From assembly GCA_002256935.1 (NCBI GenBank), contig NCGL01000040.1, positions 1 to 64,000 of the forward strand: a stretch of DNA of 64,000 nucleotides, given 5' to 3'. The notes beneath the pieces were generated by a model, which was given only the letters and a program-made list of their open reading frames with translations, was not told where the DNA came from and made no database searches. Source of the stretch: Bdellovibrio sp. 28-41-41 (lineage in GTDB: Bacteria; Bdellovibrionota; Bdellovibrionia; Bdellovibrionales; Bdellovibrionaceae). Positions within the stretch are counted from its first letter, which is position 1. Every line of letters starts with the position of its first letter. The position numbers and the translations under genes are program-made. This document shows positions 1 through 64,000 of this stretch, piece after piece.

Positions 1-467
1 ATAGTTATGATTTTTTCTAAGCCGGTTTTATCTGAATCGGTGAAGCGATTTAGTGTTGGTGAATCCAAATCTAATACTCCTAGTAGTTTTCCATCTTTTG
101 TTTTTATTGGGATTACTATTTCGGATTTTGAGGCTGCGTCGCAGACTATGTGGCCTGGGAATTTATCTACGTCTTCAACTAGTACCGTTTTTAGTTCAGT
201 TGCTGCTTTTCCGCAGACGCCCTTTGTTAGCGGAATATAGATGCATGCGGGTTTGCCTTGGAATGGGCCTAGGACTAGTTGTTTGCCGTCGTATAGGTAG
301 AAGCCGGCCCAGTTTAGTTCGGGTAAATGGTGATAGATCGAAGCCGATATATTGGCTAGATTTGGAATTAATTCTGGTACCATCATGCCTTGGATTTCTG
401 ATGTGATTTCATGCCAGAATTTTTGAGTGTCTTTGTAGTTTAGATTTTTGTTGTTGGCCTCAAACAC
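1..467 (-). CDS. Free methionine-(R)-sulfoxide reductase, GAF type (3' end outside window)
   Basis: Reduces free L-methionine-(R)-sulfoxide in the cytosol (family knowledge: fRMsr, YebR/MsrC-like). I translated the reverse strand from a GTG at 465-467, preceded by AGGGG eight bases upstream. The protein has the family hallmarks: NWAGFYL, then a block CIYIPLTKGVCGKAA with two of the redox cysteines, FPGHIVCDAASKSEIVIPI with the third, and GVLDLDSPTLNRF near the end. About 155 codons are inside the window, close to the usual full length, so only a short C-terminal tail is missing. Its start overlaps the stop of the upstream membrane-protein gene by 8 bases, suggesting translational coupling. 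There is no ATG start, which is why the gene is easily missed. Confident in the family. Confidence 0.88.
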   Translation of the reverse strand, partial: MFEANNKNLNYKDTQKFWHEITSEIQGMMVPELIPNLANISASIYHHLPELNWAGFYLYDGKQLVLGPFQGKPACIYIPLTKGVCGKAATELKTVLVEDVDKFPGHIVCDAASKSEIVIPIKTKDGKLLGVLDLDSPTLNRFTDSDKTGLEKIIT

Positions 468-1029
468 TTTGTTTTCCCCTAAGCTTTGCGGCTATTTTCC
501 AAAATGGAGCCTTAGTAAACAGCAACGACAGAGCACACGCGGTTGTGATGATATTAAACGGTACTGAAATAATATACAGTGGTAGCGCCAGCTGTAGGCC
601 GACTGGAATTTGTTGAAGCATATATTCAAAGGAACTTCCGCCGCCTAAGAAGCGTCCTGCGGCCATGTCGTGGTAGGCCCATAACATCGATGCGGGAATC
701 GACGCTAAAAGAATAGAAATCGGGATGACTAGAATTCCTGTTAAGATGCGAGGCCATTTTCTAAAGTCTGCAAAAAATATTTTCCAAATGGCTGCGATCA
801 GGCCAAAGCATATACTCATTACCCACCAATACGTGGCCGGGTATTCCCAGTGGTAGCTTGGCATCTTATAGAAACTACCATAGGGCTGGTTGCCGAATGT
901 TGTGAAGCCAATGAACGGAAAAGATGTGAACGAGAAATCGAATTCGATGACTTGAACAATCCAGTAGCACAATTGACCCAGGAAAAAACACGACAGAGTA
1001 TAAATTAGAAAAGGCTTTAGGAATTTCAT
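460..1029 (-). CDS. Polytopic membrane protein of unknown function
   Basis: 189 residues with an N-terminal hydrophobic segment (about 7-28) and further segments near 65-85, 93-115 and 145-170, so roughly four membrane spans. A loop rich in aromatic residues (about 30-65) probably faces outside. I do not recognise the family. It starts 50 bases after the stop of the PaaK-like gene 1080-2330 and may be the next gene of that operon. Its last codons overlap the start of the methionine sulfoxide reductase. AGGG lies immediately before the ATG, which is closer than usual for a ribosome binding site. Confidence 0.7.
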   Translation of the reverse strand: MKFLKPFLIYTLSCFFLGQLCYWIVQVIEFDFSFTSFPFIGFTTFGNQPYGSFYKMPSYHWEYPATYWWVMSICFGLIAAIWKIFFADFRKWPRILTGILVIPISILLASIPASMLWAYHDMAAGRFLGGGSSFEYMLQQIPVGLQLALPLYIISVPFNIITTACALSLLFTKAPFWKIAAKLRGKQSV

Positions 1030-1079
1030 CCCTAAGACTTAATCATAGGGACGTTCGCTAGGCAACGTTTCGGACCAAA

Positions 1080-2330
1080 CTATTTTCTAGCGTCAATAAT
1101 ACGTTTCAATTTTCCCGTCCGGCCGTTTGTATCTAGATCCGTCATGTGCACGAACTCGATGGCAACTGGGTGAATCAATTTCTCATCAACAAGCTTTTTG
1201 ATCATTTCACGTTCTTGATAAATGTGTTCTTTGATCTGATTTTGTACATTCACAGACGGATTGGCCGCGGCGACTCTGATTACTAGTTGGTCCATGTTTT
1301 CAAAGTGCACTAGGCGCAATTGAAAACCCTTGATGTGGATAACATCGTGGAACGTGTTCAATAATGTATTCATATCTTCGTAATACACGGTCGCTGGTCC
1401 AACTCGGGCGCCCTCATCTGAGCGACCTAGGATTTTAAATTTTCTTTGATATGTAACAGATGAATTATCTATCCACATGGCTTTATCCCCAACCGGATAG
1501 CGAATAATTGGCATTAGTGATCTAGTTAAGTTCGTTAAAAACATTTTACCAGGGCGATTGGGCTCGCTGATAACTTCCAAAGTGTCTTCATCCAAGATTT
1601 CCATCACAGTGTAGTCAGTAAAAACGCGATGTTCTTGAATTTCGCATGATTCATCTAGATAGCCTAGCAGTCCACCGTCCACGCTTGCGTAACCGATAGA
1701 TTGAATCTGAACTTTAGGGAAAACCTCTTTAATAAAATTAATTTGATCTTCGTACATGCTCTCGCCGCCAAACAGAATTTTCGTCGGCGCATGTAGGTTA
1801 TTCGTTTGAGCATATTCAGATAGTTTCATCATGCTTGTTGGTACGCCGGCCCAAGTAGAAATCTCGAACGAATTCATCGTTTCCACAATGTGATTGAAAT
1901 CAGCACCACCGCTAAGGGGAAAGTGAACTACGTCCGAGTTTGATTTTTCAATCGATTTAGAAATAAACATAAAAGATGCATACAAATCACCGGCGTAAAA
2001 CATGTTCGCGATTTTTTCACCGGGCTTAAGGCCACCCTTGCGCATGCCTTCACCGAACGCGTGTGTGAAGAGTTCCCATTCTTCTAATGAAAAAAAAGAA
2101 AATTTAGGATTACCAGTGGTTCCGCCGCTTTGAAACACGATGCCACTAGATTGCGGCCCCGTTAAAACCTGGTTGTCTTTAATAGTATTGGCTTTCCAAA
2201 AAGTGGCGCTGTCTAATATCGGCAGTTGCGACAAGTCAGTAAATGTACCAACATTTTTGTACAAGTTCTTATAATAAGGCGACTGCTTGCGAGCAATATC
2301 AACAAGTTCATTTAATGAATACGTTTTCAT
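1080..2330 (-). CDS. PaaK-like acyl/aryl adenylate-forming enzyme
   Basis: 416 residues of the phenylacetate-CoA ligase (PaaK)/LuxE superfamily, which activate a carboxylic acid as acyl-AMP. The phosphate-binding motif SGGTTGNPK lies near residues 68-76. Later blocks LFGGESM, GYASVDGGLLGY and IIRYPVGDKAMW match the adenylate-binding core, and GRSDEGARVGPATVYYEDM starts the mobile C-terminal domain. The final gene of the tight lux-like operon: its ATG overlaps the stop of the LuxC-PaaK fusion by 4 bases (ATGA). The substrate cannot be read from the sequence; whether it makes a CoA thioester or passes acyl-AMP to another protein is open. Confidence 0.85.
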   Translation of the reverse strand: MKTYSLNELVDIARKQSPYYKNLYKNVGTFTDLSQLPILDSATFWKANTIKDNQVLTGPQSSGIVFQSGGTTGNPKFSFFSLEEWELFTHAFGEGMRKGGLKPGEKIANMFYAGDLYASFMFISKSIEKSNSDVVHFPLSGGADFNHIVETMNSFEISTWAGVPTSMMKLSEYAQTNNLHAPTKILFGGESMYEDQINFIKEVFPKVQIQSIGYASVDGGLLGYLDESCEIQEHRVFTDYTVMEILDEDTLEVISEPNRPGKMFLTNLTRSLMPIIRYPVGDKAMWIDNSSVTYQRKFKILGRSDEGARVGPATVYYEDMNTLLNTFHDVIHIKGFQLRLVHFENMDQLVIRVAAANPSVNVQNQIKEHIYQEREMIKKLVDEKLIHPVAIEFVHMTDLDTNGRTGKLKRIIDARK

Positions 2331-4885
2331 GTAAGTTCCCGATTATCAATAACATGCAAAAGCTTACCGCTAGCGGCACTTCGTGACATCTGTTCCGATG
2401 GCATAAGTTCGATTTTTACTTCTAAAACTTTCTCGTAATTTACAAGCTCATCTAAGTCATAATACGTATCTAGAAAAGCTTTAGTCACATCATCCATAGA
2501 GCCAATTCCGCGAACACTTAACGAGCGAAGAAATTCAGTTTCACTAGCATCAGAGGAAACAAGTAATCTCATCAGTTCTTTACTGCCAAATTTAGTTAAC
2601 ACAATTTGGAACTCGCTCGAAACTCCCAGTTTTTCCGAAAGAAGAGTTCCAATATGATTATAATTCAAGAAACTACCGGCTGCGCGGAAAATATCACCGT
2701 ATCGTCCGTGCAATTCAAAGCGCGGCGACTTGCGTCCGCACGGACATTCCGATTTTACCCATTTGCCAAGATCACCAACGTCGTATCGAAGTAAGCTTTG
2801 GTCTTCGCGTGAATGAGTAGAGAATATCAAACGGCCTATTTCGTCACCATCAACAGAATGCAGAGAATCTAATTTCAAAATTTCTAGATGATGGATGTTT
2901 TGATGCAAGTGATAGGTCTTATTGTCTGAATTGGGACATTGATATCCTAAAGGACCCATATCAACACTGCCGTAGCTTGCAGACTTAATAACCTGAACTC
3001 CAAAATCATTTTTCAATTTATCGATCTGCGCACTTGAAAACGCTTCGCCGCCGTAGAATATTTTTTCGATCATGCGATCTTGTGTGATCCCCTGGCGGGT
3101 ATGTTCAAGAAGCTGCATCAAGTATGACGGCATACCCATTAAAACATTAACATTATACTTCTTAATGATTTGGCCAACAAAATCGTAATCCATATAGGCC
3201 GACATTGGGAATTGAACGGCTTTTAGTTCCTCCATAATTGTAAAGAAACTTAAAAATCCGCCGTACAGGCCGCCGCCAAAGAACAAATTCATTGTTCTAT
3301 CTTTACGAGGATTCAAACCCGCTGCCATCAAGCCATTTGCGGCCGCTTGCATTTGCGTGTGGTAATCCACATATGTAAATTGCGAGATCTTAGAAGCGCC
3401 CGAACTGCCGCCGCTTTTAAAATACAACTGCGAGCTGGCTTGATCTGGAATATTTTGGAAATCCACTTTATCCATTAGTTTATCTGGAAATTGATCAAAG
3501 TGAATTTTACTAGCATGCAAGTCGTTTAATGTAGAAAAGGAAGCCAAGCTTTCAATTTTTGATTCCAAGCTGACTCTGCGAACATATCTGTTCAAGGCAA
3601 AATAACCATCATGAGGCTCGCCCATATAGCTATCTTGCATTCCGCCGTTAGAGCGAATGCGAGTGACGCCACTAGAATAAAACAGTCGGCTGAGTTCAAA
3701 TAACTCAGAGATATCACACGCAAGTCCTACAGTCTGAAGATATTTCTTCATAGGCCTAAATGTTTTCATCACAGCTGTGCGTTGAATTGGTTTAACCCAA
3801 ATTGTTTTATACAAAGGCGATGCGCGCAAAGACGATCTAGAATCGATCCAAATGCGCCATTGGCCATTACGATCTTCAATCACGTCAGTGTATTCAGAGA
3901 GCAAAGATTTTTCGGTTCTAACAATAAGGCCCATCTTTGTAATTTCGGCATTTTCCATTTCTGATGTATCGTTAGGAGCGTAATTGCCAACAACCGCATT
4001 CATGGATTGTCCTAATTGCGTCGAAAACGATCTTAAGTCTGCAAAATTAGCATCTTCCAAGTATACGCACTGGGGACTTGAGCACGCCTGCTGATTGAAA
4101 ACAAAAATATCGTGCACCACTTGTTTCACCGAATCCGGATTCTGCCATTCTTTTTTGGTCAGGTACGAGAAACTGATTTTATGTCCCCAATCAATAAATC
4201 GAGCCGATGCTGGAACGCTTTTCCTGATTTCATTGATGGCTTCTTCACCGCCCCAGGCAACAACGCCATCGGCATGTGAATAAAGGCGCTCAAGTAATGC
4301 TTTTTCTTTTGAACTAATATTCACTATGCATACGCGGTTTTTCCAGCACGCCGTTTGCGAAAAACTGGCGAACTCAGTAAAAAAATCTTGTGTGAATGAA
4401 CTTGATTGGTGGCTAAGTTTTAAAATATTAACATTTCCAGTCATCAAGCCTTCGAAGGCACTTAATACAGGAAGCGCGAAATCGTTACCGGATAAGACTT
4501 GTACGATCAATCCGAGAGGTTCCCATTTTTCGAAAATATTTCCATCAGTATTGACGCGTTTGCTAGTAAATGGAGTTAAGCTGCCAAGTTCGTTGCTGAT
4601 TTTAAACTTAATTTGTTTTTTAGAAATAAAATCTGCAATGGAATTAATAATTTCTTTTGCGATTTCAGAGCTAATACCGTCCTGAACAGTGAGTGTCGCG
4701 ATCAACCGAGATTGAATTTCTGATTCTGATTTTAATTGTTTTGAAAACGCATCACATGATTCAACAAATAAATCGGCATCGAAGTTTTCTATCAAAGCCG
4801 CTTCAATGCCACTCTCAAGTGTTTCGAGCTTTCCAATAAGTTCTTCATGACTGATAGTCTGACCGTACCAAAAGTGTGTTCTCAT
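2327..4885 (-). CDS. LuxC-type acyl reductase fused to a PaaK-like adenylation domain
   Basis: 852 residues. The N-terminal half (about 1-410) is a LuxC fatty acyl reductase of the aldehyde dehydrogenase fold. Supporting blocks are GLIVQVLSGNDFALPVLSAF and FNQQACSSPQCVYLE, whose C268 is the likely acyl-accepting cysteine. The C-terminal half (about 425-852) is a PaaK-like adenylation domain with FKSGGSSGASK (about 490), FYGGEAFSSAQ, YGSVDMGPLGYQ and CPCGRKSPRFELHGRYGD, including a CxC pair. In bacterial luminescence LuxC receives acyl groups from LuxE and reduces them to aldehyde with NADPH. Here that activity sits in one polypeptide with a second activating domain, so the product is probably an aldehyde. 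No luxA or luxB lies nearby. ATGA overlaps at both ends indicate coupled translation. Confidence 0.88.
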   Translation of the reverse strand: MRTHFWYGQTISHEELIGKLETLESGIEAALIENFDADLFVESCDAFSKQLKSESEIQSRLIATLTVQDGISSEIAKEIINSIADFISKKQIKFKISNELGSLTPFTSKRVNTDGNIFEKWEPLGLIVQVLSGNDFALPVLSAFEGLMTGNVNILKLSHQSSSFTQDFFTEFASFSQTACWKNRVCIVNISSKEKALLERLYSHADGVVAWGGEEAINEIRKSVPASARFIDWGHKISFSYLTKKEWQNPDSVKQVVHDIFVFNQQACSSPQCVYLEDANFADLRSFSTQLGQSMNAVVGNYAPNDTSEMENAEITKMGLIVRTEKSLLSEYTDVIEDRNGQWRIWIDSRSSLRASPLYKTIWVKPIQRTAVMKTFRPMKKYLQTVGLACDISELFELSRLFYSSGVTRIRSNGGMQDSYMGEPHDGYFALNRYVRRVSLESKIESLASFSTLNDLHASKIHFDQFPDKLMDKVDFQNIPDQASSQLYFKSGGSSGASKISQFTYVDYHTQMQAAANGLMAAGLNPRKDRTMNLFFGGGLYGGFLSFFTIMEELKAVQFPMSAYMDYDFVGQIIKKYNVNVLMGMPSYLMQLLEHTRQGITQDRMIEKIFYGGEAFSSAQIDKLKNDFGVQVIKSASYGSVDMGPLGYQCPNSDNKTYHLHQNIHHLEILKLDSLHSVDGDEIGRLIFSTHSREDQSLLRYDVGDLGKWVKSECPCGRKSPRFELHGRYGDIFRAAGSFLNYNHIGTLLSEKLGVSSEFQIVLTKFGSKELMRLLVSSDASETEFLRSLSVRGIGSMDDVTKAFLDTYYDLDELVNYEKVLEVKIELMPSEQMSRSAASGKLLHVIDNRELT

Positions 4886-6045
4886 ACGAAGTCCTTTAGT
4901 AGTTCGGCCGCTGCAATTGCGCAGCTTTTATTTTTGGAAATACCTGCACGGCCTAATATCTCGAACCAATCTGTTTTTAAGCCGCAGCCGCATGTTTCGC
5001 CTTTGTGTAAGATTGCAAGATCACCCATAGTAACGGCGTTAGCTGGAGCCGAAGTAATATAGGGGGCAATAAATTGCAAGAATCCGGGCTTATCATAACC
5101 AACAGAATCCAGAGTTTTTAGATCTCGGATTAATACTTTTGAATATACGGGTATGTGAAAGTGATGTTTACTGCATTCGATATACGGGATGCAATGCTCA
5201 ACGGAACCAAACCCATCACGCAAACGATGATTCGGTATTCCTAGCATCTCCTCAGCTAGAGCATAGAGTTCCGATTTATTAATTTCTTGATTAGCATAAC
5301 CCTTCCAGCCACCACCTAAGAAAACGAGAGATTCCGGAGATAGTTTTAGAGGTTTGTATTTTAATTCCTTCATCCGTTGAAGAGTAAAATAGAAAAATGA
5401 AGGGAAGCCAAAAATACGTACTGGCAATTCCTGAATTTCGTATTCCTGCAATGTTTTGATGGCTCCGAAAACGTCAAAATCGTGGCCGCCTTTGCCAGTT
5501 AATTTTAGCGTAAATTCAGCGCGGTTCACAGGGGCGTACTTTGTGAGGTAGTTATCGGTGAACGCAGTACCTAACTTAGAATCAACTTCTGTTTGGTAGG
5601 TGTATAGTAGGTAATTCGTTTTCTTACCGGGGGTAATCCATCCGTAATAGTCATAAATAAAATCAACCATTTGTTGAGCGCAGCCCAAGCTCCATTCATC
5701 AAAGAACATTTGAGATTTCTGTCCGGTAGTTCCTGACGACGTTAAACTGATATGAACACTTTCATCTGATACTGACTTGATAGAGTGATATTTGAAAAAC
5801 TCAGCGGGAATGCTGGGTATTTTAACCAGGTCACCATCCCATTTATTGATATCAAAGTTAGAGTCTTTTAAGAACTGACGATAAAATGTCGATTTCTCTT
5901 GATGCCAACGAATAACTTCTTTCATCGCTTGAATAAATAGAGAATCGTTTTCCAAAGATATCGAATAGGGACTTGTGATTTTACAAATCTTTTCTACTGA
6001 GGCTAATAGAGCACGACTAGGTGGAAAAAGTTCTTTATTTGTCAT
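4882..6045 (-). CDS. LuxE-type acyl-protein synthetase
   Basis: 387 residues matching the LuxE acyl-protein synthetase family, which adenylates an acyl group, holds it on its own cysteine and hands it to LuxC. The adenylation motif SSGTTGQKS is at 103-111, and FGFPSFFYF, FLGGGWKG and DGFGSVEHCIPYIEC follow. The C-terminal segment KNKSCAIAAAELL carries C375, at the place of the transferable acyl cysteine in this family. Length is normal. It lies between the GNAT gene (11-base overlap) and the LuxC fusion (4-base overlap). The partnership with that LuxC is inferred from the family and the coupling. Confidence 0.88.
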   Translation of the reverse strand: MTNKELFPPSRALLASVEKICKITSPYSISLENDSLFIQAMKEVIRWHQEKSTFYRQFLKDSNFDINKWDGDLVKIPSIPAEFFKYHSIKSVSDESVHISLTSSGTTGQKSQMFFDEWSLGCAQQMVDFIYDYYGWITPGKKTNYLLYTYQTEVDSKLGTAFTDNYLTKYAPVNRAEFTLKLTGKGGHDFDVFGAIKTLQEYEIQELPVRIFGFPSFFYFTLQRMKELKYKPLKLSPESLVFLGGGWKGYANQEINKSELYALAEEMLGIPNHRLRDGFGSVEHCIPYIECSKHHFHIPVYSKVLIRDLKTLDSVGYDKPGFLQFIAPYITSAPANAVTMGDLAILHKGETCGCGLKTDWFEILGRAGISKNKSCAIAAAELLKDFV

Positions 6046-7210
6046 CGAATACTCCTAGGACATCCAAATGCATCTGTTTCCACAAATCCACATACTGATC
6101 AATATAAGGTTTAAATGTTTTCTCGATCTGCATGCCGCGGAAATTTAATGGTTCCATTGAACGTGACATCAACACTAGATCCATAAACTTACCGTCGTAT
6201 TCAAGCATTGCAGGATAGATTGCCGACGGTAAGAAGTTTACGTCCAAAAGGGTTTCCAGCGATAAAATACTATCCATCGCCATTAAAATTTCTACGTAAG
6301 AAACACCGTAATCATTCAACTGCTGTAGCAACGGTCTTAGGCGGCCGGCCATTGAATAAAATGGGGCTGTTGCCGTAATCAAAGCGCAATAGCCATCTGA
6401 TTTACTTAGGTATCCGTATATATCTACCTCACCATTTTTAGATGCCAATAATAAGTTTGGTTCATGGAATGGAAAGAAAACATCAAAGGGATCTTTAAAT
6501 GTTTGTGAGAATTTACGTTTTACAAAATCAGGAGCCAAGATAATTTCAAATTCTAAATGTTCACCGCTTGGCTTAGGCCGTACCATTTTTAACAGGCGGG
6601 GCGTCGGGTGTGGTGATTTGATGTATTTCTCGCTAGCTTTAAAGATGGGCCCGAGTGCTTCCGGAACTTCTTCTACTCGCGAGCGTTTTTTTAATACTTC
6701 AGGATCGTGTTTTGCCATCAAAGTTAGCGTCTCGTAATTAGCTAGGCGGTGAGCGTTGGGAAAGATACCCAGAGGCTTAAATTTATTTTTAATAAACACC
6801 AGCTGCGGACTTATACTTAGAGTTCTTGTCGTTGCATAAATCGAATGTACGATCTTGTTATCCTTCATCAAAAAATCGGAGGCATGGTTAAGTAGAATCG
6901 ACGCTAGTCCTTTACTTTGATAATAAGGATGAGTCACAAACCCTTCGGCGCGGGCAATTTTGAAAAACACATCGACTTCAAATACAGCCGACGCGCACAA
7001 GGTATTTTTATCTGGATCGTGCGCGACTAACCAAAGACTGTCTTTGTCTTGGATTATTTTCTGCATGACCACTCGGTCCGTGCCTAGCGCTAGTGGGTAA
7101 TTGCTGCCGTATATAGTAAAATACAACGTCAGCAAATCCTGAATATCAGAAACCCTCGCTCGGCGCATAACTAAGCCGCCATCTATTTTAATAACTTCAT
7201 CTTGCTTCAT
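6035..7210 (-). CDS. GNAT acetyltransferase-domain protein with a long C-terminal extension
   Basis: 391 residues. Residues 1-170 form a GNAT N-acyltransferase domain: MRRARVSDIQDLLTLY opens it and EGFVTHPYYQSKGLASILLNHA is the acetyl-CoA-binding motif A, in the QxxGxA form. Residues 190-391 form a second region of alternating strands and helices, possibly a degenerate second GNAT domain. Substrate unknown. GGAG lies 8 bases before the ATG; the ATG overlaps the MFS stop (ATGA) and its own end overlaps the LuxE start. It probably modifies an intermediate or product of the lux-like operon, which is inference from position only. Confidence 0.78.
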   Translation of the reverse strand: MKQDEVIKIDGGLVMRRARVSDIQDLLTLYFTIYGSNYPLALGTDRVVMQKIIQDKDSLWLVAHDPDKNTLCASAVFEVDVFFKIARAEGFVTHPYYQSKGLASILLNHASDFLMKDNKIVHSIYATTRTLSISPQLVFIKNKFKPLGIFPNAHRLANYETLTLMAKHDPEVLKKRSRVEEVPEALGPIFKASEKYIKSPHPTPRLLKMVRPKPSGEHLEFEIILAPDFVKRKFSQTFKDPFDVFFPFHEPNLLLASKNGEVDIYGYLSKSDGYCALITATAPFYSMAGRLRPLLQQLNDYGVSYVEILMAMDSILSLETLLDVNFLPSAIYPAMLEYDGKFMDLVLMSRSMEPLNFRGMQIEKTFKPYIDQYVDLWKQMHLDVLGVFDDK

Positions 7211-8445
7211 TTGAAGATCTCCTGACCGAAACGGCGGAAAGTAAAAAAAGATATAAATACAAATATGACTAACAAAACCCCGGCAACCCGTCCAACTGCC
7301 GAGATAGCAACTGACTGCTGAAGCAAACCCAGCAGGGCGAGTGAAAACGGCAGAGTCGCCGTGCTAATTAAATTCACAAGACTCATCACCTTAGGAACTT
7401 CGTTCGCTTTTGGTTGAGTTTGCAAAATATTGATAATTAAAACATTGGCTAGGCCCAAAGAAAAACCCATCAAAAACAAAGCAACCGAACAGACTTGCAA
7501 ATTCGTCGCAAATGTAAAGGAAAGAAACGCAAGACTAAGACCCACTAAAAACGCCCACGTCCAAAACAAGGTGCGCGTTTGAATGGTAATAAAACTTAAA
7601 ATGGCGCCGCCAAGTAAAATACCTGCGCCGAGTAGAGTTTCTAAAATTGCTAGCGAGTTAAATGAGTTTCCAAATAAATCCTTAGCCATTGTCGGCATTA
7701 AAACTTGAAGAGGGCTTAACAACAAATTCATCACTAAAAATACAATCAGCATAACACCAATGATGTTCTTAGTTTGGAATACGCTAATGGAATTCGCGGC
7801 AGCCACCTCGTTGCTAGAGCGTACTGAATTCGAAGACGACTTAGTTACCAGAGATACCGCATAAGCTGAAGCGATATAACTAACTCCGGCAATGATAAAC
7901 AACCCACTCAAGCCAAATTGATTAAACGCAAATAAGCCAAGTACCGGCCCAAGAATCGTAGCAAACGATGTCACTGTTGAAAGTTTCGCCGTTAGTTTTT
8001 GAACATCATCGGATTCCTTGATCTCAACGGCCAAAGACAAAATCGCAGGATTGAAAAACGCTGAAAAAATATTAGATAGAAAAACGGAAATAAACAAAAG
8101 CCACAATACATGACCACTGCCGCTCGAGGGATGCAGCCATTCAGGAAACCTAAGTACTAAACCAAATGCAAAAACATAAATAAATCCCCGAGCTAAGTCA
8201 GAATACAAAACCGTTTTAAGCGCGCTTAGACGATTGATCATCAAACTTGAATGTTTGATTAAAAGCGCGTGAGGCAAACCACCAACAACCAAATACCAAA
8301 TCAGATACTGTTCGCCAAAACTAGATGTGATGAACCAAATCAGACCCAGCTGAACCATGCGATCCGACACTTGCGAGAGCGTTTGCCCCACAAGTAAAAA
8401 TATATCATCCAGCTGTTTTGATCGTTTAATTGCCATTGTATTCAT
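7207..8445 (-). CDS. Major facilitator superfamily transporter
   Basis: 412 residues with about twelve hydrophobic segments, including 50-70, 85-105, 112-135, 165-187, 225-245, 268-290 and 375-400. The overall plan resembles MFS permeases of the EntS/MFS_3 type (DUF894-like). First gene of the lux-like operon, so it is the likely exporter of the operon's product or importer of its precursor. The ATG at 8445 has only a weak GGAT upstream. A 27-base inverted repeat 43 to 69 bases upstream may be its operator. Confidence 0.82.
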   Translation of the reverse strand: MNTMAIKRSKQLDDIFLLVGQTLSQVSDRMVQLGLIWFITSSFGEQYLIWYLVVGGLPHALLIKHSSLMINRLSALKTVLYSDLARGFIYVFAFGLVLRFPEWLHPSSGSGHVLWLLFISVFLSNIFSAFFNPAILSLAVEIKESDDVQKLTAKLSTVTSFATILGPVLGLFAFNQFGLSGLFIIAGVSYIASAYAVSLVTKSSSNSVRSSNEVAAANSISVFQTKNIIGVMLIVFLVMNLLLSPLQVLMPTMAKDLFGNSFNSLAILETLLGAGILLGGAILSFITIQTRTLFWTWAFLVGLSLAFLSFTFATNLQVCSVALFLMGFSLGLANVLIINILQTQPKANEVPKVMSLVNLISTATLPFSLALLGLLQQSVAISAVGRVAGVLLVIFVFISFFTFRRFGQEIFK

Positions 8446-8487
8446 AGTTTTTATCCAGCGTACAAGGTAGCGAATTTTTAGAATTTG

Positions 8488-8514
8488 GTTAGTGTTGGTG
8501 GTTTAGACACTAAC
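8488..8514. promoter_or_regulatory. Inverted repeat upstream of the lux-like operon, candidate operator
   Basis: Perfect 8-base arms GTTAGTGT and ACACTAAC are separated by 11 bases, centred about 56 bases before the MFS start codon. There is no plus-strand gene upstream that it could terminate. The spacing resembles operators of dimeric regulators, for example of LysR type. No regulator gene is adjacent. Confidence 0.4.
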
Positions 8515-8614
8515 TTTTTCAATCGGATATAGGTGCGATTCTATTGGCCCTCGCATAGGAGGCAGAGACGATTTTTAGACTGTCAAAGTATTATTCAGCG
8601 ATCTACGGCGTTAT

Positions 8615-8670
8615 TAAAGTAGACTTGACTCTACTTTGCACACATGTAGAGTGGAGTCATGTCTACTTTA
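8615..8670 (+). promoter_or_regulatory. Promoter and nested palindromes over the start of the DUF4143 ATPase
   Basis: TTGACT (8625-8630), 16 bases, then TAGAGT (8647-8652) reads as a -35/-10 pair placing transcription start at or beside the ATG at 8659. No usable Shine-Dalgarno exists, so the mRNA looks leaderless. The promoter lies inside an imperfect inverted repeat: TAAAGTAGAC at 8615 is matched by GTCTACTTTA ending at 8670, and the arms continue for 17 bases with one mismatch. A smaller palindrome, AAAGTAGA-N6-TCTACTTT, covers 8616-8637. Repression by a dimeric protein, possibly the ATPase itself, is inference. Confidence 0.5.
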
Positions 8671-9810
8671 CAAAGGTACCTCAAAAATCATATTATTACC
8701 GATTTGTCTGAAAAAATGGTTTTTTTAGGCGGACCAAGACAGGTGGGAAAAACCACGTTTTCTCAGTCGTTGATTGCTCACTACTCCGATGGGCATCCTG
8801 CTTATCTAAATTGGGATGATATTGAAGATCGTAGAAAGATTCAAAAAGGAAATTTTCCTAAAGACGCGAGATTAATTGTTCTAGATGAAATTCATAAATT
8901 TAGCAAATGGCGTGGTCTTGTAAAAGGTTTCTATGATAAACTTAAAAATACGTATCAATTTTTGATTACAGGGTCGGCCAGACTTGATTATTATCGCAAA
9001 GGGGGGGACTCTCTTTTGGGCCGATATCACTACTATCGGATGCATCCACTTAGCCTTCCGGAAGTGGTGAGTTCTTGGCAATCCAAAGACGTGAATAAAA
9101 AAATGACGGATCTTTTAGAATTTGGTGGATTTCCGGAGCCCTATTTGAAGCAGGATGCAACCTCTTTAAACCGCTGGCACAGGCAGCGGCAGGAAAGAAT
9201 TGTTTATTCAGATATTCGCGACTTAGAAAACGTCAAAGAGATTTCAAATATTGAACTTTTGATTCAGGCCCTCCCGGAAAGAGTAGGGTCACCACTATCT
9301 CGCAAAAATTTAGCCCAAGACCTTCAGGTCGATTTTAAAACCGTAGAAAAGTGGATCACTATTCTTGAAAATGTTTATTACTGCTATCGCATTTCGCCTT
9401 ATGGCCCACCGAAAATAAAAGCAGTGAAGAAGGAACAAAAAATATACTTTTGGGATTGGAGCGAGCTAGAGAATACGGGTTCAAAGTGGGAAAATTTTGT
9501 GGCCAGTCATCTGTTGAAGTACTGCCATCTTATTGAAGATACCGAGGGCATTAAGATGGAAATTCGCTTTCTACGCGATGTCGCCGGTCGAGAAATCGAT
9601 TTCGTTGTTCTCAAAAAAGGCAAGCCACTATTTGCAGTGGAATGTAAAACCGGAGAAACAAAAACCTCACCACATTTGAAATACTTTTCCGAAAGGACAA
9701 ATATTCCGATGTTTTATCAAGTGCATCAGGGGACCCGAAGCCAAATGGTATCCGATCGAATTTCAGTACTACCATTCCCTGAGTTTTGCAAAGATCTGAA
9801 TTTGATTTAA
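8659..9810 (+). CDS. AAA (AAA_14) ATPase with DUF4143 domain
   Basis: 383 residues of the widespread AAA_14-DUF4143 family, whose function is poorly defined (defence, toxin-antitoxin and housekeeping roles have been proposed). Walker A GGPRQVGKTT (about 25-34) and Walker B LIVLDEIHKF (about 72-81) are intact, followed by the sensor block FLITGSARLD. The C-terminal region has EIDFVV and FAVECKTGE (about 315-335), which resemble a PD-(D/E)XK nuclease fold. Stand-alone gene with an apparently leaderless promoter. Full length for the family. Confidence 0.85.
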   Translation: MSTLQRYLKNHIITDLSEKMVFLGGPRQVGKTTFSQSLIAHYSDGHPAYLNWDDIEDRRKIQKGNFPKDARLIVLDEIHKFSKWRGLVKGFYDKLKNTYQFLITGSARLDYYRKGGDSLLGRYHYYRMHPLSLPEVVSSWQSKDVNKKMTDLLEFGGFPEPYLKQDATSLNRWHRQRQERIVYSDIRDLENVKEISNIELLIQALPERVGSPLSRKNLAQDLQVDFKTVEKWITILENVYYCYRISPYGPPKIKAVKKEQKIYFWDWSELENTGSKWENFVASHLLKYCHLIEDTEGIKMEIRFLRDVAGREIDFVVLKKGKPLFAVECKTGETKTSPHLKYFSERTNIPMFYQVHQGTRSQMVSDRISVLPFPEFCKDLNLI

Positions 9811-10079
9811 AGCTAAGAGTTCGCCGACCCGACTAGTCATCGACAGAACCTGAGCTTAAATGAACAAAGCCTACTTCCCCATAAAAGTTCTCAAACGCTA
9901 TCTAAATCTGTTTTGACTAAAAGGCTCAGGAGTTAGGCCCAATCTAACAAACAAATTCATTTGGTTTTGTTCAAAAGTTTTACAGATACTTTTTACTGTA
10001 TAAAATATGTCTCCTATATATTTGCATTAACTTACGGTATCTTGCTTTTGAAATTAAATATCTTTTTGAGGTATATTTT

Positions 10080-10487
10080 ATGAAAAAAACATCAATCGTT
10101 CTGGCATTTACTTTATGTGTTGTTTCAATGAAAGCGTTAGCATCGACGACTATTGATTGCAATGGCAATAACAAATCTCTGCAAGTTTCGTTTGACTACA
10201 ATCAAAGCGGTTCAATCCAAGCTCCAGTGAAATTCGGTGATACCGATTCGATGGCCAGTCTTTCTCAAAAGATCCAGGTTGAAGTTACGATAATGCCTAT
10301 TGGTACATATTACTCTGACAAAGAAGTTAGATCTTATAGGGGATATTACCTTGCTGACGATTTAAAGATCGGCTTTGCTATCTCTCAGACATTTGACAGA
10401 AACAACAAAATGGTTCTCGAGTTAAAAAATATTTTTGGGGTAAATCAGCTACCTGTTGGTAAGTGCCTGGTCATGCAAAGCGAATAA
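10080..10487 (+). CDS. Secreted protein of unknown function
   Basis: 135 residues. Residues 1-21 form a signal peptide (KKT, hydrophobic core, cleavage after ALA). The mature part of about 114 residues contains two cysteines, one near the start of the mature chain and one in VGKCLVMQSE at the end, which may form a disulfide. GAGG lies about 9 bases before the ATG. No family recognised. It loosely resembles the secreted protein at 22578-23018 in size, N-terminal cysteine and an ending like PVGKCL / PLGKTDQC. Confidence 0.72.
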   Translation: MKKTSIVLAFTLCVVSMKALASTTIDCNGNNKSLQVSFDYNQSGSIQAPVKFGDTDSMASLSQKIQVEVTIMPIGTYYSDKEVRSYRGYYLADDLKIGFAISQTFDRNNKMVLELKNIFGVNQLPVGKCLVMQSE

Positions 10488-10523
10488 CACTAGTCATCTG
10501 ACTATTGCCAAATCAGGAACACG

Positions 10524-10574
10524 CTAGCTTCTACAGCAATTTACGTTCGAAAAACGCGATTTGTACGAAGCTAG
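10524..10574. repeat. Long hairpin between convergent genes
   Basis: Arms CTAGCTTC (10524-10531) and GAAGCTAG (10567-10574) pair perfectly, and TAC/GTA extends the stem across a one-base bulge. The loop contains a smaller CGTT/AACG hairpin. It sits between the converging genes ending at 10487 and 10623 and has no T-run, so it is not a standard terminator. It could slow transcription from both sides. Confidence 0.35.
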
Positions 10575-10622
10575 AACTAGCAATGGTTTCGTTATTTATT
10601 TTGTGCTCATTCAAATAGACTT

Positions 10623-12263
10623 CTACTGCTGCGCTTGTTTCTTCAAGCGTTCAGATTTGTCTAGGTAATATTCCCAAGATCCGTCATAGATACTCACTTT
10701 GTTTTTATCCACTTCGAATACTCGAGTCGTAATTTCGCGCAAGAAATAGCGATCATGGCTTACGATGATCACTGTTCCTGGGAAATTCTTAACGGCATCA
10801 AGCAATACTTCACGCGAAACGATATCCAAGTGATTCGTCGGCTCATCTAGAACTAATAAATTCACCGGTCGCGCTAAGATACACGCTAAAACCACGCGGC
10901 TTTTTTCGCCGCCGGATAGAACCGAAATTTTCTTATCCGCTTCTTCACCCGAAAACTTAAATGCACCAAGCAATGTTCTGATTTGGCCCATGCCCGCTGT
11001 TGGCAAATGACTATGAACTTCTTCAACGATGGTGCTGTTGGGATCAAGGACATCGAGTGAGTTCTGGCTAAAGTAGCCTAGCTCTATGCTGGCACCCAGT
11101 TGCATGTTGCCTTCAGAGGCTTCTGTTTGTCCTGAGATAATTTTTAGCAATGTAGATTTGCCCGCACCGTTCACGCCGACAACCGCCACGCGATCCAATC
11201 GTTTAACAAGTCCACTGGCTTGAGAGAAAACTAATTTATCTTTTCCTTCGGTGCCTTTCCAAACTTTGGTTAAGTTTGAAAACTTAACGACTTCGTCCCC
11301 ACCACGCGGAGGAACCGGCCATTCAAATTGAATTGTCTTTTCTTCCGCTGGGATTTCGATGCGATCAATTTTTTCTAATTTCTTAACTCGAGATTGAACT
11401 TGAGCCGCATGGGATGCGCGAGCCGCAAAGCGAGCAATGAATTCCTCTTCTTTTGCCAGCATGTCGTCCTGGCGTTTAGCGGCCGCAATCAGTTGTTCCA
11501 TGCGGATTGCTTTTTCTTTTTCGTAGTAATCGTAATTACCCGAGTAAACAGTGATGGTTTGGAATGCTACTTCGACAATTTTGCTAACCAGGCGATTCAT
11601 GAACTCGCGATCATGGCTTGTCATCAAGATCGAGCCTTTAAACTGGCGCAGCCATTCTTCTAACCAAACGATAGATTCTAAATCCAAGTGATTCGTCGGT
11701 TCATCCATTAATAGAACATCTGGATTCAGCAAAAGGATTTTAGCCAGGGCGATACGCATTTTCCAACCACCGCTGAAGCTCTCTGTCGGACGATTGTAAT
11801 CTTCGGGGCCGATACCTAATCCCGTCAGGATTTCCTGAGCACGGTTTTCCAGGTCATAGCCACCCAGGCGTTCGAAATCGGCCTGCATTTCGCCGTACTT
11901 ATCTAGAACCTTCATCATTTCGTCTTCACCCAAATCTGGGTCAGACAAGCGGGCCTCTAAACGTGCGATTTCTTTTTGTAATTCGCTGATTTTGCCGGCG
12001 GATGAGATCACTTCTTGAAGGGCCGTTTTGCCGCCCATTTCCTCGATATTCTGAGAAAAATAGCCCACGACTGTTTTATCAGATTTACTGATCGTTCCGC
12101 CATCAACACCCTCTTCGCCGACGATAATACGGAAAACCGTACTTTTACCTGCGCCGTTAGGGCCAACTAGGCCGATTTTTTCACCGGGGTTAATCTGGAA
12201 GGAAGCGTTCTTATATAGAACTTTGTTCCCGTACTGCTTTGTAATAGAAGATAAATGGATCAT
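10623..12263 (-). CDS. ABC-F family ATPase (Uup/YheS-like)
   Basis: About 546 residues with two ABC ATPase cassettes and no membrane segments. ABC-F proteins act on ribosomes or as translation factors. First cassette: Walker A GPNGAGKST, signature FSGGWKMR, Walker B LLMDEPTNHLD. Second: GVNGAGKST, LSGGEKSRV and LLVLDEPTNHLD. A charged linker lies between them. I place the start at the ATG 12261-12263 because the family begins M-I-x-L-x-x-I-T-K-x-Y-G; a TTG ten codons further upstream (12293) is possible. No strong ribosome binding site at either. Subfamily is not certain. Confidence 0.88.
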   Translation of the reverse strand: MIHLSSITKQYGNKVLYKNASFQINPGEKIGLVGPNGAGKSTVFRIIVGEEGVDGGTISKSDKTVVGYFSQNIEEMGGKTALQEVISSAGKISELQKEIARLEARLSDPDLGEDEMMKVLDKYGEMQADFERLGGYDLENRAQEILTGLGIGPEDYNRPTESFSGGWKMRIALAKILLLNPDVLLMDEPTNHLDLESIVWLEEWLRQFKGSILMTSHDREFMNRLVSKIVEVAFQTITVYSGNYDYYEKEKAIRMEQLIAAAKRQDDMLAKEEEFIARFAARASHAAQVQSRVKKLEKIDRIEIPAEEKTIQFEWPVPPRGGDEVVKFSNLTKVWKGTEGKDKLVFSQASGLVKRLDRVAVVGVNGAGKSTLLKIISGQTEASEGNMQLGASIELGYFSQNSLDVLDPNSTIVEEVHSHLPTAGMGQIRTLLGAFKFSGEEADKKISVLSGGEKSRVVLACILARPVNLLVLDEPTNHLDIVSREVLLDAVKNFPGTVIIVSHDRYFLREITTRVFEVDKNKVSIYDGSWEYYLDKSERLKKQAQQ

Positions 12264-12395
12264 ATAAGCTGCTGGTTTTAACCAGAATTTCAAATTTTTT
12301 CAAAACTTCTTTTTTTTAAAAAAAGGGTCTCGACAGACCGAGTCGCCTATGATAGTCCATGGTACCGATTTAGTAATAAAACCAAGAGGTTCCTA

Positions 12396-12644
12396 ATGAA
12401 AAAAGACATCCACCCAAAAGTAAATGCAGTTGTGTTTAAAGACATTTCTTGCGATTTCCAATTCTTGGGCAACTCAACACTATCTTCAAAAGAAACAATT
12501 AAATGGGAAGATGGTAAAGAGTATCCATTAATCAAAATTGAGATTTCTTCTGCATCTCACCCGTTCTTCACTGGTAAACAGCGTTTACTTGATACTGAAG
12601 GCCGTGTTGATAAATTCAAGAAAAAATACGCTACAACTAAGTAG
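12396..12644 (+). CDS. rpmE2: 50S ribosomal protein L31, type B
   Basis: 82 residues beginning [20 protein letters not shown], with [20 protein letters not shown] near the end, as in L31 of the zinc-free type B. Only one cysteine is present, so the zinc-binding CxxC pairs of type A are missing. AGAGG lies about 6 bases before the ATG. It is followed by a strong terminator, then prfA; L31 beside prfA is a common bacterial arrangement. Confidence 0.93.
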
Positions 12645-12669
12645 CCACATTCAATTTCATATTTTAGGA

Positions 12670-12704
12670 ATGCGATTAGAAAGAATCTAGTCGCATTTTT
12701 TTTT
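12670..12704 (+). terminator. Rho-independent terminator after rpmE2
   Basis: Stem ATGCGATTAGA/TCTAGTCGCAT (11 pairs including one G-U), loop AAGAA, then a run of nine T. It separates rpmE2 from prfA, although read-through is possible because prfA starts 21 bases later. Confidence 0.85.
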
Positions 12705-12724
12705 ACCTATACTCCGAGGACATT

Positions 12725-13795
12725 ATGTTTTCAAAATTAGATGAAGTTGAATCAAGATATGAACAAGTAAATCTTTCATTACAGCGTCCTGACGTTGCCA
12801 ACGATCAAAAGAAATATCGTGGACTTATGAAAGAGCTAGCTGATTTGGAAAAAGTCGTTGTTTTGTATCGTGAGTATAAGAAAAAAACATCGTCTTTAAA
12901 AGAAACCAAAGAATTGCTAACGGCAGAATCTGATAACGAAATGAAAGATATGTTTCGTGAAGAAATCAGAGACCTTGAATCGACTATTCCTGATTTGGAA
13001 GCTAAATTAAAATTAGCCCTGATTCCTAAAGACCCTAATGATGATAAAAATATTATTCTAGAGATTCGTGCTGGCGCTGGCGGCGATGAAGCTTCATTGT
13101 TCGCAGATGAATTATTCCGAGCGTATGCTTACTACGCTAGTAAAAATGGCTGGAAAGCTGAACTTATATCCTATTCAGCTGGTAACGTTGGCGGAGCTAA
13201 AGAAGTTATTGCCTCTATTTCTGGAGACAGCGTTTATTCTAAATTGAAATATGAAAGCGGTGTTCACCGCGTGCAACGTGTTCCTCAAACGGAAGGCGCT
13301 GGACGCGTACATACGTCTACAATTACGGTAGCTGTTATTCCTGAAGTAGAAGAAGTCGAAGTTAAGATCGATATGAAAGATATCAGAATCGACGTAATGC
13401 GAGCTTCTGGTGCCGGTGGTCAGTCCGTAAATAGAACAGAATCAGCGGTTCGTCTTCATCATGAACCATCTGGTATTATTGTACACTGCCAAGAGGGAAA
13501 ATCGCAGACATCTAATAAAGAAAAAGCGTTTAAGATTCTCTACTCAAAATTGCAAATGCTGGAAGACCAAAAAGTTCTTAAAGAAGCCAGTGATGCGCGA
13601 TTAGAGCAAATCGGAACAGGAGATCGTTCTGAGCGTATTCGTACCTATAATTTTCCACAGACTCGTGTGACTGATCATAGAATTGGTTTGACCACTCATG
13701 CCCTGAATGAAATCATGGCTGGGGACATCAGCATTCTAGTGGATTCACTGATTGCTCATTACCAAGCAGAAGCATTGAAAAAACAAACGAGTTAA
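12725..13795 (+). CDS. prfA: Peptide chain release factor 1
   Basis: 356 residues, the usual RF1 length. RF1 recognises UAA and UAG in the ribosomal A site and triggers peptide release. The GGQ catalytic motif lies in [21 protein letters not shown], and [18 protein letters not shown] marks the preceding core. Its glutamine is the methylation target of PrmC, encoded immediately downstream. CCGAGGA before the ATG is a good ribosome binding site. Only 2 bases separate it from prmC. Confidence 0.96.
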
Positions 13796-13797
13796 TT

Positions 13798-14670
13798 ATG
13801 ACCATCAAAGAAGTTCTGGATAAAACCACAACTTTTTTTAAGCAAAAGGGATTTCATTCTCCCCGTTTAGACGCGGAATTAATCCTTGCGCATGGTTTGG
13901 GATTGGAACGTTTGCAGCTGTATCTAAAATTCGATCAGCCACTAAAAGAACCAGAATTAGAAAAGCTGCGAGAGTTAGTTAAGCGCCGCACGACCGGCGA
14001 GCCTATCGCCTACATTCTAGGTAAAAAAGATTTCTACAAAAATAGTTTCGTTGTGAATAAGTCAGTTCTTATTCCGCGTCCAGAAACAGAAACTCTGGTG
14101 GAAATGGCCGCAAACTTTATCGAAAGCAAAAAACCACTCGACGGTTTTCATGTTTTAGATATTGGCGGCGGTTCAGGATGCATTGGTATTTCTTTAGCAA
14201 AAGAATTTCCAGAGATGGCCGTGACTATAATTGAGAAATCAAAAGACGCCGCCGACGTTATCAAGGAAAACATAGCATTAAATCAAGTCAGCAACGTAGC
14301 GGTTTACAACCTAGACGCCGATGATATCGATACATTTGTTCAGCAGCATACGAATGGTAAACCCACATTTGATTTGATCGTATCGAACCCGCCTTATATC
14401 GATATTGAAGATAAGGAAGTAGAAGAGAATGTCAGAAAGTTTGAACCGCAAGAGGCATTGTTTGCGGACGATCGAGGCTATGTTTTTTTAAAAAACTGGG
14501 CGAATAAATATTCATCTTTGTTAAATGAAAACGGCATGATGATTTTTGAAATGGGCTACACGCAAGGTGAAGCTATTTTAGATCATTTAACAAAACTGAA
14601 TATATTTAAATCTGTAAAAATAAAAAAGGACTTAGCTGCGATGGATCGCTTCATTGCTATGGCTAAATAG
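13798..14670 (+). CDS. prmC: Release factor glutamine methyltransferase
   Basis: 290 residues. Methylates the GGQ glutamine of release factors using S-adenosylmethionine. The SAM-binding block VLDIGGGSGCIGISLA (about 118-133) and the catalytic NPPYI motif (about 199) are intact. The N-terminal helical domain includes RRTTGEPIAYILGKKDF. Starts 2 bases after the prfA stop, so it is cotranslated with its substrate. Ends 7 bases before murA. Confidence 0.95.
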   Translation: MTIKEVLDKTTTFFKQKGFHSPRLDAELILAHGLGLERLQLYLKFDQPLKEPELEKLRELVKRRTTGEPIAYILGKKDFYKNSFVVNKSVLIPRPETETLVEMAANFIESKKPLDGFHVLDIGGGSGCIGISLAKEFPEMAVTIIEKSKDAADVIKENIALNQVSNVAVYNLDADDIDTFVQQHTNGKPTFDLIVSNPPYIDIEDKEVEENVRKFEPQEALFADDRGYVFLKNWANKYSSLLNENGMMIFEMGYTQGEAILDHLTKLNIFKSVKIKKDLAAMDRFIAMAK

Positions 14671-14677
14671 GTGACGT

Positions 14678-15931
14678 ATGGACAGAATGGCAGTCTCTGG
14701 TGGACAAATTTTAAATGGCCGCGTGAAAGCAAGTGGCGCGAAAAATTCAGCGCTTAAATTATTATTCTCTACAATCCTAGCTGAAGGAACTCATCAGTTT
14801 AAAAATATTCCTGAATTAAAAGATATCGAATCAACAGCGGCTCTTCTAGAAAGCCTTGGGATTCTGTGCGAGCGTAAAGGTGAGGATTTTCTAGTTCACT
14901 CAAAAAAATTGAATAGTCTGCAAGCGAGCTATGATTTAGTTAGAAAAATGCGTGCTAGTATTTTGTGCCTTGGTCCCATGCTTACTAAATATGGTGAAGC
15001 CGTAGTATCTCTTCCCGGTGGTTGCGCGATTGGATCCCGTCCGATTGATTTACACTTAGATGGCATGCGCGCGCTAGGTGCTGAAATTGAATTAAAAGAA
15101 GGTTTTGTTCACGCTAAAGCAAAGAAATTAAAAGGCGCGACGTTTCTATTTGAAAACGTAACTGTCGGCGGAACTGAAAACATGATGATGGCGGCAGCAT
15201 TAGCGGAAGGTACTACGATTTTAGAAAATGCGGCCAAAGAGCCTGAGATTATTGATCTAGCTGAATACCTAATTAAAATGGGCGCAAAGATCACCGGGCA
15301 CGGAACGTCGATCATGAAAATCGAAGGCGTTGAAAAATTAAAACCAGCATCACATACCGTAATGCCTGATCGTATTGAAGCTGGAACATTATTAATCGCT
15401 GGGGCTATTACTGGCGGCGAAGTGACAGTTGAAAAATGCGTACCTTCACATTTAGATGCTTTATTATTTAAATTAAAAGAAGCGGGATTTAAAATTAGCC
15501 AAACTGACACAACGATGACGGTTGAGCGCGCTAAAACTTGGGAAGCGGTAGATATCACTACATCTCCGTACCCACAGTTCCCAACTGACTTACAAGCGCA
15601 GTTCATGTCGTTGATGTGTGTTGCCAATGGCACCAGCGTGATTTCAGAGACAGTTTTTGAAAATCGCTTTATGCACGTTCAAGAATTGATGCGTTTAGGT
15701 GCTGATATCACTCCTAAAAGCCGAGTAGCTGTTGTTCGCGGAATTCCAAATGGATTAACAGCAGCTCCAGTTATGGCCACTGATTTGCGGGCAAGTGCCT
15801 GCTTAGTGTTAGCAGGCCTTGTCGCCAAAGGTGAAACGGTAGTTAATCGTATTTACCATCTGGATCGTGGTTACGAGAAAATGGAAGATAAGTTAACGTC
15901 GTTAGGTGCTAAAGTAAAACGTATCGTTTGA
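14678..15931 (+). CDS. murA: UDP-N-acetylglucosamine 1-carboxyvinyltransferase
   Basis: 417 residues, normal length. Transfers enolpyruvate from PEP to UDP-GlcNAc, the first committed step of peptidoglycan synthesis, in the cytosol. SGAKNSALKLLFSTILAEG opens the fold, and LPGGCAIGSRPIDLH contains the active-site cysteine that fosfomycin attacks in sensitive enzymes. The C-terminal TDLRASACLVLAGLVAKG is also conserved. It has the cysteine rather than the aspartate variant. Last gene of the prfA-prmC-murA unit; converges on the MBL-fold gene 25 bases later. Confidence 0.96.
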   Translation: MDRMAVSGGQILNGRVKASGAKNSALKLLFSTILAEGTHQFKNIPELKDIESTAALLESLGILCERKGEDFLVHSKKLNSLQASYDLVRKMRASILCLGPMLTKYGEAVVSLPGGCAIGSRPIDLHLDGMRALGAEIELKEGFVHAKAKKLKGATFLFENVTVGGTENMMMAAALAEGTTILENAAKEPEIIDLAEYLIKMGAKITGHGTSIMKIEGVEKLKPASHTVMPDRIEAGTLLIAGAITGGEVTVEKCVPSHLDALLFKLKEAGFKISQTDTTMTVERAKTWEAVDITTSPYPQFPTDLQAQFMSLMCVANGTSVISETVFENRFMHVQELMRLGADITPKSRVAVVRGIPNGLTAAPVMATDLRASACLVLAGLVAKGETVVNRIYHLDRGYEKMEDKLTSLGAKVKRIV

Positions 15932-15956
15932 ATTTTTCTGGGGTCAAATATCTACA

Positions 15957-16997
15957 CTAGTCTGTGTAAGTTTTGGTCTCACCCTCTTGTAGCACTTCAA
16001 AATTGTTAACATTGGCTGCTTTTTTTGCTTTTTCTAAATCGATGACGGGTTGATCCATCGCTTCGTCACTAAATTGGAATGTTCCAAAATGTATTCCGAC
16101 AGATCTTTTGGGAGACAAATCTTGATGAGCTTTTACGGCGTCTTCGGGATTCATATGCGCATCTTGCATAAACCAGCGAGGCTCATACGCTCCGATAGGT
16201 AGCATAGCTAATGTGATATTAGGAAAGCGTTCTTTCGTTTGATTGAAGTGATCTTTGTAGCCAGTGTCACCAGCGAAATAAATCGTTTTATCACCGAACT
16301 CAATCATGAACGAACACCATAGAGCTTCGTTTGTATCTAGAATCGATCGGCGGGACCAATGATGAGATCGCAAAACATGAATTTTAATTCCTAACTCTGG
16401 AACTTCGACAAACTCACCCCAGTCTTTTTCTTGTACGCGTGGTTTTTTAGAAAAATCCAAATAGTGCGCGTTTTTCAAAGGCATTACAAATAAAGGTGAG
16501 AATCTATCGTTCAATTTTTCTAGAGATTTATAATCCATATGATCATAGTGATTGTGTGAAACAAGCACGAGATCAATCGGCGGCAAATTTTCTAATTCTA
16601 AACCCGGAGGACGAAATCGTTTGGGCCCCATAAATTGAAACGGACTTGTACGTGCCGAAAAAACAGGATCAGTAACAATATTAACTAATTTTTTCGGTGT
16701 TTGTACTTGGATCAGAAAAGTAGCGTGATTGATGAATGTCAGAGCAAACTCACCTGGCTTTAGTGTATTTACTGGAGTCGGAGTTTTTTCATTTTTCTGT
16801 TCAAACCAAGTCGCCGAGTTTCTATTCAGTTGCCACTTAAAGAAATCAAAAAATGTTTTGCTCTTTTGATCTACAGGATTAAAGAATTTTTCTCCGTCGA
16901 AATGATCAGACATGGAAGTTCCCCTTGTCGAGCAATGAATTGAAAACACAAGTGAAGTTAGAATTAGAAATCGTTTCAAACAAGTTTGAGCGTGCAT
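15957..16997 (-). CDS. MBL-fold metallohydrolase, NAPE-PLD/UlaG-like, probable lipoprotein
   Basis: 346 residues. The metal-binding motif SHNHYDHMD (HxHxDH), then GDTGYKDH and a later HFGTF give the full metallo-beta-lactamase fold ligand set. GAYEPRWFMQDAHMNPEDAV resembles the N-acyl-phosphatidylethanolamine phospholipase D group, so a phosphodiesterase acting on a lipid is the best guess. The first 22 residues are hydrophobic and end at a cysteine (SIHC), a weak lipobox, suggesting anchoring in the envelope. Stand-alone gene; AGAAAA only weakly serves as a ribosome binding site. Confidence 0.82.
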   Translation of the reverse strand: MHAQTCLKRFLILTSLVFSIHCSTRGTSMSDHFDGEKFFNPVDQKSKTFFDFFKWQLNRNSATWFEQKNEKTPTPVNTLKPGEFALTFINHATFLIQVQTPKKLVNIVTDPVFSARTSPFQFMGPKRFRPPGLELENLPPIDLVLVSHNHYDHMDYKSLEKLNDRFSPLFVMPLKNAHYLDFSKKPRVQEKDWGEFVEVPELGIKIHVLRSHHWSRRSILDTNEALWCSFMIEFGDKTIYFAGDTGYKDHFNQTKERFPNITLAMLPIGAYEPRWFMQDAHMNPEDAVKAHQDLSPKRSVGIHFGTFQFSDEAMDQPVIDLEKAKKAANVNNFEVLQEGETKTYTD

Positions 16998-17036
16998 TTT
17001 CTAGAAGAGTAACCAGGTAATTGATAATAAAAAAGC

Positions 17037-17115
17037 AAAAAAAAAGCCTCTGTGGAGGGGACCAAGAGGCTTTGAAAGACAATCCTGGAGGGGTCCAAAA
17101 GACTGCATTTATAAG
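17037..17115 (-). ncRNA. Candidate small RNA with C-rich loops and terminator
   Basis: Read on the minus strand, a small hairpin TGGA-CCCC-TCCA (about 17096-17085) is followed by a terminator: stem AAAGCCTCT/AGAGGCTTT (17073-17065 and 17051-17043), loop TGGTCCCCTCCAC, then nine T. Both loops expose CCCC(U)CC, which is complementary to Shine-Dalgarno sequences, a design known from trans-acting small RNAs. TTGCCA at 17154-17149 with TAGTAT at 17129-17124 is a possible but over-spaced (19 bases) promoter. It may instead be the 3' tail of the small gene upstream. The terminator is sure; the small-RNA role is inference. Confidence 0.45.
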
Positions 17116-17170
17116 ATTTATCCATACTATGTATAAGAAATTCTTAGCTGGCAACTATTTTTTTCCAGCT

Positions 17171-17332
17171 TTATTTGTTTTGGGTTGACTCTAGAGCTTT
17201 TACTACAGATGGAATCGCTTTTACATTCACTGCTAGTAGCAAAACAAATACTACATAAACTATAACCAAGATTTTCATACGCACATAAATTGTAAAAGCA
17301 ATCAGGAAGCCAATTCTGAGAAGACGTCTCAT
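17171..17332 (-). CDS. Small membrane protein, uncertain
   Basis: From the ATG at 17330-17332 the reading frame gives 53 residues, with two hydrophobic stretches separated by RMK and a short polar tail PSVVKALESTQNK. GGGG precedes the ATG very closely. An upstream start at 17356 adds eight residues. The only support is hydrophobic pattern and the terminator at 17073-17037 downstream. A shorter form starting at the internal M (17278) with one hydrophobic segment is also possible. Confidence 0.35.
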   Translation of the reverse strand: MRRLLRIGFLIAFTIYVRMKILVIVYVVFVLLLAVNVKAIPSVVKALESTQNK

Positions 17333-17490
17333 TACCCCATATCTGTTATATGGCACCTGAGTGCATGGTGAGTTCCAAAACCTAATTTAAACAGAGTTCT
17401 AGTTTGGACCTAGGTTCTAATTTGGAACTGAAACTATTCTTCTTTTGTTGGTTGGCTCATGCATCTTCTAAGATAAGAGTGAGCTCAAAT

Positions 17491-20388
17491 ATGGCAAAAA
17501 TTTCAATAACTTGGATAATCAAAAATCAACGCGGTCAGATCAAGGGCCCCTACACGACTATTGAAGTTTTAAATTTCATTTCTGGCGGTACATTTAGCGG
17601 TGAAGAACAGATCACTAAATATCCCGGCGGTGAATGGACAACGATTTCTAAAGAGCCCGAGTTTTACGAAAAAATTTTAGAGACTCTGGAAAATCAACTC
17701 AAAGATTCGACGCCCATTCCTAAAGAACCGAAAAATGAAACTAAAAATGTAAACAAAGCAAAAGTTAATACCCCCAATTTAGATGAAACCGTGGCCGTTC
17801 CCGCAGATCAACGTTCTGTAGTTAAGCAGACGATAATACCACAACAAGCACCCAAGGCACCGACGGCAACGTCGTCACCTGAAAGTTTAAAACAGTTTCT
17901 AAGTCAGCAAAAGCCTGATGTGATCGAGCTAAAGAGCATTGATACTGAACGGAAAAAAGATAGCCTTGATACCCTACGCTGGCCTATCTTTGGTGCCATT
18001 CTTATCGCAGCGCTGGCGTTGATTTACTTTGGTTTATTTGACGACGAGTCGCATGAAGCGTCCGATAAAATTATACTAATTGCGCCCGGTGCGAGCAAAG
18101 ATGTTTTGAAGCAGAATGAAATTGATGCTCGAGTTACAAAGTCACTTCAGCTTGTAAGCATGGATACTCCAGAGAAATACGCTGAAGCACAAAGTGTCTT
18201 AGTTTCCACAATTGAAAATTCGATAAAAAATATTAAGGCGCGCATGGTATTGTGTGTAGTTTATAAAGAGTTGTGGGTCTACTCACGACAGAATTCAAAT
18301 GACCAAAAAGCTATTTTGCAAGTTGCAAAGCAAACCAAATCTTTGAACAAAATTGACCCTGCCGGAATGTTGTGTGAAGCCGTGAAGCTAGTAACTGAGG
18401 GACGATATTCTGAAGCTCAAAGCGTTGTCGACAAGGCGATGGAGAAAGACTATACAAATTTTTTCCTTTATCAATTAAAGGGTGAAATTTTAGAACATGA
18501 AAATCAAAAACTTGTAGCTGAAAATTTCTACCAAAAAGCAAAGGAACTTTCTGGTCAGTGGGTAAAACCGGTTTTCTCTCAAGCGATGATCAATGCTAAG
18601 TTAAATGATACGAACAAAGCGTATCAGTTATTTGCAGCCGCTTTAAAAATAAATAAACAGCACAAGAACTCAATCTTTGGACTTGGTATTCTAGAGGCCA
18701 ATCGCGGCCAGCAGGATAAGGCGATTTCCTACATTACGAATGGTTTGTCACTAGATGGAATGATGGATAAAAACATCGAATCGCAAGGCATAGAATCACT
18801 TGTCGAAATTTATTTGATCAAGGGAGATAAAAAGAAAGCCAATGAATTAGCGAATCTAAATCTATCTAAGAATCCGAGTAAGAAATCGGCCATTCACCTG
18901 TGTGACCGTCTTGGTGGTTGTGATAAATCAGTCGTAAAAAATGCGAAACCGGATGAAGAGCTATTTTTTAGCTGCCAATCATTATTTCGACAAAAAGAAT
19001 ACCTGCAGTCACAAGCCGAGTGCAAATCGGCGTTTGAGCTAAATAAGAAAAATGGAGCGGCGGCGCTTACGGCCGGTGAATCGCTTTGGTTTTTGGGTCA
19101 AAGCATGGAAGCTATTTCATGGATTGAAAAAGCAATAAAATCGGACCCCAAAAACTACAAAGCCTATTTGAAAAAAGCAGAGTTTTTATCAGACCGCTTT
19201 GATTTTATCGAAGCTGAAAGAGTTTTAATGCAAGCTGACTACGTGAGTGGTAAAACTAGCTACGAGGTTCAGCGCGGATTTGCCTATTTGGCATTTAAAA
19301 AGCGTGACTATCCTAGCACTCTAAAATTGGCAGAAAAGGCTTTGAAAAATTATGACGCTGATTTAGAAAGTATTATTCTTTATTCATCAGCGGCGCGAAA
19401 TATGGCGGTGGCTTTTAAAGTGTCATCGCAAAAAGACCAAGAACAACGTCAGAAATTAGCCCAAGACGCTTATGCCTATGCACTTAAGGCGATTGAGCTA
19501 GATTCAACGAGTATTCAAGCTCAAATTAACTACGCGAAAGTTATAGCGACTCGGCAAGGTGTAGAAATTGGCGGCGACTATTTGATTGAGCTAATTAAGC
19601 TGTATCCAACATTGTACGAATACCGAATTGCATTGGCAGAAATCTACATCGAAGAGGAACACTTCAAACAAGCCATAGAAGAACTGCAAAAAGTTCTGGC
19701 GATCAATTCAAAAGATAAGAAAGCTTTGATGGCGATCGCGAAATCCTATTTTCAAGTCGGTGATCAGGATCGCGCAACGACGGCCTATTTAACAGCAAGT
19801 AATTTGGATCCATCGGACGCTGAACCGATTTTTGAGGTTGCCAAGATCTACATGGAGAGCGGAAAGATAGATCTGTCTTTAATTCAATTCGAGCGCGTTT
19901 TGGGATTGAATAAAAAGTACCCTAAAGCAAATTTCTACATTGGACGTTTGATGATTTTAAAGGGCAATTACTCGGAGGCCGAAAAATTTGCTGAGATAGA
20001 AAAGAAAATGTACCCTCAACTGACAGATCCCTATCTTTTGATCGCAGAGATTAAGTACATCAGTAAAAACTACTCTGATTGCGCGGCGGAATATGCTCGG
20101 GCTACTAATTTTGGAAGTCAGCCAGCTGCCGTTTACGTTAAAGCGGCAAAGTGCTATCGTCTATCTGGACAGCTGGATATGGCGCAAGGTTTTATCGACA
20201 TCGCGGCAGAAAAAGAGAGCGGATTTGAAGAGATCTATAAAGAACAGGGCGCCCTATTTGAAAGCCGCGGCGATACTATTTCGGCGATAAGATCTTATTG
20301 CAAATATGCTGAATTATCACCAAACTCAAAAGATCAGGATTTAATTAAATCGCAGATTCAAGCACTAGGAGGCGAGTGTGGGGATTAA
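17491..20388 (+). CDS. Large TPR-repeat protein with N-terminal GYF-like domain and one membrane segment
   Basis: About 965 residues from the ATG at 17491; a TTG at 17404 would add 29 residues without family support. Residues 1-70 resemble a GYF_2/DUF4339 domain (WIIKNQRGQIKGPYTTIEVLNF). A Pro/Thr/Gln-rich linker follows, then one membrane span WPIFGAILIAALALIYFGLF (about 160-180). The remaining 770 residues are tetratricopeptide repeats, shown by recurring blocks like AYLKKAEFL, AKSYFQVGDQDRATTAY and YIGRLMILKGNYSEAEKFA. Topology suggests a cytosolic GYF-like domain and a periplasmic TPR scaffold. Overlaps the next gene by 11 bases. Confidence 0.8.
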   Translation: MAKISITWIIKNQRGQIKGPYTTIEVLNFISGGTFSGEEQITKYPGGEWTTISKEPEFYEKILETLENQLKDSTPIPKEPKNETKNVNKAKVNTPNLDETVAVPADQRSVVKQTIIPQQAPKAPTATSSPESLKQFLSQQKPDVIELKSIDTERKKDSLDTLRWPIFGAILIAALALIYFGLFDDESHEASDKIILIAPGASKDVLKQNEIDARVTKSLQLVSMDTPEKYAEAQSVLVSTIENSIKNIKARMVLCVVYKELWVYSRQNSNDQKAILQVAKQTKSLNKIDPAGMLCEAVKLVTEGRYSEAQSVVDKAMEKDYTNFFLYQLKGEILEHENQKLVAENFYQKAKELSGQWVKPVFSQAMINAKLNDTNKAYQLFAAALKINKQHKNSIFGLGILEANRGQQDKAISYITNGLSLDGMMDKNIESQGIESLVEIYLIKGDKKKANELANLNLSKNPSKKSAIHLCDRLGGCDKSVVKNAKPDEELFFSCQSLFRQKEYLQSQAECKSAFELNKKNGAAALTAGESLWFLGQSMEAISWIEKAIKSDPKNYKAYLKKAEFLSDRFDFIEAERVLMQADYVSGKTSYEVQRGFAYLAFKKRDYPSTLKLAEKALKNYDADLESIILYSSAARNMAVAFKVSSQKDQEQRQKLAQDAYAYALKAIELDSTSIQAQINYAKVIATRQGVEIGGDYLIELIKLYPTLYEYRIALAEIYIEEEHFKQAIEELQKVLAINSKDKKALMAIAKSYFQVGDQDRATTAYLTASNLDPSDAEPIFEVAKIYMESGKIDLSLIQFERVLGLNKKYPKANFYIGRLMILKGNYSEAEKFAEIEKKMYPQLTDPYLLIAEIKYISKNYSDCAAEYARATNFGSQPAAVYVKAAKCYRLSGQLDMAQGFIDIAAEKESGFEEIYKEQGALFESRGDTISAIRSYCKYAELSPNSKDQDLIKSQIQALGGECGD

Positions 20389-20686
20389 AGATCAAGTTTC
20401 GTCAATGGCTCAGGGAGCACAATCTAAAGCTAAAACGTCAGCGCAGTCCTTTATGCAAATTTCATTTCGATTGGTTACTGGGTTCTTCCTTGGTTTAACT
20501 CTATCTTTGATTGGCCAAGAATTAACTGGTTTCGGTTCATTTTCGCTGATTTTTTTAAATTTAGTAGTTATGGGATTGTTCTTCCGACTATCCCAAAATT
20601 GGTCCATGATTAAAATTTTAGTTTTCGATTTAGTTTGTCTTCTTGTCATTCAAATCTTGAAAATGTATATATTGATCGCACCCTAA
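20378..20686 (+). CDS. Small integral membrane protein, unknown function
   Basis: 102 residues from a GTG at 20378, which has a strong AGGAGG five bases upstream, deciding this start. An N-terminal amphipathic stretch (about 1-25) precedes three hydrophobic segments (about 28-46, 49-67 and 76-98). Overlaps the end of the TPR gene by 11 bases, so the two are probably translated together and may form a complex. Family not recognised. Confidence 0.68.
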   Translation: MGIKDQVSSMAQGAQSKAKTSAQSFMQISFRLVTGFFLGLTLSLIGQELTGFGSFSLIFLNLVVMGLFFRLSQNWSMIKILVFDLVCLLVIQILKMYILIAP

Positions 20687-20718
20687 AACAGCTACGCGAA
20701 ACGACCTAGGAATCGATC

Positions 20719-22014
20719 ATGATTGATATTAAATTATTAGAAAAGAAGCCTGAAAATAACGAACCATCTTATTTGGATGCTTACCGCGCTAATCTTGCCA
20801 ATCGCGGGGCTGATTCTGTGGTGCTAGATAAAATATTAGAATTAAATAAGAAGCGAAAAGAACTTATCTTTTCCGCTGAGTCTGAAAAGTCTAAGCAAAA
20901 CAAAGCGAGCCAAGAACTTGGAAAATTAAAACGCGAAGGCGCAGATACAACTGTGTTGCAAGCTGAGCTTGGCAAAATTTCTGCTGAAGTTAAAGAAATG
21001 GAAAAGAAAGCTGGTGAAGTCGACACCGAAGTTTACAATCTTCTTTTGACGATTCCGAATATGCATCACAGCACTGTTCCGGTTGGAAAGTCAGCAGAAG
21101 ATAACAAAATTGTAAAAACAGTCGGCACTAAGCCATCACTTACATTCAAAGCCAAAGAGCACTGGGAAATCGGTGAAAAGCTTGGCATCATTGATTTTGA
21201 AAGAGCTGGTAAAGTCACCGGTGCCCGTTTTGCCTTTTTAAAAGGCCATGGCGCAAGACTTGAGCGCGCGTTGATTCAATTTATGATGGATCTTCACAGT
21301 GAAGCTCACGGCTACACGGAAATGATTCCTCCTTTTATCGTTAATACGAATAGTTTAATCGGTACGGGCAATTTGCCAAAATTCAAAGATGATTTGTTTC
21401 ATTTAAGTGGTCAGGATTATTATCTGATTCCGACTGCCGAAGTGCCGGTTACGAATTATTTTAATAATGAAACTCTAAATGAATCTGATTTGCCTAAAAT
21501 GTTTTGCGCCTACTCACCGTGCTTCCGTTCAGAAGCTGGTAGCCATGGTCGCGACACAAAAGGTTTAATTCGTCAGCATCAGTTTAACAAAGTGGAATTG
21601 ATGATTTTCTCTCCACCAGCGCGTTCTCATGAGTTGCATGAAAAACTAACTAGCGACGCGGAAACAATTCTCACTGAACTAGAACTACCATTTCGTCGCA
21701 TGCTTCTGTGCACGGCAGATATGGGATTTGGATCGGCAAAAACATTTGATTTAGAGGTTTGGTTGCCGGGACAAAATGAATATCGTGAAATAAGCTCATG
21801 CAGTAATTTTGAAGACTTCCAGGCTCGCCGTGCGAACATTCGCTATAAAGCCGCAAACGGAAAACCACAGTTTGTTCATACACTTAACGGTTCTGGATTG
21901 GCTGTTGGTAGAACGTTGATTGCTGTGTTAGAGAACTACCAAAATGAGGATGGCTCGGTTCGAGTTCCTAAGGCATTACAAAAATACATGAGCGGCGTGA
22001 CCCTTCTTAAATAG
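20719..22014 (+). CDS. serS: Serine--tRNA ligase
   Basis: 431 residues, normal for bacterial SerRS. Charges tRNA-Ser in the cytosol. The N-terminal long coiled-coil arm spans about 30-105. The class II motifs are present: motif 2 in FRSEAGSHGRDTKGLIRQHQFNKVELM, and motif 3 in LNGSGLAVGRTLIAVLENYQ. ISSCSNFEDFQARR is the serine-site block. A tRNA-Ser gene lies 111 bases downstream on the same strand. Confidence 0.97.
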   Translation: MIDIKLLEKKPENNEPSYLDAYRANLANRGADSVVLDKILELNKKRKELIFSAESEKSKQNKASQELGKLKREGADTTVLQAELGKISAEVKEMEKKAGEVDTEVYNLLLTIPNMHHSTVPVGKSAEDNKIVKTVGTKPSLTFKAKEHWEIGEKLGIIDFERAGKVTGARFAFLKGHGARLERALIQFMMDLHSEAHGYTEMIPPFIVNTNSLIGTGNLPKFKDDLFHLSGQDYYLIPTAEVPVTNYFNNETLNESDLPKMFCAYSPCFRSEAGSHGRDTKGLIRQHQFNKVELMIFSPPARSHELHEKLTSDAETILTELELPFRRMLLCTADMGFGSAKTFDLEVWLPGQNEYREISSCSNFEDFQARRANIRYKAANGKPQFVHTLNGSGLAVGRTLIAVLENYQNEDGSVRVPKALQKYMSGVTLLK

Positions 22015-22089
22015 GGTTCCCGGTTCATAAAATGAAAATTCCTTAGGCAATACCGCCTACTAACGCGCAGAATAAATTCAAAAAAGGCA

Positions 22090-22118
22090 TTGATCCGTCG
22101 TGGCGTTTCCAATAGAAC
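22090..22118 (+). promoter_or_regulatory. Probable promoter of tRNA-Ser
   Basis: TTGATC at 22090-22095, 17 bases, TAGAAC at 22113-22118. The -10 ends 7 bases before the mature 5' end of the tRNA. So the tRNA is likely transcribed on its own as well as by read-through from serS. Confidence 0.45.
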
Positions 22119-22125
22119 TGACCCC

Positions 22126-22215
22126 GGAGCGATGGTAGAGCGGTTGAATACACCAGTCTTGAAAACTGGCAGCCCTTCGCGGGGCTCGAGAGTTCGAATC
22201 TCTCTCGCTCCGCCA
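22126..22215 (+). tRNA. tRNA-Ser (UGA anticodon)
   Basis: Ninety bases folding as a class II tRNA. Acceptor arms GGAGCGA/TCGCTCC carry an encoded CCA end. The anticodon stem CCAGT/ACTGG encloses CTTGAAA with anticodon TGA. The long variable arm (AGCCCTTCGCGGGGCT) is typical of serine, and the T loop GTTCGAATC is intact. Confidence 0.96.
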
Positions 22216-22577
22216 AACAATCCTTGTTGAACACGATTTTCAAATTCACTAAAATTTAAAACATGAAGAAGAAATACGCCTTTCTCTTATGTGTGATCAC
22301 AGTAGCGCTGCTAATAACCTACTTTGTAGTCATTCGAAACGGGAACACCGCTTCCAACGATTGGTGGCGCGGGCGCATGTTCTGACGGTTCGAAAACCGC
22401 CGCTATCCAAGATTTTATTTTTTAAAGATCAGGAGGCCTCGTCATTTGTCGTTCCTAAACAAAGTCAGTTAAGTTATTCATTTAAGATAAACTAAACTGG
22501 CTTTGCTTAGAATGCGACTCGGTTCAAGATTTTGTAAAATTACGGACAAAATCTCAAGGCCGCTTTGTAAAAAGAAA
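22216..22577. other. Gene-poor stretch after tRNA-Ser with possible decayed coding sequence
   Basis: Contains a 40-codon frame (listed separately), a small CGGTT/AACCG hairpin at 22386-22399, and fragments in other frames that read like protein, for example TIGGAGACSDGSKTAAIQDF ending near 22440. No integrase, no repeat of the tRNA 3' end, and no terminator close to the tRNA were seen. Confidence 0.4.
22263..22385 (+). CDS. Possible 40-residue membrane peptide or start of a decayed gene
   Basis: ATG at 22263 opens MKKKYAFLLCVITVALLITYF, a basic start and hydrophobic core like a signal anchor, then a short polar tail to a stop at 22383-22385. There is no clear ribosome binding site. Coding-like text continues in a different frame just beyond residue 25, so it may be the start of a frameshifted secreted-protein gene. 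Confidence 0.3.
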   Translation: MKKKYAFLLCVITVALLITYFVVIRNGNTASNDWWRGRMF

Positions 22578-23018
22578 CTAGTTACACTGATCTGTCTTGC
22601 CTAAAGGCAATGGGTAACCTTGAACTACCCAAATGACTGAGTATTGGCCAGGTGCGAATTCGAAAAACATTAATTGCGTTGGTTTTTCAGTACCGGTCGA
22701 AACGGCCAGGATGCTGCCGCCAGTAAAGCTAGTGATGTTGGCAACAGTATTGATAACTTTTGTATCGTCTGCATTGAAATCAGCCGCAGTAAAATCAACA
22801 GCACCAACGATATTGTAAGTAGTTGTCCCTTTGAACGGTTTACCATCTTGGTCTTTGCCTTCGATATCGATGGCAATAGTTTTATCAACTGTTTTGTAAG
22901 CTACTTTTAAGTTTGAGCTTGGTTCACATGAACTCATATCGGCAGGAACGACTGCGAATGAAGTGGACGCAAAGCAAAGTGCTAAGCCGGCGAAAAATAA
23001 TTTAGTTGAAGATAACAT
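22578..23018 (-). CDS. Secreted protein of unknown function
   Basis: 146 residues from the ATG at 23016-23018, chosen because AGGGG lies 7 bases upstream and because a signal peptide follows directly (residues 1-22, ending FASTSFA). The longer frame from 23126 lacks these. The mature part is small and probably a beta-sandwich, with a cysteine near each end (SSCEPSS and TDQCN). Ten bases over its ribosome binding site (23021-23030) are complementary to the candidate small RNA at 17037-17115. Confidence 0.7.
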   Translation of the reverse strand: MLSSTKLFFAGLALCFASTSFAVVPADMSSCEPSSNLKVAYKTVDKTIAIDIEGKDQDGKPFKGTTTYNIVGAVDFTAADFNADDTKVINTVANITSFTGGSILAVSTGTEKPTQLMFFEFAPGQYSVIWVVQGYPLPLGKTDQCN

Positions 23019-23173
23019 AATTGGACCCCTTTTGTTTATTTTTAAATGCAAATATATTTCAATAGACCAAAAGATCAATGGCAAGAAAAATACTGCAATT
23101 ATTTTCTGTGGGGAGAGGGGCCACACGCAGTAAAATTTGAACTTTTACGCAATTGCGGACACACTTCGTGCAT

Positions 23174-24916
23174 ATGAGTAAAAGTATATCGATGAAGCGT
23201 TTAAGAAGTGTGGCTAAACCTGAATACGCGTCCCTGAGTTGGGGTTTGTTTTTCTTAGTGATTTCCAGCATATCTTCACTGATCTATCCGCAGGTTATAC
23301 GCTGGATGGTGGATAATGTTCTGCAAACAAAACGAATCGATTTATTGTGGTGGTCCGTTGGTGCCCTGTTCGTGGTATTTATTCTTCAAGGAATCACATC
23401 AGGTGTGCGTTATTATCTGTTCACCTTAAGCGGCGAGAGGATCGTGTTAAAACTACGCCAGCGTCTATTCGGAAACTTAATGAGCCAAGAAGTTTCCTTC
23501 TTTGATTTTCATCGCACAGGTGAATTGATGAGTCGATTGGCCTCGGATTGCACCACTTTGCAAAACACGGTCAGTGTGAATATTTCTCAAGGCTTGCGAA
23601 ATTTGGGTCAGGCCATCGGCGGCTTAGGATTTATGTTTTATACTTCGTGGCAGTTGACGGCTATTATGCTTTTGCTGATTCCGCCTATCGCGGGTTTTGC
23701 GGCTATTTATGGAAAAAAAATTCGTGCTCATTCAAAAAATCTTCAAGAAGCCGTTGCTAGTTCAAGCATCGTCGCGGAAGAAACACTATCAGGAGTTAAG
23801 ACTGTAAAATCATTTGTTCGTGAATCTTTCGAAGTCGGGCGTTATACCTCGTCACTAGATCATGCGTTGTCCTTTGTACGCGCTAGAATCAACGCCATCA
23901 CGGTATTTATGATTGTGGCGATGTTCATCGGTTTCACAGCGGTTTGCGTCGTTCTTGCCTACGGAGGCTATCAAGTTATTAATGGTCAAATGACAGTTGG
24001 CGATTTAACTCAGTTTCTTTTGTACTTAATGTTAGTTGCGATTGGCGTTGGAAGCTTAGGAAGTTTGTGGGGCGATTTCGCTGCGGGCCTAGGCGCTACC
24101 GAGCGCATTTTTGAAATCTTAGAAAAGCAATCTTTAGAAATAACGAATGGCGTCCGGCCAAATCAAGTTTTAGGAAAGATTGAATTCAGGAATGTTTCAT
24201 TCTGTTATCCGACTCGAAAAGATATCCAAGTCGTAAAGAATCTAACGTTTCAAATTGAACCCGGACAGAAAGTAGCTTTCGTGGGATCTTCTGGCGCGGG
24301 CAAATCGACAATAGCTAGCCTTATCCCAGGTTTCTACCCGATCGATTCTGGAGAAATAAAAATTGATGATCAGGATATTAAGGCTCTAGATGTATCTTGG
24401 TTGCGTGCCCAAATTGGTATCGTGTCACAAGAGCCAATCCTGATTTCATCGACGATAGAGGAAAACATAAAGTATGGCCGTGAGTCTGCAAGTTCCGATG
24501 AAATTACGAGTGCTGCAAAATCTGCTAATGCATGGGAATTCATTCAGCGCTTTCCAGAGAAAATGCAAACTAAGGTGGGAGAAAAAGGTCTGCAATTATC
24601 TGGAGGCCAAAAACAACGTGTAGCTATTGCACGGGCACTGTTAAAAGATCCAAAAATTCTAATTTTGGATGAAGCGACGTCTAGTTTAGATACCGAAAGC
24701 GAAGCATTGGTGCAGGAGGCGTTGAACCATTTGATGGAAGGTCGCACGAGTTTAGTGATCGCGCATCGCCTGTCGACAATCGTAGATGCCGATAAGATCT
24801 TTGTTTTAAACAATGGCGAGGTTGTTCAAAGTGGTAAACACGAGGATCTTGCCAAAGACAAATTAGGAATTTACTATAAACTGTTACAAAAACAATTCTC
24901 TGGAGAAAATGAATGA
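23174..24916 (+). CDS. MsbA-like ABC transporter, fused permease and ATPase
   Basis: About 580 residues from the ATG at 23174; a TTG seven codons upstream is less likely. The N-terminal membrane domain has six segments (about 17-300). The ATPase domain has Walker A VGSSGAGKST, Q-loop IVSQEPILIS, signature LQLSGGQKQRVAIARAL, Walker B ILILDEATSSLD and the H-loop IAHRLST. This half-transporter dimerises; family members flip lipid A-core, other lipids or drugs. Substrate not decidable. Its last codon overlaps the start of the glutaredoxin-like gene (ATGA). Confidence 0.92.
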   Translation: MSKSISMKRLRSVAKPEYASLSWGLFFLVISSISSLIYPQVIRWMVDNVLQTKRIDLLWWSVGALFVVFILQGITSGVRYYLFTLSGERIVLKLRQRLFGNLMSQEVSFFDFHRTGELMSRLASDCTTLQNTVSVNISQGLRNLGQAIGGLGFMFYTSWQLTAIMLLLIPPIAGFAAIYGKKIRAHSKNLQEAVASSSIVAEETLSGVKTVKSFVRESFEVGRYTSSLDHALSFVRARINAITVFMIVAMFIGFTAVCVVLAYGGYQVINGQMTVGDLTQFLLYLMLVAIGVGSLGSLWGDFAAGLGATERIFEILEKQSLEITNGVRPNQVLGKIEFRNVSFCYPTRKDIQVVKNLTFQIEPGQKVAFVGSSGAGKSTIASLIPGFYPIDSGEIKIDDQDIKALDVSWLRAQIGIVSQEPILISSTIEENIKYGRESASSDEITSAAKSANAWEFIQRFPEKMQTKVGEKGLQLSGGQKQRVAIARALLKDPKILILDEATSSLDTESEALVQEALNHLMEGRTSLVIAHRLSTIVDADKIFVLNNGEVVQSGKHEDLAKDKLGIYYKLLQKQFSGENE

Positions 24917-25254
24917 GAAAAATCTTAAATGAAACAAAAATCACACCTAAAGCGCAGGAATCAATGGCCAGTTTCTATGCGCCAATCATAGTTGAAATTG
25001 AACAGGCTATTCAAAGCAATGAGTGGGTTGTCATTGGAATGGCTCATAATCCTCCAGTGAAAAACGCGCGCAAGCTTCTAAAAGAAAGAAACATTAAGTA
25101 TAAATATATCGAGCACGGTAATTATTTTAATGGCTGGAAATTAAGACTAGCGATTAAGCTTTGGAGTGGATGGCCGACATTCCCTCAAGTATTTCATAAT
25201 GGAATTCTTGTCGGAGGATCCAGTGATCTAAAAGCCTACCTAGCTAGTAAGTAG
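24913..25254 (+). CDS. Glutaredoxin-fold protein without active-site cysteines
   Basis: 113 residues. The C-terminal half matches glutaredoxins: GWPTFPQVFHNGILVGGSSDL corresponds to the cis-proline TVPQVF segment and the glutathione-binding GG-D motif. The position of the CPxC or CGFS active site reads GMAHNPPVKNARKLLKE (about 44-60). There is no cysteine anywhere in the protein, so it cannot be a classical oxidoreductase. It may bind glutathione or a protein partner without redox chemistry. Translationally coupled to the ABC transporter. Confidence 0.75.
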   Translation: MRKILNETKITPKAQESMASFYAPIIVEIEQAIQSNEWVVIGMAHNPPVKNARKLLKERNIKYKYIEHGNYFNGWKLRLAIKLWSGWPTFPQVFHNGILVGGSSDLKAYLASK

Positions 25255-25270
25255 ACTTCTAATTTAAAAA

Positions 25271-27046
25271 TTATTTTGCAGAAGCAGTGCCGATATCTCG
25301 TGGATCGGCGACTGCAGTAAATTCTGAATTCTTGGTATCAAGTGATGCCGACATAACACGACATGGGATTCCGCCCAATTCAATTTTGTAACCCATATTT
25401 TTAAGTTTCTCTAGTTCTTTTGGAGCTGGTCCCGGTTGTTCGATAAACAATGTATCTGGCTGCCACTGATGATGGACGCGAATATTTTTTACAGAACTTT
25501 CCAAAGACTGTTTGAAAAATAGATGATTGAAAATAGTCAGAGCTGTGCAACTGATAATGCGCGTCCCGCCGGGGGCTCCCACTGCCATCACTGGTCGGCC
25601 CGTTTCATCAAATACAATCGTTGGAGACATACTTGATAGCGGAGTTTTAAACGGAGCAATCGAATTAGCATCAGAGCCTACAGCACCATATAAATTGGCA
25701 GCGCCTGGTTTCGATGAGAAATCGTCCATCTCGTTATTTAAAACAATTCCCGTTCCAGTGGCAACAGCGCCCGAGCCCATCCATCCATTGATTGTCTGAG
25801 TCGAACTGATCGCATTACCTTCTTTATCCAAGAACGACATATGCGTTGTTTCAGTCGATTCATATTTTTGATCAACATTACCGAAACGAACTTCGCTAGT
25901 CGCACGAGCTTTATCAAGCGTAATTTCTTTTTTGCGCTGATTTAAATAAGCGTCAGAAATAAGCTGAGTTATTGGGACTTTCACGAAATCTGGGTCACCT
26001 AAATATTGCGCACGATCAGCGAACGCCATCTGGAAAGCTGAGGCTTGGTAATGAATTACTTTTGCCGTATTCATATCCATCGGTGTCCAGTTTTCTTTTT
26101 CTAACATTTTTAGGAACTGAACGACGTGGATGCCGCCGGAACTTGGTGGTGGCATCGATACGATTCTATAGTTCATGAATTTAGATTCAACCGGGGTACG
26201 AGCAATTGTTTTGTATTTTTTCAAGTCAGACGCGGTAAGGATGCCGCCCGATTTCTTTAAGAAACTCAACATTTTTTTAGCTGTCTCGCCTTGGTAGAAT
26301 TCTTTTTCGCCATTTTTTGCAATAGCTCTTAAAGTATTAGCTAAATCAGATTGAACTAGAACGTCGCCCACTTTATAAGTCGTGCCGTCTTCTTTAATAA
26401 ATATTTTTTTAGAATCTGGAAACTTAGCTAGAACGTCTTGTCTATCCTTTAGGGCCTTCTCTAGATCTGGGTAAACAAAAAATCCCTCGTCGGCCATTTT
26501 AATGGAAGGAGCCATTACGTCAGCCCATTTTATTTTTCCATATTTCTTGTGAATTTCCCAAAGACCTTTCACTAAACCAGGAACGCCGACTGATAAAGCA
26601 CCATCTTTAGATAGATCGCTTAGGTAAATACCTTTTTTATCCAAATAAATATCACGGAAGGATTTCATAGGCGCACGTTCGCGGAAATCAATTACTACGT
26701 TTTTTTTAGATCCTGCTTGGTGAAATACTAAAAATCCACCGCCGCCAATGCCGGTTGAATGAGGACGCTCGACCGAAATACAAAATGATGCTGCGACAAA
26801 GGCATCAATTAAATTGCCACCTTTGTCTAACACGTCAGTAGCGGCTTTCGTAGTTAGGATACCTTGAGTCGCTAGAGCATATTTTTTACCGGTCATCACG
26901 AAATCTTGCCGATGAGGTTTTGCAAAATCGGAAACGATAACTGAACTTTGTGGAGTTTCCGTTGCTTTCTGAGTGCTCGAGCAGCCGACTAGTAAAAAAG
27001 CACTGATGGCAAAGTAGGAAGATAATTTTAGAATAGTCTGTCGCAT
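25271..27046 (-). CDS. ggt: Gamma-glutamyltransferase, lipoprotein form
   Basis: About 591 residues from the ATG at 27044-27046, which has GAGGA well placed upstream; an ATG at 27064 lacks this. Cleaves and transfers the gamma-glutamyl group of glutathione outside the cytosol. It is made as a precursor that self-cleaves before a threonine; here ESTETTHMSFLDKEGNAISS contains that site, and GTGIVLNNEMDDFS and GAPGGTRIISC are conserved. The N-terminus has a lipobox (LLVGC), so the protein is probably membrane-anchored, unlike soluble periplasmic Ggt of enterics. Confidence 0.93.
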   Translation of the reverse strand: MRQTILKLSSYFAISAFLLVGCSSTQKATETPQSSVIVSDFAKPHRQDFVMTGKKYALATQGILTTKAATDVLDKGGNLIDAFVAASFCISVERPHSTGIGGGGFLVFHQAGSKKNVVIDFRERAPMKSFRDIYLDKKGIYLSDLSKDGALSVGVPGLVKGLWEIHKKYGKIKWADVMAPSIKMADEGFFVYPDLEKALKDRQDVLAKFPDSKKIFIKEDGTTYKVGDVLVQSDLANTLRAIAKNGEKEFYQGETAKKMLSFLKKSGGILTASDLKKYKTIARTPVESKFMNYRIVSMPPPSSGGIHVVQFLKMLEKENWTPMDMNTAKVIHYQASAFQMAFADRAQYLGDPDFVKVPITQLISDAYLNQRKKEITLDKARATSEVRFGNVDQKYESTETTHMSFLDKEGNAISSTQTINGWMGSGAVATGTGIVLNNEMDDFSSKPGAANLYGAVGSDANSIAPFKTPLSSMSPTIVFDETGRPVMAVGAPGGTRIISCTALTIFNHLFFKQSLESSVKNIRVHHQWQPDTLFIEQPGPAPKELEKLKNMGYKIELGGIPCRVMSASLDTKNSEFTAVADPRDIGTASAK

Positions 27047-27056
27047 AGTATCCTCA

Positions 27057-27782
27057 TTAAACAAGTTGAATGTCTTTATAAAAATTTTTGGTTAGTGAAA
27101 ATGTACCCTCTCTTTTTTCCGTGAACGAATGATCGATAGCCAGCTCTTCATATTTCGTTTGTTGGCCAAGTAGTGGCAAAACCGAGCGGGTTCTTTCTTC
27201 CGGGGTCAGCAAATCGTTTTTAGCTTGCAGAATCAGGCCCGGGCGTTGCCATTGAAGGGGCGCTAGAGATTTGGGATAATCATAGTGCTGTTGAATCATT
27301 TTAAATTCTGCGCACACTTCAGAATGAGTGCGATGAAAGAACATGTGCGGATATTCCTTCATTAAATTTTCCGCGAGTTCTTCGATACCTTTGCTGGCCG
27401 GGATCTGAGTGAATGGCGAGTACAACACAAGTGAAGCTAGATCATTTACGAAATGCGGCAATAGATTTAGCGAAACAAATCCACCCCAGCTATGTCCTAG
27501 AAAGTGAATGCGCTTTAAATTAAATTCTTTTTTAATATGATCAACATAGCGTTTAGCTGTCGTGAGTGATTTTTCAAAATAGAATTTCCCTAAGGATTCG
27601 CCGATGCCCTCGTAATGGTGAACAAATATACTCGCTTTGGTGGATTCAAAAAGAAAATGGGCCAAATCTTTGTTACGATTTTTTTGCGAGGGAAAACCGT
27701 GGAATATAAAAATCCCATCACTTGAGTTTTGATCGTACATATAGTTGAAGCAGGGGCCAAATTCAGGCAAGCAGCGAAACAT
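27057..27782 (-). CDS. Alpha/beta-hydrolase
   Basis: About 241 residues from the ATG at 27780-27782; a TTG at 27800 is the other possible start. GIFIFHGFPS contains the oxyanion HG, GHSWGG is the nucleophile elbow, and AKNDLLTPEERT and DHSF supply the expected acid and histidine. Resembles serine aminopeptidase/lysophospholipase-like hydrolases. Lies 10 bases upstream of ggt in the same direction and is probably cotranscribed with it. Substrate unknown. Confidence 0.82.
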   Translation of the reverse strand: MFRCLPEFGPCFNYMYDQNSSDGIFIFHGFPSQKNRNKDLAHFLFESTKASIFVHHYEGIGESLGKFYFEKSLTTAKRYVDHIKKEFNLKRIHFLGHSWGGFVSLNLLPHFVNDLASLVLYSPFTQIPASKGIEELAENLMKEYPHMFFHRTHSEVCAEFKMIQQHYDYPKSLAPLQWQRPGLILQAKNDLLTPEERTRSVLPLLGQQTKYEELAIDHSFTEKREGTFSLTKNFYKDIQLV

Positions 27783-27828
27783 CGTTAAAATATTTACCAA
27801 TTCGTTCGGCTTTGGTATCCTATTCTTT

Positions 27829-28272
27829 ATGAAAGCACAGAAGTCTAAATGGTTTTATTTAAAAATTGGTCTCTATGGGATACTTCTCTACTCGGTCGTC
27901 TCAATAATGCAATACGTTAAGTCGCCGACATTTTCCAGTAATGTGGATGCAGTCATGGGCTCGCCGTCTCAAGCGCGACTCCTATCGTGGTGCTCAAACT
28001 CTGTGCAAGTGGTTTTCATAGTTCAGGGCGATCAAACCATTCGGGATGCAAAAGCGATTCAAGAGCTGTGTCACCTGGCTTATTCTAGTTATAATTCCAG
28101 CGAGGTGACCGACATCCAGTGGTCCCCTTTCATGAAAGCTATGAACGAGAAAGGTGAAGAGATTATTTTGGAAGCGTCACCTACCCATAATTTCGTAAAA
28201 CAAGGCAGTTTGATCTATAAAGCAGAGGGCCTGACTAGCAAGTTGACCTCGCTTGGAATCAAGGTCGACTAA
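27829..28272 (+). CDS. Single-span membrane protein of unknown function
   Basis: 147 residues from the ATG at 27829 (MKAQKSKWFYLKIG); the open frame extends upstream, but that part overlaps the divergent hydrolase gene and has no good start. One hydrophobic segment at about 12-30 and a soluble region of about 115 residues. Family not recognised. Confidence 0.6.
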   Translation: MKAQKSKWFYLKIGLYGILLYSVVSIMQYVKSPTFSSNVDAVMGSPSQARLLSWCSNSVQVVFIVQGDQTIRDAKAIQELCHLAYSSYNSSEVTDIQWSPFMKAMNEKGEEIILEASPTHNFVKQGSLIYKAEGLTSKLTSLGIKVD

Positions 28273-28297
28273 GGGATAAATCCCAAGGAATCGATTC

Positions 28298-28326
28298 TTG
28301 ACTTCAAAATTCAAATCTACTAGTTT
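28298..28326 (+). promoter_or_regulatory. Promoter of tRNA-Asn
   Basis: TTGACT at 28298-28303, exactly 17 bases, TAGTTT at 28321-28326. The tRNA 5' end follows 14 bases later, giving a leader of about 8 bases. Confidence 0.6.
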
Positions 28327-28340
28327 CAAATTTCCAGTGT

Positions 28341-28416
28341 TCAGGAGTAGCTCAGCTGGTAGAGCAAGCGGCTGTTAACCGCTTGGTCGGGGGTTCGAGT
28401 CCCTCCTCCTGAGCCA
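28341..28416 (+). tRNA. tRNA-Asn (GUU anticodon)
   Basis: Seventy-six bases. Acceptor arms TCAGGAG/CTCCTGA with encoded CCA, D arm GCTCAGCTGGTAGAGC, anticodon stem around CTGTTAA (anticodon GTT), and T loop GTTCGAGTC. All four arms pair. Confidence 0.97.
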
Positions 28417-28466
28417 ATTTTTCCCATTAATTCTTCTTTTTTGAACTAAACTGAATAAGTTTATAT

Positions 28467-30053
28467 TTACGCCGGTTTTTTCAAGACCCAAAGCTGTGTT
28501 AATTTCAAAGGGATTTCATCAAGGGGAACTTGCAATTGACTGGCTCCAGATTCCCAAGCTGATTTTGGCATTCCGTACACGACGCACGAATCTTCGTCTT
28601 GGGACAAAGTCATTGAGCCTTTTTCTTTCATCTTTAATAGTCCATTAGTCCCATCTGACCCCATACCTGTGAGTATGACTCCGATTGTTTTTTTTCCTAA
28701 CGTTTCTGCAACAGATTGAAAGAGATAGTCGACGGATGGTTTATGGCGAGTCATTGGTGGATCATCATTTATTTCTACAAAAAGTCCTGATGGTTTTTTG
28801 ATGACTTTCATTTGCGTTCCGCCTGGCGCGATTAAAACGCGATTTGAGTGAACTGCGTCTCCAGACTCAGCTTCTTTTACTTCAAAAGGGCAGAGTGAAT
28901 TCATTCGATCAGCAAAGGCCCTTGAAAATACTGGTGGGATATGCTGAACGATAACGATTGGAGGGATGTTTTTCGGTAACGCCGTTAGAACTTCCTTTAG
29001 GGCTTCAGTGCCTCCCGTTGAGGCTCCAATTGCTATAACGATGTGAGGATCAAATGCAAAATTGGGATTTCCTGAAGGGACAAATTTCTTGATGTGGCGT
29101 GGCCCCCGAACCTTTGCCGATGCCGCATTTATCACTTTTTCTCTTATAAGTGGCGCGGCGGAATTAAGATCTGACAGGGAAGGCTTTTGAATATAGTCTA
29201 TGGCTCCCAATTCCAATGCTTCAAAAACCTCGTTACCGTCCTTCAATTCTAAGGACGTAATCATAACAACGGGTAATTTGTATTTCGGAACCAATGTTTT
29301 AAGCCACTGAACGCCAGTCATTCGAGGCATGTGCACGTCAAGAGTAATAACATCTGGCTTAGTTGTCGGAAGTAATAGCTCAGCCTTAAGTGGGTCTTCG
29401 GCTTGACCAACGACATTTATGTTCGGGTCCTGAGACAAAATTTTCGTTAACAGCTCTCGAATAGTTTTTGAATCGTCAACGATCAAAACTCGGATCTTTC
29501 TTTTTGATTCGGTATTGCCCAAATTCAAAATAGGTTTTTCTATTTTATCTGACAGACCAATGGCTTTAGCAGCAGACGGTCGCGAATATCCTGGTCCCAC
29601 AAATGCGACTTGCAGGCGTCCCGTTTGGAGATGAAAAAGGATCTTACGACCACGGGTTCCTCCCACGTCTTCTCCGACAATTGGAATTTTATGCTTTGAT
29701 AGTAATTTTTTAGCGATCTTTACGTTCTCTGAACCCACATGTTGCGATGGGTGTTCGGACGCAATATTGTTAGCACCGCCGACTAGTTTTGCCTTAAGTT
29801 GATAACTTTTTACCCCCAGGTGATGACAAGTCTTTAAAATCAGGTCTTCAATGGCATAGTCGCCATAGCGTAAAGGATTGTCCTTTGAATTACTAGGTAG
29901 CTCGGGGAGAGCGTAATGAATCACGCCGCCACCTTTTTCAGAATCCGAAAAAAGGCAAACCGAAACACACGAACCCAGGACCGTGCTTACAGCGACGGGC
30001 TCTTTAGATACGACGAGTTCGGCAATATTTAAGCTTACGATATCCTGGCTCAT
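28467..30053 (-). CDS. CheD-CheB fusion: receptor deamidase plus methylesterase
   Basis: 528 residues with three domains. Residues 1-165 are CheD (receptor glutamine deamidase) with GSCV (C29) and IHYALP (H46) as catalytic pair. Residues about 186-305 are a receiver: VLIVDDSKTIRELL, then TLDVHMPRMTG with the phosphoacceptor Asp, and YIQKPS. Residues about 330-525 are the CheB methylesterase: GASTGGTEAL (Ser), VIVQHIPP (His) and TGMGSDGTNG (Asp). Both enzymes act on the same MCP residues. Separate genes are the norm, so this fusion is unusual. Overlaps cheR by 4 bases. Confidence 0.92.
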   Translation of the reverse strand: MSQDIVSLNIAELVVSKEPVAVSTVLGSCVSVCLFSDSEKGGGVIHYALPELPSNSKDNPLRYGDYAIEDLILKTCHHLGVKSYQLKAKLVGGANNIASEHPSQHVGSENVKIAKKLLSKHKIPIVGEDVGGTRGRKILFHLQTGRLQVAFVGPGYSRPSAAKAIGLSDKIEKPILNLGNTESKRKIRVLIVDDSKTIRELLTKILSQDPNINVVGQAEDPLKAELLLPTTKPDVITLDVHMPRMTGVQWLKTLVPKYKLPVVMITSLELKDGNEVFEALELGAIDYIQKPSLSDLNSAAPLIREKVINAASAKVRGPRHIKKFVPSGNPNFAFDPHIVIAIGASTGGTEALKEVLTALPKNIPPIVIVQHIPPVFSRAFADRMNSLCPFEVKEAESGDAVHSNRVLIAPGGTQMKVIKKPSGLFVEINDDPPMTRHKPSVDYLFQSVAETLGKKTIGVILTGMGSDGTNGLLKMKEKGSMTLSQDEDSCVVYGMPKSAWESGASQLQVPLDEIPLKLTQLWVLKKPA

Positions 30054-30868
30054 ACCGAAGCTTTCCTAAATACTGCCGGTTGAATGGTGGCAAATAAATG
30101 TTGTGTTCCCGATATTGATTCTGAATGTCCGATAAAAAGATGTCCGTGAGGTTTAAGTGATAAATGTAGTTTTTCCATTAGCGTATTTATCGTCTTTCTT
30201 TCAAAATAAATAAGCACATTTCTGCAAAAAATGACTTCAAAAAGTTCATCACCAGGATAGGTATTTTCAATCAGGTTGTGCTGCTTAAAAGAGATTTTAG
30301 AGTGTATTTCATCTGCGACTTTAAACCAGCCTTCGACATTTTTTTTCCCCTTTGATAAGAAGGGCTGATATTGCTCAGGTATTTCTGACGATTTTGAAAT
30401 CGGATATACACCATTTTGCGCTTTTCTTAAAACCTGAGTGTCGATATCAGTCGCCAGAATTTTAAATGATGTATTTTTCGGAAGATGTTTAAGTAAAACC
30501 ATAGCTATAGTATATGGCTCTTCTCCGGTCGAAGAGGCGGAGCACCAAATTTTTATTTCGGTCTTTTTTTCTTTTTTCCATTGGGGAATAAGTTCGTAAA
30601 TCAAATAATCGAAATGCTTGGACTCGCGAAAAAAATCGGTTTTATTTGTAGTCATCAAATTGACGAACTTTTGAATAACGGCTGGATTGGAATTCTGAAG
30701 TTCCTGTTTTAGTTCATCGACGGATCCAATTTCTGATTTCCGCAAAAAAGACTGGACTCGAGATTTAACCAGGTCTTTCTTTTTTTCAGTAAGAGTTATT
30801 CCCGCTAATTGGAAGATTTTCTCTTTTAAAAAGAGAAAATCTTCATCTGTAAATCTATCAGACGTCAT
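30050..30868 (-). CDS. cheR: Chemotaxis protein methyltransferase CheR
   Basis: 272 residues, usual length. Methylates glutamates of MCPs with SAM. The N-terminal helical domain carries the R-x-R linker; IKIWCSASSTGEEPYTIAMVL is the SAM-binding motif and FEVIFCRNVLIYF the conserved follow-up, with HLFIGHSES near the end. It sits 17 bases downstream of the MCP it presumably modifies and overlaps the opposing enzyme CheD-CheB. Confidence 0.94.
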   Translation of the reverse strand: MTSDRFTDEDFLFLKEKIFQLAGITLTEKKKDLVKSRVQSFLRKSEIGSVDELKQELQNSNPAVIQKFVNLMTTNKTDFFRESKHFDYLIYELIPQWKKEKKTEIKIWCSASSTGEEPYTIAMVLLKHLPKNTSFKILATDIDTQVLRKAQNGVYPISKSSEIPEQYQPFLSKGKKNVEGWFKVADEIHSKISFKQHNLIENTYPGDELFEVIFCRNVLIYFERKTINTLMEKLHLSLKPHGHLFIGHSESISGTQHLFATIQPAVFRKASV

Positions 30869-30885
30869 AGTAAGTATTAAGCTTG

Positions 30886-32649
30886 CTACACATTGTTAAA
30901 ACCATCATAATTACGATCTCGCATGGACGAACCCTCTCCAGAGGCCTTTTGAAATGACCTTGAATCGGCTTGAAATGTTTTTCTTGCTTTTGGTTTAGCG
31001 GCCTCAATATGCACGATGTTTGATTTTGGTGCTTTTGTCGCAGTCGTCACAGGACTTGAAACTGGCCCGCTAGTTACTGAACTATGATTGCCGGAAACTA
31101 TGGCCATAAGTTCTTCTACTGAAGATTTTAGAGACTCCGCTTGTCCGGAAAGTTCCTCGGCCGCACTAGCAGCTTCTTCACTTGTTGCTGCATTTTGTTG
31201 AGTGACTGTATCTAGTTGTGACATGGCTTTGTTAATTTCAGAGACTCCTTGAGCTTGCTCCTTGGCGGCCTGAGAAATTTCTAAAGAAAGACCTGATACT
31301 CTGGAAACGTTTTGAACGATTTCATTCAGAACGTCCGAGCATTGTTTCGCTACGGTAACACCGGACTCCACCTTTTCTTTTCCAGACCGAACCAATCCTT
31401 CAACTTTCTGTTGAGTGTCTCTCACGATACCTTCGACTTTAGAAATACTTGCATCTAGCATATCGGTGATTTCTTTGGCCGCGTTGCCTGACATTTGTGC
31501 CAGATTTCCAACTTCTTCAGCTACAACAGCAAATCCTTTACCGTGCTGACCAGCGCGGGCCGCTTCTACCGAGGCATTGAATGAAAGAAGTTTTGTTTGA
31601 AATACGATTTCGTTAATAACCTTCGTGCGGCTACCAATGTCTTGAATAACTTTTACGATGTCACTCATCTGTCTGTTGCTCTCATTAATTTGAGTTAGAA
31701 TCGCCTCATTACTTTGACTGATTTCATCCATTGAAGAAAGCATTTGATCAACGGATCTACGACCTTCTTCCGCTTTTTTGTGCGATTCAGAAGAACTTTC
31801 AGATGTATTTTGAGCATTCTCAGTCGCTTTTGCAATCATCGAGGTTATTTCTTCTAGTGACGCCGCAGTCTCTTCAAGCGAGGCTGCTTGTTCGGTACTT
31901 GCTTCAGAAAGCTGCTGAGAAGAAGACGCAACTTGAGAGCTCGTGGCAGCCACTTGGTCTGCATTTGATGCCAACTGATGCGCAACTGATGTAATTGAAT
32001 TTGATACTTTAGTAGAAAAAATGAAACCTACACTCAATCCTAGTAGTATCCCAGCTACTGATGTAAAGATGATTAACTGATTTGTCCCGTGGACAGAAGC
32101 CTCTGCTTCCTTAACGCCATGGTCAGCTTCCTCACGATGAAACTTTTCCAACTCTTCGATGGCTTTAGTGTAATGCTTGGTTGCCTCAGAACAGTCATGC
32201 AAGAAAATTTGATTCAACTGTTCCCTAGAAGATGATGATCCATCGTCATATAAGGAAAGAGCCTTCACACCAATTTCTTTAAAGTGTAGCCAAGCTTTAT
32301 TTACATTTTCATACTTTTCTTTTTGCCCTGGAAAAAAGGGAACCTCTCGGTACTCTTTGTTTGATGCTTCATAGGCCGCAATTAATTTTTTGGTATGGTT
32401 AACATAGTCTTTGGCTTGATCTTGGGATAGCCCGGAAAGCCCTAGCGAACTAAGATTTATCTGAATCTCCCGATAGCTCAAAAACATCTCGTGTACGGCA
32501 TTCAAATTGGGCATGGCTCTGTGGGTCACTTTGTCGTAATTGGTTTCAACGGAATTTAATCCTCGGTAAGACATGATCGCTATCACAACGCTGACTGCAG
32601 CTAGAAAGCCGCAAAGTCCTAGTAGTTTTGCTTTGAAACTAACGTTCAT
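30886..32649 (-). CDS. Methyl-accepting chemotaxis protein
   Basis: 587 residues. A membrane segment at about 8-27, a four-helix-bundle-like sensor domain at about 30-190, and a second membrane segment at about 193-214. The cytoplasmic signalling domain contains the hairpin tip [20 protein letters not shown] and [18 protein letters not shown] see no clear HAMP domain between the membrane and the methylation helices. Ligand unknown. The C-terminal tail is Ser/Thr/Lys-rich and ends without a CheR-binding pentapeptide. Confidence 0.92.
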
Positions 32650-32675
32650 ATCGGAAATTCCTTAAACTTTTCGAC

Positions 32676-32825
32676 TCAAGTCGAACTATATTTTAGCATT
32701 AAACTATCAGGACCAGGAGAACCAGACATGTTTTCTTGTTTGGATGTTTCCGTTTTTACAAATCCGCAAACACTTAGTGTCGCCGTAGCAAATGGAATTA
32801 AGAGACTGTTGTTGATTTTCGACAT
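32676..32825 (-). CDS. 49-residue putative lipoprotein inside the chemotaxis operon
   Basis: Read by hand: ATG at 32823-32825, stop at 32676-32678. MSKINNSLLIPFATATLSVC leads to a lipobox (LSVC-G) and a 29-residue polar tail rich in Ser, Thr and Lys. AGAG lies 8 to 10 bases before the ATG. It starts 11 bases after the cheW stop and ends 26 bases before the MCP start, all in the same direction, which supports a real gene. It could sit on the outer face of the membrane near the MCP sensor domain; that is inference. Confidence 0.6.
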   Translation of the reverse strand: MSKINNSLLIPFATATLSVCGFVKTETSKQENMSGSPGPDSLMLKYSST

Positions 32826-32836
32826 TAGTTTTCTCT

Positions 32837-33325
32837 CTAAGCGGCCTTCATCGTTTGTGATTTCATAGTTTTAAGATCATCAGTGTTCAGTGCTTTTTCT
32901 AAATCGATTAAAAGTGTAAGATCTTTGTCTTGCCTAGCGACCCCAAAGATATAGTCAGTTTTTGTAGAAGAGTCGTGAACTGGTGGTTCGTTAATCATCG
33001 AATTCTCAAAACTTGTTACCGAGTTTACAGAATCAACGACTACGCCAAGCGAAAGTCCGTTAACATCAAGAATAACGATAGTTGTTTCCGGTGTTGTGCT
33101 TGCTTTTCCAACTTTCAATTTTACACGGAGGTCAATGACCGAAATCACTTGCCCCCGCAGATTCATGATACCTTTAAAATAAGGAGCAGCTTGAGGAATG
33201 TTGGTAGTCTCTGTGTTGGCAATAACTTCTTTGACTTGCAACAAAGGCATGGCAAATTTTTCATTTCCAAGAGAAAAGCATAAATATCGGCTCGCTGATT
33301 CCGTAGAATTTTTTTGTTCATTCAT
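32837..33325 (-). CDS. cheW: Chemotaxis coupling protein CheW
   Basis: 162 residues. Couples CheA to MCPs. Matches the CheW SH3-like fold: YLCFSLGNEKFAMPLLQVKEVI, IPQAAPYFKGIMNLRGQVISVIDLR (conserved NLRG), and LGVVVDSV. A short reading frame ends 8 bases inside its start, suggesting coupling to an upstream small gene or gene remnant. Confidence 0.94.
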   Translation of the reverse strand: MNEQKNSTESASRYLCFSLGNEKFAMPLLQVKEVIANTETTNIPQAAPYFKGIMNLRGQVISVIDLRVKLKVGKASTTPETTIVILDVNGLSLGVVVDSVNSVTSFENSMINEPPVHDSSTKTDYIFGVARQDKDLTLLIDLEKALNTDDLKTMKSQTMKAA

Positions 33326-33491
33326 TTCTTAAAGCTCCCTCGACAATCAAGTCGATCTCGGATTCAAGGTCATGAAAACTCACGTTTCCAAGCATTCGAC
33401 GAGTTATATGGCCAAATTTGTTCTTCAGGCCTTCAAGTTTTTGAACTTCATTCGGACTAAAACTGGCAGATTGTTCGTCTTTTATTTTCGT
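33318..33491 (-). pseudogene. Short open frame before cheW without a normal start codon
   Basis: The frame runs from just after a TGA at 33492-33494 to a TGA at 33318-33320 and gives about 57 residues, including SFSPNEVQKLEGLKNKFGHI and HDLESEIDLIVEGAL. It has coding-like composition and overlaps the cheW start. The first in-frame ATG would leave only 25 residues. A TTG in a neighbouring frame (33494-33496) hints at a one-base shift. It may be a small Che-associated protein with an unusual start or a 3' remnant of a gene. Confidence 0.4.
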
Positions 33492-33662
33492 TCAATGAAA
33501 TAATCGGATTAAATATTGTAAACCTTAAGTAAATCTATAGTGAAGATTTCTCTATTAGTTGGCGAGAATTTTAGAAATGATTGGTCTAGTCTTTTGTCTG
33601 TAAATCAAACCTAACTGCAAGAGGACCTTTGCTCCCAATTTAAGAAAACATTTAATATCTTT

Positions 33663-33767
33663 ATGAGACATCCCCGAATTCTAGCGATAGATGACGAACG
33701 AACCCTTTTGAGAATTATTAGAGATTCTTTGTATGAAATTCGATCACAAACACCTAAGAATCAGTGA
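33663..33767 (+). pseudogene. Receiver-domain N-terminal fragment, plus strand
   Basis: ATG at 33663 opens a 34-residue frame, MRHPRILAIDDERTLLRIIR, which matches strand 1, the acidic DDE pocket and helix 1 of a response regulator receiver. It then runs to a stop at 33765-33767. The phosphoacceptor Asp and everything after helix 1 are missing. Confidence 0.45.
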
Positions 33768-33851
33768 GAAAGGCTGTTCTGTAATAATTTCACCGATTGC
33801 AGGTTCGTCCTCTACAATACCAGGCTGAGATTTTAACCAACGTTTATCGAT
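33744..33851 (-). pseudogene. Receiver-domain N-terminal fragment, minus strand, in frame after the CheR-receiver stop
   Basis: Continuing in frame past the TAG of the CheR-receiver gene gives 35 residues, including GIVEDEPAIGEIITEQ, which resembles the VEDE acidic pocket and helix 1 of a receiver. A TGA at 33744-33746 ends it. No start codon. It converges on the plus-strand fragment at 33663-33767 and both break off within about 25 bases of each other. Confidence 0.35.
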
Positions 33852-35189
33852 CTATGCGGCGGATTTCTTCATGCTTAGCAGAAGTTTAATTTTCGATCTA
33901 ATTTCGTTGCTCGCTTGCGCCAAATTTTCAAGTGACGGTTTTTCAATATAGTCATTCGCTCCTTGGGCAAGAGCTTTTTGAGCTATAGAAGGATCATCGC
34001 GATTTACTGAAGATAGAATAATAATCGGTGCAGATCGATCTTTGTATTCTTTTAAAAACCCAACACCGTCCAGTTCTGGCATATGCATATCTAGGGTGAT
34101 AGCATCAAATTTTCTTGATTTCAGGATCTCGATCGCTTCACGGCCGTTGTTCGCTTTTGCGGCGACCTTGAATCCTTGCTCTGGAACTAATATTTTGCCG
34201 AGAAGTGCGTGAATAACAGGAGAGTCGTCGATACAAAGCACTTCAATTGGTTTTTCAGGCGCCGGTTTTGGAGTTGGCTTAACCAAATTAATTGGAGCGG
34301 TTTTTCCCGGCTGCGGTTTTTCCTGTACCCGTTTGTGCTGATAGACGGACGGTCCAATAGGCTCTATATTCAATGGTAATCCATTTAACGTTTCGGAAAC
34401 TCCCAGGACCAAGAATCCGTCTTGATCAAGGTGTTTCATAAAGTCTTTGGTTATCTTTTGAATTTGGTCTTGGTTAAAATAAATAAATACATTTCTGCAA
34501 AAAATCAGATCGAATGTCTTATTCTTTAAGAAGGTTTCTGAAGTTAAAAGGTTTACCGTTTCAAAATGGCATTGAGCCAATAAATGATCTTTAGCTTTTG
34601 AAAAGTTTTGGACGTTTCCTGTCCCACGTATCCAATTTCCATCAAGATACATGGCCGGAGACTGTCTTAACTCATCCGTCTTATAAACTCCATTTTTTGC
34701 GGACTTCACGGAAGCTGAATCTACATCTGTTCCCCAAATTTCGAGTTTAATATCTGGCGCCATGTGCATGAGATGAAATCTGAAAAACATCGCAAGAGAA
34801 TAGACTTCCTGTCCTTTGCTGCAGGCCGCGGACCAAACTCTTATAGTTTTGTCTTTTCTTTGTTTAGCTCGCTCAATAAAACGTGAAAGGCCTTTGTTTA
34901 ATAGAAATTCAAAATGATTAAACTCTCTAAAGAAGAACGTATGATGAGTGGTGAGCAATGACAGAAGTGCCTGGCTCTCGGCGTCCAGGTTAGAATTTAG
35001 GTAGTTCAAATATTCACTAAATGAGTCTATTTTTAGCTTTAACATTCTTGAGCGTAGGCGGCTTTCAATCATTGGCCGTTGTTTATCACCAAGTTGAATT
35101 CCCGCAATATTGGACACGACTTCAGCGACTTTTTCTATTACTGAATCGATTAGATTTTTAGGCTCATCTCGTTTTATCAAATGGTTCAT
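33852..35189 (-). CDS. CheR-type methyltransferase fused to a receiver domain
   Basis: 445 residues. Residues 1-285 form a CheR methyltransferase: IRVWSAACSKGQEVYSLAMF (SAM site), FDLIFCRNVFIYF and GFLVLGVSETL. A Pro/Lys-rich linker (about 285-310) leads to a CheB-like receiver (about 311-435) with VLCIDDSPVIHALL, TLDMHMPELDGVGF (phosphoacceptor Asp) and NDYIEKPS. So methylation may be switched by CheA phosphorylation. The operon has a second, plain CheR. ATGA overlap with cheA. Confidence 0.92.
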   Translation of the reverse strand: MNHLIKRDEPKNLIDSVIEKVAEVVSNIAGIQLGDKQRPMIESRLRSRMLKLKIDSFSEYLNYLNSNLDAESQALLSLLTTHHTFFFREFNHFEFLLNKGLSRFIERAKQRKDKTIRVWSAACSKGQEVYSLAMFFRFHLMHMAPDIKLEIWGTDVDSASVKSAKNGVYKTDELRQSPAMYLDGNWIRGTGNVQNFSKAKDHLLAQCHFETVNLLTSETFLKNKTFDLIFCRNVFIYFNQDQIQKITKDFMKHLDQDGFLVLGVSETLNGLPLNIEPIGPSVYQHKRVQEKPQPGKTAPINLVKPTPKPAPEKPIEVLCIDDSPVIHALLGKILVPEQGFKVAAKANNGREAIEILKSRKFDAITLDMHMPELDGVGFLKEYKDRSAPIIILSSVNRDDPSIAQKALAQGANDYIEKPSLENLAQASNEIRSKIKLLLSMKKSAA

Positions 35190-37042
35190 GCAGTAATCCT
35201 TTTTGTGCCAGGCGCATCAGGCGTTGGCGCCGATACTTTTCGCTTAAGAAGGTCTTGGGCTTCCAGAATAAAAGCTGGTTTACCGTCGGCAAGAATAGTG
35301 CTGCCGCTAACTCCTATCATATCTTGAAGTTCAGGTCCTAGTTGTTTAAGAACGATTTGTGATTGGGCAACGATATCATCAACAAGAACCGCAAAGGTTC
35401 TCGTTGAGCCTCTAACCACAATAGCGATCATTTCGGTCACCTTTTTTTGTGTTCGAATTCCGAAAAAGTCACCGAGTTTAAAAAGAGGTAGATTTTCATT
35501 TCTAAGCAAAAGTACGTTTCCTAACGACGATTCTTTCAATATATCTGGCGTCACACTTAAAGTCTCGTGAACTTGGTTGATAGGAATTACAAATCGTTCG
35601 TCCCCATAGAGTATTGTCATTGCATCGACAATAGCTAATGTTAGTGGCAGAATAATCTTAAATGTTGTTCCTTTTCCCACTGTGGATTCGATTTGTACCT
35701 CGCCTCCCAGTTCCTGGATGTTAGTTTTCACAACATCCATTCCAACTCCACGACCAGACACATCAGTGACTAGTTCCTTAGTTGAAAATCCGGGAGCAAA
35801 AATCAAATGTTGAGCTTCTTTGTCTGTCAATTTGTTGTCTTTTGAAATAAGACCTTTTTCAATAGCTTTCTTTTTCAGTTTTTCGGGGTTTAGGCCACCG
35901 CCATCATCGGAGACATCGATTATTAAGCGGCCGCTTTGTTGATAGGCTCTTAAAAGTACGGACCCTTTTGAATCTTTCCCGGTTGTCTTTCGTAGTTCTG
36001 CCGACTCAATTCCATGATCTACGGAATTTCGAATCAAATGCACAAGTGGATCACCGATTCGTTCTAAAATAGATTTATCTATATCTGTATTCTCACCTTC
36101 AATTTTAAAATCGATATCTTTTTTTAGGGCCATTGAAGTATCTCGAACGATTCTTTGCATTTTTTGGAAGACTGGTTTAATTGGCACCATTCGAAGGCCC
36201 ATCGAAGTTTCTTGAATCTCTTTACTAACTTTCGAAAGATGTTGGACAATACGCTTTAAGGCTGGCGAATTGAGAAGCGTTGACTGCTCTTTTAAACCGC
36301 TTTGGAGTATCACCATTTCCCCTACTGCATTGAGTAAATATTCGATTTTCGACAGGGACACTCTTAGTGATTCATCGACTGGTGAATTTGGTGATTTATT
36401 TTTTTCGGGATTTTTTAATTTTCCCGAACCAGCTTCAAGATTCATATCTTTTGCATCAACCGCAATCTCTGGTTCTTTGAAACCCAGCTTTGCGGAATCG
36501 TTTTCTGTTGCTGCTAAATCCATCGATTCAAATTCATGTAATTTTTCTGGAACCACCGTTGACTCCAAAACTTCAACGCTATCTCCAGCTTCAGGAGTAG
36601 TGGTATCTAACAGGACTTTTGGCTCATTTGAGAAAATTGAGTCTTGTTTGCTAAAAGTCTCGGCGGTGAAATTTTGCATTTCCGATAATAGACCTGATGA
36701 GTCAAGTTTTGCATCTAGGTCTTGTGTTAAGGCATCGATCAGTTCACCCACGTGGTCGTTAGCTCTAAGTAAAAGATTAATAGCATTAGGTGTAGCCGAA
36801 AACTCCTTGTTTTTTATTTTTAGGATAAATGATTCAAATTCATGAGTAAATTCGCCGAACTCAATAAATCCGACTGCCTTTGAAGAACCCTTTAAGTTGT
36901 GGGCAAGTCGAAAGATTTTGTTTAAATTGTTTTCGTCGTTTGGATCTGCTTCAAGTGCGAGAAAGCACTGCTCAACATCCGAGGCCGCTTGCTTTGCCTC
37001 GTCTAGAAATCCAACTTTCAGTTCTCTTTCAAAGTCGTCCAC
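35186..37042 (-). CDS. cheA: Chemotaxis histidine kinase CheA
   Basis: 618 residues. Hpt domain (about 1-110) with the phosphorylated His in RLAHNLKGSSKAVGF. Residues about 115-220 are an acidic, low-complexity linker in place of a recognisable P2 CheY-binding domain. P3 dimerisation follows (about 222-285), then the kinase domain with NSVDHGIES, DVSDDGGGLNPEKL and GFSTKELVTDVSGRGVGMDVV, then the CheW-like domain (about 475-610). Lack of P2 is known in some families. First gene of the chemotaxis operon. GTTAC/TGTGG upstream is a poor ribosome binding site. Confidence 0.95.
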   Translation of the reverse strand: MDDFERELKVGFLDEAKQAASDVEQCFLALEADPNDENNLNKIFRLAHNLKGSSKAVGFIEFGEFTHEFESFILKIKNKEFSATPNAINLLLRANDHVGELIDALTQDLDAKLDSSGLLSEMQNFTAETFSKQDSIFSNEPKVLLDTTTPEAGDSVEVLESTVVPEKLHEFESMDLAATENDSAKLGFKEPEIAVDAKDMNLEAGSGKLKNPEKNKSPNSPVDESLRVSLSKIEYLLNAVGEMVILQSGLKEQSTLLNSPALKRIVQHLSKVSKEIQETSMGLRMVPIKPVFQKMQRIVRDTSMALKKDIDFKIEGENTDIDKSILERIGDPLVHLIRNSVDHGIESAELRKTTGKDSKGSVLLRAYQQSGRLIIDVSDDGGGLNPEKLKKKAIEKGLISKDNKLTDKEAQHLIFAPGFSTKELVTDVSGRGVGMDVVKTNIQELGGEVQIESTVGKGTTFKIILPLTLAIVDAMTILYGDERFVIPINQVHETLSVTPDILKESSLGNVLLLRNENLPLFKLGDFFGIRTQKKVTEMIAIVVRGSTRTFAVLVDDIVAQSQIVLKQLGPELQDMIGVSGSTILADGKPAFILEAQDLLKRKVSAPTPDAPGTKRITA

Positions 37043-37401
37043 AGTAACTCACTTTTTAATATAATCATCGAAACAGTCTAAACCGACCGCCTGTATCTGG
37101 ATCGGAATTTGTCTTGGCGACTCAAGTATTGAAATGAGAAAATCTTAAATAAAACTATAGTTCTGGACTAAAGTTTTACAACGCTTACATGGCTAAAAAT
37201 CCAGACTTTTACTTTCCGTTCGTTTTATAAAATACGCGTTTAATATTTCTTTCAATTCAAAAGCTAACTCGCAAATACTTTTCATACGAAGGGCCGGGTA
37301 GATGCTTTTTCTTTTTCCTTAAGGAAAACAACTATAGTTAGAAAAGTTATTGCCGAGGCGTCCTTGTTCGGATAAAAATTTCCGATACTAAGGACGGAAA
37401 A
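37043..37401. promoter_or_regulatory. Divergent intergenic region with three palindromes
   Basis: Separates cheA (minus) from the YecM-DUF4269 gene (plus). It holds two copies of the perfect 10-base palindrome AACTATAGTT (37153-37162 and 37330-37339) and a perfect 16-base palindrome TTTTCCTTAAGGAAAA (37313-37328). No gene longer than 30 codons convinces me. The palindromes are candidate operators; the 16-base one could form a stem in RNA. Confidence 0.45.
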
Positions 37402-38436
37402 TTGAAATCGCCAGCCATTTCAGAAAATGAATTTCAGATTTTAGCAGAAACATTTCTAAATAAAGTATTTAATAGGATAAAATCAAAAGAATTTGTGATC
37501 GAACCACATTGGGATATAGATCATCTTTGTTTTCGTGTGGAGACCGATGGCGAATACGAGGCTTATCGTGACACGTTATCCGGGCTGGGTGATCTGCTCA
37601 CCGAGATGAAAGTGAACGGTCGTCCTATAGCAACGTTTGAACTGCATACGCCAATTCACTATAAAACTTGGTTGATCAAACTGATTGAATTGCCGGCGCC
37701 TAAAAAAGGAAAAGTAGTTAAAACTGGATTTGAACATCTAGAGATGGTTGTAGATATATCTTTAGAGGATTTATCTAAACGTTACACTGATTTAGATTGG
37801 GATAAGTCGGGGTTAGAGAAAACGTTTAATCCGGAATTAGAGTTGGAGTTAGGTGACTTTGCGATCAAGTTTCACAATCTGTCTCTAAAATCAGTTATCA
37901 ATTTTGAGAATCGTCCTAAAATGGCGATCTTAGTTTCAGAACTTAATCTGCTAGAGATTTTTAAAGATCACCAGCCGTTCATCGCGGGAACTGTACCCCT
38001 AGCGGTGGACCTGCCATCTGCCGATTTAGATTTGCTAGTGAGTTTTACCGATGTCGCCGAATTTAAAGACATGTGCCAACAAACCTTTACCATGCTCCCT
38101 GAGTTTGAAATTTCACAAAGTGAAATTAGCAAAATACAGTACTGCCTGTGCCGATTCGACTATCGCGGAATTCCCGTCGAAATATTTTGCTCTTTGCTGT
38201 CGACGTTTAAACAAAACGGATACTTACATTTTAATAGTGAAGAGAAAATTTTAAAATACGCACCTGCTACGTGGACTCAGCAGATTTTGGATTTAAAAGG
38301 GAAGGGTTTAAAAACAGAGCCGGCATTTGCGCATCTACTACAAAGCGGTGAAGTAGATGCCTATCAATATATTTTAGATTTACAAAGAAAACCTATTCAA
38401 GAACTTCGTAGCATCCTTAGATCTAGTTTGAACTAA
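37402..38436 (+). CDS. YecM-DUF4269 fusion protein
   Basis: 344 residues from a TTG at 37402 with AAGGA upstream. Residues 1-190 match YecM, a VOC-fold protein (HWDIDHLCFRVET, VNGRPIATFEL, LIELPAPKKGK, GFEHLEMVV); the His and Glu positions suggest a metal site. Residues about 195-344 match DUF4269, a putative nucleotidyltransferase-like domain (LPSADLDLLVSF with the DxD pair, and GLKTEPAFAHLL at the end). Both are normally separate proteins of unknown function. The fusion is continuous, with no stop or frameshift. Confidence 0.8.
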   Translation: MKSPAISENEFQILAETFLNKVFNRIKSKEFVIEPHWDIDHLCFRVETDGEYEAYRDTLSGLGDLLTEMKVNGRPIATFELHTPIHYKTWLIKLIELPAPKKGKVVKTGFEHLEMVVDISLEDLSKRYTDLDWDKSGLEKTFNPELELELGDFAIKFHNLSLKSVINFENRPKMAILVSELNLLEIFKDHQPFIAGTVPLAVDLPSADLDLLVSFTDVAEFKDMCQQTFTMLPEFEISQSEISKIQYCLCRFDYRGIPVEIFCSLLSTFKQNGYLHFNSEEKILKYAPATWTQQILDLKGKGLKTEPAFAHLLQSGEVDAYQYILDLQRKPIQELRSILRSSLN

Positions 38437-38438
38437 AT

Positions 38439-39554
38439 CTAAGCCGTCGCCAGTTGCGTGTACATTTGCCATTCTTTAAGGGCAAATTTAAATTCTGCTT
38501 TTGCGTTTTTGATGTTTAGTTTCATCTCGGCAATTTGAATTTGGAGTTCGTTCCAACGTTCTTGAGAAGAATTCTTCCAATCACGTTTTATGATCGCATA
38601 CTCTTCTTTGAATTTCTTAATTTTAATCTGAGTTTCTAGAATTTTAAGTTTCAAATCTTCTAATTTTTCTGCCGACACGCCTTTGGCTTCTAGCCATTTC
38701 GCCTCTGAATTTAGTTTAGCTTTCAAAATTTCTTGAGCCGGAATCGTTTTTAATTTTTTCGCCATACCGAAGAGGTTCATAAGTTGGATCATCCATTTAG
38801 TCGGATCCCAGTGATACCACTTAATCCCGTTACGATAGTCTAACTGAAATTGGTGATGAAAATTATGATAGCCTTCACCATGAGTTAATACAGCCACGAT
38901 AAAGCTGTCACGAGCTGAAATTTCCTTTGAATACGTTTGCTCACCTAGAGTGTGACAAAGCGAGTTTACAAAAAATGTACTTTGCTGCGTTAGGAATATA
39001 CGTAGTGATCCAAAAATAATCAGGCCTCCGAGAGGCGCACCAAAAAACAAGCCAATTAAAATGGGAAAAACAAATCCAGCACCGATACTCCACAACAAGT
39101 AATGTTTGTTTTGATGCTGAAGTAGGCGATCTTTTTCTAAATCAGGAGCCTTGATATCTAGATCTACTGAATCTTTGTAAAATAGCCAGCCCATGTGAGC
39201 ATACCAAAAGCCTTTTTTAATAGAGTAAGGATCTTTTGTTGTATCAATGTGGCTGTGGTGACGACGATGATCAGACGCCCATTTTAGTGCCGGTCCTTGG
39301 AACGCTGACGATCCAAAAAACAGTAACCAAAATTTCATGAACGTATTTGTTTCATAACTTCTGTGAGCAAACAGGCGATGATATCCAGCCGTTATGCTTA
39401 AATTAGTAAGCGCCGCGAATACTAAAAACACGACCCACATGGCTACTGTCGTATCGAAGAAATAAAGATAGATAAAAAATAACGTCAGACCAACAATAGG
39501 GTTTAACGTTAGGAACAAGGCCACCGGCCAATCGATTTGCTTTTTAATTTTCAT
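38439..39554 (-). CDS. Acyl-CoA delta-9-type fatty acid desaturase with C-terminal coiled coil
   Basis: 371 residues. The three histidine boxes that bind the di-iron centre are present: HRLFAH, HRRHH and HNFHH. Four membrane segments (about 13-30, 37-55, 155-172, 176-195) fit an integral desaturase introducing a double bond into acyl chains. After about residue 265 an extra 100-residue Lys/Glu-rich helix with heptad character follows, which common bacterial desaturases lack. Lies 27 bases downstream of mtnP, so possibly the last gene of that operon. Confidence 0.9.
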   Translation of the reverse strand: MKIKKQIDWPVALFLTLNPIVGLTLFFIYLYFFDTTVAMWVVFLVFAALTNLSITAGYHRLFAHRSYETNTFMKFWLLFFGSSAFQGPALKWASDHRRHHSHIDTTKDPYSIKKGFWYAHMGWLFYKDSVDLDIKAPDLEKDRLLQHQNKHYLLWSIGAGFVFPILIGLFFGAPLGGLIIFGSLRIFLTQQSTFFVNSLCHTLGEQTYSKEISARDSFIVAVLTHGEGYHNFHHQFQLDYRNGIKWYHWDPTKWMIQLMNLFGMAKKLKTIPAQEILKAKLNSEAKWLEAKGVSAEKLEDLKLKILETQIKIKKFKEEYAIIKRDWKNSSQERWNELQIQIAEMKLNIKNAKAEFKFALKEWQMYTQLATA

Positions 39555-39581
39555 ATGTACCGACAGTGTGCCATTAAATGG

Positions 39582-40430
39582 TTAGTCCATCAATAACTTA
39601 AGCCATTCGATCTTACTTTTAGGCACTTGTTCTAGAGGCATAAACAAGCCAGTTTTCAGACCGCCATCAGCTGCCTTTGTGCCCTGCCACAAATCGCTTT
39701 TGAGCTGAACCAATTCTTTTAGAAGTTTAAAAGCTTTTAAATTATTGCTTTTCATTACCTTGATAACTTCCGCAACCGTTACGTGCGGAATGGAATCATC
39801 CCAGCAATCGTAATCTGTAACCCAACAACAAGGTAGATAGGCTAGTCCAGCTTCTCGTGCTAATGCAAACTCAGGAAAATGGGTCATACCGATAATATCC
39901 GCACCTGCGCCAATGTATGATTTTGATTCTGCTTGAGTGGAAAAATAGGGCCCTTCGATACAAATATAAGTGCCTTTATAATGCGTTTGAAAATCAAATT
40001 TAGTAGCTATCGTCTTTAGCTTTTGCTCCATAATATCACAGATGGGTTTGGCTAGCGAAACATGGCCGACAATGCCTTCGCCAAGGAAGGTGTGTTTGCG
40101 AAATCCCTTAGTTCTATCAATATATTGGCTAGTGATGACCATATCACCAGGTTTAAATTCTTTTTTTAAACTGCCCACTGCGGAAAATGAAACTATGGCT
40201 TTAGCACCATGTTTTTTTAAAGCAAAAATATTAGCGCGAAAGTTGACCTCTGAAGGAAGATGTTCGTGGTGTTTACCGTGTCTAGAAATAAATAGACATT
40301 CTTGACCAGCAATTCTAACTTTTTTAAATCCGGTCGCGCAGTCTCCGAACGGTGTCGATCGATCTAGTTCCGCTACGAATTCAAATTCTTCAAAATTTTC
40401 AAAACCGGAACCACCAATAATTGCTAACAT
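39582..40430 (-). CDS. mtnP: 5'-methylthioadenosine / nucleoside phosphorylase
   Basis: 282 residues of the MTAP family, which splits methylthioadenosine (and often 5'-deoxyadenosine) with phosphate. LAIIGGSGF is the phosphate-binding start; ISRHGKHHEHLPSEVNFRANI and CIEGPYFSTQAESKSY are diagnostic, and IIGMTHFPEFALAREAGL follows. CWVTDYDCWDD fits the base site of MTAP. Overlaps mtnA by 7 bases. The product is the substrate of MtnA. Confidence 0.93.
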   Translation of the reverse strand: MLAIIGGSGFENFEEFEFVAELDRSTPFGDCATGFKKVRIAGQECLFISRHGKHHEHLPSEVNFRANIFALKKHGAKAIVSFSAVGSLKKEFKPGDMVITSQYIDRTKGFRKHTFLGEGIVGHVSLAKPICDIMEQKLKTIATKFDFQTHYKGTYICIEGPYFSTQAESKSYIGAGADIIGMTHFPEFALAREAGLAYLPCCWVTDYDCWDDSIPHVTVAEVIKVMKSNNLKAFKLLKELVQLKSDLWQGTKAADGGLKTGLFMPLEQVPKSKIEWLKLLMD

Positions 40431-41425
40431 AAATCTCCCAGATTTTTGTGAGTGATAATTTTATGATCTAAAACCCAAGCTGTGACAAATTCGCTAGGTG
40501 TAACGTCAAACGACGGGTTGTAAACTTTTGTCCCTTCGGGAGCCCAAGAGACCGATTCCTTCGATGAGTGAAATCCAGTGACCTCACTAGAAATACGCTC
40601 CTCGATAGGAATCGCTTCTCCGTTTGGACATTTAGGATCTACCGTCGTACGCGGACCAACTACGTAGAAAGGAATTTTGTGAAGATGACAGAGAGCCGCG
40701 ACAGAATAGGTTCCAATTTTATTTGCGAAATCACCGTTTTTAGCGATGCGATCACAACCTACAAATGTTTTAGAGACTTTTCCTTGCTTCATTAAAAATG
40801 CGGCCATGGAATCAGTAATTAAAGTGAATGGAATTCTTTCTTTGGCTAGTTCCCAGGCCGTTAGACGTGCACCCTGAAGAAGCGGACGCGTTTCATCCAC
40901 GTAAACATGGATCTTTTTTCCTTGCTGATACGCTTTTTTAATCGCACCCAGTGCCGTTCCTGAGCCTACGGTTGCCAGAGATCCCGTATTACAATGTGTT
41001 AAAATATTGTCGCCGTCTTTGATCAGCTCCGCACCCAGAGTCGACATACCATCACATAAAGTTTGATCTTCATCAAAAATACGAATGGCTTCAGCTATTA
41101 GATCAGTCGTCGAGGAGAAATGTTTTAAAAGTTGATCGACGTTATTCATCAAGTTCACGGCTGTTGGGCGCGCGGCTTTCAGAGCTTGCGCATCTTTTTC
41201 AAGAGATTTTAAATCCTGTCCACGTAAAGCTTGGTGCGCTAAATATAAACAAGCACTGACACCGATAAGCGGAGCGCCTCGCACGCGAAGCGATTTAATC
41301 GCCTCAACCATCTGATCCAAGTTTTCGATTTTGATCCAAACTTCTTTTTTTGGCAGCAGAGTTTGATCTAACAATAGAAATTCAGCCGGTGACCATTTCA
41401 ATGACAAGGTTGATAGGGTTTTCAT
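40424..41425 (-). CDS. mtnA: Methylthioribose-1-phosphate isomerase
   Basis: 333 residues of the MtnA/eIF2B-like family. Converts methylthioribose 1-phosphate (or 5-deoxyribose 1-phosphate) to the ribulose form. SLRVRGAPLIGVSACLYLA is the N-terminal phosphate site, ILTHCNTGSLATVGSGTALG contains the catalytic Cys, and VGCDRIAKNGDFANKIGTYS holds the catalytic Asp. Overlaps mtnP (7 bases) and the aldolase gene (4 bases). Confidence 0.94.
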   Translation of the reverse strand: MKTLSTLSLKWSPAEFLLLDQTLLPKKEVWIKIENLDQMVEAIKSLRVRGAPLIGVSACLYLAHQALRGQDLKSLEKDAQALKAARPTAVNLMNNVDQLLKHFSSTTDLIAEAIRIFDEDQTLCDGMSTLGAELIKDGDNILTHCNTGSLATVGSGTALGAIKKAYQQGKKIHVYVDETRPLLQGARLTAWELAKERIPFTLITDSMAAFLMKQGKVSKTFVGCDRIAKNGDFANKIGTYSVAALCHLHKIPFYVVGPRTTVDPKCPNGEAIPIEERISSEVTGFHSSKESVSWAPEGTKVYNPSFDVTPSEFVTAWVLDHKIITHKNLGDLC

Positions 41426-42078
41426 AGATTGTAGTTACCTATTTGCGTACGCAGTTCAAAGAGTTCTTTGATTTCATCAGCAGGAAGTTCTTCTAGATTC
41501 ATTTTGGAATTTTTTAACTCAATCGCCAGTTTTAAAATATAAGAGATATGTTCAACACGCTCAATACCGCGGTAGGCTTCATCTAGAGTTTCACCCCAGG
41601 CGACAGCACCATGTTTTTGCATAATCAAAACTTTATGATCTGGCAGAAACGGCGAAAGATTATCACCCATTTCATCACTGCCCGGTCGGGCGTAAGGAAC
41701 TATCGGAATTTTACCGGTCGCAAGAATCACTTCAGGTAAACTTTTGTAAGGAAGTTCCTTCAAATCACCAAAAGCGAGTGACCAAGCAATAGCATGCGGC
41801 GGATGAGCGTGAACCACGGCTTTGGCTGTCGGACAATTTCTGTAAATAGCTAAGTGCAGTTTGCGTTCGCTAGATGGCGTACCCGAAATAATTTTATTAT
41901 CTTGGGTAATTTGCGCTAGTTCCTGGTTATTCATGAAAGCTTTAGTTTGTCCCGTTGGTGTGATCCAAATAGTTTGATCGTTCTCCTTTACACTGACATT
42001 GCCGTCGGCCGCCGCCAGGAGGTTGCGATCATGTAGGCGCTGACAAACTTCGATGATTTTATTCTTAATATTTTCCAT
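41422..42078 (-). CDS. Class II aldolase/adducin family protein (Ald2- or MtnB-like)
   Basis: 218 residues. DGNVSVKENDQTIWITPTG, VVHAHPPHAIAWSLA (zinc His pair), PGSDEMGDNLSPFL and MQKHGAVAWGETLDEAYRGIE (third zinc His) define the family. Coupling to mtnA and mtnP makes the substrate almost certainly the MtnA product. It may split a 5-deoxyribulose phosphate into DHAP and an aldehyde (DHAP shunt) or dehydrate methylthioribulose phosphate (MtnB). Sequence alone does not decide; absence of mtnC and mtnD nearby favours the former. Confidence 0.82.
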   Translation of the reverse strand: MENIKNKIIEVCQRLHDRNLLAAADGNVSVKENDQTIWITPTGQTKAFMNNQELAQITQDNKIISGTPSSERKLHLAIYRNCPTAKAVVHAHPPHAIAWSLAFGDLKELPYKSLPEVILATGKIPIVPYARPGSDEMGDNLSPFLPDHKVLIMQKHGAVAWGETLDEAYRGIERVEHISYILKLAIELKNSKMNLEELPADEIKELFELRTQIGNYNL

Positions 42079-42104
42079 GGAGACCCTGTAGTAGTCGATC
42101 CTAC

Positions 42105-42905
42105 CTAAAAGTCAATTTTTTTGGCTTTTTTCTCAAGCGTTTTGGTGTGTTCTAGCGATTTTAGAATATGCCCGAAAGACTCCAAATGCTGTAGCTTTGG
42201 TTTCCAAAACAAATTCACTCGATTTTGGTTAGCTTCGGTGATTTCTCGTTCACGCAAAGGCTCTGGGATCTCTTGTAATAGCTGAGATAGGCGCTTTTGA
42301 TTGTTCAGCTCATATGGATACTTAGTTTCGATCATTTTAAAGATTTTCTTTGAATCAATCATGTTGGCTTTCATTTCCATGAACAACGCGATCGATTTTT
42401 CTGAATCGACAATGCGTTCTTTAAGGTGGCGAATCTCGTGATTCACTAATTCTAACTGACGATGAAGGTACTTTTTTTCATCCATCAAAAATTCGACATC
42501 GAGTGAATTAGATTTTGTGAAATGTTTAGAATCTTGATTCAGTAAATCGATAATGCGCGATTTATAGTTCACAATGAACTGATAAACAAAAAAGAATTCA
42601 GAATATGAATCATTTAAGGGAAGGGCGACTAAATCATTTAATGTCTGGATGAGTCCGGCTCGGGTCAGCTTATAGCGGGGCGGGTTTTTACGCCCCATCT
42701 TTTTTGCTAATCCGAGCCGGACCATATTCTGTAGGCTTCGCATTACTTGTGTATTGTGAAGGGGGAAGGGCTCGCTATTTATCTTCACAAACACCCAATT
42801 CGAAAACAAATCCATATAGAACCGTACTTCTCGCTGCCGGAAGCCATCTAGCATCGAGCTAGAGTGAGCGGCCAAGACGGAAGCATAAAAGTACTTTGAG
42901 TTCAT
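42105..42905 (-). CDS. Winged-helix-like N-terminus plus coiled coil, possible regulator
   Basis: 266 residues. Residues 1-100 look like a winged helix domain: a helix, then NTQVMRSLQNMVRLGLAKKM as recognition-helix-like segment, then a basic GRKNPPRYKLTRAGL wing. Residues about 120-200 are a long charged helix likely to dimerise, followed by a basic tail. Family not recognised. First gene of the aldolase-mtnA-mtnP unit (27-base gap), facing a promoter region with two TTACA-N-TGTAA palindromes, which fits an autoregulator; that is inference. Confidence 0.6.
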   Translation of the reverse strand: MNSKYFYASVLAAHSSSMLDGFRQREVRFYMDLFSNWVFVKINSEPFPLHNTQVMRSLQNMVRLGLAKKMGRKNPPRYKLTRAGLIQTLNDLVALPLNDSYSEFFFVYQFIVNYKSRIIDLLNQDSKHFTKSNSLDVEFLMDEKKYLHRQLELVNHEIRHLKERIVDSEKSIALFMEMKANMIDSKKIFKMIETKYPYELNNQKRLSQLLQEIPEPLREREITEANQNRVNLFWKPKLQHLESFGHILKSLEHTKTLEKKAKKIDF

Positions 42906-42910
42906 ATATA

Positions 42911-43021
42911 AATTACAATGTAATTAAAATTATAAAGCAATATAAATATCAATTTAGATATGAAAATAGTTATACACATATCCACAAGTTACAATGTAAC
43001 AACAATATCCACATTTCCACA
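42911..43021. promoter_or_regulatory. Divergent promoter region with TTACA-N-TGTAA palindromes and DnaA-box-like repeats
   Basis: Palindromes AATTACAATGTAATT (42911-42925) and GTTACAATGTAAC (42988-43000) share the core TTACAATGTAA, centres 76 bases apart. Around the second lie four same-strand 9-mers of DnaA-box type: TTATACACA (42970, exact consensus), ATATCCACA (42978 and 43005) and ATTTCCACA (43013). They form two tandem pairs 35 bases apart. The neighbouring 42905-42960 stretch is very AT-rich. Regulatory use is likely; the bound proteins are unknown. Confidence 0.5.
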
Positions 43022-43055
43022 TCTAGTGAGAGTATTCTTGTTTCATGGAGGATAC

Positions 43056-44378
43056 ATGGATTCGCATAAAGCAAATGATCGTGGAGGTATCAAATCGATA
43101 CTTCGTTATGTTGGATTATTTTCGGTGTTGCTCTCGGGTATTACATTTATGGTGCAAGGCTGGAACGAGTTAACGGGACTAAATAGATACCTTTCGTTCT
43201 TTGCTTTTGTGGCTATTCTAGCCGGACTTTCTTTTCTATTTCAGCGGCAATTCAGCGACAAACTGACGGCAAAGATATTCGCGGTACTTTCCGCTCTAGG
43301 GATTACAACTTTGGTTTCTCAAATTGGATCCATTGTGTACTCCTCGGTTAAACCAGGCGTTGTATCGGTCCCCGAGGTTTTTCGTTCCGTGATTCCCGCG
43401 GCTGATTTTATGGTAATCGGAGTGGTCACCGGGCTAGCACTGATACCGATTGCATTACTAGGATTTAATTCCCTTCTTAAATCACGATTTGTTGAGTCAG
43501 CACTGCTATATATAGCTCTTAACGCCGTACTCATAATTCCGCTCAGAGATCCCGCGTGGAATTCATTGCTTTTACTATCTCAGTTTCTAATTCTATTTTG
43601 GGGTTATAAGCGATTAAAAATTCAACTGGCCATAGAAGATCGTTGGAATCGAATCGGTTTTTTTGGATTATTGAGCGCGCCGATTCTGACCTTGATGATC
43701 CGCTCGTTGTTCTACCCCGTAAATGAATACTATTTTGCAACACTGTTTGGTGTTGTGGGACTAGCGCTTGTGTTTGTTCCAACGAAACCCGTCAGCCGGG
43801 ATGAAAAAGAAGTAGCTTCGTTATTTACTGGTATTGGGTATTTCTCGCTACTGGGATCTTGGTGGTTTTTTACAGAGCACACATATTTCTTGTATTTGCG
43901 AAGACCCGAAATTGAAGCGATGTTTGGTTTGCTATTCCCCTATGTCCTGTTCGGTGGAATGGCCGCAATTTCTTACCTCGTGTATCGCGCCAAAGGCAAT
44001 GTTTACGAATTCTATAAAGACGGCATTATATTTTGGATCAACATAGCGATCAGTCATTCGATCCTGAATACGTTTAAATTTGAAACCCACGCGGTTGGAA
44101 TACTAGTTTCAGCGGGGCTCGTAGCCTACTCGTATCGACAACATTACAAATGGCTTCTTGTTATGAGTGTGCTAAATGTGGTTCTTTCGCTAACCTATTA
44201 CTTTGATTTTATTACCGATCTTTACAAAAAATCTCCTTGGCTTTTCTATGCCTTGATAGGGATTGGCCTAATTTTGATCTCAGCATTTTACGATCGTATT
44301 GCGAAAACTATTGGACTTCTTCGTATTCGACCTTATTCTGCTCCAGATTCCGTAGAACCTCCTCGTCAGGACCATTGA
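43056..44378 (+). CDS. Polytopic membrane protein of unknown function
   Basis: 440 residues from the ATG at 43056, which has a perfect GGAGG five bases upstream; the frame extends further back without a good start. About twelve hydrophobic segments across the whole length and a short charged N-terminus and C-terminus. It resembles DUF2157-like bacterial membrane proteins only in general pattern. Its 3' end overlaps the converging gene 44308-45135 by 71 bases. Confidence 0.72.
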   Translation: MDSHKANDRGGIKSILRYVGLFSVLLSGITFMVQGWNELTGLNRYLSFFAFVAILAGLSFLFQRQFSDKLTAKIFAVLSALGITTLVSQIGSIVYSSVKPGVVSVPEVFRSVIPAADFMVIGVVTGLALIPIALLGFNSLLKSRFVESALLYIALNAVLIIPLRDPAWNSLLLLSQFLILFWGYKRLKIQLAIEDRWNRIGFFGLLSAPILTLMIRSLFYPVNEYYFATLFGVVGLALVFVPTKPVSRDEKEVASLFTGIGYFSLLGSWWFFTEHTYFLYLRRPEIEAMFGLLFPYVLFGGMAAISYLVYRAKGNVYEFYKDGIIFWINIAISHSILNTFKFETHAVGILVSAGLVAYSYRQHYKWLLVMSVLNVVLSLTYYFDFITDLYKKSPWLFYALIGIGLILISAFYDRIAKTIGLLRIRPYSAPDSVEPPRQDH

Positions 44379-45135
44379 GGGTTTTTGGCTGGGCACTGTC
44401 GGCGCCAGTGCCTAAACTGGGGCGCTTCAGCTTGAACGTCCTGCTAATTCGAGCTTCGCGAGGGGAATTCAAATCGACTCCTGAAGTAACTCGAAAAAAA
44501 TCTTCGGTAATTTCGATCCGCTCAACGCCTAAACTGGTAACATCGCCAAGGAGGTTGGCAAAAAATCGCTGAATTAAACTAAATGGCTCAAAGAAAACAT
44601 CAACGAACGGGATATAACGAAAAACCCTAAGAAAAAACGTTTTCACTTCACCGACTCCAAGTAAAGAAGCGGGAACTGGTTTGACCTTTAGTTGAGGATC
44701 ATAGATAAAATCGCCGATGAAATTAGAAAGTTTAGGCGGATCTAAGTGGTAGCCACGCAGAAAGAAAATAGTCAAGTGTGAGCCTTCTTTCTTCTCGCTG
44801 TAGTGAGCGCAAATGTAAACTACAATCCGGTCTTTAGTAGCGTCAAAACCAAGAACTGGCAGCGGAACTAGCGAGAAAAAATCGTCGTTCTGAAGGCGAA
44901 AAAATCCTTCAAATGTTCCATAAAATTTATTTACTCCGCCTTTTGTTTCAAATTCAAACTCGGACTGAAGCGGAATATTTTTTGGCATAGATACTTTTTT
45001 AAGGGCAATAGATTTTGTAATTTTGGTACCAAAATTATTAAGGTCGCTTGGTTGAAGTTGGCAGCCATTTTCAAATGAAAAACAGCTTTGGTTTACAGAG
45101 ACAATCAATATGAACACAAAAAAGAAGATTCTCAT
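44308..45135 (-). CDS. Secreted protein of unknown function
   Basis: 275 residues. Signal peptide about 1-20 (MRIFFFVFILIVSVNQSCFS). The mature protein has two cysteines (one in ENGCQLQ, one in YICAHY) and a central FIGDFIYDP segment that resembles FIGDISITIP of the upstream gene product, hinting at shared ancestry. Third gene of a three-gene secreted-protein operon (4-base overlap with the one before). No family recognised. Confidence 0.62.
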   Translation of the reverse strand: MRIFFFVFILIVSVNQSCFSFENGCQLQPSDLNNFGTKITKSIALKKVSMPKNIPLQSEFEFETKGGVNKFYGTFEGFFRLQNDDFFSLVPLPVLGFDATKDRIVVYICAHYSEKKEGSHLTIFFLRGYHLDPPKLSNFIGDFIYDPQLKVKPVPASLLGVGEVKTFFLRVFRYIPFVDVFFEPFSLIQRFFANLLGDVTSLGVERIEITEDFFRVTSGVDLNSPREARISRTFKLKRPSLGTGADSAQPKTLNGPDEEVLRNLEQNKVEYEEVQ

Positions 45136-45935
45136 GGAATGTTCTGCCCTTCCTTGTTTCCTGAAAAGTGCTCAATCGAGCCCTTAAAACAAGAGTCACG
45201 CTGGGAGACAAGGTTGTAGTTTGTTAGCATAGAAATTGAAATTGATTCCTGTTTTGCATTCTGGACGATCGCAGTAATTTTATAAGCTCTTTTTTTATTT
45301 AAATAGAAAGGGGTTTTCGCGCTTAAATTCACTTTTTCAGCAGAAAATCCATCGAGAGAGTCGATAATAAAATATTCGGAAACACTTCGGCCCTTAGGGA
45401 TTGTAATTGAAATATCCCCAATAAAATTTCCTAAATCACGATCCATGGGATCGCTGACAGTGCAAGTCGACTTTCCGTTTTCGGTGACGACTTTGTTTGT
45501 CTTTTTAATAAGGTGACCAAAAAAATTTTCAAATGATAAAAAAACAAACTCGCCGGCCAATCCAAAAATTCCAGTATGTGAATTTTTCCATTCCAAAAGA
45601 ACGGGAGGTAAATATTGGCCTTGCTCGTTTAAAACCCAAAGCCAGACGCGACTTGGTTTTTTATCTTTGAATGTATATTTTAGCGATTCGTAAATGCAGG
45701 CACCAGCGCCTGGGTAGTTTACCGGTGTTCCATTCTCAAGTCGGCATGAGTGGACTCTGATGCCGGCGTCTTTAAGCATCTTATCAATGTCAATAATAGC
45801 AGACTGAATAATGCGATAGGTTTTGCTGGCGTCAACAAATGAAGTTGGCGGCGCATCGTTTGTGGTTGTTGGCGCCGCATTTAAAAGCGACGATAAAAAA
45901 AGAGCGGCTAAAAAGCGGCTCAAATATTTATTCAA
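45132..45935 (-). CDS. Secreted protein of unknown function
   Basis: 267 residues with a signal peptide (1-20, ending LLNA before APTTT). Cysteines occur in four places (HSCRLE, GACIYE, STCTVS and DSCFKG), enough for two disulfides, fitting a periplasmic or exported protein. Middle gene of the operon, 10 bases after the upstream gene and overlapping the next by 4. Function unknown. Confidence 0.65.
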   Translation of the reverse strand: MNKYLSRFLAALFLSSLLNAAPTTTNDAPPTSFVDASKTYRIIQSAIIDIDKMLKDAGIRVHSCRLENGTPVNYPGAGACIYESLKYTFKDKKPSRVWLWVLNEQGQYLPPVLLEWKNSHTGIFGLAGEFVFLSFENFFGHLIKKTNKVVTENGKSTCTVSDPMDRDLGNFIGDISITIPKGRSVSEYFIIDSLDGFSAEKVNLSAKTPFYLNKKRAYKITAIVQNAKQESISISMLTNYNLVSQRDSCFKGSIEHFSGNKEGQNIP

Positions 45936-45945
45936 TTTTTACCTT

Positions 45946-46731
45946 CTATTTTTTTGATCTTAATTTAAAATTGCCATCAAACTTAACCGTCAAATTTGCA
46001 TCATACGTTCCAGAAAACTCACATATTGCTGGTTTCATGACAGACTTTTCTGGAGTCTTTTCTTCAAAAGCACTTTTCCAAGCGGTGCAATTACCTTTGA
46101 ACGCAAATTTGCCATCCGCCAATTTTTGATCAAAATCAACGTTGATATCTTTAATGCGCATATTGAACATTCCGAAATTTTTACTGTTTACAGAAATATC
46201 TAACAATTTTGAATCATCAAACGTGTTACAAAAATTATTATTTAAAGAATAATTTTGGCAAAAGCGAACGGTCAGTTTCATTTTTTCAGTAGTGCCCGAT
46301 TTTACTTTAGCTACGACATACATCTCTTTGGTGGAAAAACTAATCGCTGGAATTACGTTTTTAACTTGGGCGGCAGTGTTGGCTTCGTCAACAAAACTAT
46401 AAAGTAGTTGATCCTTAAACTTAACCATCGTTGAAATGTCCAGGTATTTAAAATCAATAGTAGTTTTGCTCTCGTCACCTTTTTGAGTAACTTTAAAATT
46501 TAAGTCGACATCGAAAGACAATTTTGCCAGAACAACCTGGTTCAAAATAGCGATTAAGGCTGAATTCGTAGCTGCATCTTCCGCAGTTTGGTTTTTTGAA
46601 TCTAGTTTTTGGTCAGTCGGTGTTTTACTGGGCTGTTTTTTCACAGCCGGGGTGCCGTCTACTGCTAAACTTACCAATGGTGTTGAAACAATTAATCCGG
46701 CGATCAAAAGTTTAGAGAATACATTTTTCAT
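45946..46731 (-). CDS. Secreted protein of unknown function
   Basis: 261 residues from the ATG at 46729-46731 (GAGG four bases upstream); a start four codons earlier lacks spacing. Signal peptide about 1-24 (ends VSLA). A Lys/Gln/Thr-rich linker follows (about 30-60) and then a predicted beta-rich domain ending in KFDGNFKLRSKK. First gene of the three-gene secreted-protein operon. No family recognised. Confidence 0.65.
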   Translation of the reverse strand: MKNVFSKLLIAGLIVSTPLVSLAVDGTPAVKKQPSKTPTDQKLDSKNQTAEDAATNSALIAILNQVVLAKLSFDVDLNFKVTQKGDESKTTIDFKYLDISTMVKFKDQLLYSFVDEANTAAQVKNVIPAISFSTKEMYVVAKVKSGTTEKMKLTVRFCQNYSLNNNFCNTFDDSKLLDISVNSKNFGMFNMRIKDINVDFDQKLADGKFAFKGNCTAWKSAFEEKTPEKSVMKPAICEFSGTYDANLTVKFDGNFKLRSKK

Positions 46732-46835
46732 AAAGCCTCGCAAAAATATTTTGAACCGTAGTATATCTTACTTAGTTAGGTTTGTGTGATAATTCTACCA
46801 AGGAAACATATGATTTCCTGCCGCTAAATGTTCCC

Positions 46836-46854
46836 GTGTCAACATTGTTGACAC
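46836..46854. promoter_or_regulatory. Perfect 19-base palindrome in a divergent promoter region
   Basis: GTGTCAACATTGTTGACAC: 9-base arms around one base. It lies 105 bases before the secreted-protein operon (minus) and 72 bases before the gene at 46926 (plus), and it contains TTGACA. AGGAAA-N7-TTTCCT (46801-46819) and ACTGTCACAGT (about 46862) flank it. Typical of an operator for a dimeric regulator, which is not encoded next to it. Confidence 0.5.
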
Positions 46855-46925
46855 CAAAAACTGTCACAGTGAAAAGACATATTACAGTTTGCGATCGTCA
46901 AGCTTCTGTGTAATGATTTTCTCAG

Positions 46926-47378
46926 ATGCGCTCACCACTACTTATTGCATTTTTATTTCTAATGGCACTCTCGATGGCAGTCGTGCTGGCTGTTCCAAAT
47001 TTCAAAAAGAAATTCAAAGAATACTTTGTAACAGAACATCGAACGATTCTAGGTAAAGTAGTTGGTAGTTTAAGTCCCGGTGCGGAAACGTATGTGATTT
47101 TGAAAATAAAACAGAAAGAAAACATTTTCGTTGAGATCTACAAAGAAGATCCCAAAACGGAAACACTGCAGTTTTTGCAAAAATTGGATCTTGGACAGAA
47201 AAAAGAAGGTCATTTTACTTTTAAAGGTGAAGCAACAAACCTAGTATTTACAAATATCGACAATGACGAGAACCTTGAAATATTGGTCCCTGTCTTTGAC
47301 TCCGAGATGACGGCGCGCCTGTATACGGTAAAATATAATGAATCGATAATGCAGTTCGAAATCCTTAATTCGAATTAG
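46926..47378 (+). CDS. Exported or anchored protein of unknown function
   Basis: 150 residues. N-terminal signal peptide or anchor (about 1-22), a basic patch NFKKKFKEYF, then a beta-strand-rich domain. The segment NIDNDENLEILVPVFDS resembles FG-GAP/VCBS beta-propeller loops, but one blade is too little for a propeller. Function unknown. Lies 121 bases upstream of ftsE. Confidence 0.62.
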   Translation: MRSPLLIAFLFLMALSMAVVLAVPNFKKKFKEYFVTEHRTILGKVVGSLSPGAETYVILKIKQKENIFVEIYKEDPKTETLQFLQKLDLGQKKEGHFTFKGEATNLVFTNIDNDENLEILVPVFDSEMTARLYTVKYNESIMQFEILNSN

Positions 47379-47499
47379 TTACTTGCTATTTGTATACCCC
47401 ACCTTGGTCTATGTGCTAGCTCACCGGACTTAGATAAAGAAGATCTCAAATTGGCATTTCAAAATTCAATTTCGGCACCGCGGGATTTATCATTAGAAT

Positions 47500-48162
47500 A
47501 TGATAGAATTCTCTCACCTTTATAAGTCTTACGACAAAAAAATTCACGCGTTGAAAGATATTAATTTAAAAATTGATTCTGGCGAATTTGTATTTTTAAC
47601 GGGGCCATCTGGAGCAGGAAAATCGACTTTTTTTAAAATGATTACGGGCTATGACAATCCAACATCCGGAAAAATTACAGTTGGTAATTTTGACTTAAAC
47701 GCGATTAAAGAATATGATCTGGCTACCTATCGCCGAAAACTAGGAATTGTTTTTCAGGATTTCAAATTGCTTCCTGATCGCACCGTTTATGAAAATGTCT
47801 GCCTACCATTAAGAATTCAAAAGCATCACGAATCGTTCATTAAGAAAAGGGCTCTGGAGGTACTAGATTTAGTAGGCTTGTCAGAGAAAATCGAACAATT
47901 TCCTGAATATCTTTCAGGAGGAGAGCAACAGAGAACAGCTATTGCTAGAGCCATTATTCATCAACCCGGTGTTCTGATTGCCGATGAGCCGACTGGTAAC
48001 CTTGATCCCGAGATGAGTAGCAAGATTATCGATGTATTTGAGAAAGTCTGCGCACAAGGTACCACCGTGGTTATTGCGACTCATGATCACGAATTAGTTA
48101 AACGTAAAAACAAAAAAGTAATCGAGCTTATGAACGGCGCGGTTCACAGAATGAGCTTATGA
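47500..48162 (+). CDS. ftsE: Cell division ATP-binding protein FtsE
   Basis: 220 residues, normal. ABC ATPase that, with FtsX, controls septal peptidoglycan hydrolysis at the inner membrane. Walker A TGPSGAGKST, Q-loop VFQDFKLLPDRTVYENV (the DRTV after LLP is typical of FtsE), signature LSGGEQQRTAIARA and Walker B VLIADEPTGNLDPE. Overlaps ftsX by 4 bases. Confidence 0.95.
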   Translation: MIEFSHLYKSYDKKIHALKDINLKIDSGEFVFLTGPSGAGKSTFFKMITGYDNPTSGKITVGNFDLNAIKEYDLATYRRKLGIVFQDFKLLPDRTVYENVCLPLRIQKHHESFIKKRALEVLDLVGLSEKIEQFPEYLSGGEQQRTAIARAIIHQPGVLIADEPTGNLDPEMSSKIIDVFEKVCAQGTTVVIATHDHELVKRKNKKVIELMNGAVHRMSL

Positions 48163-49043
48163 AAGAATATAAACAAAAATCGATTCAGCGAGTAACTGCT
48201 ATTTCAATTATCGGCGCCACATTTGCCGTTATCTTGGGATTCTACCTACTATCAAAAAACATTAGTCATATTCTGTCCATCTGGGGTGAGAGCAACAAAT
48301 TGATTGTCTATCTAGATAGTGATTCTGAAGACTATATCCGACGCTCAACACAATTGCGCCTTGAGAAGAACATTCTAGTGGATAAAGTGGTATTTTTCTC
48401 TAAAGAGCAGGCGATTGCTGATTTCAATGCCCAGATATCGGGCTACATGTCAGGTATTCAAAACGATGGCGCCCTACTGCAGGTGATCCCGCCCTACTTT
48501 GAAGTTTATTTGAAAACTGAAGGAACACTTGAAGAACTCAACGCTAAAGCCAAAGCGATGGCCATAGAAGTCCGTGAGTGGAATGGGGTTGAGGATGTAT
48601 CCAACGGATCATTATGGACTGAAAAATATTCGCGACTGAGTCAGTCGGTAAGCGCTTTCTTCATGTTTCTGGGATTGATTCTGTTTGCCCTATCATTTTT
48701 CGTGGTTTCAAGTTCAATCAAATCACACCTATTTCAACGTGCTAAAGAGATCGAAATCCTAGAAATGATTGGCGCCACTAAATTTTATATTCAGCGACCT
48801 ATTTTTATCGAAAGTTTAGGCATAATTGCCGTCGCATTTCTTATAGGTCTTGGAGTTAACTCGGCCTTGTTCTTTTATTTCAATTCTTTCTTTGAAAATC
48901 AGCTCAAGCTGTTAAACCTGAATCAAGTATTTCAGTTTTTCAATTTCTTTGAGTTATTCATCGCCTTTGGCGTTTCAGTTGGCATGGGTCTTTTGGTAAC
49001 ACGATTAACGTTTAGTCGCCTATATCGGTTCCGCCACGCATGA
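48159..49043 (+). CDS. ftsX: Cell division protein FtsX
   Basis: 294 residues. Membrane segment about 15-32, a periplasmic loop about 40-160 (the part that binds EnvC-type partners), then three segments near 170-188, 220-242 and 262-284. The block AKEIEILEMIGATKFYIQRPIFIESL is the conserved FtsX cytoplasmic coupling segment. Overlaps ftsE and the downstream EnvC-like gene by 4 bases each. Confidence 0.93.
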   Translation: MKEYKQKSIQRVTAISIIGATFAVILGFYLLSKNISHILSIWGESNKLIVYLDSDSEDYIRRSTQLRLEKNILVDKVVFFSKEQAIADFNAQISGYMSGIQNDGALLQVIPPYFEVYLKTEGTLEELNAKAKAMAIEVREWNGVEDVSNGSLWTEKYSRLSQSVSAFFMFLGLILFALSFFVVSSSIKSHLFQRAKEIEILEMIGATKFYIQRPIFIESLGIIAVAFLIGLGVNSALFFYFNSFFENQLKLLNLNQVFQFFNFFELFIAFGVSVGMGLLVTRLTFSRLYRFRHA

Positions 49044-50140
49044 GATGGATCTTAGCTCTTTTCTTTTTTAGTTCATATGCTTTCTGTGCCACAGTGGATG
49101 ATATTCAAAAACGAGTGGCGCTTAAGCAAAACAAGCTGATGAACATCGAAATTAAGCAAGATGCTTTGCTACGTGATCTAATTTCCATAAATAAGAAAAT
49201 TAAATCACAAACCACAAAGATGTCTAACGTTCAAAAAGAAGTCGAAATTATTAATGCTGAAATCGACAGGCAAAAATTTGAAATCAAAACAATGTCAAAG
49301 CAACTTGTAGAATCAAAAAAGCGATTGACGACAAAGATCAAAGCAATTTCCAAGATTAAATCTGGCAACCTACTACAAGTGGCATTGGTGCATTCAAATC
49401 TGGCTGATATTGAAAAAAGTGTAAAGATGATGGGAATTATTGCAAGCTATGATGTTCAATTCATCAATGACTACTACGAGAAAAAATTAGAACTTGGGCG
49501 TAATATAAAAAATTTGAACTCGCGTAATGAAGTGCTTAAGAAAAAAGAGGCTCACCTTACAGAGCAAAAACTAATTCTCGAGAAAGATTCTGCGTCCCGA
49601 GTTGCTTGGCTAGAACAGGTAAAAAAGACAAAAATGTTTACCGAGACGGAAATTGGTAAAATGAGAAAAAATAAAAATAACTCAGAATTCGAAGATCTAG
49701 GGGTATTTGATATTTTCTCGAAAGAAACGATTGTTAAAAACAAAGGATTACTGAAACCCCCGATGCAAGGCGAACTATCAGATGCCTATGGGGTTAACGT
49801 TTCTGATTCAGTTATCGTAAATAGCTCTGGTATCTTTTTAGCATCGACAAATATTCAAGGTATAAAAGCTTTGTTCAACGCGGAAGTTGTTTATTCCGGG
49901 ACAATTGAAGGTCTTGGAAAAGCCGTGATTCTAGATCACGGCGACAACTACTATTCTGTATACGGTAATTTAAATAATATTTCGGTTAAGACAAAACAAG
50001 TAGTTCGAACTGGGCAGGTGATCGCTCAAAGCGATTTTAGTCCACTATTTGGAAGCAACGGATTGTACTTTGAAATGAGACATTACTCGCAGCCGCTCAA
50101 CCCCCGAGATTGGATAAGGAGTTTCCATGAAAGCAACTAG
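49040..50140 (+). CDS. EnvC-like murein hydrolase activator, degenerate M23 domain
   Basis: 366 residues. Signal peptide about 1-16 (ends AFCA), a long coiled coil about 18-200, and a LytM/M23 fold about 245-362 (GKAVILDHGDNYYSVYGNL, QVIAQSDFSPLFGSNGLYFEMR). The metal ligands of active LytM enzymes are not preserved: the first HxxxD motif reads NSSGIFLAS and the HxH pair is replaced by YGN. So it is probably not a peptidase but an amidase activator like EnvC, controlled by FtsEX. Overlaps the next gene by 14 bases. Confidence 0.87.
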   Translation: MRWILALFFFSSYAFCATVDDIQKRVALKQNKLMNIEIKQDALLRDLISINKKIKSQTTKMSNVQKEVEIINAEIDRQKFEIKTMSKQLVESKKRLTTKIKAISKIKSGNLLQVALVHSNLADIEKSVKMMGIIASYDVQFINDYYEKKLELGRNIKNLNSRNEVLKKKEAHLTEQKLILEKDSASRVAWLEQVKKTKMFTETEIGKMRKNKNNSEFEDLGVFDIFSKETIVKNKGLLKPPMQGELSDAYGVNVSDSVIVNSSGIFLASTNIQGIKALFNAEVVYSGTIEGLGKAVILDHGDNYYSVYGNLNNISVKTKQVVRTGQVIAQSDFSPLFGSNGLYFEMRHYSQPLNPRDWIRSFHESN

Positions 50141-51355
50141 AACCACACTATTTAAATGCGTACTAGGCATACTGGCGGTATCATCCGTTTTCCTAGTATC
50201 ATCAGCGCAAGAGCGATACACTGAGTTGCAAAACTTCAGCAAAGTTCTGAATTTAATTCAGCAATACTATGTTGAAGAGGTTGATACCAAAAAGCTGATC
50301 CAGGGCGCTATTAAGGGGATGCTAAAAGAACTAGATCCCCACACTAGTTTCATGACGGCGGATGTATTTAAAGAATTCGAAACAGAAACCAGCGGAGAGT
50401 TCGGTGGTCTTGGGATCGAGATGTCGATTCAAAATGGAGTGCTAACGATTATTTCTCCGATCGAAGACACACCGGCTTGGATTGCGGGCGTTAAACCCGG
50501 CGATAAGGTCATTGCGATCGATAAGAAATCTACAAAAGGTTTGAGTCTTGTAGAAGCCTCTCAATATATTCGTGGAAAGAATGGCACTAAGGTGGTTTTA
50601 AAAATCGTGCGTGAATCCAGTCCAAATCCGATCGATATTACAATTACGCGCGGCCAAGTAAAAATTAAATCAGTTAAATACACTGATATGGAAGATGGCT
50701 ATGCGTACGTACGCGTAACTAGCTTTATCGAAAACACGGCGAAAGATTTAGAAAAAGCTCTAGATAAGCACGTTGAAAAACATAAAAAAATTGAAGGGCT
50801 GATTATCGACTTGCGCAGAAATCCAGGTGGCCTGCTTGATCAAGCGATTAAAGTGAGCGACTTAGCGCAAGCGAAATCGTTTCTGGTGCTCTTCAAGATA
50901 ACAAACGTGCATTGATCGCCGGTGAGCGCACGTTCGGTAAAGGCTCAGTTCAATCGATTGTTAAGCTTCCTGATGGTAGCGGTTTGAAATTGACAGTAGC
51001 GCGCTATTATACTCCGAAGGGCGTTTCCATACAAGCAGAAGGAATTAAGCCTGATATCGAGATTGAAGATATCGAAGCCGAAGCATTTGCTAAAGCTATC
51101 ATTAAACAAAAAGGCTCACGTGAAAAAGATATTCAAGGTCACTTAAAAGGTGATCGTGAAGATCAAGAAGATGCCGCAGAAGGTGATAAAAAACAAAATA
51201 TCAGCAGCAACGCCACTTCTTGGTGGAACGACGTAACAGCAAGCAAGGATGAAAACTTGTCGCCTAAAATGAAAATGCTTAAAAATGATTTTCAAGTGTA
51301 TCAAACTTTCAATTACTTGAAGACATGGAAGAGCTTAAAAGGTATCACTAGATAA
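50127..51355 (+). pseudogene. C-terminal processing protease (S41/Ctp), broken by an internal out-of-frame deletion
   Basis: The first frame (50127-50915) gives signal sequence, N-terminal domain, PDZ domain (GGLGIEMSIQNGVLTIISPI, about 90-170) and the start of the S41 core up to [15 protein letters not shown]. The normal next 40-50 residues are missing. From 50864 a second frame reads [20 protein letters not shown], then [20 protein letters not shown] with the catalytic Lys, to the stop at 51355. The block around the nucleophilic Ser is therefore out of frame and partly gone, and no active enzyme can be made. Follows ftsE-ftsX-envC. A real deletion or an assembly error are both possible. Confidence 0.85.
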
Positions 51356-52002
51356 TGAAGATTATCACTCTACTGGCTTTATTTTTTGGATGTGGAATGG
51401 CTCTAGTAAATGCGGAGCCATCGAGTTCATCGTCAAAAAAAGATCAGAAAAAGGCAAAGGATACAAATATCGTGAAAAACATAGTTGAATCAAGCAAAGC
51501 AAAAAAAGACGGTGAAGTTTGTGAGCTACCTAAAACAGACGCTGAACTAAGAAAACTTTTGTCGCCAGAGCAATATCGTATCATGAAAGAGAACGGAACC
51601 GAACGCCCGTTCGAGAACAAATATTGGAATAATAAACATCCTGGAATTTACGTAGACTTAATTTCTAACGAGGCGCTTTTTAGCTCGAAAGATAAGTTTG
51701 ATTCCAATTCGGGCTGGCCCAGTTTCTCGAAGCCAATTAAAGACGAGCGCGTTGTTGAAAAAAAAGACGCTACTCACGGGATGACAAGAACAGAAGTGCG
51801 ATCCAAAACAGCGGATGCTCATTTGGGGCATGTTTTTGATGATGGACCTTCGGATGCTGGCGGTTTGCGATTTTGCATAAATTCGGCAGCCCTTAAATTT
51901 GTTCCATTAGAAAAAATGGAAGAAATGGGTTACGATAAGTTTCTTCCCCTATTCGATAAGAAAGACTGGGAAAAAGCAAATAAAGAGCCCTATAAAAACT
52001 AG
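51355..52002 (+). CDS. msrB: Secreted peptide-methionine (R)-S-oxide reductase
   Basis: 215 residues. Signal peptide about 1-20 (ends VNA), a Lys/Ser-rich linker, then MsrB: PFENKYWNNKHPGIYVDL, NSGWPSFSKPI, HLGHVFDDGP and GLRFCINSAALKF with the catalytic Cys. The zinc-binding CxxC pairs of many MsrB are absent: GIYVDLISNEALF has no cysteine. Repairs oxidised protein methionines, here likely in the periplasm. ATG overlaps the ctp stop (TAATG). The resolving cysteine may be the one in GEVCELPK. Confidence 0.92.
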   Translation: MKIITLLALFFGCGMALVNAEPSSSSSKKDQKKAKDTNIVKNIVESSKAKKDGEVCELPKTDAELRKLLSPEQYRIMKENGTERPFENKYWNNKHPGIYVDLISNEALFSSKDKFDSNSGWPSFSKPIKDERVVEKKDATHGMTRTEVRSKTADAHLGHVFDDGPSDAGGLRFCINSAALKFVPLEKMEEMGYDKFLPLFDKKDWEKANKEPYKN

Positions 52003-52012
52003 TTAGATACGT

Positions 52013-52456
52013 TTGAAAACTACTAAAAGACTAATTCAAATATATACCCTGGCTCAAGGCGATGCACTTTGGGATATTGGCTGTGATCATTCGTTGTTAG
52101 CCCTTATGAACTTACGAGAGAAGAAATTCTCGAAAGTTTATTGCGTAGATAGATCCAAATCCTCACTAGAGAAAATAAACCAAAAAATCAGAGTTATTGA
52201 TCCTTTGCGAATTGAAGTGATTCAGTCCGACGGTTGTTTGCTAAACTGGGAAGATGTCAGTGGCACCGTTGTGATCGCCGGATCTTGCCCGGAAAAATAC
52301 CGCAAGCGATTGACTTGGGTTTTAAATCCTTTCACCAGTGTGGATAAGTTTTTAAAAGAAATTGTTCAATTCTTGCCAGAGACCGTGATGGAACGCTATG
52401 AAACCAAGGAAAATGGTCGCGTTCGTCAGATATTTAAATACCCCGCAACTGAATAA
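52013..52456 (+). CDS. TrmK-like SAM methyltransferase, probably frameshifted
   Basis: From a TTG at 52013, 147 residues: ALWDIGCDHSLLAL (SAM motif I as in tRNA m1A22 methyltransferases TrmK), KVYCVDRSKSSLEKI, VIQSDG and VVIAGSC. The family is usually longer, about 210-230 residues. After KENGRVRQIFKYP the frame ends in ATE-stop, while the neighbouring frame continues as QLNKLKASCEIEQFADQGVW and further to 52598. Removing one C from CCCC near 52443 would join them. The true gene may therefore span 52013-52598. Substrate assignment is tentative. Confidence 0.55.
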   Translation: MKTTKRLIQIYTLAQGDALWDIGCDHSLLALMNLREKKFSKVYCVDRSKSSLEKINQKIRVIDPLRIEVIQSDGCLLNWEDVSGTVVIAGSCPEKYRKRLTWVLNPFTSVDKFLKEIVQFLPETVMERYETKENGRVRQIFKYPATE

Positions 52457-52730
52457 ATTAAAGGCTAGTTGTGAGATTGAACAATTTGCAGATCAAGGGG
52501 TGTGGAAGATTTACACGCAACTGCCGCTTGGTGGCACTACGGTCGGATGGGTGAAATCACGCGGTCAGAACCAAATATGCGCAGGTAGGCGCACATAAAA
52601 TCACTTCTTTAATGGTGGATAAACTTTAGACGATTTTTTCCGGGCGCCGTAAATGGTCGTTTTGTCTAAATGTCTACAGTAGCATATCAAAATAGCTTAA
52701 CGTACAACTTGGACTCGTGAGGCTATATAT

Positions 52731-53144
52731 ATGAGAAATCAAATTCGCAGTTTGCAAACAGTCATGTTCTTTCTTTTTGTGGTGCTAGGCTTAAACGCTT
52801 CCACTAGCCCTACTCAAAACGACGCAATTACTTATGATATAACCGAAGGAAAAATTCAAGCTGCTGAAGCGGATGGTCTTTTAACAAAGCAAATGAATCA
52901 AGCTCAGCAAGATTTTGCTGAGATGAATATTCGCTTTGATGCTTTGGCAATGGAGCTTGAACCAACAGGTGATTCGCCTCGTTTATCTGGATTATCGCAA
53001 GTTCTATATGTTTATGATCAAGACGTTAAAGCTGTGAAGCTTTATCAGTTAGATCAAAAACAACAGAAAACTTTCTTTGCTCATTTAGCTTCATTGAAAA
53101 AAGAATTCTACACGGCACTAGCTGTCGTCACCAAACAAAAGTAG
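52731..53144 (+). CDS. Secreted protein of unknown function
   Basis: 137 residues with a signal peptide about 1-24 (ends LNAST). The mature part is mostly predicted helix, rich in Gln, with TKQMNQAQQDFAEMNIRF as a long amphipathic stretch. No cysteines. Weak ribosome binding site (GAGG about 13 bases before the ATG). Stand-alone, family not recognised. Confidence 0.6.
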   Translation: MRNQIRSLQTVMFFLFVVLGLNASTSPTQNDAITYDITEGKIQAAEADGLLTKQMNQAQQDFAEMNIRFDALAMELEPTGDSPRLSGLSQVLYVYDQDVKAVKLYQLDQKQQKTFFAHLASLKKEFYTALAVVTKQK

Positions 53145-53463
53145 CCGCTACCATTGTACTACTTTCGTAGTAACACTTCAGTCTACGTCTTGGGAGTTTT
53201 CGTCGAGGTCAGACAACTGCATTCATGTTGCTGCCGCAAGTGCTAGACTAGACGCGGCTCTTAAGTCTAGCTGATTGGATTTTAGTCTGGTTAGTTCCTG
53301 GATCTTCATCCTGAAAAAATCCGTTAAAAAATAAACAAAGACTCAAGAATAGGAAAAAATTGCTCTTCATATTCCAAATCTGTACTGAGGTCTCGTTCAG
53401 GCCAGGCAAAAATTACCCGTATAGGTAGGTACAACACAACATACCTTAACGGAGGGTAACTAA
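53145..53463. promoter_or_regulatory. Leader region of flagellin
   Basis: 319 bases without a gene. An inverted repeat CTAGACT (53243-53249) / AGTCTAG (53264-53270) has no T-run. Directly before the flagellin ATG is a very strong ribosome binding site, GGAGGG at 53452-53457. I looked for sigma-28 (TAAA-N15-GCCGATAA) and sigma-54 (TGGC-N8-TTGC) promoters and found no convincing match. Confidence 0.5.
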
Positions 53464-54297
53464 ATGGGAATGAGAGTATCGACAAACATCGCGTCTGTAA
53501 ATGCACAGAGACAATTATCAGGTAGCCAAAAATCGATTCAAAAGTCGATGCAGCAGCTAGCCTCAGGAAGCCGAATCAATATCGCAGCTGATGATGCTGC
53601 GGGATTAGCGATTTCTGAAAATTTGAAAGCTTCAGCAAGATCAGCGGCTCAAGCAAAACGTAATGCGAGTGATGGTATCTCGATGATCCAAACCGCAGAA
53701 GGTGGATTAAACGAAATTTCAAACATCGTAGTTCGTTTACGTGAACTAGGAATTCAAGCGTCTTCTGACACTGTAGGTGACACAGAACGCGGTTTCCTAA
53801 ATAAAGAGGTCGTTCAGTTAAAAAGTGAGATGCAACGTATCTCTAACGTAACTACTTGGGGAAAAACAAAACTTCTAGATGGATCAACTCCAACATTTGA
53901 TTTCCAAGTCGGTTTATATAATGACAAAGAAAATAGCGTAATATCTTTTGATTCTTCAGAAAATGAAGCGACACTATCTGCACTCGGTTTAGATAGCGTT
54001 GATTTTTCAACTAAAGAAGGCGCACAAGATGCACTAGATAGTTTAGACAGCGCTTTAAGTGGCGTAAATGGAATGCGCGCCAATTTAGGTGCGATTCAAA
54101 ATAGATTGTACTCAACAGTTGATAACTTAGGTGTACAAGAAGAGAATATCTTGTCTGCTAACAGCCGAATCCGCGATACAGACGTAGCGCAAGCTTCTTC
54201 TGAAATGGTAAGAAATAACATCTTACTACAAGCCGGTACTTCGACTCTGGCACAGGCAAATTCTAATAATCAAATGGCTTTAAAACTTATCGGTTAA
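53464..54297 (+). CDS. fliC: Flagellin
   Basis: 277 residues, a short flagellin with only the conserved D0/D1 ends and a small centre. N-terminus MGMRVSTNIASVNAQRQL and LASGSRINIAADDAAGLAISE; C-terminus ENILSANSRIRDTDVAQASSE and QAGTSTLAQANSNNQMALKLIG. Forms the filament. A strong terminator follows 38 bases later. Bdellovibrio relatives usually carry several flagellin genes; only one is here. Confidence 0.95.
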   Translation: MGMRVSTNIASVNAQRQLSGSQKSIQKSMQQLASGSRINIAADDAAGLAISENLKASARSAAQAKRNASDGISMIQTAEGGLNEISNIVVRLRELGIQASSDTVGDTERGFLNKEVVQLKSEMQRISNVTTWGKTKLLDGSTPTFDFQVGLYNDKENSVISFDSSENEATLSALGLDSVDFSTKEGAQDALDSLDSALSGVNGMRANLGAIQNRLYSTVDNLGVQEENILSANSRIRDTDVAQASSEMVRNNILLQAGTSTLAQANSNNQMALKLIG

Positions 54298-54334
54298 CCC
54301 ATAGCTGGTAAGGTTACTGTTACGAACTCCGTTG

Positions 54335-54364
54335 CTAGCGCCGGGTGGTCTGGCGCTAGTTTTT
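54335..54364 (+). terminator. Rho-independent terminator of flagellin
   Basis: Perfect 8-base stem CTAGCGCC/GGCGCTAG, 9-base loop, then TTTTT. Confidence 0.88.
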
Positions 54365-54380
54365 GAATACGGAAATTAAG

Positions 54381-54411
54381 AAAAAGAGTCTGGAACAAAA
54401 TTCCAAACTCT
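54381..54411 (-). terminator. Rho-independent terminator of trigger factor
   Basis: On the minus strand, stem AGAGTTTGGAA/TTCCAGACTCT (11 pairs with one G-U), loop TTTTG, then TTTTTC. It starts 12 bases after the tig stop codon. Confidence 0.85.
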
Positions 54412-54422
54412 ACGAGATGATA

Positions 54423-55739
54423 TTAATTTTCTTCGTTTTTTAGGTCTTTGCCGGAAACTTCTTTGATTTTTACGGTTTCCATTAGCTTCTTGATAACGTT
54501 CTCTTCAGTGATTTGATACGTTAGTCGGCTAAGTGTATCTTGTTTAGAATAGAATTCGCGAATGCGAGCTTCTTCAATACCTGTTTGCGCCGCGTATTCT
54601 GCAAATTTGCGGTCTAAATCATCAGCTTTACAGATTAGGTCATATTTCTTACCGATAGCATCGATTAAGAAACTAGACTGAATCATCTCGCCAGCTGTTT
54701 TTTCAAAATCAGAATCCCATTTAGCAATGTATTCAGCCATAGTCGCATCATCCATTTGCTGTTGGCCCATACGTTTTTTGAAGTCTTCAACTAACATATT
54801 TTTTTGATCTTTAAGCAAAGATGCCGGAACGTCTACTGGATTTTCTTTTACTAACGCTTTTAACAGACGATTTTTGAAAGCGTCATCTATTCGTTTGATT
54901 TCTGAACCTTCAAGATCGTTACGAACTACTTTACGGAATTCTTCTACTGAACCTACTCCTGAACCAGTTGATTTGATGAATTCATCGCTAATTTCTGGAA
55001 GCACTTTTGCTTTGAGTGAGTTCAATTTAACTTTGAAAGTAACTGCTTTACCTTCAAGTTCTTTTGCGTGGTATGGAGTTGGGAATTTTAAGTTAAGTGT
55101 TTTTTCTTCACCGACTTTCATTCCTACTACGCCGTCTTCAAAACCTTCGATGAATTGTTTTGAACCAAGCTCTAATTGTTGGTCAGTTCCCGCTCCATTT
55201 TCTAATGGAGCGCCGTCCACTTCACCGCTGAAATTGATAACAGAAAAATCACCCATTTTAGCAGCGCGGTTTTCGGTTACAACATCGAACGTAGCCCGTG
55301 AGTTTTGGATGTTTTTGATAACTTCATCGATTTTGTCTTCAGAAAATTCTAATTTCTCTTTTTCGACCATTAGGTTTTCATAATTTTTCAGCGTTACATC
55401 TGGGCGAATATCGAAAATGGCAGAAAAGTTGAATTCTTTGTTTTCGTGAAGATCGTCAAATTCAAATTCAGGGTAAGAAACTGGTTCTAATTTGTGCTCT
55501 GACAGAGCGATAGAATAGTGTTTTTGAATTAGATCCTGGATAACGTCTTGTTTAACTCGGGTTTGATAAAGACTTTTGATCGTAGTCATTGGGGCTTTGC
55601 CCTTTCTGAAGCCTTTAATTGTAACTTCAGACTGAATATCTCGAAAAACCTTGTCAAAACTAGTTTGGATATCTGTCACTGGCACAGCCACGTTAAGCTT
55701 GCGTTGCAAAGATGTCACTTTTTCCACGTTTGATTTCAT
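54423..55739 (-). CDS. tig: Trigger factor, ribosome-bound chaperone
   Basis: 438 residues, usual length. The N-terminal ribosome-binding domain contains the signature GFRKGKAP (about 41-48). The FKBP-like PPIase domain is at about 155-245 (GDFSVINFSGEVDG, FIEGFEDGVVGMKVGEEKTL). The C-terminal substrate-cradling domain is helical and charged. CAGGAGT lies upstream of the ATG. Single gene with its own terminator; no clpP or clpX follows. Confidence 0.95.
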   Translation of the reverse strand: MKSNVEKVTSLQRKLNVAVPVTDIQTSFDKVFRDIQSEVTIKGFRKGKAPMTTIKSLYQTRVKQDVIQDLIQKHYSIALSEHKLEPVSYPEFEFDDLHENKEFNFSAIFDIRPDVTLKNYENLMVEKEKLEFSEDKIDEVIKNIQNSRATFDVVTENRAAKMGDFSVINFSGEVDGAPLENGAGTDQQLELGSKQFIEGFEDGVVGMKVGEEKTLNLKFPTPYHAKELEGKAVTFKVKLNSLKAKVLPEISDEFIKSTGSGVGSVEEFRKVVRNDLEGSEIKRIDDAFKNRLLKALVKENPVDVPASLLKDQKNMLVEDFKKRMGQQQMDDATMAEYIAKWDSDFEKTAGEMIQSSFLIDAIGKKYDLICKADDLDRKFAEYAAQTGIEEARIREFYSKQDTLSRLTYQITEENVIKKLMETVKIKEVSGKDLKNEEN

Positions 55740-55845
55740 GAAAAACTCCTGTATTTTATGAGTATGTGTTGAAACGGTCGGATACTAGGTGACAGGTTGA
55801 AGAAAATCAAGCACTTATGCTAGTTCTTTCGAGGCAGGATAATTA

Positions 55846-56697
55846 ATGCAAAAAATAGTTTTTGTTACCGGAAAAGGGGGCGTGGGTAAGTCGATTTATG
55901 CGGCGGCTTTAGCTCAGAAATATTCCTTGAAGGGTAAACGCACTCTTCTAGTGGAATTAGGTGACGAAAGTTTTTTTAAAACCTTCTTTGGACTACCTCA
56001 AGTTCAATATACACCAAGTAAAACCCTAAATGACTTCGAAGTGGCTTTGTGGTCAGGATCCGAGGCGCTTAAAGAGTACGCTCTGCATTTATTGAAGTCC
56101 GAGGCTGTTTATCGTCTGTTTTTTGAAAATAAGGTCAGTCGCGCGTTGATTCAAATTGCACCAGGATTGCCGGAACTAGCGATTTTAGGGAAAATTACGT
56201 CGGGTCCCAGACACCACGGTCCGTCGTCTCCCCATGAAGTGATTGTTGTCGATGCATTCGCTACCGGGCACTTCATGGCGCTGATGCGAGCTCCAAAAGG
56301 TATGGCTCAAGCTATTAGTTTTGGACCAATGGGCGAGCAAAGTCGCAGCATTATGAAAACGGTCGAAGACGCCACAGTTTGTGAGTACCATATCGTGACT
56401 CTAGCCGAAGAACTTCCTATCAAAGAAACTATCGAGCTCTACGATCAGCTTAAAACTGAATTTAATATTTCTGCCGACATCATCCTAAATAAAAAGCTGA
56501 ATACGCAGTTGCAATCCAGTGAACTGAATTCAGGAAACAATGAATTTGTTAAATACGTCAAAGAGACTTTGGCGCGCGAAGAAGACGCTCGTACACGTTT
56601 GAAAGAAAGAAACCTGAATCCATCTGAAGTTCCTTTTATCTACGACAAGACCTCGTACGAATTGATAGAACAAATTGCTGCGGGGATAAAACTATGA
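55846..56697 (+). CDS. ArsA-like ATPase, first of a pair
   Basis: 283 residues. P-loop GKGGVGKSIYAAALA (deviant Walker A) at about 9-23, and a switch-type segment EVIVVDAFATGHFMAL. It lacks the arsenite-binding cysteines of ArsA and the ArsB neighbour. The family also includes Get3-type tail-anchored protein targeting factors and cell-pole motility ATPases. AGGA lies before the ATG. Overlaps its partner gene by 4 bases, so a heterodimer is likely. Confidence 0.82.
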   Translation: MQKIVFVTGKGGVGKSIYAAALAQKYSLKGKRTLLVELGDESFFKTFFGLPQVQYTPSKTLNDFEVALWSGSEALKEYALHLLKSEAVYRLFFENKVSRALIQIAPGLPELAILGKITSGPRHHGPSSPHEVIVVDAFATGHFMALMRAPKGMAQAISFGPMGEQSRSIMKTVEDATVCEYHIVTLAEELPIKETIELYDQLKTEFNISADIILNKKLNTQLQSSELNSGNNEFVKYVKETLAREEDARTRLKERNLNPSEVPFIYDKTSYELIEQIAAGIKL

Positions 56698-57764
56698 AAT
56701 CAACTCAAGTTGTAGTTTGTATTGGTTGTGGCGGAGTTGGGAAAACCACAGTATCAGCATCGTTAGGTTATATGTTAGCCGATCAGGGGTACAAGACACT
56801 CGTTTTAACCATTGATCCTGCAAAACGTTTAGCCACCACCTTGGGCATCGAGGGCACGAAAGAGATCACCGAGGTTCCTGGTGTTCAACTTAAAGGAAAA
56901 TTATTTGCGTCAGTCATTGACCACCAAACGGTGTTTAACGATTTCATCAAACGCGCTTCTGGAGCGGGTGCCGACATTACCCCTATTTTTAGAAATAAAT
57001 TATATCAACAAATGTCTACGAATCTAAGTGGTTCTCAAGAATTTACGGCATTAGAAAAACTGTATAGTACCTATGAGAGCGGCGAATACGATTGGATCGT
57101 GCTGGACACGCCGCCATCGAAACACGCCATTGATTTTTTAAACGCTCCTCAGAAATTGTCGGCGTTGTTTAATGATAGTGTGGCCAAGTGGTTCCGCAAT
57201 ACTGACGGCAAGGGCGGCCTATTTAGCCAGATTATTTCCACAGGTACCCGCCAAGTGATTCAAATTTTAGAATCACTTACGGGTTCTGAATTTGTAAAGG
57301 AACTAAGACTGTTTTTTTCCTACATTCATTCATGGCAAGATAAATTAGAAAACAGAATTGTTCAGGTTCACAAATTACTGGTCAGTTCAAATACTCAGTT
57401 TTTCTTAATTTCTAGTTTGGATGAAGTTAAAATGACAGAAGCGTTGAGTCTAGGACAAGAGGTTCGTAAACAAGGCTTTCCACTCAACAAAATCATCATC
57501 AATAAATCGCAGTTTGAAAAAACTTTTGATTTTAATATAGGTCTAGGTAACGTGCAAACTCCTGAAGCATTAAAAGAATTAGAACAGTTTAAAGGTTCTT
57601 TTGAGCACTACATTACACATCGAGAGGAACTGTTACATAAATTTGAAAACTCTGTAGCGAACAGAATGGATTTGGTCTCGCTAAAAGAATACCTCGACCC
57701 TATTTCGGATACTGATAATCTGAAATTGATTGCTTTTGACCTGAGTCAAAAAATAAAATTGTAG
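56694..57764 (+). CDS. ArsA-like ATPase, second of a pair
   Basis: 356 residues. P-loop GCGGVGKTTVSASLGYMLA, switch LTIDPAKRLATTLG and DWIVLDTPPSKHAIDFLNAP give a complete ArsA/Get3-like ATPase. NKIIINKSQFE marks the adenine-binding segment. Arsenite-binding cysteines are missing. Starts 4 bases inside the first ArsA-like gene; a lipoprotein gene follows after 12 bases. A role in targeting or positioning an envelope complex is inference. Confidence 0.85.
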   Translation: MKSTQVVVCIGCGGVGKTTVSASLGYMLADQGYKTLVLTIDPAKRLATTLGIEGTKEITEVPGVQLKGKLFASVIDHQTVFNDFIKRASGAGADITPIFRNKLYQQMSTNLSGSQEFTALEKLYSTYESGEYDWIVLDTPPSKHAIDFLNAPQKLSALFNDSVAKWFRNTDGKGGLFSQIISTGTRQVIQILESLTGSEFVKELRLFFSYIHSWQDKLENRIVQVHKLLVSSNTQFFLISSLDEVKMTEALSLGQEVRKQGFPLNKIIINKSQFEKTFDFNIGLGNVQTPEALKELEQFKGSFEHYITHREELLHKFENSVANRMDLVSLKEYLDPISDTDNLKLIAFDLSQKIKL

Positions 57765-57776
57765 TGGGAAGGCGAA

Positions 57777-58856
57777 ATGAGTTTTAACTTCAAAGTTACT
57801 AGTTCCATCTGTTTAGCTCTATGTTTTGTATTTTTAAGCTGTGTATCTAAAGAGACAGTTAAAGAAGAGGCCGTGCTGCCCGATACGTCGCAAGCCGATG
57901 CTCAAGAATTAGATAAAATTTTTCTTCTTGAAGATAACTCTGCCTTTGAAACAAAAAAAGACGCGTACATCAAGGCTCACCCAAACTCTATATATGTTCA
58001 ATACGTGGAATTACTTTCAAGCAAAATGTATTTGAAAAAAAGCATGTTGAACGAGGCGCTGACGGCAAATACGGAAGTGCAAAATAAAACGTTTAATGCC
58101 AATAAGGAAATATACTACTTAGCATTGTTCGAAAGTGCCGATATTTACGAAGCCCAAGAGAAATATGACAAATCTTTAGCGGCCTTGGTGGAAGCTGAAA
58201 AAAACAAAGGGTATTTGCCTGCGAAAAAGCGCCTTTTTGAACTGCCGTTAAAATTATCGGTGGCTTACTCGCGCTTAAATTTAACCGAACTTACGTTTAA
58301 ATATATTAAAGAGACTCAGAGCGGTCTTAATGAATATTTGAAAATGGAAGCGCTAGATAATGCGGCTTTGGCTAAGTTATATCTAGAAATTGGCGGCGGA
58401 TTAACTCAATGGCAGTCGAATGATTTTTCTTTAGAGCTGAGAAAATTCGTGATGACGTATAAATTCTTAGTTTATTCTATGAACCGCAATGACACGGCCT
58501 TTTCCGAAAAAGCGCAAAAAAAATTAAGGGCACAAATTCAATGGATTTGGAATTTAAGCCAAACTCAACGTACAGCGCCCGATTTTGATCGCTTAGAAGA
58601 AGAGAAAGCTCAGTTTATGAAAATGACGGAGTTTTCTAAGTTGCTCAACTCTATTAAAATGTTCGAGCCTTTAGACGGCCAAAAGAAAACGCCTTTGCAG
58701 GAAGAGTTTTTCTCCTACGTCGAACAAGTTCAGGATGTTGTACTCGAGAAAATATTTGCTCAGTACAAATACACTCCACCGACTCAAGAGTCCTTCAGAC
58801 ACCAAATATTTCGCGAAAATTTAACGATTGAAAATTTGGAAAATCAATACAAGTAA
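57777..58856 (+). CDS. Lipoprotein with TPR-like helices
   Basis: 359 residues. Lipobox FLSC at about 19-22 after a hydrophobic core. The rest is helical, with TPR-like pairs such as LALFESADIYEAQEKYDKSLA. Family not recognised. Lies between the ArsA-like pair (12-base gap) and gshA (10-base gap) and is probably in one operon with them. GAAGG lies before the ATG. Confidence 0.72.
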   Translation: MSFNFKVTSSICLALCFVFLSCVSKETVKEEAVLPDTSQADAQELDKIFLLEDNSAFETKKDAYIKAHPNSIYVQYVELLSSKMYLKKSMLNEALTANTEVQNKTFNANKEIYYLALFESADIYEAQEKYDKSLAALVEAEKNKGYLPAKKRLFELPLKLSVAYSRLNLTELTFKYIKETQSGLNEYLKMEALDNAALAKLYLEIGGGLTQWQSNDFSLELRKFVMTYKFLVYSMNRNDTAFSEKAQKKLRAQIQWIWNLSQTQRTAPDFDRLEEEKAQFMKMTEFSKLLNSIKMFEPLDGQKKTPLQEEFFSYVEQVQDVVLEKIFAQYKYTPPTQESFRHQIFRENLTIENLENQYK

Positions 58857-58866
58857 GGAAACGCGC

Positions 58867-60090
58867 ATGACCTATACACGTACGGAACTTCACCAGCAGA
58901 TCTTGTCAAAAAAGAACGCGGTTTGCGATTGGTTCCAATCGAAATCTAAAAATGCATTCATTCCTATTTATTCAAGTTATGATGTGCGCGATGCGGGTTA
59001 TAAGGTAGCCAATGTGGACGCTAATATTTACCCTGCTGGGTTTAATAATATTTGTCCTACAGATAAAGAAACAAGTATCGATTTAATGCGAAAGTATTTA
59101 GAAGCTAGATATGGTAAGGATCTAAAACGTATCTTGTTGGTGACGGAAGAGCATACCGCCAATGCGTACTACTGGGACAACGTTGTCACGATCAAAGATT
59201 TAATGGAAAGTGCGGGGAAGCAAGTTCGAGTCGGTTTTGGAACTAAACTGCTTGAGCCAATCACAGTGAAAAGCGCTAATGGACACAGTGTTTTAGTTGA
59301 GTCGGCGTGGGGTGATTCATCACTAATTAAAGAATTCAATCCGCAAATTATAGTGAGCAATAACGATTTCTCGGAAGCGCATGCAGATTGGGCATCTACT
59401 GTAAATATACCAATCAATCCTCCTCGTGAGTTAGGTTGGTATCAACGTAAGAAAAGTGACTATTTCAAATATTACAATGAATTGGTTGGCGAATTCGCTA
59501 GTGTTGCGGGTGTAGATCCTTTTGTTTTCCAAGTGAAAACGGAGTATTTTCCACATTTTGATATTAATTCTGAAGACTCGCGTAAAGAATTATCCGCTTC
59601 GGTAGATAAATTTTTAAAAGACCTAGAAGCTGACTATCAAAGACGTGGTATTACGCAAAAACCATTCGCATTTGTAAAAAACAATGCCGGAACCTATGGG
59701 TTAGCAGTTATCCGAGTCCAATCGGCAGCGGAAATTTTAGAGTGGACATATAAAGCCCGCAAGAAAATGAAAGCAGCTAAAGGCGGACGCGACGTCGAAG
59801 AAGTTATTATCCAAGAAGGTATCCCATCGATAGTAGAAACGGATGGCGTAGTCGCTGAGCCAGTTATCTATATGATTGGCGGCGATCTAGCCGGAGGATT
59901 CTTACGTACACATAGCGAGAAAGATTCTACCGAGAGTTTAAACAGCCCCGGCGCTATCTATAAGAAGTTATGCGTCAGTGATTTAGAGATCCGACCTGAA
60001 GGTTGCCCCATGGAAAATGTATACGGTTGGACTTCTAAAATTGGCTCGTTAGCAATCTCTATGGAAGCCGCCAATATCGCTAAAAAATAG
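58867..60090 (+). CDS. gshA: Glutamate--cysteine ligase, T. ferrooxidans type
   Basis: 407 residues from the ATG at 58867 (AAGGA 10 bases upstream); a longer frame from 58828 overlaps the lipoprotein gene and is less likely. Makes gamma-glutamylcysteine, the first step to glutathione. The family is distinct from enteric GshA: FIPIYSSYDVRDAGYKVANV, DANIYPAGFNNICPTDKE and KPFAFVKNNAGTYGLAVI are its typical blocks, consistent with a two-domain ATP-grasp-like fold. Followed by a terminator. With ggt in the same window, glutathione is clearly both made and degraded. Confidence 0.85.
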   Translation: MTYTRTELHQQILSKKNAVCDWFQSKSKNAFIPIYSSYDVRDAGYKVANVDANIYPAGFNNICPTDKETSIDLMRKYLEARYGKDLKRILLVTEEHTANAYYWDNVVTIKDLMESAGKQVRVGFGTKLLEPITVKSANGHSVLVESAWGDSSLIKEFNPQIIVSNNDFSEAHADWASTVNIPINPPRELGWYQRKKSDYFKYYNELVGEFASVAGVDPFVFQVKTEYFPHFDINSEDSRKELSASVDKFLKDLEADYQRRGITQKPFAFVKNNAGTYGLAVIRVQSAAEILEWTYKARKKMKAAKGGRDVEEVIIQEGIPSIVETDGVVAEPVIYMIGGDLAGGFLRTHSEKDSTESLNSPGAIYKKLCVSDLEIRPEGCPMENVYGWTSKIGSLAISMEAANIAKK

Positions 60091-60124
60091 TGATATTCGC
60101 CTGTTAGGTACCGTCGGAATTTTT

Positions 60125-60156
60125 AAAAGGTGCCGTAAAATGAGGGTGCCTTTTTT
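60125..60156 (+). terminator. Rho-independent terminator after gshA
   Basis: Stem AAAAGGTGCC/GGGTGCCTTTT pairs over 10 positions, two of them G-U, followed by TTTTTT. It ends the ArsA-lipoprotein-gshA unit before the large gene at 60259. Confidence 0.7.
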
Positions 60157-60258
60157 GTCAGTCGTCTAGTTTTGCGACAGGAAAAAAAGTTATAAAGGCG
60201 TTTTAACCATGGCTCACTCTGTGCAATTGCCAATGCAAAGCTTAGACAGAGGATCGTC

Positions 60259-63200
60259 ATGGGAAAAATTAAGGTTATTAAGGGCATTGCCCTATTGTTG
60301 CTATATGTTGGATTGGTTATTCAGCCATTTACGTTTGCGTTTGGTGCTGATACTGACACGACAGGAAAGACCGTCCCTAAAAAGATCATCATTCTTTATA
60401 ATTCAATTGGTATGGGTCACATCAGTGCCTCTAAAGCCATTGAAGCATCCATTAAAGAAAAAGATCCTACGGCTGTGGTTATCCAAAAGAACATTTTGGA
60501 TTTCTTCAATCCACAATCTTTAGTTAAGCTTAATGAGAAGTTGTTCTGGTACATTGTAAAAAATCATCCAGACACATTCGATAAAATGTTCCGTAACAAA
60601 ATGGAAAGAGGCAGAAACGTAACTGATCTTGCTGCTATGTCGACGTCATATAATATCGATGCCGTTCGAAACTGGTTAAATCTTGAAGGCCCTTCTTCAG
60701 TCATCGCTACCCATTATGGTGCTGCGGAAGTTCTGTCAGTGCTACGGGCTCAAGGCTTGTTGAAAACAACTAACATTTCTTGGCTACATACAGATTATTT
60801 CACTGGCTATTTCCCTCGCATAGCCAATGCAATGGATCGTGCGTTTGTTGGATCAACTTCAGTAAGAGATTCGTTTGTTAAATCTGGTGCTGACGAAAGT
60901 AAAGTAATTGCAACCGGTATCCCTATAAATCCTGCGGTTTTTTCGCCAATTGATAGAGAGGCTTATCTTAAAAGTATAAACTTGGATCCAAATATCCGCA
61001 CAGTTGTTATCGCGACTGGTGGTGAAGGTATCGGCGACTATCCTAAAATTGTAAAATCAATTGTTGATTCATATAAAGAGCCAATTCAAATCGTAGCCGT
61101 ATGCGCGAAGAACGTTGCAAACGCGGAAGCGTTAAATAAACTAGCACCAAGCCTTGGTGGTAACGTTACTTTGAAAGTATTCTCTGGATTGATCCCCAAT
61201 CAAGATTTATTGAACTACATCAAGTCAGCTGACGTTTACGTTACTAAGAGTGGTGGATTGTCTCCAACAGAAGCATTCGCTATCGGTAAACCAACTATCT
61301 TGTTAGATATCTATGGTGGTCATGAGCGTGATAATGCGAATCGTTTTGAAAATGACAGATTAGCTGTTATTAACCGTGACCAATCAGTTATTGGTGAGCA
61401 AGTTAATATGCTACTTGCGGATAAAGAATTACAAAAAGAAATGGCTAAAGAGCAATTAGCGTTTAGAAATTCTTTTAACATCAATGAAATCAGCGACTAC
61501 GCTCTAAAGCCAAAAGATCTTTCTGGCGTTGCTGGCGACGCCAATTTCTACCTAGGTGTAGAAGGCGGAACGAGAGCTGAAGGAACTAAAGAGGCCTTAG
61601 CTAAACTAGATAGGCAAAGTCCAGCGGATGTCGAAGTCATTCTAAGCTACCCGGCTTCGTACCGTGGTAAACATTTTGATGGACCGGGATCAAACCCATT
61701 CGGTCACATCGGTGTACGTGTAGGCGATAAAGTCTACACTGCAAATCACGTCGCTAAACCGGAACATGACAAAGATTTGATGTACACGACATCAATGGAC
61801 GACTACTTGTATGGCATCGAGCGCCCAACATCGAATGCAGAGCACACATCATCTTTTGGTCAAGCGTACGGCCGTGACATAGTTTCTCTTCGTGTCGCGG
61901 GTTTATCGAAAGAACAACTGGCAGCGATGCAACGTGAAGCGGAACTTATCAATCAAGAATATCGTGATGGCAAAACTACATGGATCGCTAAAACTGATAA
62001 CTGCGTAAACTTCGGTTTTAGAATTTTGAATGCGGGTGGATTTGCACCTCCAAGATTGGCTGAACGATTCGCTAAAAAAATAGCGTTTCCATTAGACATG
62101 TTTGATTCCTATGTTAAGTACGTACAATCTGACTTGAACCTGAAATCTGAAATCGTATCGTATACTCAGGTTGCAGGTTCACAAAATATGTATCGTACGG
62201 CTCGTTTTCCATTATCGTTTTATCAATTGAAACGCTCGTTGAAAAACCTATTTTTCAGTAAAAACAACGACGAAGTTGAAAATCGCGTTACAAAAAGAAT
62301 TGCTTTCTATTCAGGTAACAAAAAAGCGCAACTAGAAGATTCGTTAATTGATCACCAATCTTTCACGTCAGAGGAAAAAGCGAATCAACCAATAGAAGCT
62401 CAAGCGATCTCTAAAATCGAGAGCGATCTCGAGAAATCTTGGGAAAGTTTGAAAGCTCAAGAATTGACTTCCGATAAACTGCGATCAGAAATGGCTGCGG
62501 GAATGGCCACACTAAGTGATGCGGCTAAATCTGCGGTTATAGCTGGTAACGTTGCGAAACTGGCTGAAGGTGCAGAAAAGGTTAGAGCAAACCAGCTAGT
62601 AGCTAAATTACAACAAATTGATAACGCTCAAAGATTGCACCAAGAACTATACGATTTAGCGGCGGTTGCTGAATTAGATTACTTCATGAAAGAAATCTTG
62701 GTTACAGTAGAAGACTATCAATTAAAAATGGTACGTGGTCGCAAGGATGCCCAAGCGACTAAGTTATCAAATATGTACGCTGACTTAAAAGAAGAATACC
62801 AAATATATAAAAAATATCGTTCTCAGTACGGTCAAGCTAAAGACGGTCCGACTAGAACTCGTTCGTCTCGTGCGATGTTTTTATTAGGTAAGACATACTT
62901 TGACTCTGTTGCTGGTAAGAAGCCTAACGAAACAGATATTTTAGAATCTGGTTTGTGGATCAGAATGAAAAAGTCTGCAAAGCATTACGGCGCCCTTGTT
63001 AGAACATTTATCAGGGTACTTCCATCGTTTGGCAAAACTATATTTTACATGATTGCAAAGCCAAACACGGCTCCAGGCGTGGCTCCAACAACTGAAGGGA
63101 TTAACAAGATGTTAAAGAAATTCGGTGACGAATTGGGTATTAAAGTCGATGTGCAAGGTCGCGAGAATTTACCGACGCCAAAAGCGTTAGGTACAGACAA

Positions 63201-63903
63201 AGTGATTACCCTTGTGACGCCAACTCACAGAGATGCAACGCTGGATGCTGTCGTAATGTCGAATCTTGGATTAGGAAAAGCATTACTAGTGATGGCGCCC
63301 GATCAGTTCTTACCTAAAAAGCTAGCTGATAAAATGGACGCGGTTGATTCGATTATCGGTGTAGGTCGTGGTTCAAACTTGCCTATTAATAAAATTATCG
63401 AGCAACTTAGCAACAAAAAATCGGACACTATCGTGATCTACCCAGAGGGTTCGACCAATGCTGGTTTAGAAGAATCTCGTCCAGTAAGAACTAAGTTCTC
63501 TGAAGGACTAATCAGAGCGTTGTTAGAGCAAGGATATAAAGTAAATATCGTACCAGTTACTTACGAAGGCACTGGCCGTTTCGGTCACGAGATTAGTAAT
63601 GGTAACTTGTTTACTTGGCAGGACAAGGGCTTAAAACTAAAAGCCGTAGTTAATCCAGTTATCGATGATACGACTGTTAGAACTATGTTTAACAACTTTG
63701 GTTCGCAAGCCGTATCTAGAATGATCCGTGGTGATTGGTTCGCAACGTTTGGTTCAAGTTCTAAAACAGTAAACGGTTTGGTGAGGCCTCAAGAAGCTAC
63801 GTCGCGTTTGCAAGCATACGGAATTCCGGTAAGAAGTTTACCTGCTGTGAAGAAGGTGTCGCCTTCAGCTAACATGTGCTTAAGCTTTTACGGTGGAAAG
63901 TAA
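60259..63903 (+). CDS. Three-domain protein: GT28 glycolipid glycosyltransferase, papain-like domain, PlsC-like acyltransferase
   Basis: 1214 residues; AGAGGA lies five bases before the ATG. A signal peptide or anchor (1-30) comes first. Residues 41-415 resemble MGDG synthase/diacylglycerol glucosyltransferases: ILYNSIGMGH, SWLHTDYF, and SGGLSPTEAFAIGKPTILLD with GGHERDNA. Residues about 430-600 look papain-like: FGHIGV (H483) and TDNCVNFG (C582) as a possible catalytic pair. Residues about 700-830 are helical and coiled-coil-like. Residues about 955-1190 resemble PlsC acyltransferases: THRDATLD (H990) and YPEGSTN (1061-1067), though the first motif is HX5D instead of HX4D. A secreted or anchored UDP-sugar transferase is unexpected. 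Family-level calls are firm for the outer domains, weaker for the middle. Confidence 0.78.
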   Translation: MGKIKVIKGIALLLLYVGLVIQPFTFAFGADTDTTGKTVPKKIIILYNSIGMGHISASKAIEASIKEKDPTAVVIQKNILDFFNPQSLVKLNEKLFWYIVKNHPDTFDKMFRNKMERGRNVTDLAAMSTSYNIDAVRNWLNLEGPSSVIATHYGAAEVLSVLRAQGLLKTTNISWLHTDYFTGYFPRIANAMDRAFVGSTSVRDSFVKSGADESKVIATGIPINPAVFSPIDREAYLKSINLDPNIRTVVIATGGEGIGDYPKIVKSIVDSYKEPIQIVAVCAKNVANAEALNKLAPSLGGNVTLKVFSGLIPNQDLLNYIKSADVYVTKSGGLSPTEAFAIGKPTILLDIYGGHERDNANRFENDRLAVINRDQSVIGEQVNMLLADKELQKEMAKEQLAFRNSFNINEISDYALKPKDLSGVAGDANFYLGVEGGTRAEGTKEALAKLDRQSPADVEVILSYPASYRGKHFDGPGSNPFGHIGVRVGDKVYTANHVAKPEHDKDLMYTTSMDDYLYGIERPTSNAEHTSSFGQAYGRDIVSLRVAGLSKEQLAAMQREAELINQEYRDGKTTWIAKTDNCVNFGFRILNAGGFAPPRLAERFAKKIAFPLDMFDSYVKYVQSDLNLKSEIVSYTQVAGSQNMYRTARFPLSFYQLKRSLKNLFFSKNNDEVENRVTKRIAFYSGNKKAQLEDSLIDHQSFTSEEKANQPIEAQAISKIESDLEKSWESLKAQELTSDKLRSEMAAGMATLSDAAKSAVIAGNVAKLAEGAEKVRANQLVAKLQQIDNAQRLHQELYDLAAVAELDYFMKEILVTVEDYQLKMVRGRKDAQATKLSNMYADLKEEYQIYKKYRSQYGQAKDGPTRTRSSRAMFLLGKTYFDSVAGKKPNETDILESGLWIRMKKSAKHYGALVRTFIRVLPSFGKTIFYMIAKPNTAPGVAPTTEGINKMLKKFGDELGIKVDVQGRENLPTPKALGTDKVITLVTPTHRDATLDAVVMSNLGLGKALLVMAPDQFLPKKLADKMDAVDSIIGVGRGSNLPINKIIEQLSNKKSDTIVIYPEGSTNAGLEESRPVRTKFSEGLIRALLEQGYKVNIVPVTYEGTGRFGHEISNGNLFTWQDKGLKLKAVVNPVIDDTTVRTMFNNFGSQAVSRMIRGDWFATFGSSSKTVNGLVRPQEATSRLQAYGIPVRSLPAVKKVSPSANMCLSFYGGK

Positions 63904-63939
63904 TTTAAAAATTTATTGAATCGCTGAATTTACAGACTG

Positions 63940-63970
63940 GGACTGCCTGAAAAGGTAGTCCTTGTATTTT
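63940..63970 (+). terminator. Rho-independent terminator after the three-domain gene
   Basis: Stem GGACTGCC/GGTAGTCC (one G-U pair), loop TGAAAA, then TTGTATTTT. Starts 37 bases after the stop codon. Confidence 0.75.
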
Positions 63971-64000
63971 GTAAGGAACACGGAGTGCTCGCTATTCGCA

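What the first reader, a model, noticed from the sequence alone, without database searches (positions are those of the whole stretch)
60259..63903. Signal sequence plus GT28 glycosyltransferase, papain-like and PlsC-like domains in one protein
Glycolipid synthases and PlsC acyltransferases normally work on the cytosolic side with UDP-sugars and acyl donors. Here both are joined through a papain-like hydrolase-like domain and follow a signal sequence. If the protein is exported, its donors would be available only inside another cell, so delivery into prey to remodel prey membrane or to build new glycolipids is an attractive idea. If the signal is only an anchor, it would be a membrane-bound lipid-assembly machine. 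The acyltransferase HX5D motif is also non-standard.
Basis: partly seen in the sequence, partly recalled or inferred. Interest (0 to 1): 0.8.

Follow-up and report, generated by a model that had tools for sequence, protein, structure and literature searches.

The report
Exported lipid-remodelling enzyme of predator
A bacterium from a predatory lineage makes one large secreted protein with three lipid-handling enzyme domains that normally work inside cells, and it carries a short cysteine tag shared with other secreted enzymes of that kind, which suggests (but does not prove) that they are sent to work in prey cells.

Summary
ORF 60259-63903 (1214 aa) has a signal peptide, a GT28/MGDG-synthase-like glycosyltransferase (40-417), a papain-like domain of the circularly permuted NlpC/P60 type (425-640), a helical arm, and a PlsC-fold acyltransferase with HX5D instead of HX4D. 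AlphaFold/Foldseek place the middle domain with the T6SS effector TseH and the last with Thermotoga PlsC. Active sites are conserved; the fusion recurs in eight other Bdellovibrionota proteins. All 11 distinct Bdellovibrionota core proteins carry an export signal; 33 relatives in other phyla lack it, and lack acyltransferase and tail. The gene heads a conserved exported cluster (Lnb-like acyltransferase, GH1, neutral ceramidase); in one relative an exported UTP-glucose-1-phosphate uridylyltransferase is divergent from it: a donor maker beside the donor user. Unexpectedly the protein ends in CLSFY. A C-x-x-F-Y motif at the mature N- or C-terminus marks exported proteins in this genus (12 C-terminal cases, all with signal peptides, 0.45 expected), including AAA+/FtsH, DnaJ and Fic types. 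Best reading: a prey-directed glycolipid/phospholipid-remodelling enzyme within a tagged secretome. Delivery into prey and the tag's role are inferred, not shown.

The parts
60259..63903 (+). whole ORF: exported GT28 - permuted NlpC/P60 - PlsC-like fusion, 1214 aa
60259..60345 (+). signal peptide, residues 1-29, cleavage-like site after AFG
   Evidence: sequence; equivalent pre-sequence in all 11 Bdellovibrionota core proteins
60376..61509 (+). GT28 / MGDG-synthase-like domain, residues 40-417 (catalytic-type His54; Lys330, Glu338, His355-Glu356)
   Evidence: PF06925, PF04101, PRK13609, PDB 9wde/4wyi; conservation
61531..62358 (+). permuted NlpC/P60 (papain-like) domain and following segment, residues 425-700
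   Evidence: AF2 pLDDT 93, Foldseek TseH 6v98
61705..61707 (+). His483 of NPFGH, putative catalytic
   Evidence: 32 of 33 rows
62002..62004 (+). Cys582 of DNC, putative catalytic
   Evidence: 32 of 33 rows
62359..63075 (+). long helical arm, residues 701-939
   Evidence: AF2 secondary structure
63076..63813 (+). PlsC / LPLAT-fold domain, about residues 940-1185
   Evidence: PF01553; Foldseek 5kym, 8e4y, 5knk, PatA
63226..63246 (+). HX5D motif, His990 to Asp996 (canonical HX4D has one residue fewer)
   Evidence: spacing kept in 13 of 13 rows
63877..63891 (+). terminal CxxFY tag (CLSFY, residues 1207-1211)
63913..64000 (-). 3' end of the exported Lnb-like (permuted NlpC/P60) neighbour, 63913-65079 on the contig; GH1 65212-66459 and neutral ceramidase 66490-67875 follow beyond the window
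   Evidence: families read from relatives

Best explanation
A Sec-exported, three-domain lipid-remodelling enzyme. The GT28 domain puts a hexose from a UDP-sugar on diacylglycerol or a similar lipid; the permuted NlpC/P60 domain cleaves or transfers acyl chains of membrane lipids through a cysteine acyl-enzyme; the PlsC-like domain acylates a lyso-lipid or glycolipid. With its exported Lnb-like, GH1 and neutral-ceramidase neighbours it converts membrane lipid into glycolipid or remodels it. Since UDP-sugars and activated acyl donors are not expected in the predator's own periplasm, the likeliest site is the prey (cytoplasm or cytoplasmic membrane). The terminal CxxFY tag places it in a set of exported proteins handled together. 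SHOWN: domains, folds, conserved active-site residues, export signals, cluster, tag enrichment. INFERRED: the chemistry of each domain, the site of action, the role of the tag.
For: Domains and folds; active sites conserved; permuted NlpC/P60 relatives Tox-Act1 and TseH are phospholipases and DUF4105/Lnb an acyltransferase (PMC12994826); export signal and Cys tail in 11 of 11 Bdellovibrionota core proteins and in none of 33 relatives elsewhere; conserved exported lipid cluster; exported UDPGP beside the fusion in L021; complementary loss of active sites in the two G003 paralogues, as expected of separable activities; CxxFY tag shared with exported AAA+/M41, DnaJ, Fic, cytidine deaminase and GDPD proteins.
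Against: No activity, localisation or predation data. The UDPGP neighbour was seen in one relative only, not in the window genome. How a Sec-exported protein would cross the prey inner membrane is unknown. GH1, ceramidase and GDPD need no cytosol and fit any extracytoplasmic site. The tag could be an envelope-attachment or structural element. The GT is far below the equivalog cut-off for diglucosyl-DAG synthase, so acceptor and sugar are guesses.
Confidence: 0.5

Rival explanations
1. Envelope enzyme of the predator itself: it works in the predator's own periplasm or surface, its acyl domains use phospholipids as donors (as Lnb does), the GT uses a lipid-linked or released sugar donor, and the CxxFY tag holds it in the envelope.
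For: Lnb-type enzymes work in the periplasm; cluster partners GH1 and ceramidase need no nucleotide; L023 is a predicted lipoprotein, i.e. envelope-attached; most tagged proteins have a lone Cys, as an attachment site would.
Against: GT28 enzymes use UDP-sugars; an exported UDP-sugar maker lies beside the fusion in L021; tagged exported AAA+/M41, DnaJ and Fic types have no obvious use in an ATP-free periplasm.
Confidence: 0.25
2. The protein acts in the bdelloplast space on the outer face of the prey's cytoplasmic membrane, using UDP-sugars and acyl donors that leak from the permeabilised prey; no translocation into the prey cytoplasm is needed.
For: Sec export alone would bring it there if it also crosses the predator outer membrane; Sec signal peptides suffice to secrete a reporter from B. 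bacteriovorus (PMC12622784).
Against: Does not explain why chaperone, AAA+ and AMPylator types share the tag; PMC2797640 states that prey cytoplasmic components stay compartmentalised from the Bdellovibrio.
Confidence: 0.15
3. The signal is an uncleaved anchor and the three domains face the predator's cytosol: an ordinary membrane-bound lipid-assembly enzyme.
For: Some relatives outside the phylum have an N-terminal membrane segment followed by arginines, i.e. a cytosol-facing anchor (L026 group).
Against: Bdellovibrionota pre-sequences have positive charge before the hydrophobic core and a cleavage-like site after it, and L023 has a lipobox; cluster neighbours all have signal peptides; C-terminal CxxFY occurs only with signal peptides.
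Confidence: 0.06

Closest known systems
MGDG synthase MGD1 (4wyi) and bacterial diacylglycerol glucosyltransferase UgtP-like (9wde), GT28
   Same: N- and C-domain match, GH motif, KSGG...E and GHE..N motifs
   Different: Exported rather than cytosolic/inner-leaflet; fused to two acyl-handling domains; well below the UgtP equivalog cut-off
TseH (6v98), Tox-Act1 and DUF4105/Lnb: permuted NlpC/P60 lipid enzymes
   Same: Fold, order His then Cys, GH...NC motifs
   Different: No Pfam or close sequence match; part of a larger enzyme; no immunity gene or T6SS link seen
PlsC (5kym) and other LPLAT acyltransferases (GPAT1, LpxM, PatA)
   Same: Fold, PEGS motif, His and Asp
   Different: HX5D instead of HX4D; exported; long helical arm before it
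Known C-terminal sorting tags (MYXO-CTERM, PEP-CTERM, GlyGly-CTERM, T9SS CTD; from general knowledge)
   Same: Short conserved terminal sequence on unrelated exported proteins; MYXO-CTERM also has a Cys
   Different: CxxFY is only about 9 residues, has no membrane segment or beta domain, and can sit at either mature terminus

Membership tests
GT28 MGDG-synthase-like glycosyltransferase | Pfam PF06925 and PF04101 above cut-off | tested here: met
   53 and 29.3 bits against 25 and 22
GT28 MGDG-synthase-like glycosyltransferase | GH catalytic-type His and C-domain donor-site residues conserved | tested here: met
   His54 in 42 of 43 rows with a letter (Asn in L002); Lys330, Gly332-333, Glu338, Glu356 in 44 of 44
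GT28 MGDG-synthase-like glycosyltransferase | Cytosol-facing location with access to UDP-sugar | tested here: not met
   export signal in all 11 Bdellovibrionota core proteins, absent in the 33 other relatives
Diglucosyl diacylglycerol synthase (NCBIfam PRK13609 equivalog) | score above equivalog cut-off 500 bits | tested here: not met
   111 bits
Permuted NlpC/P60 (LRAT / YiiX / TseH / Lnb group) | fold | tested here: met
   Foldseek 6v98 E 1.1e-3, prob 0.99, TM 0.36/0.51, all other hits prob 0.2 or less
Permuted NlpC/P60 (LRAT / YiiX / TseH / Lnb group) | catalytic His precedes catalytic Cys, both conserved | tested here: met
   His483 and Cys582 each in 32 of 33 rows
Permuted NlpC/P60 (LRAT / YiiX / TseH / Lnb group) | lipid acyl hydrolase or transferase activity | not testable with these tools
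   known for relatives only (PMC12994826)
PlsC / LPLAT acyltransferase | fold and Pfam PF01553 | tested here: met
   5kym E 1.7e-5, prob 1.00; PF01553 just above cut-off
PlsC / LPLAT acyltransferase | canonical HX4D motif | tested here: not met
   HX5D spacing in 13 of 13 relatives; so LPLAT-fold relative, not a canonical PlsC
Sec-exported protein | signal peptide with cleavage-like site | tested here: met
   heuristic and conservation over 11 proteins; SignalP not available
Prey-translocated effector | present inside prey during predation | not testable with these tools
   no proteomics or localisation data

The most novel reading that the evidence does not exclude
Bdellovibrionota use an undescribed terminal tag (C-x-x-F-Y in this genus, C-x-x-L-F-like forms in relatives), at the mature N- or C-terminus, to direct a whole class of Sec-exported, normally cytosolic enzymes (glycosyltransferase, UDP-sugar pyrophosphorylase, AAA+ protease, J-domain protein, Fic and SelO types, deaminase, acyltransferases) into prey, where they reprogram prey lipids, proteins and nucleotides.
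Probability: 0.35. Interest if true: 0.95.

Novelty: new variant of a known kind. Interest (0 to 1): 0.78.

Why it matters
How Bdellovibrio-type predators act on the prey cytoplasm across the prey inner membrane is open. A tri-functional exported lipid enzyme whose donors are expected only in a cytosol, encoded beside other exported lipid enzymes and, in a relative, beside an exported donor-making enzyme, makes prey lipid remodelling directly testable. If the CxxFY tag is a sorting signal, it would let one list prey-directed proteins of a predator straight from its genome.

Tried and rejected
Single-sequence scan of genome contigs found nothing; the alignment scan did. The tag in g6 was then tried by DNA patterns for CExxF tails: the pattern exceeds its reversed control about 2-3 fold in several g6 genomes, but the in-frame share is not raised: inconclusive. 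Cys tail as intramolecular disulfide: unlikely for most, since 13 of 20 tagged ORFs have no other mature Cys. 'Any Cys in the last 14 residues' was too unspecific. Tag as a mere family trait of the GT fusion: rejected, 8 of the 12 C-terminal cases are neither GT-fusion nor PlsC relatives. The weak PDB match to a metal-ABC binding protein (E 0.04) was treated as chance. Paper searches for such a motif or fusion found none; the library lacks most subscription papers.

Full report
CHECK. ORF 60259-63903 is real. It has a signal peptide (residues 1-29), a GT28 domain (40-417: PF06925 5.6e-14; PRK13609 6e-32 but below the equivalog cut-off; PDB 9wde and 4wyi), a domain with no Pfam match (from about 425), a long helical arm and a PlsC-like domain (about 940-1185; PF01553 just above cut-off).

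STRUCTURE. The middle domain was modelled with 32 relatives at pLDDT 93. Its only credible PDB match is TseH 6v98, a Vibrio cholerae T6SS effector (E 1.1e-3, prob 0.99, TM 0.36/0.51). His483 comes before Cys582, the permuted NlpC/P60 order, and each is kept in 32 of 33 rows. PMC12994826 reports that permuted members Tox-Act1 and TseH are phospholipases and that DUF4105 (Lnb) is a lipoprotein N-acyltransferase. The papain-like domain is therefore best read as a lipid acyl hydrolase or transferase, not a peptidase (inference). The C-terminal half (pLDDT 82) matches PlsC 5kym, GPAT1, LpxM and PatA. All 13 relatives have HX5D spacing, so the odd motif is conserved and not an error.

FAMILY. Full-length fusions occur in same-genus genomes G002, G003 (two copies), G005 and, cut by a contig end, G004, and in more distant Bdellovibrionota (L003/L021, L010/L024, L023), at 33-52% identity. 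A two-domain version without PlsC occurs in two g6 genomes (L011, L012) and in G001 (L007/L056). PlsC-like proteins with signal peptide and Cys tail occur alone (L009, L020) or fused to a PNK3P phosphatase (L016); L014 has GT28 fused to phospholipase D. Outside Bdellovibrionota the GT-plus-papain core (about 700-930 aa) is widespread and patchy: Pseudomonas, Stenotrophomonas, Zoogloea, Aromatoleum, Rhodoferax, Syntrophaceae, Acidobacteriota and others, often near ABC1 kinase, patatin, VTT/DedA or RND-type genes. A tree separates the 33 outside rows from the 11 Bdellovibrionota rows (SH-aLRT 100; quick method, some long branches). All 11 have an export signal and a C-terminal Cys tail; none of the 33 has either (L052 is cut at its N-terminus), and some have an anchor with arginines on its C-terminal side, i.e. 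cytosol-facing. Export, tail and, in most, the PlsC domain go with this phylum.

PARALOGUES. G003 has two adjacent divergent copies. L002 lost the GT His (GH to GN) but keeps papain and PlsC residues; L008 keeps the GT His but lost the papain His and Cys (Gln, Ser) and the PlsC His (Gln). Such complementary loss is what one expects of three separable activities.

CLUSTER. Downstream, mostly beyond the window, lie exported Lnb-like (63913-65079 -), GH1 (65212-66459 +) and neutral ceramidase (66490-67875 +) genes. The set is conserved in G003, L021 and L024, the ceramidase-like and GH1 genes also in L022 and L045 (in L024 the last two were judged by sequence start only). The Lnb-like protein shares the GH...NC core with the fusion's middle domain (hhalign prob 85, E 6.5e-6). 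In L021 an exported protein with a UTP-glucose-1-phosphate uridylyltransferase domain (PF01704 1.1e-13) is divergent from the fusion gene: an exported donor maker beside an exported donor user. From general knowledge, GH1 includes SFR2, which remodels the product of plant GT28 MGDG synthase; that is a lead, not a test.

TAG. The protein ends NMCLSFYGGK. Cys1207 is invariant even in the relative without PlsC. In 1.98 Mb of G003 and 0.34 Mb of the window genome, C-x-x-F-Y within 22 residues of the C-terminus occurs in 12 ORFs, all with signal peptides (808 such ORFs; 0 of 1230 others; 0.45 expected by shuffling tails, maximum 4 in 2000 shuffles). It also occurs just after the signal peptide in 8 (0.58 expected, maximum 5; one of the 8 looks like a membrane segment), and only 3 times in 226,533 interior residues of exported ORFs. 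Control spacings gave 0-2. Thirteen of the 20 tagged ORFs have no other mature Cys. Tagged proteins include tandem AAA+ with M41 protease, Fic, tandem cytidine deaminase, DnaJ, GDPD, transglutaminase, a SLOG-like protein and unknowns, and a C92 papain, a hydrolase and an Lnb_N protein in L056. In other genera the same kinds of protein carry C-x-x-L-F, C-E-A-V-F or C-K/R-x-I forms, e.g. SelO in L024 (SCRKIVN). Several of these folds use ATP, UTP or cytosolic partners and have no obvious use in a periplasm. Gene calls and signal-peptide calls here are heuristic.

READING. The simplest account is that this lineage exports a tagged set of enzymes that act in prey, and that this protein is its glycolipid and acyl-remodelling member. 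Shown: anatomy, conservation, cluster, tag enrichment. Inferred: activities, site, purpose of the tag. The tag could instead attach proteins to the predator's own envelope. In genus g6 the tag test was inconclusive. Literature searches found no description of tag or fusion, within a library that lacks most subscription papers.

VERDICT. Observation confirmed; interpretation partly supported; the protein is a new architecture of known domains, and the tag is possibly a new kind of signal.

Noticed in passing
L096:12139-15489 + (G003:C6:259139-262489): Exported 1116-aa protein with two AAA+ modules, ClpB D2-small and an M41 (FtsH-type) protease domain, whose only Cys is in a C-terminal CLHFY tag; an ATP-dependent protease with a signal peptide.
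   Followed up: partly
L021:3708-5669 -: Exported UTP-glucose-1-phosphate uridylyltransferase-like protein with CSLLF just after the signal peptide, divergent from the GT28 fusion gene.
   Followed up: partly
L025:345-1568 - ; L108:1000-2163 + ; L188:8875-10269 - ; L024:829-2661 +: Exported cytidine deaminase (CKQFY), Fic (CDDFY), DnaJ-domain (CRSFY) and SelO (CRKIV) proteins with terminal Cys tags.
   Followed up: partly
L002 and L008 (G003:C6:57292-65140): Two adjacent paralogues of the fusion that lost complementary active sites: one the GT His, the other the papain His and Cys and the PlsC His.
   Followed up: yes
L026-L064: GT28 plus permuted-papain two-domain gene without signal peptide spread over many phyla, often in hydrocarbon-site bacteria, near ABC1 kinase, patatin, DedA/VTT and RND efflux genes: looks like a mobile envelope-stress locus.
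   Followed up: partly
L014:301-2829 - ; L062:355-2952 + ; L065:5932-8142 +: Other exported GT28 architectures in Bdellovibrionota and Oligoflexia, including a GT28 - phospholipase D fusion.
   Followed up: no
L056:1963-9095 +: Four CxxFY-tailed exported proteins within about 7 kb (unknown family, C92 papain, GT28 plus papain, Lnb_N), with a tailed hydrolase at 11107: tagged genes cluster.
   Followed up: partly
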